Source: a virus. Taken from it: a stretch of DNA of 27,669 nucleotides. Below, in pieces: positions 1-27,669 of this stretch (position 1 is its first letter; each line of letters starts with the position of its first letter). A program made the position numbers and the translations under genes. The stretch lies in IMG/VR virus record IMGVR_UViG_3300020215_000124, positions 1 to 27,669 of that record. The stretch is one strand, 5' to 3'. Under the pieces are notes generated by a model. It worked only from the letters and a program-made list of their open reading frames with translations, had not been told where the DNA came from and searched no databases.

Positions 1-88
1 CGGTGGCCACGCGGTCGAACTCGGCGACCGCCGTGTTCAGGATGCTGAGCGATCCGGCTTCGGACGGCGCTTCGGCGACATCTACCAT
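1..88 (-). CDS. Partial phage protein at window edge
   Basis: An ATG at 88..86 follows a good ribosome binding site (GAGGGG, 8 bases upstream) and stays open to the edge of the window. The visible N-terminus contains the stretch LSILNTAVAEFDRVAT. The start overlaps the stop of the upstream YbcO-like gene (stop 84..82), as is usual in this operon. The gene runs off the window, so its length and function are unknown. It is the most promoter-distal gene of the leftward early operon seen here. Confidence 0.6.
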   Translation of the reverse strand, partial: MVDVAEAPSEAGSLSILNTAVAEFDRVAT

Positions 89-378
89 CTAATTTTCCCC
101 TCTTTGATCAGCTGAGCCTGTGTGCGCAGCACGCCCTCGTAGAACAGCGTCAGCTGCTGCTCTTTGGTGTATCCACTGCGAGGCACGCGTGCGTCTGCGA
201 AGTCGTGACAGGAACTGCAGCACCACGCGCCGAGCGCGTCGGGCGCCTTCAGTGCGGTGCCTGTGATACCGGGCAAGCGGATGTGCGCCAGCACGGTGGT
301 TGAAGAGTCGTGGTTGCAGATGCCGGGATACCGGACCTGGCACGGGCGGCCGGCGGCTAGCTTTCGAAGATCCGTCAC
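82..378 (-). CDS. ybcO: YbcO-like putative nuclease (DUF1364)
   Basis: This 98-residue protein matches the size and layout of the DUF1364 family, whose member YbcO of the DLP12 prophage is a predicted HNH/Zn-finger-like nuclease. Visible features are an N-terminal GRPCQVRYPGIC segment, a HIR motif near residue 32 and a CCSSCHDFAD motif near residues 53-62. The cysteines and histidines would form a metal site. The start is GTG at 378..376, sharing bases with the NinB stop (GTGA), with GGGAG 7 bases upstream. The family sits with Nin-type recombination genes in lambdoid phages, as here. Family membership rests on the residue pattern; catalysis is inferred. Confidence 0.8.
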   Translation of the reverse strand: MTDLRKLAAGRPCQVRYPGICNHDSSTTVLAHIRLPGITGTALKAPDALGAWCCSSCHDFADARVPRSGYTKEQQLTLFYEGVLRTQAQLIKEGKIRW

Positions 379-776
379 GGCAGATCTCCCGGCAGCCGCA
401 GCACCACGCCTTGCTCGGCCATGTAGCGGACGATGAAGTCAATGAACTCGCTGAACTCGACCTTGCTGAGCCTGGAGCTGCGGCGCCTGGGCTTCAGCCG
501 ATGCCGCTTGCCTAGGCTGATTCTGTTGGACCCAAAGTGCTCGATAAGGAACATCTCGTGCAGGTCGTCTTTCGTCCAGCCGCGAAGGATCTCGCCACCC
601 TTCCTCAAGATGTCGCCGTACAGCGCCCAGAGCAGAGCATTCTGTTGTTGAGTGCGGCCGTTCCCAAGCTCCTCGATGGTGATGCGTACGGTTGCGCAAC
701 GGAGTTTTCCGTCGATCAACTCGTAGACGTGCGAGGCGTCGCATCCCTGGAGAACAACGTGCTGCTCCTGGCGCAT
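375..776 (-). CDS. ninB: NinB-family recombination protein
   Basis: This 133-residue protein carries the NinB signature: RTQQQNALLWALYGDI near residues 50-65, a WTKDDLHEMF segment and the C-terminal RLSKVEFSEFIDFIVRYMAE helix. Lambda NinB (Orf) binds single-stranded DNA and acts as a recombination mediator beside the Red proteins. I chose the ATG at 776..774 because it lies two bases after the stop of the upstream gene (781..779). The longer open frame to 878 would overlap that gene across its length. The ribosome binding site GGAGG is rather far away (12 bases), suggesting translational coupling. The ERF and YqaJ genes upstream complete a Red-like module. Confidence 0.87.
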   Translation of the reverse strand: MRQEQHVVLQGCDASHVYELIDGKLRCATVRITIEELGNGRTQQQNALLWALYGDILRKGGEILRGWTKDDLHEMFLIEHFGSNRISLGKRHRLKPRRRSSRLSKVEFSEFIDFIVRYMAEQGVVLRLPGDLP

Positions 777-778
777 GG

Positions 779-1000
779 CTACCAGCGGCCTCCGCTTGAA
801 GGTGATCCGCTGCTGCGCGCCTGCTTCGGCTTGAAGGCGAGGCTGAAGAAGCGCTTGCCGTTCTTCTCCTTCACCCATCCGCTCACGTAGTACTCCTGGC
901 CACCGATCTTGGCGGTGCCGGTGTGATCGGGATGGTTCGGTTGCTCTTTGCGCTCGTTGCGAAAGAGCGAGCCGGAGTTGTCTTTGTGCTCGAAGCTCAC
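779..1000 (-). CDS. Small DUF736-like phage protein
   Basis: A 73-residue basic protein that begins SFEHKDNSGSLFRNERK and contains TGTAKIGGQEYYVSGWVKE and RFFSLAFKPK. This pattern, NSGSLF-N-(R/K)K...HPD-TG...SGW-K, is typical of a short single-domain phage protein often found beside recombinases and resembles DUF736. A single-strand-DNA or nucleoprotein role is only a guess from context. The start is GTG at 1000..998, overlapping the exonuclease stop (GTGA), with AGGTGG upstream. Confidence 0.8.
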   Translation of the reverse strand: MSFEHKDNSGSLFRNERKEQPNHPDHTGTAKIGGQEYYVSGWVKEKNGKRFFSLAFKPKQARSSGSPSSGGRW

Positions 1001-1596
1001 GCCGCCACCTGCTGCACGATCAGGTTCAGTTCGGCATTGAAGATCTGCACCGCCTTCGCGAGCCGCTCAATGTACGGCTCGTCGCGGTAGACGCGTTTCA
1101 GGAATGGCTTGAGACCGGGGCTGTACGCCAGAAAGTCGACCCACTCGCGCTCGGCGATCCAGAGTTGACCCTGCAACTGCGCCTTGTGCTCGCTCGGCAC
1201 CTCACCGTCTAGCAGTTGCTCGATGTGGACGTGCGGCGCCCGTGTCTTGATCTCCAGCATTCCGTCGGCGCCGATGAGGCTGTCCGGCGACGCGCCAGCG
1301 CGCACGGCGTCGTTGCGAATGAAGCCCACCTGCACGGGATCGGTATCCGTGAGCATCGCGTAGAGTGCGCGCGCCTCCGGCTCCTGCTCGTGGCCACGCT
1401 CGATGTCAGCGTTCGTGTAGCGAACCATCGGCTTGCCAGTGAGACGCTCACCAGCGAGCCGCATCAGGTAGCTGCGCCGGGTCTTGGCGTCAGCCTTCTC
1501 GCGCATGAGGTTCGCGAACTCCGATGCCGTTGGGATGCCGAGCCTCGCCGCGAACCATTCAGGCGAGTTCTGGGCGCAATTTATGATGGTGATCAT
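997..1596 (-). CDS. YqaJ-type viral recombinase exonuclease
   Basis: This 199-residue protein is a lambda-exonuclease/YqaJ family nuclease of the PD-(D/E)XK fold. It opens with the typical SPEWFAARLG segment (residues 11-20). It has the helix with E72 (RGHEQEPEARALY), metal-binding D105 in SPDSLIG, the E115-x-K117 pair in LEIKT, and the HKAQLQGQLWIA helix at 137-148. Family members resect linear double-stranded DNA 5' to 3', giving 3' single strands for an annealing partner. The partner here is the ERF protein encoded directly upstream, whose stop overlaps this ATG (ATGA at 1593-1596). The two form a Red-like recombination pair. Confidence 0.93.
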   Translation of the reverse strand: MITIINCAQNSPEWFAARLGIPTASEFANLMREKADAKTRRSYLMRLAGERLTGKPMVRYTNADIERGHEQEPEARALYAMLTDTDPVQVGFIRNDAVRAGASPDSLIGADGMLEIKTRAPHVHIEQLLDGEVPSEHKAQLQGQLWIAEREWVDFLAYSPGLKPFLKRVYRDEPYIERLAKAVQIFNAELNLIVQQVAA

Positions 1597-2351
1597 TTCT
1601 GCTTGCCCGCGCTCATCGACTTGATGGCCGCCTCGGCCTTGCCGTAGTCGCTCGCGAGGATCTTCTCCATCGCGTCGACCTTCATGTACGTGAAGAAGCG
1701 CTTCTGGGTTACGCCATGCTCGCGAGCCAGGTCGGTGAGCGCGGTCGCTTGGTCGACACTGATGAAAGCCGGCGGAGCACCAGACGTGCGTGCGTCGTCG
1801 TCCATTTCCTTGGCGGCGAGACCCAGGATGGCCATCAGCGTGTACCTCTCCAGGTACGTGATGGTGCTGGCGATCTGCTGCAGGGTGTTCTTGCTGCCGC
1901 TGTCATCGCGCGGGCCGGCCAGCGTGACCGACTCGCTGTGGCCGAGCTTGTGAGTGATGACGCACTTCACGCTCACGCCGCCGTCGGACTGCGTTGGCTC
2001 CCACTTGTGAGAAAGGCCGAACTCGCCCATACGCGCTACCGCGGCGTCCACGACTGCAGCGAGTGACGCATGTCTATACTCTGTCACGCCGTCTCCGATC
2101 TTGTGCTTTATGCGGACCAGTCGGTCCTTCTCGATCCGCAGCGAGACCGACTTGAAGGCAGCCATGGCCTCCATGTATGCCTTGCGCGCCTCGTTCGCCT
2201 CCCAGCGCTCGTGCAGCGCCATCCACTTTTCCAACTCTTCAGGAGGCGCACCACGAGACGCGGCGACCTGCAGCAGCGCCATGCCGGGCGACCGCTCCTG
2301 TTGGATCTGTGCCGGCAATGTCTCGCCCGCCGTTTCGACAACTCCGTTCAT
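1593..2351 (-). CDS. erf: ERF-family single-strand annealing protein
   Basis: A 252-residue ERF-superfamily recombinase. The core runs from about residue 55 (ARKAYMEAMAAFKSVSLRIE) through YRHASLAAVVDAA, GGVSVKCVITHKLGHSES and NTLQQIASTITYLERYTLMA. It ends with the acidic GLAAKEMDDDA segment that is characteristic of Erf-like annealing proteins. The C-terminal third (from about residue 190) is a separate helical region. Erf proteins coat single-stranded DNA and anneal homologous strands during phage recombination and genome circularisation. The ATG overlaps the upstream stop (ATGA at 2348-2351) and the stop overlaps the exonuclease start, so both partners should be co-translated. Confidence 0.93.
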   Translation of the reverse strand: MNGVVETAGETLPAQIQQERSPGMALLQVAASRGAPPEELEKWMALHERWEANEARKAYMEAMAAFKSVSLRIEKDRLVRIKHKIGDGVTEYRHASLAAVVDAAVARMGEFGLSHKWEPTQSDGGVSVKCVITHKLGHSESVTLAGPRDDSGSKNTLQQIASTITYLERYTLMAILGLAAKEMDDDARTSGAPPAFISVDQATALTDLAREHGVTQKRFFTYMKVDAMEKILASDYGKAEAAIKSMSAGKQK

Positions 2352-2521
2352 GGAAACACCTTTGCTCGTAGGCGCCGGTCAGCGACCAGCGTGTGGTACA
2401 GCCACGAGGCTGGCTTGCGACGCGGGCTGCAGATTTCAGGTGGGAATGGAGCGCTGAAGGAGGCACAACGACCCGGGTAAACCAGGTACTGCACGCGGCA
2501 CCAAAGATCGAGGTCGATCAC
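2348..2521 (-). CDS. 57-residue protein coupled to ERF
   Basis: I see a short gene that begins with GTG at 2521..2519, overlapping the stop of the lipoprotein gene (GTGA), and ends in an ATGA overlap with the ERF gene. The protein starts IDLDLWCRVQYLVYPGRC and ends basic (ADRRLRAKVFP). A longer open frame to 2602 exists but would run inside the lipoprotein gene. The overlap at both ends is the main support for a real gene. The product is not recognised. Confidence 0.6.
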   Translation of the reverse strand: MIDLDLWCRVQYLVYPGRCASFSAPFPPEICSPRRKPASWLYHTLVADRRLRAKVFP

Positions 2522-2826
2522 TTGGTATCCTCCGTGACATAGATCCCAGCGCTGACAACCTCGTCGCCGTGATCGGTGAGTTGATAGATCACCGCCAGGC
2601 ATTTGATCGCGTCGTACTGGCCGCGACTCATGGTCACGAGTTCTGCGAGCCCGGGCCCGAATTCACGCAGCGCCGCGCCCCACGCGTGAGTGCAGAGCGC
2701 CTTCTCATCGCGCACATAGATGTCCAGCTCGACGCGGTAGTGGGTCATCGGCGCCGGCGGCTCTTGGGGATGTGTCGCGCAGCCGGCCAAGCACGCAGTT
2801 ACGAGAATCAATGCCCAGCGCTTCAT
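2518..2826 (-). CDS. Predicted small lipoprotein
   Basis: A 102-residue protein with a classical lipoprotein signal: MKRWALIL, a hydrophobic stretch, then the lipobox LAGC with the lipidated cysteine at residue 16. The mature part (about 87 residues) has an immunoglobulin-sized beta-rich look (THYRVELDIYVRDEKALC) with two further cysteines. The ATG directly abuts the stop of the upstream gene. Phage lipoproteins expressed early often block superinfection by acting on a receptor or on DNA entry. That role is plausible because this is an early operon with no lysis genes nearby, but it is inference. Confidence 0.8.
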   Translation of the reverse strand: MKRWALILVTACLAGCATHPQEPPAPMTHYRVELDIYVRDEKALCTHAWGAALREFGPGLAELVTMSRGQYDAIKCLAVIYQLTDHGDEVVSAGIYVTEDTK

Positions 2827-3219
2827 TCAATGCGTGCTCCCAGTTCGTTGGAATTCTTGGCGCGGAAGCAGATTCGCCTGCTCCAACATCAGGTGCTGGC
2901 GCAGCAGCAGGTCGCACGCGGTGGCTAGCAAGATCCCCACCCTATGTGCATCCCCCTCGCAAAGCAGGGCGCACGACTGGCAAAGCCTCGCGATCTGCAG
3001 CGCGTCGTTGATGTTCAAACCCCGGTCAGTGATCTGGCGGGCCATCTCGTCGAACGCCTGGCTGAATGCGTTCTCAAGGCACAGGTCGTGGATGTGCAGC
3101 AGCAGATCGGAGGCTCGCTGCAGCGTGGCCTTGTCACCGGGGCGGGGCAGCAAAGTGGCCAGCGCCTTGAGCGTGTTCGCCATCGGGCGAGCGTCGGCGA
3201 GCTGGGGCTTGTTGGACAT
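2827..3219 (-). CDS. Unknown helical early phage protein
   Basis: A roughly 130-residue, mostly helical protein with no recognised domain. Its centre contains ATLQRASDLLLHIHDLC and DALQIARLCQSCALLCEGDA, giving several cysteines. I chose the ATG at 3219, which forms a TGATG overlap with the preceding stop and has AGGGGG six bases upstream. A GTG three bases earlier (3222) is the alternative. The protein is soluble by composition. Function unknown. Confidence 0.75.
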   Translation of the reverse strand: MSNKPQLADARPMANTLKALATLLPRPGDKATLQRASDLLLHIHDLCLENAFSQAFDEMARQITDRGLNINDALQIARLCQSCALLCEGDAHRVGILLATACDLLLRQHLMLEQANLLPRQEFQRTGSTH

Positions 3220-3551
3220 CACGCACCCCCTGCGGAGTTCTGCTGCTCGACGGCACGCTGCAGCCCTTGCTTGATTTGGCGCGCGTACCCGGCTGCGTGG
3301 TCGATCTGAGGCGCCAGCGATTGCAGGAAGCGAATCACACGTTCGTGAGCGGCGCGGGCGGCATCCGGGTCGATCTGCTCCTTGACCATGAATACCCGGA
3401 TGTCCGCGGCCAGCGCAGTGTCAGCGGTGATCTGCAACGAGACCGGCTCACCGTCGACCTGGGGCGAGGCGTACTGCTCGGCCGCCGCCAGGACCGGCTG
3501 CACGGCCACTGCGTCGGGTTCTTTGCTGTTGAGCCAGTCGCGGAAGTTCAT
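3219..3551 (-). CDS. Unknown early phage protein
   Basis: A 110-residue protein beginning MNFRDWLNSKEPDAVAV. The second half is a long predicted helix (AARAAHERVIRFLQSLAPQI and following, then QIKQGLQRAVEQQN). The start shares an ATGA overlap with the upstream gene (3548-3551). No family is recognised. It belongs to the run of small helical genes that fills the centre of the left operon. Confidence 0.72.
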   Translation of the reverse strand: MNFRDWLNSKEPDAVAVQPVLAAAEQYASPQVDGEPVSLQITADTALAADIRVFMVKEQIDPDAARAAHERVIRFLQSLAPQIDHAAGYARQIKQGLQRAVEQQNSAGGA

Positions 3552-3817
3552 GAGTGCTCTCCCGCTGCCTTCGCCTCGATGCGCAGGCCATTCAGGATCG
3601 CAGTGACAACCGGCTGGTGCTTCTCGATCAGCTCACGCGTTGCGCGCATGGCGGACCGAATCTCAGCGGCATGGTCGTGGCCTTTGCCGAGGTCTACTTC
3701 CTGGCCGACGTTCAGCGTTTTCATGTTGCCGTAGTAGAGATCGAGGAATTTCTCGATCTCGGAATGCTTGACCGTGCAGACGTACTCGTCCTCGCGGACC
3801 TTGGCGATGACCTTCAT
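3548..3817 (-). CDS. Unknown small early phage protein
   Basis: An 89-residue protein starting MKVIAKVREDEYVCTVKHSE. The N-terminal part has a beta-strand pattern (VIAKV, EYVCTV), followed by IEKFLDLYY and a helical second half. It is linked by ATGA overlaps to the genes on both sides. Not recognised. Its size and charge would suit a small regulator or inhibitor, but nothing in the sequence specifies a target. Confidence 0.72.
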   Translation of the reverse strand: MKVIAKVREDEYVCTVKHSEIEKFLDLYYGNMKTLNVGQEVDLGKGHDHAAEIRSAMRATRELIEKHQPVVTAILNGLRIEAKAAGEHS

Positions 3818-4338
3818 GACTGCGCTCCGTGGTCGAGCACGAGCAGGAAGTCCTCAACGACGTCCTGGATGTCCTGCGAAAGCTCGTCCAGCTGCTCCTC
3901 AGTGAGGTCGCGATCGCTGGTCATGTACTCGGCCAGGTCGCGGCACTTCGGGTCGTACATCTGGTTGTTGCGCCTGCGATCCGCACCGCCCCGAGTCGCC
4001 GCGCTTGCGGAGGGGGCCGCAGGCACTGGAGCGACGGCAGACTCGGGGCGGGTTGGATCGTTGGAACTCGGCGGGATGAACGTTCCATCCCAGTCGCCAC
4101 CAGGACGGGGGAAGGTGCTGCCGCAGCCGTCGGGACCGTTCCACTTCCAGCCGCGCTCAGTGCGGTACCACCACCCGCCCATGATTGCCGGTGCCTTGGT
4201 GCCAATAGGAGCGAGGATCAGACTCGACACCTGGTCCGCAGAGAGTGGTTCGCTGTCGCGAGTGACTTGGCCCTCGGTCGTGTGTCGGCACGAGCCGGGC
4301 AGCATCCCGCAACTTGGGCAGCAGGCTGTGAGATTCAT
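3814..4338 (-). CDS. Unknown protein with CxxC N-terminus
   Basis: A 174-residue protein. The N-terminus MNLTACCPSCGMLPGSCRH looks like a small zinc knuckle (CCPSCG plus a further C and H). A tryptophan-rich middle follows (MGGWWYRTERGWKWNGPDGC, about residues 52-71). Then comes a proline/alanine linker and an acidic helical tail (DLTEEQLDELSQDIQDVVED). I chose the ATG at 4338, which overlaps the upstream stop (ATGA at 4335-4338), over the open frame to 4395. The modular layout suggests a binding protein; function unknown. Confidence 0.7.
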   Translation of the reverse strand: MNLTACCPSCGMLPGSCRHTTEGQVTRDSEPLSADQVSSLILAPIGTKAPAIMGGWWYRTERGWKWNGPDGCGSTFPRPGGDWDGTFIPPSSNDPTRPESAVAPVPAAPSASAATRGGADRRRNNQMYDPKCRDLAEYMTSDRDLTEEQLDELSQDIQDVVEDFLLVLDHGAQS

Positions 4339-4556
4339 GCCAGCACCCCGAGCGCGCCGGAGATTGCAGCCACGCCGACCGCGAAGAGCGCGCAAAGCGC
4401 TTTGGCCAGCATCAACTCGGCCTGGGCAGCGCTGGCAGGCTTCGGCCAGCAGCGCAGACGGTCAGAGTCCCAGTCCGCAGTGAGGCTCGTCGGCGTCATG
4501 GCCTGAGGCATGCGTATCCGTTTGCCACTCGCCATTGCGAAAGTGCGGATGATCAT
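4335..4556 (-). CDS. Small C-terminal membrane protein
   Basis: A 73-residue protein whose last 25 residues (from LMLAKALC to the end GVLA) form a single hydrophobic segment, with a polar N-terminal half rich in arginine, tryptophan and serine. It looks like a tail-anchored inner-membrane peptide. ATGA overlaps join it to both neighbours. It lies next to two lipobox-bearing genes, so a cluster of envelope-directed early proteins is possible. Function unknown. Confidence 0.62.
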   Translation of the reverse strand: MIIRTFAMASGKRIRMPQAMTPTSLTADWDSDRLRCWPKPASAAQAELMLAKALCALFAVGVAAISGALGVLA

Positions 4557-5008
4557 TGGCGAACTCCGAATTGGACAAACGCCCCGCAGCCCGCTGTATC
4601 GATCACCTGTTCGAACCTGTTGTTGAATGGCTTGCCGGCGGTGTAGTGCGAGCCGTGCAGAGCTGAGCAGTAGGGCGCGACTGTCCTATCGACGCGCAGC
4701 CCCGGCGCGTAGATGAACTCCAGTACTGCTATCTCTCGTGGACCATCCAGGCCACATGACGCGTCGTGCTTTCGGTCGCACCCGCGCACGATGTCGGTGA
4801 CATCAGCGTGCATTCCGATCCGCATGATCGTGCCGCTGCCGGCGCAGCCGGTCATTCCGAAGAGCACCAGAACGCACGCGACCAGCATTAGCGCGCGCGT
4901 AGTGGCTGTCACCAGATCGATACTGCGCGCGTCGATGCGTCGCACGGCGCGCCAGAAACGGCCAGGCGTGCGCACCCGGCCCGCTACCCATTGTTGGAGC
5001 AGGATCAT
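4553..5008 (-). CDS. Predicted lipoprotein or signal-anchored protein
   Basis: A 151-residue protein with a hydrophobic stretch at about residues 40-52 ending in a lipobox-like FGMTGC. The mature part has several cysteines (GCDRKHDASC, APYCSALHG, DTAGCGAFV). The chosen ATG at 5008 overlaps the csrA stop (ATGA) and has GGGAGG about 7 bases upstream. That gives an unusually long, arginine-rich N-terminal region before the signal. An internal ATG at 4888 would give a textbook lipoprotein signal but lacks a clear ribosome binding site. The C-terminal domain is not recognised. Confidence 0.68.
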   Translation of the reverse strand: MILLQQWVAGRVRTPGRFWRAVRRIDARSIDLVTATTRALMLVACVLVLFGMTGCAGSGTIMRIGMHADVTDIVRGCDRKHDASCGLDGPREIAVLEFIYAPGLRVDRTVAPYCSALHGSHYTAGKPFNNRFEQVIDTAGCGAFVQFGVRQ

Positions 5009-5352
5009 GACTGGACCCTCCCGACCTGACGGGAGAACTGCGCGTCGCGCCGGCGGGCAGAGCTCTCGCGCTGCTCGGCCGCGATTCGAAGCGCTACCTC
5101 TTCTCGATGGATCGGGACGTCGGCTGGTGCCGCGACCCCAAGCCGGGCAACACGGCCAGACGTGCCGAGCAGCGTGACGCTGATCTCATCGCCGATATGA
5201 ACGGTCTCCTCGATCTGCAATTCATGTAGGGACCCGTCCACTTCGATGCCCGCCTGACCGTTTGCCACCACGACCGGTGTCACCTTCATCGTCGGATTGC
5301 CAACGGGCCCGATCAGGATGTTGCGTCCGACTTTCCGAGATAGGATGAGCAT
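5005..5352 (-). CDS. csrA: CsrA-like RNA-binding regulator with insertion
   Basis: A 115-residue CsrA/RsmA-type protein. It begins with the canonical first strand MLILSRKVGRNILIG (residues 1-15) and resumes the family sequence at GDEISVTLLG (54-63), LGVAAP and the RNA-binding IHREE (81-85). E. coli CsrA passes directly from IG to DEVTV. Here about 38 extra residues, including VTPVVVANGQAGIEVDG, lie between, and there is a longer basic tail after residue 90. CsrA dimers bind GGA motifs in mRNA leaders, so this could retune host or phage translation. ATG at 5352 has GAGGG upstream; the open frame to 5490 is ignored. The core motifs are clear; the effect of the insertion is unknown. Confidence 0.88.
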   Translation of the reverse strand: MLILSRKVGRNILIGPVGNPTMKVTPVVVANGQAGIEVDGSLHELQIEETVHIGDEISVTLLGTSGRVARLGVAAPADVPIHREEVALRIAAEQRESSARRRDAQFSRQVGRVQS

Positions 5353-5362
5353 CGCGGTTCCC

Positions 5363-5596
5363 TCACTTCGTTCGTTGGAAAACAGGGTGCAAAGGCCAGC
5401 CGCGCGAGCTGCGCAAGATGGCAAGGCCTTCGCCGTTGATGGTGCGGTTGAGGTATTGGCGACTGCCGAACGGCACGATCTGAAAGCCACGCGCCTGCGA
5501 TTCCTTGGCAGCGGCGTAGGGCGTGCGAGGCGCGTCGCGATCCGCCTTACCAGCGGCCAGGATCAACCCGATCGGGTAGGCGAGCCGGCGGCTCAT
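5363..5596 (-). CDS. Unknown small early phage protein
   Basis: A 77-residue basic protein beginning MSRRLAYPIGLILAAGKADR and ending WPLHPVFQRTK. The N-terminal YPIGLILAAG is mildly hydrophobic but too short for a clear membrane segment. The ATG overlaps the upstream stop (ATGA at 5593-5596). Ten bases separate its stop from the csrA start. Not recognised. Confidence 0.65.
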   Translation of the reverse strand: MSRRLAYPIGLILAAGKADRDAPRTPYAAAKESQARGFQIVPFGSRQYLNRTINGEGLAILRSSRGWPLHPVFQRTK

Positions 5597-5826
5597 GCGG
5601 CACCGCCATCCACGCCCTCAAGGGCGCTGTAGATGTATCCGGCAATGAAGCAGCCGCGCATGAGCCGCATGAGCAGCTCGGCCGAAGCACCGCTGCTGCA
5701 GATCTGCCTGCACAGCTCTTTTTCTTCTTCCGGATCGCTGGCTATCCAGTCTTCGAAATCCCGAAGCATCGAGGCTGCTGCCTGTTCTGACAGGGCCGGA
5801 GAGTGGGCTGGAGCCGGGTCCGTCAT
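5593..5826 (-). CDS. First gene of the left operon, unknown
   Basis: A 77-residue acidic protein (ASMLRDFEDWIASDPEEEKE) with a helical C-terminal half containing LLMRLMRGCFIAGYIYSALE. It is the first gene behind the left promoter: the predicted transcript start near 5853 leaves a leader of about 26 bases, with GGA about 6 bases before the ATG. The promoter-proximal position suggests very early expression, the slot where lambdoid phages place N-like or host-takeover proteins. It shows no arginine-rich N-type motif. Function unknown. Confidence 0.7.
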   Translation of the reverse strand: MTDPAPAHSPALSEQAAASMLRDFEDWIASDPEEEKELCRQICSSGASAELLMRLMRGCFIAGYIYSALEGVDGGAA

Positions 5827-5859
5827 TTGCGTTCCATCAGTGGGGAGTCGATGGAATGA

Positions 5860-5888
5860 AGATTAGGGGCGCTTATAATAACTGTCAA
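5860..5888 (-). promoter_or_regulatory. Left early promoter (PL-like)
   Basis: On the minus strand TTGACA (5888..5883) and TAATCT (5865..5860) are separated by exactly 17 bases, a near-consensus sigma-70 promoter. It points into the left operon. Repressor-type sites lie upstream of the -35 and within the spacer. Confidence 0.85.
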
Positions 5889-5904
5889 CAGCGCCGCTTA
5901 TAAT
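5866..5904. promoter_or_regulatory. Left operator pair
   Basis: Two related sites: GGGGCGCTTATAAT at 5866-5879 and GCGCCGCTTATAAT at 5891-5904 (12 of 14 bases identical). The second, with flanks, reads TGTCAACAGCGCCGCTTAT and contains a near-palindromic core (AGCGCCGCT). Matching sites occur at 6978-7019 in front of cro. They sit on and beside the PL -35 and spacer, where binding would block transcription. Repressor/Cro binding is inferred from position and repetition. Confidence 0.75.
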
Positions 5905-6024
5905 TTTACAAAAATCTTTGAGCGAGTGCTCTGGCTACCAGTGTTTCGGGTTGCCTGGTTTGACGGAACGCTGACTACTTTGCAGGGTGCCGCGCGCGAC
6001 CCAGCTAGTCTTAAGGCCGGGCAT

Positions 6025-6040
6025 GACCATCGAAATGGTC
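6025..6040. repeat. Perfect 6-bp hairpin after zinc-ribbon gene
   Basis: GACCAT-CGAA-ATGGTC forms a perfect stem with a four-base loop just beyond the stop of the zinc-ribbon gene (6055). No T-run follows on either strand, so it is not a standard intrinsic terminator. It may still end or protect the repressor transcript. The rest of 5827-6054 holds the left promoter and operators and no gene. Confidence 0.4.
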
Positions 6041-6054
6041 GGGGGAAAGCTCCT

Positions 6055-6498
6055 CTATTCGAGTTCGACCTTCGTTACGGCCCAATTTCGGCGAGTTCCA
6101 TTCAGGAAGCAGACGTACTTGCTGCGGATCTGAGCTCCGAATCCGTTCTGTGAGTCAACGTGGCCGAGCACGGCAACCTGAGTCAGTTCAGGATTCGCGC
6201 GAACTTCGGTGTCAACGAATCCAGAAAAATCAGCGGTCGACGGTGCCTTGAGCCTCTGGGTTACAGCTGCCTCGCATTGCGCTATTGCCGCAATCGCGTC
6301 GCCCGTACTGCCATCGGTACCCGAACCCGAGGCTCCATTGCGTGAGCTCGCCCAAGCGAGCCAGCATCCAGAGACCAAACCGACTATCGCTATAGGCACG
6401 GCGCCACCGCCGGTCTTCACCTTCACTCCGCAGTGAGGGCAAGTCTTGGCTTTGCTGCTCACTTCGCGGCCGCATTCCTTGCAGTTGGTGAGTGCCAT
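6055..6498 (-). CDS. Zinc-ribbon membrane-anchored protein
   Basis: A 147-residue protein with an N-terminal zinc ribbon: CKECGREVSSKAKTCPHCG (residues 6-24, two CxxC pairs). A hydrophobic segment follows (VPIAIVGLVSGCWLAWA, about 33-49), then a C-terminal domain containing CEAAVTQRLKAPSTADFSGF and ending VTKVELE. This layout (zinc ribbon, one membrane helix, outer domain) is common in small bacterial proteins of unknown role. It lies just downstream of the repressor on the same strand, so it could be expressed from a lysogen and act in lysogenic conversion or exclusion. ATG at 6498 is chosen because the ribbon begins immediately after it. Confidence 0.8.
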   Translation of the reverse strand: MALTNCKECGREVSSKAKTCPHCGVKVKTGGGAVPIAIVGLVSGCWLAWASSRNGASGSGTDGSTGDAIAAIAQCEAAVTQRLKAPSTADFSGFVDTEVRANPELTQVAVLGHVDSQNGFGAQIRSKYVCFLNGTRRNWAVTKVELE

Positions 6499-6500
6499 GG

Positions 6501-6941
6501 TTACCGCCGATGTTTTATTTTGCTCGCCATGTCCGCCATGGCAAGAATTCGAGCCTTTTCCTCTGGCGGGTAAGTATTCCACACCGCGTCCCATTCCTTG
6601 CTACGGGACTCGTCTAGGTTGGCCCCAGGCACGTGAAACACTAGTCCGAGTTGCTGCTCGGGGAGGTCGGTCCTGATCTGCTCTACCTGGATCTTCAACC
6701 CGCGAGCGAAGACGCAGCAGGCATAGAAGTTCAGCGGGATCGCCCCGGACAGGTACTGGCTGACGGTGCTCTGGCTCCATTCGTCATGAAGCCCCTCCTG
6801 CGTCGGTCGGTCCTTCGCATTGTCCCATAGCTCACGCAGCCGGGCGGCCGCCGCGAGGTCAGCCTCCGTCGGCTTGGCCTTCTTAGAGTCACCCGCAACA
6901 GGCTTCTGTGGCCTGGTTTTTTTGGCTGTTTTGGCGCCCAT
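6501..6941 (-). CDS. HTH repressor without peptidase domain
   Basis: A 146-residue protein. After a lysine-rich N-terminus (AKKTRPQKPVAGDSKKAK) comes a lambda-repressor-type helix-turn-helix: LRELWDNAKD, TQEGLHDEWSQSTVSQYLSG (recognition helix around QSTVSQYLSG), then PLNFYACCVFARGLKIQVEQI. The remaining 60 residues have none of the Ser/Lys features of the S24/LexA self-cleavage domain found in lambda CI. Divergent orientation from cro and the operators between them mark it as the likely prophage repressor. ATG at 6941 is used; open frame to 7508 exists but overlaps cro. Induction would need another mechanism, such as an antirepressor. Confidence 0.82.
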   Translation of the reverse strand: MGAKTAKKTRPQKPVAGDSKKAKPTEADLAAAARLRELWDNAKDRPTQEGLHDEWSQSTVSQYLSGAIPLNFYACCVFARGLKIQVEQIRTDLPEQQLGLVFHVPGANLDESRSKEWDAVWNTYPPEEKARILAMADMASKIKHRR

Positions 6942-6958
6942 ATAAGGGACGCTAATGG

Positions 6959-6964
6959 ATTCTA
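6959..6964 (-). promoter_or_regulatory. Possible repressor promoter -10 box
   Basis: TAGAAT on the minus strand lies about 18 bases before the repressor ATG. No good -35 is found at 17 bases (GCGGCG), which would fit a weak, activator-dependent PRM with the operator at 6978-6995 upstream. No Shine-Dalgarno is visible in the short leader. Confidence 0.4.
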
Positions 6965-6977
6965 CAGGCCTTTCCCA

Positions 6978-7019
6978 AAAGCGCCGCTGTTGACCTTTGT
7001 AATCAGCGCCGCTTATATT
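6978..7019. promoter_or_regulatory. Right operator pair
   Basis: Two sites: AAAGCGCCGCTGTTGACC at 6978-6995 and AGCGCCGCTTATATT at 7005-7019. They match the left operator in sequence and in place: one just upstream of and touching the -35, one between -35 and -10. The left promoter read on its own strand has AAGCGGCGCTGTTGAC at the same offset. The shared architecture makes a common regulator very likely. Confidence 0.78.
6990..7018 (+). promoter_or_regulatory. Right early promoter (PR-like) for cro
   Basis: TTGACC (6990-6995) and TTATAT (7013-7018) have a 17-base spacer. The predicted transcript start is near 7025, at or next to the cro ATG (7026), so the cro message would be leaderless. 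Confidence 0.8.
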
Positions 7020-7025
7020 CGCTCC

Positions 7026-7265
7026 ATGAGCGCTATTCAGAAGGCAGTGGATATCGCGGGGAGCCAAGGAAAGCTCGCCGCCGCAGTTGGTGTTAGTCAG
7101 GGACGGGTCTCCCAATGGCTGAAGGGAGAGCCCATTCCCACAAAGCACTTCCCAGTCATCTGCAGGGCCACAAACGGCGAGGTCACAGTCGAAGCCTTGC
7201 TTGCCGAGCAGCTCTCCAGGCTCCCGATGCCTGAAGTTGCGCGCGACGGCGAGTCGATGAACTGA
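7026..7265 (+). CDS. Cro-like (YdaS-type) HTH protein
   Basis: A 79-residue protein with a typical Cro/YdaS helix-turn-helix: IQKAVDIAGSQGKLAAAVGV, then SQGRVSQWLKGEPIPTKHF and VICRATNGEVTVEALL. The family controls the lytic side of the lysis/lysogeny switch by binding the same operators as the repressor. ATG at 7026 is the only plausible start. No Shine-Dalgarno precedes it, and the promoter's -10 box ends only 7 bases upstream, pointing to leaderless translation. It is divergent from the repressor gene, the standard immunity layout. Confidence 0.88.
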   Translation: MSAIQKAVDIAGSQGKLAAAVGVSQGRVSQWLKGEPIPTKHFPVICRATNGEVTVEALLAEQLSRLPMPEVARDGESMN

Positions 7266-8001
7266 AAGCTGTATGACATCGTCGGCAGTAGATTGCCCCG
7301 GTTTGACCCGCTTCGCCTTTGGCATTGCTGCCATCCCCTCCATCAAAAGCGCGTCCGAGCTGCGCGGTGGCATCCCAGCGCGGCAGGAGCAATTCATTCG
7401 TGGATGCGCAGCTCGGGGAGATAGCTGGCAGTCCGCTGATGGTCTTGTTCTGTCCGCGCCCCGAATGTGTGCGAGTCGTTTCCCTGCGACAAGAGCATTC
7501 TGTCGCATCGAATGTCAGCACTTTCCGAAGTGCACGGCGCGTTTTGTTGTGAGGGTCTCGGGCGATCATTGTCTTCTTGTTCGCCGCTCAGCTACTTGCT
7601 TGCGGCCATCTCGTACGTACTTGCCGCAGTGTGACGCCCGTCTCACCGCCAAGGTTGCACTGCGTCAACGCCGCGACAGCACTGGAAGTGTCTTCCGCCT
7701 GACACATCGATTCGGGCTATCCCTCATTTCCAGCGATTTCACGCGCCCACCAGCGGCGCTGATCTGCATCAAGCCCGGCTGCCGCTGGTGCGATCTCTAC
7801 TTCGCGCGCGGCGGCTGCGACGCGCATCGAGTCAAAGAATCCCGGAGCGGGGGCAACCCCGGCGAGAAGCAGGTGCGTGCAGTCGCCTGTGATCGCGGCA
7901 TTCACTGCACTAACAGCAGCGCAGCTCTCGGCGGCCTCGGCCGGCAAGGGCAAGGCGTTGGACTGACGGCGGTCCACGACATTGGATCTGGCAACGCGGG
8001 A
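7266..8001. other. Stretch without a convincing gene
   Basis: About 735 bases follow cro with no gene I can support. A plus-strand frame is open from 7273, but its translation is rich in Arg, Cys and Ser, shows no domain and has no ribosome binding site at its ATG. A minus-strand frame at 7717-7977 also lacks one. A perfect 6-bp hairpin GCACTT-TCCG-AAGTGC lies at 7518-7533, followed by a T-rich stretch (GTTTTGTTGTG), which could be a weak tR1-like terminator for the cro transcript. Confidence 0.5.
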
Positions 8002-8196
8002 ATGACGCGTGACAGTGAGGACAGGCTCTCACCTGCTGGCACACACCGACAACGGCCAGCCCCGTACGCGAGTAAGCGGGACTCATTGATTTGCGATCGG
8101 CATCGAGTGGAGGCGGGCGGCACGCCGTGTCGCTACTGCGGCGGGCAGATGTACTGCACGTGCGGCAGGTTTCGCGATGTTGGAGGTGCGGCGTGA
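8002..8196 (+). CDS. Small cysteine-rich protein, start uncertain
   Basis: A frame ending at 8196 overlaps the GTG of the next gene (GTGA). Its C-terminus, GGTPCRYCGGQMYCTCGRF, has a CxxC pair followed by CxC and looks like a small zinc-binding site. The ATG at 8002 gives 64 residues, but its upstream signal is weak (GCGGGA). The frame is open much further upstream, so the true start is unsure. It could instead be a chance frame whose end holds the next gene's ribosome binding site. Confidence 0.4.
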   Translation: MTRDSEDRLSPAGTHRQRPAPYASKRDSLICDRHRVEAGGTPCRYCGGQMYCTCGRFRDVGGAA

Positions 8197-8570
8197 GAGG
8201 CGTCCTCAACAAGATGCCGCGCGAGGACTGCTGGAACTGCGCCCGCCAGATCCATGGTGTTTCAACAACGTTCTGGCCGGCCAATGAGCGCTACCACCGC
8301 GGCGTGCTCACGATCAATGCGCCCGAGGTTTGCATTCCCTGCTTCCACCAGTTGGAGGCCTTCGAGGAAGCCGAGCGAGAGGGCTGGCGGTTCACCAGCA
8401 TCGACTTCGAGTCGCCGTGTGTGTGCGGTAAGCCCTCGGTGTGCGCGATCCGCGGAAATCATTGTGTGGAGTGCTGGCGGGCCGACCGGATGTTGTCGCG
8501 GCTGCAGTCCATGCATCGCCGTACAGCGAAAGTGCTCCGCCTCTTGAAGCAGGAGGTGGCCGGTGCCTGA
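8193..8570 (+). CDS. Cysteine-rich putative zinc-binding protein
   Basis: A 125-residue protein with three cysteine groups: CWNCARQ near residues 13-19, CIPCFHQ near 46-52 and the cluster CVCGKPSVCAIRGNHCVECW near 73-92. Together they suggest two or more structural zinc sites, followed by a basic helix (MLSRLQSMHRRTAKVLRLL). The start is GTG at 8193, preceded by GGAGGT at 8182-8187 with ideal spacing, and overlapping the upstream stop. No family is recognised. A DNA- or RNA-binding role would fit the arrangement, as inference only. Confidence 0.75.
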   Translation: MRGVLNKMPREDCWNCARQIHGVSTTFWPANERYHRGVLTINAPEVCIPCFHQLEAFEEAEREGWRFTSIDFESPCVCGKPSVCAIRGNHCVECWRADRMLSRLQSMHRRTAKVLRLLKQEVAGA

Positions 8571-8850
8571 CGCAAGAGCAGTCGAGCGCACGATGGCAGG
8601 TCTGCGGCAGGCGCTCTTTGAGACGCTCGAGGACCTGCGTGCTGGGAAGGTCAAGGCCCAAGACGCGACCGCGATCGTGGGCGTGGCCAATGCAGTGCTC
8701 AAGACAGTCAGCGTGCAGCTGCAGTTCGAGAAGCTGAAGAACGAGCAGAAGGCGCCGGTCAGATTGGCGGCAATGCCTTTGGTGCCGGATCAATCGATGC
8801 GTGCGCCGCAGCTTCGCGCGGTTGGCTCCAACGATGGCGATGCGCCATGA
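8563..8850 (+). CDS. Unknown helical phage protein
   Basis: A 95-residue helical protein with the repeated-heptad look of ALFETLEDLRAGKVKAQDAT and VANAVLKTVSVQLQFEKLKN. Proteins of this size and pattern are frequent in the early right operon of lambdoid phages but have no assigned role. The start is GTG at 8563 with AGGAGG about 8 bases upstream. It overlaps the previous gene by 8 bases and ends in an ATGA overlap with the next. Confidence 0.75.
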   Translation: MPDARAVERTMAGLRQALFETLEDLRAGKVKAQDATAIVGVANAVLKTVSVQLQFEKLKNEQKAPVRLAAMPLVPDQSMRAPQLRAVGSNDGDAP

Positions 8851-9086
8851 CCGTGCGCATCTACCTGCTGACGATCGCGTACTCTTGGGTGCTCGGCATG
8901 AGCTTCGAGTTCGCGCGCCTCAATCTTGTTGGAATGTTCTTCTGGGTGGCGGGCTTGAGCGTCTACCTGGTGTGCGTTCTGCACTGGCTGGTCCTGTTAG
9001 ATCGCCTTGACCACAGCCTGCTGCCGCGGAGCTTCGATGAGGTTCGGTTCCCATCGGTGCCGCCGCGCGAGGGTGAGCAGCCGTGA
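8847..9086 (+). CDS. Small membrane protein with two helices
   Basis: A 79-residue protein with two likely membrane helices (YLLTIAYSWVLGMSFEFA, about residues 6-23, and LVGMFFWVAGLSVYLVCVLH, about 27-46), followed by a polar C-terminal tail. The size and topology resemble small phage inner-membrane proteins, but it sits far from any lysis cassette. ATGA overlap with the preceding gene and GTGA overlap with the following one. Function unknown. Confidence 0.72.
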   Translation: MTVRIYLLTIAYSWVLGMSFEFARLNLVGMFFWVAGLSVYLVCVLHWLVLLDRLDHSLLPRSFDEVRFPSVPPREGEQP

Positions 9087-9202
9087 GCGCTTGGCTGATC
9101 CAACTCCTGCTCGTACTCGCTGCGCCGGCTATCACCGTGGCTGCGTACACGCTGCTCTCTACTGACCCGCCGCCTTCAGACAACCAGCCGGAGCAGCTGT
9201 GA
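9083..9202 (+). CDS. 39-residue single-helix membrane peptide
   Basis: A short gene easily missed because of its size. GTG at 9083 overlaps the preceding stop (GTGA) and its TGA (9200-9202) overlaps the GTG of the sigma-factor gene. The peptide starts SAWLIQLLLVLAAPAITVAA (one membrane helix) and ends in a proline-rich polar tail (STDPPPSDNQPEQL). GAGGG lies about 9 bases before the start. Translational coupling at both ends supports reality. Its position directly before the sigma gene would suit a membrane partner, but this is speculation. Confidence 0.6.
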   Translation: MSAWLIQLLLVLAAPAITVAAYTLLSTDPPPSDNQPEQL

Positions 9203-9975
9203 CCGGGCAACAGAAAAATCCGGCAGGGTCGACGCACGCCGCGTGGCGGCTGATGAACGAATCTGTATCCGTGCAGGTTTGCTCGCGTTGGCGGACAAGC
9301 TTCCGCGCATTCGTGGAGGACATGGGGCTCAAGCCACCGGGGCACGTGCTCAGCAAGATCAGTCGCTCAGGCGGATATGCGCCAGGAAACTGCATCTGGG
9401 TACGTCCTGAAAAGCCTGCACGGGGCGCTCCTCGTCGGCGAATTGAAAAAAATGCTGGCCTACTTTCGCCAGGCCACACTAACCCAGTTCGACAACTCCG
9501 AAGTTCCCCGGCAGTTCCGCGGTTTCTGCAGATCCTATTGGCTGAGCGAGATCGCCTGAAAGCGCTCGCCTACCGTTTCATCAAAGACCCCGACGCAGCG
9601 GAAGACCTTGTACAGGAAACCATCATCCGGGCATGGCACGCTCGTGAGCAGTTCGCCTCCGGGACCGGTTTGCGGGCATGGCTGAACACCATCCTGCGAA
9701 ACAAGTACTTCAGCGATCTGCGTCGCGCCAAGTTGGGCGACAAGATCTCATCTGTATTGGCCGCCGATATCGACTACGTGGAGTGCCACGGCGCCAGCGC
9801 GGTGGATGCCGAGGTACTGGCCAAGCTCTTTAGAGATCTACCCGAAGGCCAGCGCGAGGTTATCCAGGGCCTGTCCAGCGGGGAATCATACGAAGCCTGC
9901 GCCGAGCGTCTGCAGATTGCTGTCGGTACCGTGAAGTCCCGGGCTTGGCGAGCACGAGAGGCGCTGAGCAAATGA
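9199..9975 (+). CDS. ECF sigma factor fused to AP2/HNH-like module
   Basis: A 258-residue protein with two parts. Residues 12-68 match the compact AP2/HNH module of phage homing-type endonucleases: VCSRWRTSFRAFVEDMGLKP, then SGGYAPGNCIW in place of the usual DN-GNY-PENCRW. The catalytic LDRID stretch has become LSKIS, suggesting DNA binding without cutting. Residues 118-177 are sigma region 2 (AEDLVQETIIRAW, GLRAWLNTILRN) and 209-257 are region 4 (LPEGQREVIQGLSSGESYEA, VGTVKSRAWRAREAL). ECF sigma factors redirect RNA polymerase to specific promoters. The frame is continuous, with no internal ATG before region 2. GTG start overlaps the preceding stop. The EcfG-like wording of region 4 hints at an alphaproteobacterial link. 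Confidence 0.85.
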   Translation: MTGQQKNPAGSTHAAWRLMNESVSVQVCSRWRTSFRAFVEDMGLKPPGHVLSKISRSGGYAPGNCIWVRPEKPARGAPRRRIEKNAGLLSPGHTNPVRQLRSSPAVPRFLQILLAERDRLKALAYRFIKDPDAAEDLVQETIIRAWHAREQFASGTGLRAWLNTILRNKYFSDLRRAKLGDKISSVLAADIDYVECHGASAVDAEVLAKLFRDLPEGQREVIQGLSSGESYEACAERLQIAVGTVKSRAWRAREALSK

Positions 9976-10098
9976 GCGCCGACCATCAGAATCATCAGGG
10001 GCTGACGCCGGGGCGTGGATCCCGAGCTATATGCCCCGCCCACGAGCGAACCCCCGGCGGCCGGCGCTCCGGCCCCGGGTGCGGCTCGGTCCAACAAT

Positions 10099-10184
10099 CG
10101 CAGGGTGGAGGAGCGGTCAATCTCACCGGGCTCATAACCCGGAGCCGAAAGGCAACGTGGGTTCGAATCCCACCCCTGCTACCA
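10099..10184 (+). tRNA. tRNA with CAT anticodon, initiator-like, long variable arm
   Basis: A complete 86-base cloverleaf with encoded CCA. Acceptor CGCAGGG (10099-10105) pairs with CCCTGCT (10174-10180) except for a C1-U72 mismatch. D-stem GAGG/TCTC has A11-U24. Anticodon stem CCGGG/CCCGG (10126-10130, 10138-10142) encloses CTCATAA with anticodon CAT at 10133-10135. The variable region (10143-10156) is 14 bases and forms GCC-GAAA-GGC. T-arm GTGGG-TTCGAAT-CCCAC. The 1-72 mismatch, A11-U24 and three stacked G-C pairs are hallmarks of initiator tRNA, but initiators have short variable loops. An elongator Met or lysidine-type Ile tRNA is the alternative. Confidence 0.9.
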
Positions 10185-10187
10185 CTT

Positions 10188-10291
10188 TCGAGAGCCGTCG
10201 GCGTACCAAGCGGGACGGTGCCCCTCATTACACATAGGGGGGCGGCCGTTGTGTCGATCAGCTCGCGGACATTGCGCGCGCCGGCTCTCGA
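10188..10291 (+). ncRNA. Structured RNA-like element after the tRNA
   Basis: A perfect 10-bp inverted repeat, TCGAGAGCCG (10188-10197) and CGGCTCTCGA (10282-10291), encloses a strong hairpin at 10215-10249 (ACGG/CCGT plus GCCCC/GGGGC, loop around CATTACACAT) and a weaker one at 10252-10271 (TGTC/GACA). This would fold as a three-way junction. No credible reading frame runs through 9976-10414 besides the tRNA. No known RNA family is recognised; it could be a leader, small RNA or processing element. Confidence 0.45.
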
Positions 10292-10414
10292 TCCTCTTTC
10301 ACCCCGTTCCGCACGAACAGTCACCGCGCGCAGTAAGCAACGACCCTGCGCTTTCGACCCCAGCGGTGCCGGTTCGCGTGCTTGGCGCTGTCCATTGCGC
10401 CCGGGGTTTTTCTC

Positions 10415-10915
10415 GTGAGTTCGTGGCTGCACTCGCATCGAGGCGACCGCTCGGTGCTGCCGCTGGCGGACCGGCACTACAACCGACAGAAGGTTGGCTC
10501 GCCTCAGTTCGTGCCCCCGGGCCGCTGCCTTGTTCTCAAGACTCCATGCCTACGTGCCTGCTGGGTTACCTCGTGGCCATACGCTGAGTACGTGCTGCAC
10601 CAGTGGCGCGGCGCATGGGTCAACAGCTTCTTTCGAAACGAAGGCGCTGGCTTGTCCTCGGAACTGATCCGTGCAGCTGTGGCCGAGACGGTTGCACATT
10701 GGCCACGGCCTCCAGAGCTCGGCATGGTCACCTTCGTGGACGCCTCCAAAGTGCGGCGCAAGCGTGATCCCGGTAGGTGCTATCTGCGGGCTGGTTTCAA
10801 GCACGTTGGGTTCACAAAAGCGGGGCTGCACGTGCTGCAGATGCTGCCCGATCAGATGCCCACCGCTGAGATCTATGTGACACCGCTGCAGCATCAACGG
10901 GCGCTGTTCGCATGA
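10415..10915 (+). CDS. Conserved phage protein of unknown function
   Basis: A 166-residue protein with strongly constrained-looking motifs: SVLPLADRHYNRQKVGSPQF, WVNSFFRNEGAGLSSELIR, LGMVTFVDASKVRRKRDPG and CYLRAGFKHVGFTK. I recall similar proteins in phages and actinobacteria, usually listed as hypothetical. The pattern (strand, RNEGxGLSSELI helix, GMVTFVD strand, GRCYLRAGF) resembles the core of a GNAT-type acyltransferase, which would fit a modifying enzyme. That assignment is tentative. GTG at 10415 is preferred because the motif-rich part begins right after it. It ends in an ATGA overlap with the DNA methylase. Confidence 0.75.
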   Translation: MSSWLHSHRGDRSVLPLADRHYNRQKVGSPQFVPPGRCLVLKTPCLRACWVTSWPYAEYVLHQWRGAWVNSFFRNEGAGLSSELIRAAVAETVAHWPRPPELGMVTFVDASKVRRKRDPGRCYLRAGFKHVGFTKAGLHVLQMLPDQMPTAEIYVTPLQHQRALFA

Positions 10916-11799
10916 GTGCCGCTGCCGAGATCCGCAGGCCTGCGCTTCGCTACCACGGTGGCAAGTGGCGACTCGCGCCATGGATCATCTCTCACTTCCC
11001 GTCACACCGCGTATACGTCGAGCCATACGGCGGGGCCGCGTCCGTGCTCTTGCGCAAGCCTCGAGGTAAGGCCGAGATCTACAACGATCTCGACGGCGAG
11101 GTGGTGAACCTATTCCAGGTGGTGCGCGACCGTGGCGCCGAGCTCGTCGCAGCAATCGAGCTCACGCCGTACGCTCGCGATGAGTTCTATCTGTCGTTCA
11201 TCCACAGCGACGATCCGCTCGAGCGCGCCCGGCGCCTGGTGCTTCGTTCATTTGCGGGCTATGGCGGGAACCTCACCAAGCCGAACCGCGACGGCACGCC
11301 GCAGCGAACGGGCTTCCGCACGTACTGCGGCACAGGTCGCGGCCGGAGCACCTGCGGCGACTGGCGAGCACTGCCTGCGGAGGTGCGGAAGATCATCGAG
11401 CGCATGCAGGGCGTTTGCATCGAGCACCGCGACGCGCTCCGTGTGATGCACGACCACGACTCGCCCAGCACGCTGCACTACGTGGATCCACCGTATGTGC
11501 ACGCCACGCGCGGCATGGATTCCGGCGGGTCGCACCGCGGGTATCGCTTCGAGATGACGGACGATCAGCACCGCGAGCTCGCGCACGTGCTGAGATCGCT
11601 GAAGGGCATGGTAGTACTGTCCGGCTATCAGTCCGATCTCTATACGCAGTTGTATTCAGGCTGGGTGCGGCTGGACCACCGTTCACACGCTGACGGCGCG
11701 CGGCCGCGGATCGAGTCGATTTGGCTGAATCCGGCCAGTGCTGAAGCTCGTCCGCAGCAATCGTTGTTGGATTCCATAGAGCGAGGGCAGGGCACGTGA
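10912..11799 (+). CDS. dam: DNA adenine methylase (D12 class)
   Basis: A 295-residue N6-adenine methyltransferase of the Dam/D12 class. The S-adenosylmethionine site is RYHGGKWRLAPWI (residues 13-25) with VYVEPYGGAASVL (34-46). The catalytic DPPY is at 192-195 (HYVDPPYVHATRG), and a VVLSGY strand comes later. Members transfer a methyl group to adenine in double-stranded DNA, GATC for Dam itself. In phages this protects DNA from host restriction or alters expression. No restriction partner is present, so it is an orphan enzyme. ATGA overlap joins it to the preceding gene and GTGA to the next. Confidence 0.93.
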   Translation: MSAAAEIRRPALRYHGGKWRLAPWIISHFPSHRVYVEPYGGAASVLLRKPRGKAEIYNDLDGEVVNLFQVVRDRGAELVAAIELTPYARDEFYLSFIHSDDPLERARRLVLRSFAGYGGNLTKPNRDGTPQRTGFRTYCGTGRGRSTCGDWRALPAEVRKIIERMQGVCIEHRDALRVMHDHDSPSTLHYVDPPYVHATRGMDSGGSHRGYRFEMTDDQHRELAHVLRSLKGMVVLSGYQSDLYTQLYSGWVRLDHRSHADGARPRIESIWLNPASAEARPQQSLLDSIERGQGT

Positions 11800-12035
11800 G
11801 CATCACCATGGAAGCGATCGCCACGAAAGTGCGCCGCCGCAGGCTCGGGCTGAGCGACACACAAGGCCAGCTGCTCGATCTGCTCTCACGGGGCACGCAG
11901 AACAAGCAACTCGTGCGCGAGCTCGGCGTCACGCCAGCAGCAGTGAAAGCTCGCAAGCGTGACCTGCGGCTGAAGCTAGGTGCAAAGAACGCTTTCCAGA
12001 CCGCAGTCATCGCGGCCAAGCAAGGGCTGGTATGA
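11796..12035 (+). CDS. LuxR/GerE-type HTH regulator
   Basis: A 79-residue protein made almost entirely of a LuxR/GerE-like helix-turn-helix: LSDTQGQLLDLLSRGTQNKQ, LVRELGVTPAAVKARKRDLR, then LKLGAKNAFQTAVIAAKQG. The TxxAVKxRxxxLRxKLGxxNxxxAV wording is standard for this domain. No receiver or sensor domain is attached, so it is probably a constitutive DNA-binding regulator of phage or host promoters. The GTG start overlaps the methylase stop. In this position it could time middle or late expression; the target is unknown. Confidence 0.85.
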   Translation: MSITMEAIATKVRRRRLGLSDTQGQLLDLLSRGTQNKQLVRELGVTPAAVKARKRDLRLKLGAKNAFQTAVIAAKQGLV

Positions 12036-12112
12036 GGCGGCTGCCTGTTGAGAACCCTGGTCTCCCCTACTGCCCGAGCATATGGAGCCACTTTCACGAG
12101 GTGTCAGCATGA
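12032..12112 (+). CDS. Candidate 26-residue coupling peptide
   Basis: ATG at 12032 overlaps the stop of the HTH gene (ATGA), and its TGA at 12110-12112 overlaps the ATG of the next gene (ATGA). The peptide is RRLPVENPGLPYCPSIWSHF plus a short tail. Overlaps at both ends would make an unbroken chain of re-initiation. It may be a real micro-protein or just a translational bridge. Confidence 0.4.
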   Translation: MRRLPVENPGLPYCPSIWSHFHEVSA

Positions 12113-12435
12113 GCACTACCCCCTCAACTGCGCCGGCGCTGCTCGACGCGGCACTCCAGACCCTCGCCAAACGCGGCACGGACTACGACCAGCCCCATGG
12201 CGAGCGCTCGATGGCCCACTGCGTGCGGATCTTCAATGCCATCACTGGGCAGCAGATGAGCGAGCGCGATGGCTGGCTGTTCATGGTGGCGCTGAAGCTC
12301 GCGCGCTCGCAGAAGGGCGCACCCAAGGCTGACACCTACCTCGACGGGGCCGCGTACTTCGCGCTGTTCGGCGAGTGCGAGATCCAGTCAGCCGATCTGG
12401 CGGAACTCAACCAGTCATTGGGACTCGCGCCATGA
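12109..12435 (+). CDS. DUF6378-family phage protein
   Basis: A 108-residue protein of the DUF6378 type, recognised by LAKRGTDYDQPHGERSMAHC, then FNAITGQQMSERDGWLFMVA, LKLARSQKG and YLDGAAYFALFGE. These proteins are widespread in phage early regions near nucleotide-metabolism genes; no activity is established that I know of. I chose ATG at 12109 with GAGGTG about 5 bases upstream rather than the ATG at 12082. Its stop overlaps the thyX start (ATGA), and this tight pairing hints at a shared role in nucleotide supply. Confidence 0.85.
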   Translation: MSTTPSTAPALLDAALQTLAKRGTDYDQPHGERSMAHCVRIFNAITGQQMSERDGWLFMVALKLARSQKGAPKADTYLDGAAYFALFGECEIQSADLAELNQSLGLAP

Positions 12436-13151
12436 AGATCAGCGTGCTGGATCACGGCTACGTTGAATTCATCGAGGCATGGGGCCATGGCAAAGATGGC
12501 GATCAGCCTTTCGAAGGCGAGGACGACAACGAGCGCGGCATCATCGAGGCGGCGCGCCAGTCGACACAGGGAAGCTTCCGTGGCTGGGACCAGGACGCGC
12601 GGCTGCTGAAGTATCTCTACGAGCACAAGCACGCCACGCCCTTCGAGTTCGCCGGCATGGTGATCGAGGTGCAGGCGCCGCTGTTCGTGTTCCGTGAGTG
12701 GCATCGCCACCGCACGCAAAGCTACAACGAGATGTCGGCACGCTACTCCCCGATGCCGGACGTCAATTACCGTCCTGAGCCAGATCGCTGCATCGTCGTG
12801 CCGGGTGCGAACAAGCAGGCAGCGGGTATCGCAGAACGAGTGCCGACGCATGCCGAAGTGTTCGATTGGTTGGAGAACTATTTAGACCCAGCGTACACAG
12901 CGGGCCAGCGCGCTTACTCGCGCGGATTGGAGATCGGCATCCCCAAGGAGATCGCGCGAATCCCGGTCGCCGTTGGGCGGTACACGCGCATGCGCGCCTC
13001 GGCCAACCTGCGCAACTGGCTGGCGTTCCTTACGCTGCGCATGGATCCAGCCGCTCAGCTGGAGATCCGCCGCTTTGCTGAGGCTGTCGGACAAATCGTG
13101 GCCGCCCAGTTTCCACGCACGTGGGCGCTGTTTGAGGCAGGCCGGCAATGA
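12432..13151 (+). CDS. thyX: Flavin-dependent thymidylate synthase
   Basis: A 239-residue ThyX. The signature RHRxxSxNExSxRY is present exactly as RHRTQSYNEMSARY (residues 92-105). RLLKYLYEHKHATPFEF (57-73) and the C-terminal RMRASANLRNWLAFLTLRM, which carries the substrate-binding arginine region, are also typical. The enzyme makes dTMP from dUMP using methylene-tetrahydrofolate, NADPH and FAD, supplying phage DNA synthesis. No frameshift or missing key residue is seen. ATG at 12432 overlaps the DUF6378 stop; the longer frame to 12375 is ignored. Confidence 0.96.
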   Translation: MKISVLDHGYVEFIEAWGHGKDGDQPFEGEDDNERGIIEAARQSTQGSFRGWDQDARLLKYLYEHKHATPFEFAGMVIEVQAPLFVFREWHRHRTQSYNEMSARYSPMPDVNYRPEPDRCIVVPGANKQAAGIAERVPTHAEVFDWLENYLDPAYTAGQRAYSRGLEIGIPKEIARIPVAVGRYTRMRASANLRNWLAFLTLRMDPAAQLEIRRFAEAVGQIVAAQFPRTWALFEAGRQ

Positions 13152-13387
13152 GCGCCCAACTCCAAGACGCTCTCGTGCTGGCTGCAGACCTGGCGGCGCA
13201 ACCCAACACCGATGCCGAGCTGGAGACCGCCATCACCGTGACTGGTTTGCACCTCGATGTAGCAGAGGCGAATCTGAAGGCCATCCGCGGCACCTGCAGC
13301 CTGGCTGAGTACAACGCTGCACAGCGCGAGTTCGAGGCCGTCAACGATCGCTACCAGGACCTGCTGCGGCAGGCGGGAAGGGCCTGA
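13148..13387 (+). CDS. Unknown small helical protein
   Basis: A 79-residue protein, probably a helical hairpin (ALVLAADLAAQPNTDAELET, then YNAAQREFEAVNDRYQDLLR). It is rich in Ala, Gln and Glu with no cysteine cluster. ATGA overlap with thyX upstream and TGATG with the MUG113 gene downstream. Not recognised. Confidence 0.7.
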   Translation: MSAQLQDALVLAADLAAQPNTDAELETAITVTGLHLDVAEANLKAIRGTCSLAEYNAAQREFEAVNDRYQDLLRQAGRA

Positions 13388-13755
13388 TGGATCGAGCTGC
13401 CACCAGGGCGATTCAGCGAGCGTTCGCCAAAGTAGTTAGCGACCGCGATGCGGGTGAGTCCCTGTTTGACGCCATCTTCGAACAAGCCGGGACAGTCTAT
13501 TTCCTTCAAGCCGGCGCCTTCATAAAGATTGGCTTTACCCGCTGGAGCGTCGAGAGACGCATAGCTCAGCTCAGCACTGGTTGTCCCTACCAGATCTATC
13601 TGCTCCTTGAGGTGGTTGGCAGCTCGTCTCTTGAAGCCGAGTACCACAGGCGACTGGCTAAACATCGCGCGCGCGGCGAATGGTTCCATGCATCCACTGA
13701 AGTACTCGAGTTCATCCTCAGCCTCGCGCGCCCTGCCGCGGAGTCAGCAACATGA
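13387..13755 (+). CDS. MUG113/T5orf172 GIY-YIG-like protein
   Basis: A 122-residue protein with the GIY-YIG-related MUG113/T5orf172 domain: TVYFLQAGAFIKIGFTRW (residues 36-53, the VYF..IKIG strand pair), ERRIAQLSTGCPYQIYLLLE, LEAEYHRRLAKHRARGEWFH (E79 in the metal-binding helix; GEWF near 96) and a closing helix. Family members are predicted nucleases in phages and mobile elements. The conserved Y, R and E positions are present, so activity is possible. TGATG overlap at the start, ATGA with the ParB gene at the end. Confidence 0.85.
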   Translation: MDRAATRAIQRAFAKVVSDRDAGESLFDAIFEQAGTVYFLQAGAFIKIGFTRWSVERRIAQLSTGCPYQIYLLLEVVGSSSLEAEYHRRLAKHRARGEWFHASTEVLEFILSLARPAAESAT

Positions 13756-14645
13756 AATTCCATCCGTACGCTGAGATCTTCCCGCTCATCGACGACGCTG
13801 ACTTTGATCAGCTTGTCGAGGACATCAAGGCGCACGGTCTTCGCGAGCCCATATGGACTTTCGAAGGGCAGATCCTGGACGGCCGCAATCGCTTTATGGC
13901 GTGTGCAGCCGCAAAGGTGAAGCCACAGTTCCGTGAGTACACGGGCGGCGATGCGCTTGCGTTCGTGCTTTCCCTGAACGTGCATCGCCGGCACCTGACG
14001 GAAAGCCAGCGTGCAATGGCAGCTGCTGAGGTGGCCAAGCTTTCCCGCGGCAGGCCATCTCAAGCTAATGAATCCAATGGAGAAAAAAATAGGTCCCCGG
14101 ACCTAATTACCCAGACAGAGGCTGCAGAAAGGATGCATGTCAGCCCTAGCTCAGTGAAGCGTGCGAAGCAGGTTCTGGAGAAGGGCAGCAAGGAACTGCA
14201 GCGTGCAGTGAAGAGCGGCGAATTGCCAGTAAAGAAGGCTGCCGCGGTGGTTGACCTGCCAAAGTCAGAGCAGCTCAAGGCCGCGAAGCAGGCACTGCCG
14301 CCGAGACAGCCGGAAGCGCTGGCTCCCCAGGTTGAGGATGCGGACGAGCCCGAGCGTCCCGACGACATAGACGAGGACGCTGCGCTGGCCGCCGCCGAGC
14401 AGGAGTTCCTCGCCTCGGCTCAGCGAGCCCTGGGCACTGATGCGGTTACAGAGATAAAGCGGCTCGCGGCCGAACTCGCGACCGTGAAGACGTCTCGTGA
14501 CAGCTTCATGAACGGAAAGGCGGCTATCACCAAGCTCCTGCAGGAGGAGCAGCGCAAGGTCGCCAAGCTCGAGCGCAAGCTCAAGGAGGCACTCGCCGAG
14601 AACGACAAGCTGCGCGAGCGCATCGCGATCATGGAGGCTGCGTAG
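13752..14645 (+). CDS. ParB-like protein with coiled-coil tail
   Basis: A 297-residue protein. Residues 1-90 are a ParB/sulfiredoxin-like domain: DDADFDQLVEDIKAHGLREP, then ILDGRNRFMACAAAKVKPQF and FVLSLNVHRRHLTESQRAMA. A helix-turn-helix follows (LITQTEAAERMHVSPSSVKR, about 115-135), then an acidic linker and a long coiled coil (about 235-297, EEQRKVAKLERKLKEALAEN). ParB-fold proteins act as CTP switches or nucleases on specific DNA sites. Immediately upstream of helicase and primase, a role at the phage replication origin is likely by context. An inverted repeat lies inside the gene at 14090-14105. Confidence 0.87.
   Translation: MKFHPYAEIFPLIDDADFDQLVEDIKAHGLREPIWTFEGQILDGRNRFMACAAAKVKPQFREYTGGDALAFVLSLNVHRRHLTESQRAMAAAEVAKLSRGRPSQANESNGEKNRSPDLITQTEAAERMHVSPSSVKRAKQVLEKGSKELQRAVKSGELPVKKAAAVVDLPKSEQLKAAKQALPPRQPEALAPQVEDADEPERPDDIDEDAALAAAEQEFLASAQRALGTDAVTEIKRLAAELATVKTSRDSFMNGKAAITKLLQEEQRKVAKLERKLKEALAENDKLRERIAIMEAA
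14090..14105. repeat. Inverted repeat in an AT-rich patch
   Basis: TAGGTCC-CC-GGACCTA is a 7-bp inverted repeat. It follows an A-rich run (AGAAAAAAA) that stands out from the GC-rich surroundings. It lies between the ParB domain and its helix-turn-helix. It could be a binding site or origin element; it may also be chance. Confidence 0.4.
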
Positions 14646-14646
14646 C

Positions 14647-16167
14647 ATGGGTGTCGGACTCTTCGGCTGGCAGCCTTCCGATGTCTCGATGCCGGAGCCG
14701 CGTGCATGTCAGACGCGCGCCATCGAGCAGCTGCGTGCAGGCCTGCGCGCCGGGCACAAGCAGCAGGTCCTCGTGATGCCCACGGGCAGCGGAAAGACCG
14801 TGACAGCGATGATGCTGATCAACGAGTCGCTGAAGAAGGGCAAGCGCGCCACCTTCGTGTGCGACCGCACGGCACTGATCAACCAGACCAGTGTGGTGGC
14901 CGACTCGCTGGGCCTAACCTGCCACGCGATCGTGCAGGCCAATCATCCTCGGCGTGACAACTCTCTCCCGTTCCAGATCGCCAGCATCCAAACCATCCAG
15001 GCACGCGGCTACTGGCCCGAGTCCGACCTGGTGGTGATGGACGAATGCCACACCGTTTACTCGGCTGCGGCTGAGTTGCTGGAGAAAGGTACGGTACCGG
15101 TGCTCGGCCTGACAGCGACGCCATGCACCAAGGGCCTGGGCCGGCTCTACAAGAACGTCGTGAATGCGGCCACGATGGATGAACTGACCCGGGACGGGAT
15201 TCTCGTGCCGCTGCGCGTGCTGACGTGCGTCACGCCCGACATGGCTGGCGCGAAGACTTCGGGTGGCGAGTGGACTGCGAAGGCCGCATCGGAGCGCGAA
15301 CTCACGATCGTCGGTGATGTGGTTGCTGAGTGGATCTCGCACGGCGAGAACCGGAAGACGATCGCCTTCGGCGCCGACATCGCGTACTGCGACGAGCTCG
15401 TGCGACGCTTCAACGAGGCAGGCGTCAACGCTGCCTGCTACACATCAGAGACGCCTGACACGGAGCGTATCGAGCTGGTGCGCGAGTTCAGCAAGCCAGA
15501 CTCCGCCATTCGCATCTTGGTATCCGTCGCCGCGCTGGCAAAGGGCTTCGACGTCCGCGACGTCGGCTGCATCATCGATGCGCGGCCGCTGCGAAAGTCG
15601 CTATCCGAATTCATCCAGATGGTCGGGCGAGGGCTGCGCTGCTCCCCTGAGACCGGCAAAACCGATTGCCTGCTGCTGTGTCACAGCGGCAACTCGCTGC
15701 GCTTCCATGATGACTTCGTGGACGTCTACTTCAATGGCTTCGGCGAGCTGTCGACGGCCGAGAAGATGGATGCGAAGGCGAGGGAGGAGCCCGAGTTCGA
15801 GCCGCTCGGTTGCCCGCAGTGCAAGCGCAAGCCGTTCCGCAAGCGCTGCATCGCATGCGGCTTCGAGAAGCCGAGCCAGAGCCTGGTCGACTCCACACCC
15901 GGCCAGATGCAAGAGATCTTCATCGGCAAGAACAAGGCCGCATCGAGCGAGGCCGACATGTGGGCACAACTGTGCTCATACGCTCGGATGAACCTGCGGA
16001 GCGACAAGAAGGCAGGCTGGTGCTGGCACAAGTACCAGGAGCTCGTCGGCAAGAAGCCACCGCGCCATTTTTCTTTCGACAACGCGCCTCAGGTGACCGT
16101 CAGTCCCGCGCTGATCGGCAAGCTCAAGAGCATGCGCATCGCCTTCCAGCGGGGGCGCGCTGCGTGA
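14647..16167 (+). CDS. DEAD/DEAH-box superfamily 2 helicase
   Basis: A 506-residue SF2 helicase of the type found in phage replication modules. Walker A is PTGSGKT (45-51), motif II is DECH (132-135), motif III is LTATP (155-159), motif V lies around AKGFDVRDV (298-306) and motif VI is QMVGRGLR (324-331). A four-cysteine zinc finger (C389, C392, C401, C404) and a C-terminal domain follow. It should use ATP to unwind DNA or remodel nucleoprotein. It stands between ParB-like and primase genes, so it is the likely replicative or origin-opening helicase. ATG lies one base after the ParB stop. Confidence 0.93.
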   Translation: MGVGLFGWQPSDVSMPEPRACQTRAIEQLRAGLRAGHKQQVLVMPTGSGKTVTAMMLINESLKKGKRATFVCDRTALINQTSVVADSLGLTCHAIVQANHPRRDNSLPFQIASIQTIQARGYWPESDLVVMDECHTVYSAAAELLEKGTVPVLGLTATPCTKGLGRLYKNVVNAATMDELTRDGILVPLRVLTCVTPDMAGAKTSGGEWTAKAASERELTIVGDVVAEWISHGENRKTIAFGADIAYCDELVRRFNEAGVNAACYTSETPDTERIELVREFSKPDSAIRILVSVAALAKGFDVRDVGCIIDARPLRKSLSEFIQMVGRGLRCSPETGKTDCLLLCHSGNSLRFHDDFVDVYFNGFGELSTAEKMDAKAREEPEFEPLGCPQCKRKPFRKRCIACGFEKPSQSLVDSTPGQMQEIFIGKNKAASSEADMWAQLCSYARMNLRSDKKAGWCWHKYQELVGKKPPRHFSFDNAPQVTVSPALIGKLKSMRIAFQRGRAA

Positions 16168-17030
16168 CGCTCGAAGACGCCATCATCGCGGCCGGCATGA
16201 CACCGCCCAGGACGTTCACGCCGGGCCGTTGGCTGCGCTTCCCCGGTGTGGGCAAGGGGCGTTCGAATCGCTCTGGCTGGTGCCGCGTGATCACGCCCAC
16301 GCTGGCGATCTTCGGCGACTGGTCGAGCGGATTGTCAACGGTCTGGAAGGACGATCAATACATCGACGATGAGCGATCACGTAAGGCGCTTGCAGCCGAG
16401 TTGGAGCGCGAGCGTCGGTTCGCCGCGGAGCAGCGTGCCAAACAGGCCACGGTGGCCGTCAAGGCTCGCGAGATGATCGATGGTGCAGAGATATCGACGC
16501 ATCCATATCTCGCGCGCAAGGGCTTTCCATCGCTTCAAGGACTGACTCTGCACGGCAAGCTGCTCGTGCCGATCATGGACTTTGATCGCTATCCGGAGGT
16601 CATCAACGCGCAGCTCGTGGACGACAGCGGCCGCAAGCTCTTCCTGAAGGGCGGCCGAGCTAAGTGCGGCGTTCATCGCCTGGGTGTGCCACACACGAAG
16701 GCTCGCCGCATTGCCCTTTGCGAGGGCTATGCCACAGGTCTCAGTGTCGAGGCCGCGCTCCGCATGCTTCCGGGCCCGAATTGCATCCTGGTGTGCTTCA
16801 GCGCTGACAACCTGGAGCGGATCGCCGCGAAGCTGCCGCGGGACTGTGGCGCCATCGTGTGCGCTGACAACGACCATCCAAACAAGATCACAGGACTCAA
16901 GGCCGGCGAGGAAGCTGCGAAGCGCACTGGCTTCGCTTGGGTAATGCCCGAGGAGCTCGGCACTGACTTCAACGATCTGCATGCGGCGCGCGGCATTCGT
17001 GCCGTCGTCGAGGCCTTGAGGCGAGCCTGA
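16164..17030 (+). CDS. TOPRIM-domain primase-like protein
   Basis: A 288-residue protein with a TOPRIM domain in its second half: RIALCEGYATGLSVEAAL (the invariant glutamate in CEGYATG), CILVCFSADNLERIA, then GAIVCADNDHPNK (the DxD-like ADND) and a closing GTDFNDLHAARG. The N-terminal half (GRWLRFPGVGKGRSNRSGW, ISTHPYLARKGF) matches phage primase-type proteins that often begin with a zinc or DNA-binding region. It should make RNA primers with the neighbouring helicase. The start is GTG at 16164, overlapping the helicase stop (GTGA) with GGGGG upstream; the longer open frame is rejected. Confidence 0.9.
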   Translation: MTLEDAIIAAGMTPPRTFTPGRWLRFPGVGKGRSNRSGWCRVITPTLAIFGDWSSGLSTVWKDDQYIDDERSRKALAAELERERRFAAEQRAKQATVAVKAREMIDGAEISTHPYLARKGFPSLQGLTLHGKLLVPIMDFDRYPEVINAQLVDDSGRKLFLKGGRAKCGVHRLGVPHTKARRIALCEGYATGLSVEAALRMLPGPNCILVCFSADNLERIAAKLPRDCGAIVCADNDHPNKITGLKAGEEAAKRTGFAWVMPEELGTDFNDLHAARGIRAVVEALRRA

Positions 17031-17090
17031 TGCCTCACGCGCCCTCGACATGGCGCGATATCAAATCTGTCGGTTCGCTGGGGCTATCGG

Positions 17091-17276
17091 GTGTCCCTGG
17101 GGCGAACCAAAGAAAAGCCAGGGTATCCCGTGTGGGTCCGATGGGAGCAGACCGTCTCGAAGGGCCGCTCAACTTCAAAAGTCGAATTTCGACTGCTGGG
17201 GGTTGGGGGGTCTTTTCGGGACACTCCGAAAGCAGTGCTTCAGATCAGAGATGACCTAGATGAGTACGTCTCTTAA
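17091..17276 (+). CDS. Small basic protein, frame uncertain
   Basis: Three overlapping frames are open at 17030-17276. I prefer the one starting at GTG 17091 because its translation looks most protein-like (KPGYPVWVRWEQTV, SKVEFRLLGVGGSFRDTPKA, LQIRDDLDEYVS). The upstream signal is only GGGG at 7 bases. An ATG at 17030 in another frame is better placed after the primase stop (TGATG), but its product is less convincing. Confidence 0.4.
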   Translation: MSLGRTKEKPGYPVWVRWEQTVSKGRSTSKVEFRLLGVGGSFRDTPKAVLQIRDDLDEYVS

Positions 17277-17538
17277 GACGGAGACGCAGATTTTCAAAGC
17301 TCCAAAGAATTGGAGAGAGATCAGATCCGATGAAGGCGAAACGCTCTACTACGAACGACTCTGCCGCAGGTATTGGGTTCGGTTCGAGTGCGGCGAGTGG
17401 TGGGCGTACTACAGCGCCGAGGCTGGCGGATTCGGGGATGGTCTCGCCATTGGGAAGTTCGAGAAACCTGCGCAGGCGCTCAAGGCCTGCCGCGACCACA
17501 TGTACGAGCACGGGCTAGATTATTTCGTTCCAACGTAA
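17260..17538 (+). CDS. Unknown small protein
   Basis: A 92-residue protein rich in aromatic residues: YYERLCRRYWVRFECGEWWA, then FEKPAQALKACRDHMYEHGL. The first half looks like a beta-sheet sandwiching tryptophans, the second a helix. ATG at 17260 overlaps the end of the preceding frame. No domain is recognised. A GTTCCAACG sequence occurs at its very end (17528-17536), matching part of the repeated ribosome-binding module that follows. Confidence 0.68.
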   Translation: MSTSLKTETQIFKAPKNWREIRSDEGETLYYERLCRRYWVRFECGEWWAYYSAEAGGFGDGLAIGKFEKPAQALKACRDHMYEHGLDYFVPT

Positions 17539-17554
17539 ACCACCGCTGTTATAG

Positions 17555-17573
17555 CTGGAGTTCCAACGATGTC
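17555..17573 (+). promoter_or_regulatory. Repeated translation-start module, copy 1
   Basis: CTGGAGTTCCAACGATGTC holds a GGAG ribosome binding site 8 bases before the RyR-domain gene ATG. The same string recurs before the genes at 18013 and 18414. Confidence 0.6.
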
Positions 17574-17976
17574 AGACCAATCCATCGAAGCCGAGATCCA
17601 AGCCAAGGGGCAGGAAGAGCAATCAGCTGACTTTGCTCGCATCACTCGCATCGCCAAGGTCTGCCACGAGATCAACCGGGCGTACTGCGCAGCGCTTGGC
17701 GATCTCTCGCAGCCGGCATGGGAAGACGCACCCCAATGGCAGCGGGACAGCGCCATCAACGGCGTGCGGTTCCACATCCAAAACCCTGGCGCAGGCCCAG
17801 ATCACTCCCACAACGCGTGGCTCGAAGAGAAGCGCGCAGCTGGTTGGAAGTACGGGCCGGTAAAGGATCCGGAAGCCAAGGAGCATCCATGCTTCGTGCC
17901 TTACGACCAACTGCCGCGTGAGCAGCAGGCGAAAGATTACTTGTTCCGCGCGACTGTGCATCAGCTCTCTCTCTGA
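17569..17976 (+). CDS. RyR-domain protein
   Basis: A 135-residue protein built around a RyR domain, the module first named in ryanodine receptors and common as a stand-alone phage protein. The signature is clear: CHEINRAYCAALGDLSQPAW (residues 32-51), WQRDSAINGVRFHIQNP, HNAWLEEKRAAGWKYGPVKD (81-100) and HPCFVPYDQLPREQQAKDYL. The role of single RyR proteins in phages is unknown; binding of a nucleotide-like ligand or DNA is suspected for related bacterial proteins. It starts with the repeated GGAGTTCCAACGATG module and is separated by short gaps from its neighbours, like an inserted cassette. Confidence 0.92.
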   Translation: MSDQSIEAEIQAKGQEEQSADFARITRIAKVCHEINRAYCAALGDLSQPAWEDAPQWQRDSAINGVRFHIQNPGAGPDHSHNAWLEEKRAAGWKYGPVKDPEAKEHPCFVPYDQLPREQQAKDYLFRATVHQLSL

Positions 17977-17998
17977 ACCACAACCACCCACGTCCGCA

Positions 17999-18016
17999 CC
18001 GGAGTTCCAACGATGT
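17999..18016 (+). promoter_or_regulatory. Repeated translation-start module, copy 2
   Basis: CCGGAGTTCCAACGATGT precedes the secreted protein gene. It matches copy 1 at 16 of 17 shared bases, far beyond what a simple Shine-Dalgarno requires. Confidence 0.6.
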
Positions 18017-18369
18017 CCCTGAAGCCCACAACGCTGTTGCTAGCCTTTCTGCTCGCTCTCTGCTCGATCGCCACCGCTGAGCTGCCTCTCGATGACACGC
18101 CGACCGAAGGCAACATCTACGAGTGCAAGCCGCAGCACTACTACCCGCCGTGCCGACTCATCGGCACCAGAGACGAAGACGCGACCGATGAAGACAGCCT
18201 CGCCGAGGTGCTTGCGGCGATCAGAGCGGCACGCACGCGCGTCGAGACGCCAATCTTGAGCCTGGATGGCAGCGGTCCGATCGAGGCCTGTGGCAACAGC
18301 CACGGCATGTCCGCGTGTTGCCGTGTGGTCGCGACGATCGGCGACACCATATACGTCGAGTGCGGCTGA
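18013..18369 (+). CDS. Secreted small cysteine-containing protein
   Basis: A 118-residue protein with a strong Sec signal peptide: MSLKPTTLLLAFLLALCSIA followed by a likely cleavage after TA (about residue 22). The mature part (about 96 residues) has several cysteines (YECKPQHYYPPC, EACGNSHGMSACC, YVECG), enough for disulfide bonds in the periplasm. No domain is recognised. A periplasmic role, such as superinfection exclusion or lysogenic conversion, would explain a secreted product in a replication operon, but this is inference. Confidence 0.8.
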   Translation: MSLKPTTLLLAFLLALCSIATAELPLDDTPTEGNIYECKPQHYYPPCRLIGTRDEDATDEDSLAEVLAAIRAARTRVETPILSLDGSGPIEACGNSHGMSACCRVVATIGDTIYVECG

Positions 18370-18398
18370 CCCTGTATCCACACTTCCCCAAATCAGAA

Positions 18399-18418
18399 CC
18401 GGAGTTCCAATAAATGTC
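18399..18418 (+). promoter_or_regulatory. Repeated translation-start module, copy 3
   Basis: CCGGAGTTCCAATAAATGTC precedes the 209-residue gene. It keeps CCGGAGTTCCAA and then has TAA before the ATG. A weaker relative (CCAGGAGTAACAACGATG) lies at 19727-19744. Confidence 0.55.
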
Positions 18419-19043
18419 GAGCGAGCTTTCATTGACCAACAAGACAGCAGAGCTGTCGAAGCGCTACACCGGATCGCTGATGCGCAGCGAGGACGGTGAA
18501 GGCGAGGAAGGCGGCGACGCCGGCAGCTTCGAGCCAGGCCGCAAGTACCGTTACAGCAAGATCAAGGTGGGCGAGCGCTTCGTGGCCGCGATCAGCAAGC
18601 ATCCTGGCCTGTGGCAGATGCTGTTCAACTTTGGCCCCAACAACCGCCCGCTCGAGCCGGCGAGCGAGGTCATCGGGCCCATCGCCATCAAGGGCAAGTT
18701 CACCAGCCCGAAGGCGTCGCTGGCGTGGGGCATCTCGAACAAGATCGAACTGATCAACGCACGTATCACGAACGTGAAACTTCAGGCGGTCGGCACCGAG
18801 TGCCACCTGAGCTTCCACATGCAGGCCGTCTTCCCGGAGACGATCGACAGCGTGAAGCTCGAAAAGCACGGCGGGCAGCAGCTCAAGATCACGTGCCGTT
18901 TCGCCGAGATTGAAGAAGGCGATGACGACGAGGACGCCGACCAGGTTGACTTCGTGGACGAGCAGAACGATCAAGAGGGGTCCGAGGACGCGAGCCAGCC
19001 GACTCGACCGGGCCCTGGTATGCCGGCTGGGGCGCGTCACTGA
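18414..19043 (+). CDS. Conserved protein with acidic tail, possible ssDNA-binding
   Basis: A 209-residue protein. After a flexible acidic/glycine stretch (MRSEDGEGEEGGDAG) there is a beta-rich core (about residues 43-160: YRYSKIKVGERFVAAISKHP, then AIKGKFTSPKASLAWGISNK and TECHLSFHMQAVFPET). The tail is very acidic (EEGDDDEDADQVDFVDEQ). An OB-like core plus acidic tail is the usual plan of phage single-strand-DNA-binding proteins, and it sits between primase and nuclease genes. No specific family is recognised, so the assignment is tentative. Confidence 0.72.
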   Translation: MSSELSLTNKTAELSKRYTGSLMRSEDGEGEEGGDAGSFEPGRKYRYSKIKVGERFVAAISKHPGLWQMLFNFGPNNRPLEPASEVIGPIAIKGKFTSPKASLAWGISNKIELINARITNVKLQAVGTECHLSFHMQAVFPETIDSVKLEKHGGQQLKITCRFAEIEEGDDDEDADQVDFVDEQNDQEGSEDASQPTRPGPGMPAGARH

Positions 19044-19046
19044 GCC

Positions 19047-19499
19047 ATGGCGCGCACGGTGCACATCACTAGCCAGCAGGCCGTGCAGATGGGCCTGCTG
19101 GCGCCCGACGCAGCGAAGCGCTCGGTGTCAAAGGAAGACATCTTCGCGACTCAATGCGAGACCCATCGGCTGCCGCAATTCGTTCGGCAGCTTCGCTTCG
19201 CTCAGCGAATCGGCCGGCAATGGCAGTTCGACTTCGCGTTCCCGCGCTTCATGTTGGCCGCTGAGGTCGAGGGGCTCGTCGTGCGACAGCTATGGGACAA
19301 GCCTGTGGGCGGCAAACGTGTGCAGGTGGTGTATGGGCGGCACGCAACGATCAGCGGTTTCCTCGAAGACTGCGTGAAGTACAACACCGCGGCGATGCTC
19401 GGCTGGACTGTGCTGCGCTTCGGTCAGCAACAGGTCAAGAGCGGTGAGGCGATCGAGATGACCATGAACGTGCTGGCGGCCAGAGGTTGGCAGGCATGA
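19047..19499 (+). CDS. PD-(D/E)XK-like phage endonuclease
   Basis: A 150-residue protein with the layout of a small restriction-fold or VRR-NUC-like nuclease: ATQCETHRLPQFVRQLRFAQ (residues 34-53), then WQFDFAFPRFMLAAEVEGLV (58-77) with D60 and E74-x-E-G, and DCVKYNTAAMLGWTVLRFG (108-126), the usual closing helix and strand. The lysine of the E-x-K pair is not at the standard place (EVEG), so the catalytic set may be altered. Phage members act as resolvases or DNA-processing nucleases. The ATG is four bases after the upstream stop. Confidence 0.82.
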   Translation: MARTVHITSQQAVQMGLLAPDAAKRSVSKEDIFATQCETHRLPQFVRQLRFAQRIGRQWQFDFAFPRFMLAAEVEGLVVRQLWDKPVGGKRVQVVYGRHATISGFLEDCVKYNTAAMLGWTVLRFGQQQVKSGEAIEMTMNVLAARGWQA

Positions 19500-19735
19500 G
19501 CGAGTACTTCTTCGACCGAGCCTGCCCACCGTACGCATGGCGCCGAGAGGACACGCCGTATGCGCTCGCGGAGATGCGATACCAGGCTGCAGTGATCTAT
19601 CGAGGCACGAAGGTCATTGGCATCCAAACCGAGAGGCGCCACACCTTCCGCCGCAACCTTCGCTGCTGGCTGCTGCGCCGCTGGCGTGACTGGCAGCGCC
19701 CGGTGGTCCATTCATACCCTCAAATCCAGGAGTAA
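19496..19735 (+). CDS. Unknown small basic protein
   Basis: A 79-residue, strongly basic protein rich in Arg, Trp and Tyr (YFFDRACPPYAWRREDTPYA, then FRRNLRCWLLRRWRDWQRP). The second stretch could bind nucleic acid. The ATG at 19496 overlaps the nuclease stop (ATGA), suggesting a functional pair. Not recognised. Confidence 0.68.
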   Translation: MSEYFFDRACPPYAWRREDTPYALAEMRYQAAVIYRGTKVIGIQTERRHTFRRNLRCWLLRRWRDWQRPVVHSYPQIQE

Positions 19736-19740
19736 CAACG

Positions 19741-20064
19741 ATGTGGCCATTCGACATCGCAAGGAAGAGACGCGAGCGTGAGGCAGCTGAAGCGAAGCGC
19801 CGGGAAGAGATTGCTCGGGCAGAGCGTGAGACGGATTCCCATCGGCGGCGCCGTGAAACCGATTCTCTGCGTTCCAGCTTCGACAGCAACTTCCCGCTGT
19901 TCCAGAGCATCCTCTCCAGCCCGCGGAGTGACTGCCCGCACTCGGACATCGCTGCATCACCCAGCTGCAAAGGCAACTCTTGCTCTGGCTCGCAGAGCTG
20001 CTCGGGCAGCAGTAGCAGCTGCAGCAGCAGTTCGTCGTGCGGTGGCGGCGGAGGTGGTGATTGA
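19741..20064 (+). CDS. Protein with Cys/Ser/Gly-rich tail
   Basis: A 107-residue protein. Residues 5-45 form a highly charged helix (ARKRREREAAEAKRREEIAR). After a short linker, residues 75-107 are a low-complexity tail with cysteines at 76, 81, 87, 94 and 100, separated by serines, ending in six glycines and Asp. Similar tails occur in unrelated uncharacterised bacterial proteins. The regular cysteine spacing (5-7 residues) suggests metal or disulfide chemistry. The start follows AGGAG and an intergenic gap of 5 bases. Function unknown. Confidence 0.68.
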   Translation: MWPFDIARKRREREAAEAKRREEIARAERETDSHRRRRETDSLRSSFDSNFPLFQSILSSPRSDCPHSDIAASPSCKGNSCSGSQSCSGSSSSCSSSSSCGGGGGGD

Positions 20065-20222
20065 TCATCCAGACCAAGGCCACAAGCGGCCGCGCTCGCA
20101 AGACCGCCCCGATCCAGCAGCGCGTAGCGGCTCAGCTCGAGCAGCAGCGCAGGGCCCGCATCGAGGCTTGCCATCACAATTTCGTGCGCGGCAAGTGCAC
20201 GCGCTGCGGGACGAAGCCATGA
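20061..20222 (+). CDS. 53-residue zinc-finger protein (TTG start)
   Basis: A short gene beginning with TTG at 20061, overlapping the previous stop (TTGA). GGAGG at 20050-20054 is 6 bases upstream, an ideal distance. The protein is basic, with a Gln/Arg helix (QQRVAAQLEQQRRARIEACH) and a C-terminal C37-x-H39 plus C46-x-x-C49 zinc-finger pattern. Its TGA overlaps the next ATG (ATGA at 20219-20222). The following gene repeats the same plan, so the two look like tandem relatives. Confidence 0.68.
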   Translation: MIIQTKATSGRARKTAPIQQRVAAQLEQQRRARIEACHHNFVRGKCTRCGTKP

Positions 20223-20407
20223 GCGTCATCGCTCCCCAGTATCGACGCCGGACGAAGCTTGTCCGCGACCAGCGCGCTGACCGACGTGCTGCGCGCAATG
20301 CCGAGCGAAGCGCACGCCGATCAGCCTGCGACCACGATTTCCAGAAGCATCCGAGCAATGCCGCGATCTCGGTATGCAGCAAGTGCGGCGAACCTCGGAG
20401 GCAATGA
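20219..20407 (+). CDS. 62-residue zinc-finger protein
   Basis: A 62-residue very basic protein (YRRRTKLVRDQRADRRAARN) ending in C37-x-H39-x-F41 and C53-x-x-C56-G. C37, H39 and F41 fall at the same residue numbers as in the preceding 53-residue protein, supporting a duplication. The ATG overlaps the preceding stop. Likely a small nucleic-acid-binding zinc finger; target unknown. Confidence 0.68.
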   Translation: MSVIAPQYRRRTKLVRDQRADRRAARNAERSARRSACDHDFQKHPSNAAISVCSKCGEPRRQ

Positions 20408-20408
20408 G

Positions 20409-21086
20409 ATGCGATCGACCGACAAAATCAACTTGCAAGGGCTGCTGTTAGTCGCTGCTGTTCTGGTGGCCATTGGCCTGCTGCTGAAGCCGGGGCGCGC
20501 TGGCAGTGCGGAGTCTGCGCCGTGGCAGCCGCCGGAGTTTCGGTGCTTCCCCCCGATCAGTGACTACGACCACGCCTATCGCATCCAAGATGCCGTAGCG
20601 GCTATCGTTTGGTGGTGCGATATGCCGGACGGCCTCTACACATTCTGGGTGGCTGGCACGGTGCCCGGGGGCATCACACCAAAGACCCAGGCAGACGCGC
20701 TGCTTGAGATCGCGGGCAAGGATCCCGCTGAGCTCATCAAGCGTGTCGTGGTGAGAGAGCCAACCCCGAGTGAGATGGAGCTCGCGACGCAGATACAGCT
20801 GTCGCACGCGCCGCGCTGCTACGTCACAGGGACAGCGGCGACCGCCGCGGTGCTCACCGCAAATGCACAGGGCACGATCTCCGCGGCCAAGCTCGACACC
20901 CAGGGCGTGACGGTGCGCGTGCCAGTGGGTGTTCCGGTGGCCTGCTGGGATCGCTTGGCGAAGGAGACCGCCAAACGTTACTGCAGCGCTGAGACGCTGA
21001 CCGACACCAAGGGCAGGCGCGTGGAGCCAGAGACGTGGGTCCCGTGCAAGATAGAGCGGGCGCCGGCAGCGGGGTGGCCACCGTGA
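20409..21086 (+). CDS. Membrane-anchored protein of unknown function
   Basis: A 225-residue protein with an N-terminal hydrophobic segment (LQGLLLVAAVLVAIGLLLKP, about residues 9-28) that acts as a signal anchor or uncleaved signal peptide. The large outer region has several cysteines (FRCFPPISDYDHAY, WWCDMP, PRCYVTG, VACWDRL, RYCSAET, VPCKIE), consistent with disulfides in the periplasm. GGAGG lies 8 bases before ATG 20409; the longer frame from 20259 is rejected. No domain recognised. It is another envelope-directed product in the early region. Confidence 0.78.
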   Translation: MRSTDKINLQGLLLVAAVLVAIGLLLKPGRAGSAESAPWQPPEFRCFPPISDYDHAYRIQDAVAAIVWWCDMPDGLYTFWVAGTVPGGITPKTQADALLEIAGKDPAELIKRVVVREPTPSEMELATQIQLSHAPRCYVTGTAATAAVLTANAQGTISAAKLDTQGVTVRVPVGVPVACWDRLAKETAKRYCSAETLTDTKGRRVEPETWVPCKIERAPAAGWPP

Positions 21087-21526
21087 GCCGTCGTCTACAA
21101 CAGTACGTCGATCTCGCTGCCGAGGGATTCACGCACCGCGCGATCGCTGAGCGCCTTGGCGTCAGCCACTCAAGCGTTTCGAAAGCGCTGGCGCGCGCGG
21201 GAGTCACCTCGAAGCATAGGGCTCCTCCGGCGAACAAGGTTCAGCCGAGCAAAGAACTGCTCGAGCAGTGGCGAGTAAAGCTGTCTACTCGTGAGGTCAC
21301 CAGGCTGGAGATGGCTGCTCACTTCGGCGTAAGCACTTCGACCGTGTGTCGCTGGATCGAGCCTGTGGGCGCCAAGTCAGGGCCGCGGCCGGGGTCGCCA
21401 GGAATGAAGTCGACGGCGTATATCCGCAAACCGCCGAGCGATTCCGAAGTGCGCAGCCAGCAAAGGCGCGACCGCGAGGCGAAGAAGCGGGCGGCTTTGT
21501 TGGCGGAGATGGGAGCGCAGCGCTGA
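21083..21526 (+). CDS. Double helix-turn-helix regulator
   Basis: A 147-residue protein with two helix-turn-helix units: FTHRAIAERLGVSHSSVSKA (residues 16-35) and TRLEMAAHFGVSTSTVCRWI (73-92), then a basic tail (QQRRDREAKKRAALLAEMG). Tandem HTH units are found in transcription regulators and in small terminase subunits. Its place at the end of the early operon, just before the late promoter, allows either role. The start is GTG at 21083, overlapping the upstream stop. Confidence 0.8.
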   Translation: MSRRLQQYVDLAAEGFTHRAIAERLGVSHSSVSKALARAGVTSKHRAPPANKVQPSKELLEQWRVKLSTREVTRLEMAAHFGVSTSTVCRWIEPVGAKSGPRPGSPGMKSTAYIRKPPSDSEVRSQQRRDREAKKRAALLAEMGAQR

Positions 21527-21948
21527 TGCAGCACACCGTGGACGCCGACCGCCTTCGATACCTGCGCATAGTGATCGAGGCGTACGTGCGCTGGCGCGAA
21601 GACGTCGACCACCTTGGCTATGTGCAGTTCGCGCAGGTGGTCGGCATGCCGCAGGTTATCGAGCAGCGACGGGTGGTCGACCTGTCTGAGGACGAGTTCA
21701 CCATAGTCGACCGCGCCTTCGCCGCGATGGATCCGCGAGACCGCGACCTTATCGAGGTCGAGTACACACGCGAGTGCCACCCCAAGGAGAAGGCTGCCGA
21801 CTGCGGGTACGTCGGCGACAACGTGGCAGCGGCGATCGCTTGGTATCGACGGGACCTTCTGCAGGCGGAGTCACGGATGTATCTGGCACTGCAGCCGTAC
21901 ATCGACGAGTGGGAGCTAGCGAAACCAATGAGGAGACGAAGCGGTTGA
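21526..21948 (+). CDS. Candidate late-gene activator (Q/ArpU-like)
   Basis: A 140-residue protein with a helical N-terminal half (LRIVIEAYVRWREDVDHLGY) and a sigma-region-4-like HTH in the C-terminal half: VDRAFAAMDPRDRDLIEVEY, then HPKEKAADCGYVGDNVAAAI and AWYRRDLLQAESRMYLALQP. Phage late regulators of the ArpU/RinA/Q types combine such modules, and the gene stands two genes before the late promoter and terminator at 22410-22581. The similarity is of pattern only. TGATG overlap with the HTH gene upstream. Confidence 0.72.
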   Translation: MQHTVDADRLRYLRIVIEAYVRWREDVDHLGYVQFAQVVGMPQVIEQRRVVDLSEDEFTIVDRAFAAMDPRDRDLIEVEYTRECHPKEKAADCGYVGDNVAAAIAWYRRDLLQAESRMYLALQPYIDEWELAKPMRRRSG

Positions 21949-22373
21949 GCATTCACAAGATCCGCGGCGCCCGGAGCTACCTTTACTTCGTGCTACGGGA
22001 GCCGATCGAAGACATCGTACCTGTGCGGATTGGCGCCGCCCTGTCTCCTCTGCAGGCAGCTACCGACGCAGTGCGCGGTTGCCGAAAGTCCGAGCTCCGC
22101 GTGCTCGGCTACGCTGCGATCGGCAGTCATGGCCGAGCAACCCTCGCGCTTGAGGAGTTGCGAGAGCGAATGTCCTCTTGGTCTGCGCGCGACGGCTGGG
22201 TTTCTGTGCCAAGCGCAGAGGGCCGATGGTTCCGGCGAAGCTTCAAAACATCCGTCGATCGTCACAGTTCAATCGACGGCAAGAATCCGATATACCATGT
22301 TGATCTGCTGGCATATTTCGGAAAGCCAGGAAAGGTCGAGTTCACACACTCGCCACGCTGTAACACCCGTTGA
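21945..22373 (+). CDS. Unknown protein, last gene before late region
   Basis: A 142-residue protein starting at TTG 21945 (TTGA overlap; GAGGAG about 10 bases upstream). The first part reads ARSYLYFVLREPIEDIVPVR, followed by IGAALSPLQAATDAVRGC and then a helix (GRATLALEELRERMSSWSAR) and GWVSVPSAEGRWFRRSF. The YFVL...VRIG strands and an E-containing helix followed by GxW recall divergent GIY-YIG/T5orf172 proteins, but the match is weak. The coding end overlaps the first of the 10-bp repeats of the late-control region. Confidence 0.65.
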   Translation: MSIHKIRGARSYLYFVLREPIEDIVPVRIGAALSPLQAATDAVRGCRKSELRVLGYAAIGSHGRATLALEELRERMSSWSARDGWVSVPSAEGRWFRRSFKTSVDRHSSIDGKNPIYHVDLLAYFGKPGKVEFTHSPRCNTR

Positions 22374-22422
22374 CACCCATGGACACCAACCTACGCCAGT
22401 GGACACTATTTGACTCAAACCA
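22363..22422 (+). repeat. Six 10-bp phased repeats
   Basis: Units start exactly every 10 bases at 22363, 22373, 22383, 22393, 22403 and 22413: ACACCCGTTG, ACACCCATGG, ACACCAACCT, ACGCCAGTGG, ACACTATTTG, ACTCAAACCA. All begin AC; most read (T/G)GACAC across the junction. One helical turn per unit would place them on one face of the DNA, directly upstream of and into the promoter -35. Confidence 0.7.
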
Positions 22423-22438
22423 ATCACTTGCATAATCT
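22410..22438 (+). promoter_or_regulatory. Candidate late promoter
   Basis: TTGACT (22410-22415) and TAATCT (22433-22438) with a 17-base spacer; the -10 is identical to that of the left early promoter. It lies in the gap between the early operon and the structural genes. Predicted start near 22445. Confidence 0.8.
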
Positions 22439-22456
22439 TTCGTGCGCTGGTTCTGT

Positions 22457-22475
22457 GCCCGAAGGGAAACCGGGC
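22457..22475 (+). other. Leader hairpin
   Basis: GCCCG (22457-22461) and CGGGC (22471-22475) form a 5-bp stem with a 9-base loop about 12 bases into the predicted late transcript. It could pause polymerase near the promoter, as needed for Q-type antitermination. Confidence 0.4.
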
Positions 22476-22504
22476 TCCAAGTGAGATAAGAAGATCACCC
22501 ATCC

Positions 22505-22523
22505 AGGAGGGGCGCCCATGTAG
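22505..22523 (+). other. Strong ribosome site with ATG-TAG minimal ORF
   Basis: AGGAGG at 22505-22510 is followed after 7 bases by ATG (22518) and directly by TAG (22521). It is a textbook ribosome binding site feeding a start-stop. It lies in the leader of the late transcript, before the terminator. Confidence 0.6.
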
Positions 22524-22551
22524 CCTCAATCCGGGAGTATCATCAAAACGA

Positions 22552-22581
22552 GGCTCGCCATTCGGCGGGCCTTTCGCGTTT
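22552..22581 (+). terminator. Intrinsic terminator before late genes
   Basis: GGCTCGCC (22552-22559), loop ATTC, GGCGGGCC (22564-22571), followed by TTTCGCGTTT and preceded by AAAACGA. The 8-bp stem has one U-G pair. It stands between the late promoter and the first structural gene. Confidence 0.8.
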
Positions 22582-22594
22582 CTGGAGCCATCGA

Positions 22595-25500
22595 ATGCCG
22601 CGGCAGCTGAAAAGCACAGGCCAGGCACTCGATCTGCTCTTCGCTCTAACGTTCGACGACGACAACACGACGCTGAAGGAATTCGTTGACCCGGACGTCA
22701 ACGACGGGATGGTGGTCGATGCCGGGGTGACCTTCGGCACGACGACTTTCAAGGGTCAGACCCGTGGCTGGTTCCAGACCACAGCCGACGGGGCCTTCGA
22801 TTTCGAAGGCATCAGCTTCACCTCTCCCGATCAGGCGGTGGGGCCGGCCAGTAGCAACGTATCGATCGTCATGCTGTGCGCCGGCAGCGGCACCGGCAAC
22901 AACAACAAGTTCTGGATCAGCTTCAACGGCGATGTGCATGGCCTGGGCACCGATGGTGCAGGCAAGGCGCATATCACCTTTGGCGGTACCGGCTGCTCGG
23001 GCACCACGACCATTCCCACGGATGGCACCACGAAGTTCTTCGTGGCTGGCAACTGGTCGGGCCCCAGCGGCACGGAGGACGGCGAGATCTACTACGCGGC
23101 CGAGGCGAGCAGCGACGTCGCTCTGGAGAACACCGAGGACATCGGCAGCTTCGGCTCTGATGTCCCGCTGACGCACATCGGAGGGCCGCCAGGAAACGGC
23201 AACCTGCCGTTCAAGTGCATCGCCATCTACATGTTCGATGGCCTGCGCACGCTTTCGCAGCTGCAGGCGCTGTTCGATGACGACCTGGACGAGCTCTTCG
23301 GCGAGGCTGAGCCGGGCACGATCGCCGACACTGCTGCGCGCTTCAGCGGTGGCGCCAGCAACTCCAACCCGGACGCGAGCATCGGCGGAGCGGAGTCATC
23401 CAGAGCCATCCTGACCGGTACCGGCCTCGACGGCGTTCGTAACAATCTGTTCGATCCGATTACCCCGGCGCAGGCGAGCTCAGGGCACACCGATTATCGG
23501 TGCTTCTATCTGCACGGCGATCCGGATGGTGACCTGGCCACGGTCACGCTCTGGATCCACGCGAACGCGGCCAACGCGAACACGACTTTCGCGATTGGGC
23601 TCGACCCGGCAGGAGTGGGCGGCACCGCAGCGACTCCGGCGAACGAGACCACAGCCCCCGCGGGCGTGACCTTCTCGACGCCGAGCTCGGGGAGTCCTCT
23701 GAGCGTCAGCGGCACGCTGACCGCCAACAGCAAGCAGGCTGTGTGGATCCGCCGCACGGTGACTGCTGGCGCAGCTTTCACCGCGCTCGACAGCCTCACT
23801 ATCCGCGCGAGCGACGGCTCGGGCACGAAGGACTTCGTGTTCCAGCACTGCATCCAGGCCACGGAGGCGCGCACATGGACTGCGATCGGCACCAACACGA
23901 TGGCCGATCAAGATCCTTGCCCGGGTAATGGATGCTCCTTCTCGGGGAGCGGTGGCCAAGACGCGGTGATGACTGCTTTCAATGGCGGCGTCCTGCGTCA
24001 GACGGACACTGCCATAGACCTGCTGGTGTGGGGCGGGGGACACGGCGACTACGCCGGCAACGAGGTCTACCGCTTCAACGTGCTCACGAAGCTGTGGGCA
24101 GCCCTCACATCGCCAAGCACCCCGACCGGCGGGAGCGAGGCGAGCGGTAAGTATGGCGACGGGTTGCCAAGATCGACTCACACCTACAGCTATCTCGAGT
24201 ACGACCGTGACAACGACGGCATGTTCGTCGCGGCAATCCCTGTCACGTTCCCAAACGCGCAGACGAGCACGCAGGCGTTTCGCTTCAACAGCAGCGATAA
24301 CACCTGGGACACCACTCTGCCGGCTGGTGGCCCGGCCAACCCGATCGGCGGCAGTGTTGGCGGCGGGGACGAGGGCGTTACCTGCTATGTGACTGGCAGG
24401 CACCAGATCTGGTACCAGCCCGCGAGCTCGCGCGACAACTGGGCGCTGTACAACACGCTCACCGACACGTGGGGCGATTACCAGGGCGGCAGCGGCACGC
24501 ATCGTAGCGTCGTGGTTGCCTGCTACGACTCACGCCGGCACAAGGTGTACGGGCTCGGCGGGCAGGGCAGCAGCAACATCATCGTTTGGGATCTGCACGC
24601 GGGCGGCAACCACAGCACCCAGGCGACGACCGGCGCCAACGCTGCAACGATCACCGCGGCTACTACGCTCGGCGCCGTGTACGACGAGCTGCTCGATGCC
24701 GTGATCTCATGGAATGGTGGGCAGACGCTGCACGTCCTTAACCTTTCGACCTTCGCATGGACGACGCTGACGGTGAGCGGCGCCACGCCGAGCAGCCCCA
24801 AGGCGAACGGAACCTACGGGCGATTCCGTTGGATCCGGCCTTGCTCAACGTATCCGGCGGGCGGATACATCGTCGTCAACGACAACAACGAGCAGGTCTA
24901 CCTGTTCGCCGCTGAGTCGGCTGGCACGGTCACCGCAGCCGCGGCTGGAATCGGTCCTGGAGTCGGACAGTGCGTCGGCCGACTGTTGCTCAACGCGGCC
25001 GCCATGGGCATCGGCTCGAGCTCGGTTCATGCCGCAGGCTCGCAGCTAGCATCTGGCATTGCTCAAGCGTGTGGCATGGGCATCGGTGCCGAGACGGCCG
25101 TGCTGCTGGTATCTGGTACCGCCAACGCTGCAGGGGCCGGCGTCGGGCAGATTCAGGCCAGCGCGATCGTGAATGCGATCGCCCAGGGCATCTCGGCATC
25201 GAGCGCGCACACACTGTCTGCTGCCTTGGTGGCAGCGATCGCACAAGCCTGCGGTACGTCGGCCGGGGCTTTCTCTCAGCTGCAGGGACTGCTGGTAACT
25301 GGTGCGGCCCAAGGGATCGGCATTGGCATCGGTACGGGATTCGCCGCCGAGCTCCTCGCCGGGTCTGCTCATGGGGCAGCTGTTGGAGCTGCTCACGCTC
25401 GAGAGGCGGTGGTCATCAGCGCCGCAGCTCAAGCGGTATCCGCAAGCCAATCCGCGGGCGCGCCAATGCTGCTCACGAAAGCGGATGCGCAGGCCATTGC

Positions 25501-25873
25501 AATTGCGGCCGGGCTCTTCTCGCAGACCACAAGCGGCATTGTGTCTGGCGCCGCGATCGGCATCAGCGACGGCATTGGCGCTGGAACCGCAGCTCTGGTG
25601 ATTCAGGCGCGCGCGGACGCAGATGCCATCGGCATCGCCAACGCGCTGGCCGCACAACTGCTCAAAGCCGAGGCGCAAGGGTGCGGCATTGGCACTGGCA
25701 TCCCTGCAGCAGCCTTGGTCTTGGGAGCGAGCGCTGAAGCAGTTGCCGAATCGATCGGGGTCGTGCTCGCCCAATCTGGAAGCCAGGTGTTGCAAGCGGT
25801 GCGCGTGATCTACGTGAGCCGCGAGTCGCGCACGATCATCGTGCCGAGAGATCGCAGTCAGAAACTCAACTGA
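22595..25873 (+). CDS. Large structural protein: LamG-like, Kelch-like, repeat tail
   Basis: A 1092-residue protein, the first gene after the late-control region. Residues 1-235 look like a concanavalin/LamG-type sandwich (TRGWFQTTADGAFDFEGISF, NNNKFWISFNGDVHGLG, KCIAIYMFDGLRTLSQLQAL). Residues about 243-425 are a second beta-rich module. Residues about 430-775 are Kelch or galactose-oxidase-like beta-propeller (LLVWGGGHGDYAGNEVYRFN, HKVYGLGGQGSSNIIVWD). Residues about 777-1060 are Ala/Gly repeats of about 20 residues. A carbohydrate-binding tail-fibre or virion surface protein is likely. GGAG lies about 8 bases before the ATG. Confidence 0.85.
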   Translation: MPRQLKSTGQALDLLFALTFDDDNTTLKEFVDPDVNDGMVVDAGVTFGTTTFKGQTRGWFQTTADGAFDFEGISFTSPDQAVGPASSNVSIVMLCAGSGTGNNNKFWISFNGDVHGLGTDGAGKAHITFGGTGCSGTTTIPTDGTTKFFVAGNWSGPSGTEDGEIYYAAEASSDVALENTEDIGSFGSDVPLTHIGGPPGNGNLPFKCIAIYMFDGLRTLSQLQALFDDDLDELFGEAEPGTIADTAARFSGGASNSNPDASIGGAESSRAILTGTGLDGVRNNLFDPITPAQASSGHTDYRCFYLHGDPDGDLATVTLWIHANAANANTTFAIGLDPAGVGGTAATPANETTAPAGVTFSTPSSGSPLSVSGTLTANSKQAVWIRRTVTAGAAFTALDSLTIRASDGSGTKDFVFQHCIQATEARTWTAIGTNTMADQDPCPGNGCSFSGSGGQDAVMTAFNGGVLRQTDTAIDLLVWGGGHGDYAGNEVYRFNVLTKLWAALTSPSTPTGGSEASGKYGDGLPRSTHTYSYLEYDRDNDGMFVAAIPVTFPNAQTSTQAFRFNSSDNTWDTTLPAGGPANPIGGSVGGGDEGVTCYVTGRHQIWYQPASSRDNWALYNTLTDTWGDYQGGSGTHRSVVVACYDSRRHKVYGLGGQGSSNIIVWDLHAGGNHSTQATTGANAATITAATTLGAVYDELLDAVISWNGGQTLHVLNLSTFAWTTLTVSGATPSSPKANGTYGRFRWIRPCSTYPAGGYIVVNDNNEQVYLFAAESAGTVTAAAAGIGPGVGQCVGRLLLNAAAMGIGSSSVHAAGSQLASGIAQACGMGIGAETAVLLVSGTANAAGAGVGQIQASAIVNAIAQGISASSAHTLSAALVAAIAQACGTSAGAFSQLQGLLVTGAAQGIGIGIGTGFAAELLAGSAHGAAVGAAHAREAVVISAAAQAVSASQSAGAPMLLTKADAQAIAIAAGLFSQTTSGIVSGAAIGISDGIGAGTAALVIQARADADAIGIANALAAQLLKAEAQGCGIGTGIPAAALVLGASAEAVAESIGVVLAQSGSQVLQAVRVIYVSRESRTIIVPRDRSQKLN
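24925..25780 (+). repeat. About 14 tandem 20-residue Ala/Gly repeats (coding)
   Basis: Within the large structural gene the protein repeats a unit of about 20 residues with the pattern (G/A)-x-A-x-x-x-G-x-G-x-G-x-x-x-A-x-x-L-x-x, for example GAAQGIGIGIGTGFAAELLA and GIAQACGMGIGAETAVLLVS. The DNA copies have diverged, so this is an old protein repeat rather than recent duplication. The regular period suggests a solenoid or fibrous shaft. Confidence 0.75.
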
Positions 25874-25884
25874 GGTAGAGATCC

Positions 25885-26565
25885 ATGTTGTTTGGAGCGA
25901 CATTTCGAAACGACCTGGCGCTGCTGATCTTCAACGCCACGGCGATCGCTAACATTGCGGACAATGCCGCCAGCTCACCACTGACCAACCTGCAGGTTGG
26001 GCTGCACAGCGCGTACGTCGACGCGAGCGGCAATCAGACCACGAACGAGATCAGCTACACGGGTTACGCGCGCGTGGCCGTACCTCGCACCAACGGTGGC
26101 TGGACCGTCAGCGGTAACTTGATCGTGCCGGTGTCAACCATCGCATTCGGCGCATGTACCGCCGGAAGCGCGACTGCAATGTTCGCCACGGTGGGCACGG
26201 CTGCGAGCGGCACCGGGAAAGTGCTAGCACGCGCGGCCATCGGCGGTGCACCGCAGATCGTCAGTGCGGCGACCAGCGACACGCTGACCGCATTCGCACA
26301 TGGCTTGGCGGTCGACGATCGGTTGGTCTTCTACCCTGGTTACAATGTCACGATGCCCGCCGGAATCACGGAGGGTACGGTCTACTTCGTGAAGACCGCA
26401 CCTGATGCGAACACGCTGACCATCGCGGCGACCTCGGGGGGCACCACCATCGACGTAACCGCGGCCGCAGGCTGCATCATGCAGCGGGTGACCCCGCTGG
26501 TGATCACCAGCTCCCCGCAAGTCACCCCGCAGCTGACCACCAGCACGGCGTTCCGCATCTTCTGA
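25885..26565 (+). CDS. Phage tail-fibre-type structural protein with insertion
   Basis: A 226-residue protein of a common tail structural type: LFGATFRNDLALLIFNATAI at the start, then LQVGLHSAYVDASGNQTTNE, EISYTGYARVAVPRTNGGWT and VSGNLIVPVSTIAFGACTAG. In relatives I recall, this is followed quickly by a short C-terminal end. Here residues about 120-195 (SDTLTAFAHGLAVDDRLVFY and TEGTVYFVKTAPDANTLTIA) form an extra beta-rich insertion, before TPLVITSSPQVTPQL closes the family fold. The start follows GAGGTAGAGATCC. It belongs to the late cluster with its neighbours. Confidence 0.82.
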   Translation: MLFGATFRNDLALLIFNATAIANIADNAASSPLTNLQVGLHSAYVDASGNQTTNEISYTGYARVAVPRTNGGWTVSGNLIVPVSTIAFGACTAGSATAMFATVGTAASGTGKVLARAAIGGAPQIVSAATSDTLTAFAHGLAVDDRLVFYPGYNVTMPAGITEGTVYFVKTAPDANTLTIAATSGGTTIDVTAAAGCIMQRVTPLVITSSPQVTPQLTTSTAFRIF

Positions 26566-27056
26566 TGGCCGACTGCATCGAGGTTCCAAAGCGCTGCCAG
26601 TCAGCTGGGGCGCGCAAGCCCATCGTGTTGGATTACACGGTAAGGCTGCAGAACCTTTGGACGCCCGGTGAAGTTCGGCAGGTAGACGAAGCGTTTCGAC
26701 CCAGGCGCGCCACGGGCTTCCAGTACAAGACCACCAACTCGGGGCAGGCAGGCGCTACAGAGCCCAGGTGGCGCAATCCGGAAACGGCTGGCCGTACCTA
26801 CCAGGACGGCTCGCTGAGTGTTGTGGCAGAGGCGATCAGCAACACGTCCCTGGCCAACACGATCGCTTCATCGACCTGGACCGGCCCCGATGGAATCACC
26901 ATCGACGGCGAGGGTATTCACAACACGGGCGGGGAGCAGAAGACGTTCTGCTATGTCGAGGGTGGCACGCCTGGCACCTACCGAATCCGCAACGACGTGG
27001 TGTATGCGCTCAACGGCGAGACCGACTCGGTAGAGATCGACATCGAGATCGAGTGA
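26565..27056 (+). CDS. Phage fibre-tail adaptor-like protein
   Basis: A 163-residue protein beginning ADCIEVPKRCQSAGARKPI, with LQNLWTPGEVRQVDEAFRPR, RATGFQYKTTNSGQAGATEP and RTYQDGSLSVVAEAIS, then a beta-rich C-terminal half (WTGPDGITIDGEGIHNTGGE). The WxPGExxxxxEAxRPxxATGFQY wording recalls small proteins listed as fibre-tail adaptors in other phages; that role is inferred by resemblance. TGATG overlaps join it to both neighbours, so the three tail genes are translated as a unit. Confidence 0.8.
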   Translation: MADCIEVPKRCQSAGARKPIVLDYTVRLQNLWTPGEVRQVDEAFRPRRATGFQYKTTNSGQAGATEPRWRNPETAGRTYQDGSLSVVAEAISNTSLANTIASSTWTGPDGITIDGEGIHNTGGEQKTFCYVEGGTPGTYRIRNDVVYALNGETDSVEIDIEIE

Positions 27057-27628
27057 TGGTGAGGGTGAGTGTCAGGTTTGACCTGGATGCATTCACCAGG
27101 AACGTGAATGTCGCTGGACGCAGGAGGGTCAACAAGGCTGCTGCCATCGCCCTTGGGCGGGTAGGTACGACCGTACGCAAAGAGGCCAGCCTGACCATCC
27201 GCGAGCGACTGGCTATCAAGGCATCCGTTGCAAAGAATCAGATCACCCTTCGAAGGGTTGGGCCCGATGGTTTGACCCTGTTCATCGAGGCCAAGGGACA
27301 GCCGATCCCCTTACGGGACTTCCAAGCTCGGCAGGGGAAGCGCGGTGTCAGCTACCGAGTCTCCAAGGCTGCAGGCCGAAAGGTCTATGAGACCAAGTTT
27401 GGCAAGGGCTTCATCATCCAGCGCTTCGGCGGCCATGTGTTCGCACCAGCTGGGAGAGATCCCAAGGGCCCGCAGAAGGCGAAGCTGAGGAAGATCTATG
27501 GGCCCAGCGTGCCGCAGTTCTTTGTGACCAAAGCCATCATCGAGAAGCTAGAGCGAATCGCACGGCAGCGATGGCCGATTGAATTCGCGAGAGCGTTCAA
27601 TGGGCTCAGGGTCTCCGGCCGTGCGTGA
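27056..27628 (+). CDS. Minor tail protein Z-like (GPZ)
   Basis: A 190-residue basic protein of the prophage minor tail protein Z type: RRRVNKAAAIALGRVGTTVR, KEASLTIRERLAIKASVAK, then TLFIEAKGQPIPLRDFQARQ, GVSYRVSKAAGRKVYETKF and GKGFIIQRFGGHVFAPAGRD. The C-terminus has VPQFFVTKAIIEKLERIA. Lambda gpZ acts at the tail completion step where the tail joins the head. I chose ATG at 27056 (TGATG with the previous stop); the frame to 26768 lies inside the adaptor gene. Confidence 0.85.
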   Translation: MVRVSVRFDLDAFTRNVNVAGRRRVNKAAAIALGRVGTTVRKEASLTIRERLAIKASVAKNQITLRRVGPDGLTLFIEAKGQPIPLRDFQARQGKRGVSYRVSKAAGRKVYETKFGKGFIIQRFGGHVFAPAGRDPKGPQKAKLRKIYGPSVPQFFVTKAIIEKLERIARQRWPIEFARAFNGLRVSGRA

Positions 27629-27669
27629 GTGGGTCCTTCCCCCTGGACCCGAACGGTGGCCAATGGCCG
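27621..27669 (+). CDS. Start of a further late gene (partial)
   Basis: GTG at 27621 opens a frame that overlaps the end of the Z-like gene and reads VREWVLPPGPERWPMA to the window edge. AGGG lies about 9 bases upstream. The wording looks like a real protein start, but too little is visible to name it. Confidence 0.4.
   Translation, partial: MREWVLPPGPERWPMA

Follow-up and report, generated by a model that had tools for sequence, protein, structure and literature searches.

The window, that is, the whole stretch of viral DNA that was analysed (27,669 nucleotides), contains an open reading frame in which an HNH-like fragment and a linker precede an ECF sigma factor. The features of this region are listed in Table 1. 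The frame is open from the GTG at 9199 to the stop at 9975, and VCSRWRTSFRAFVEDMGLKP, SGGYAPGNCIW and LSKIS can be read directly in it. The overlap with the preceding short ORF and the GGAG sequence form a normal translational-coupling start arrangement at 9199. The gene belongs to an operon that runs rightward to genes for a methyltransferase, ThyX, a ParB-like protein, a helicase and a primase, and a repressor-like gene (6990-7265) precedes it; this setting would suit an early or middle regulator. Just 3' of the sigma gene there is a tRNA-Met (CAT) gene with encoded CCA (10099-10184, plus strand). A small LuxR-type (GerE) HTH protein with a further match to a PHROG annotated as sigma factor is encoded at 11796-12035 (plus strand) and could be a second transcription regulator; the leftward operon includes a CsrA-like regulator gene (5005-5490, minus strand; PHROG 9500, E 2e-20).

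Table 1. Position and main characteristics of the features found at the locus (coordinates of the window).
Feature	Position	Strand	Characteristics
Preceding ORF	9083..9202	+	39 aa; its TGA overlaps GTG 9199 as GTGA
Shine-Dalgarno-like GGAG	9190..9193	+	5 nt 5' of GTG 9199; read from sequence
ORF with HNH-like fragment, linker and ECF sigma factor	9199..9975	+	258 aa, GTG start
HNH-like module	9271..9429	+	Residues 25-77; homologue of PHROG 8790/3377 ('HNH endonuclease'), without the RC...YGGRG loop
HNH beta-hairpin remnant	9346..9399	+	VLSKISRSGGYAPGNCIW; consensus TLDRIDNDGNYEPxNCRW
Overlapping frame +1 ORF	9377..9559	+	60 aa, ATG start; MRQETASGYVLKSLHG...SEIA; coding-like over 9400-9511
Linker	9400..9516	+	About residues 68-106; frame 0 differs from the genes of this phage in codon usage and GC3, frame +1 coding-like
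Sigma-70 region 2	9544..9732	+	Residues 116-178; Sigma70_r2, E 4e-16
Sigma-70 region 4	9817..9966	+	Residues 207-256; Sigma70_r4_2, E 5e-7

The Sigma70_r2 and Sigma70_r4_2 matches are both above the Pfam gathering score and are separated by about 28 residues. Regions 2 and 4 are present and region 3 is absent, which is the ECF pattern, and the TIGR02937 model (sigma70-ECF) gives 59.7 bits against a cut-off of 42.9. Judged by its sequence, the segment comprising residues 116-256 is a complete ECF-type sigma factor. The first-pass annotation had described one uninterrupted frame carrying the motifs quoted above and then sigma regions 2 and 4, and both the reading of the ORF and the Pfam matches bear this out. 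The best NCBIfam scores of the sigma half correspond to PRK12546/12547-type ECF sigmas, and its plasmid relatives include alphaproteobacterial ECF genes, one of them adjoining a NepR gene. Identity to plasmid and phage ECF sigmas is around 40% (40% for the viral relative L229). In a tree of 60 rows the window sigma is found on a long branch near the phage sigmas L182 and L008, a weak placement with unsafe support. Another viral EcfG-like sigma ORF (L181:2464-3492) is extended at its N-terminus by about 185 stop-free residues, which match nothing in Pfam, and GC by codon position gives no clear support for coding through this part.

The N-terminal part (residues 1-115), searched alone, matches PHROG HNH families over residues 25-77 with E-values from 1e-12 to 1e-8, PHROG 8790 and 3377 (annotated as restriction/HNH endonucleases) giving 1.2e-12 and 3.4e-12. 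This similarity is far beyond chance, and on sequence comparison the module is a true homologue of these families. The profile searches recover HNH PHROGs in the first half, searched separately as had been recommended earlier, and both sigma domains in the second, and the profile support sought for residues 12-68 is found at residues 25-77. The earlier name 'AP2/HNH module' is right as regards HNH (PHROG E-values down to 1e-12). However, the AP2 domain (Pfam PF00847) has no match in the window protein at E 10, and the combined label is a misnomer because in one tested relative AP2 forms a domain of its own, located after the module. No Pfam or NCBIfam model matches the N-terminal module, and sequence searches of the PDB with it found nothing. 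The module is detected by tblastn in hundreds of phage records, and it is present in at least 575 viral-contig stretches. Typical relatives are composed of a Zn-ribbon half (C.CG...SCGC) followed by SW..M..RC...YGGRGI.VC.RW..SF..FL.DMG.RP...LDRID..G.Y.P.NCRWAT..EQ..N, and many of them carry an additional DNA-binding-like stretch after the module. No empty-site relative, of the kind that bears on a homing reading, was found.

Decay of the module was scored at 20 near-invariant positions, conserved in at least 95% of 83 relatives. The window module keeps 14 of them (W16, C28, R30, W31, F35, F38, D41, M42, G43, P46, Y60, N64, C65 and W67) and has lost the other six (R22S, C23V, the deleted G of YGGRG, R53K, Q73P and N76G). 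These are the most losses among the 84 sequences; no other sequence has lost more than four and 66 have lost none. The reported replacement of LDRID by LSKIS is confirmed, the family consensus at this site being more exactly L-[DE]-R-I-[DN], with Arg in 83 of the 83 relatives and Lys in the window; D52 and D55 of LDRID are both Ser. The term 'degenerate', also used earlier, is well chosen: conserved polar residues are lost, and the RC...YGGRG stretch, Q73 and N76 are gone too. A second decayed copy of the module (L002:5981-6312) has lost four of the 20 positions, reads VLCRRD for LDRID and has no Zn ribbon.

Structure prediction gives a pLDDT of 92 for the canonical relative L110, whose best structural neighbour is PacI (HNH, PDB 3LDY; Z 5.8, rmsd 2.3, 72 residues), a middling score. 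The window fragment is predicted with pLDDT >90 for residues 11-70, and the model has two strands, no helix after the hairpin and a weak match to PacI (Z 3.2, rmsd 5.5). Foldseek against the PDB returned no significant match for either model, and a short profile match to PacI (TLDRINNELGYSPEN / GVDRSDSFEGYSPQN), which supports the L110 result, has a P of 0.0019 with a probability of only 14%. Because of the residue losses, the missing post-hairpin helix and the weak PacI match of the window fragment, the nuclease activity of the module has likely been lost.

In nearly all the sigma relatives a start codon lies 26-43 codons 5' of the D-L-V-Q motif, and all but a few have one within 60. The window sigma has only a TTG 21 codons before this motif, and the next start does not come until 85. 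In the 258-aa ORF the remaining in-frame ATG/GTG codons are codons 19, 25, 39, 42 and 50, no start codon is in frame at codons 51-113, and the TTG is codon 114. An internal start before residue 115 had been named as an observation that would speak against one product, and on this point the result is not clean: TTG 114 and the five upstream ATG/GTG codons are present, whereas codons 51-113 offer none. It could be that the sigma factor is made alone from TTG 9538 or CTG 9526, coupled to the frame +1 ORF, the module being untranslated or a separate truncated product. The presence of the TTG and a frame-switch model with confident frame-0 coding from 9526 on are consistent with this possibility. 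However, no Shine-Dalgarno sequence precedes either codon, and starting there would drop residues 105-113, which are conserved among the sigma relatives; internal initiation is considered quite improbable. Since the sigma half lacks a start where its relatives have one, translation would rather begin at GTG 9199.

The single-protein reading is not secure at the linker, because the codon signal there belongs to a different frame. Between 9400 and 9511, frame 0 scores -0.54 per codon and frame +1 scores +0.37, a difference that none of 716 windows taken from the genes of this phage reaches, and less than 0.1% of dinucleotide shuffles reach the frame +1 score in any of the three frames. The codon score of the module 5' of the linker is unremarkable and within the range of its family (0.05; relatives -0.02 to 0.47). 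The test of GC by position was judged insufficient by itself, since the tails of true relatives show a milder form of the same bias: in a control with 20 GC-rich true relatives these tails reach at most +0.46, compared with +0.91 in the window linker. Part of the linker effect, and not all of it, is therefore attributed to the Arg-rich tail of the family. A change of frame within the proposed fusion, natural or derived from the assembly, is suggested by the frame +1 signal and has to be taken seriously. The frame +1 ORF could correspond to the genuine 5' end of the sigma gene, or it could be a separate small gene. Its identification as a NepR-like gene was discarded, with no match in Pfam or phages.

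Related to this, two genes and a frameshift could also produce the observed arrangement. The 5' end of the sigma gene would be in frame +1 (starting at ATG 9377 or ATG 9452), and the loss of one base or an assembly error near 9505-9525 would have joined it artificially to a separate decayed HNH gene. The coding-like character of frame +1 points in this direction, and ATG 9452 is located about 50 codons before D-L-V-Q, near the range of the relatives. Besides, in 36% of the shuffles frame 0 has, by chance, no stop across the linker, so that an open frame carries little weight when taken alone. Nevertheless, the frame +1 peptide has no homologue in phages or Pfam, the Arg/Pro-rich tails of true family members share the bias in the milder form described above, and the frame-0 sigma homology begins near residue 105, already inside the frame +1 ORF. 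An arrangement of two genes is thus regarded as a real, if less probable, alternative, and part of the HNH-sigma join may be a reading-frame error.

The combination of both domains appears in the window and in no other of the 88 module-bearing and 69 sigma-bearing loci, so that the same domain order, which the first-pass annotation proposed to look for in other phages, was not encountered. This absence is strong for the sigma relatives and weaker for the module, since the module set is a sample. None of 50,697 phage records covers 80% of the protein, and the only close relatives of the whole protein in viral contigs are two loci with the module only. The sigma half alone has no close relatives in viral contigs and one distant genome match. 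The neighbouring conserved gene (10454-10915) was used for a synteny search that gave 80 loci, with the sigma factor in none of them. The plasmid places H102 and H104, inspected among those with >80% query coverage, are devoid of the module, the long plasmid alignments stemming from unrelated upstream sequence. In the literature searched, no paper on sigma-HNH fusions was found.

In the earlier proposal the module, though no longer catalytic, has been kept for DNA binding, adding promoter specificity to the sigma factor and tethering it to phage promoters. The pattern of retention (the hydrophobic and structural invariants W31, F35, F38, M42, G43, P46, Y60, N64, C65 and W67 are kept and polar ones are lost), the confident prediction of the module core and the extra stretch that follows the module in many relatives would fit such a role. 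However, this is a single case, with no conservation to indicate selection; the Zn ribbon and the loop are missing and the pLDDT of the linker is low. Moreover, the EcfG-type promoter GGAAC-N16/17-CGTT, which like NepR/PhyR partner genes characterises the EcfG (ECF15) general stress sigmas, is not enriched in the window, neither as exact matches (0; 0.57 expected) nor as relaxed ones (5; 6.35 expected). A targeting function of this kind is unlikely, and the same is true of the related idea that a dead HNH domain has been domesticated and fixed at the N-terminus of the ECF sigma, where it would act in DNA binding or regulation and make an extra DNA contact. The N-terminal HNH piece most likely represents the accidental remains of a selfish gene and not a proven new targeting device.

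The explanation tentatively placed first, with a probability close to one half, is that a decayed HNH gene was captured 5' of a phage sigma gene and now supplies its start, the sigma factor being functional and the relic inert. An HNH-type nuclease gene, of a kind common in phages, would once have been located directly upstream of the ECF sigma gene. It would then have decayed, with loss of the Zn ribbon, the YGGRG loop and conserved residues of the hairpin and helix, until its frame continued into a sigma gene devoid of a start codon where relatives have theirs. From GTG 9199, coupled to the preceding ORF, one protein of 258 aa would be translated, in which the sigma half could redirect the host RNA polymerase to phage promoters and the nuclease half would most likely be an inert or at most structural passenger. 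Against capture stand the frame +1 codon signal of the linker and the fact that the fusion is a single case.

A real fusion would show that a phage transcription factor can take in a decaying selfish nuclease gene, and it would give ECF sigma factors an N-terminal domain absent from every relative examined. If there is a frameshift instead, the locus is a warning against readily inferring one protein from an open frame that links two domains in a metagenomic contig, a linker of this type being open by chance in about one third of cases.

Comparison with known systems can be made at several levels. The module shares with the HNH endonucleases of PHROG 8790, 3377 and 374 the core W..SF..F..DMG..P...L......Y.P.NC.W; however, it lacks the Zn-ribbon half, the RC..YGGRG loop, the D/E-R-I-D hairpin and the helix Q..N, and it runs on into a sigma factor. 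As in other ECF sigma factors (TIGR02937; EcfG-like proteobacterial PRK12546/12547), regions 2 and 4 are complete, whereas about 105 extra N-terminal residues and the lack of a start codon at the usual place distinguish the window protein from them. The likeness to PacI (3LDY) consists of the structural match of L110 and a short motif (LDRINNELGYSPEN / VDRSDSFEGYSPQN), and the window fragment differs in lacking the D and R of this motif and in matching only at Z 3.2. The metal-binding Asp of PacI is presumably the one in VDRSD. The metal of PacI is held by an Asp and an Asn, and a tyrosine has been proposed to act as the base (PMC4081073).

The closest parallel to the proposed capture is provided by hidden HNH insertions in phage methylase genes, described for ShiLan and for gp60 of Pacc40, the latter holding a hidden out-of-frame HNH (PMC11855218). 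In Mycobacterium phage Pacc40 a tblastn match to the module (48% identity over residues 25-74) is located in gp60 (L228:1501-1647), so that a member of the module family lies out of frame inside a DNA methylase gene, in agreement with PMC11855218. The capture of a decaying HNH gene is plausible because such genes enter phage genes without stopping the host frame (PMC11855218). The likeness lies in the same module family in Pacc40 gp60 and in a host gene that stays open across the HNH element; on the other hand, in ShiLan and Pacc40 the HNH is out of frame and within the host gene, whereas the module of the window is in frame and 5' of the sigma factor.
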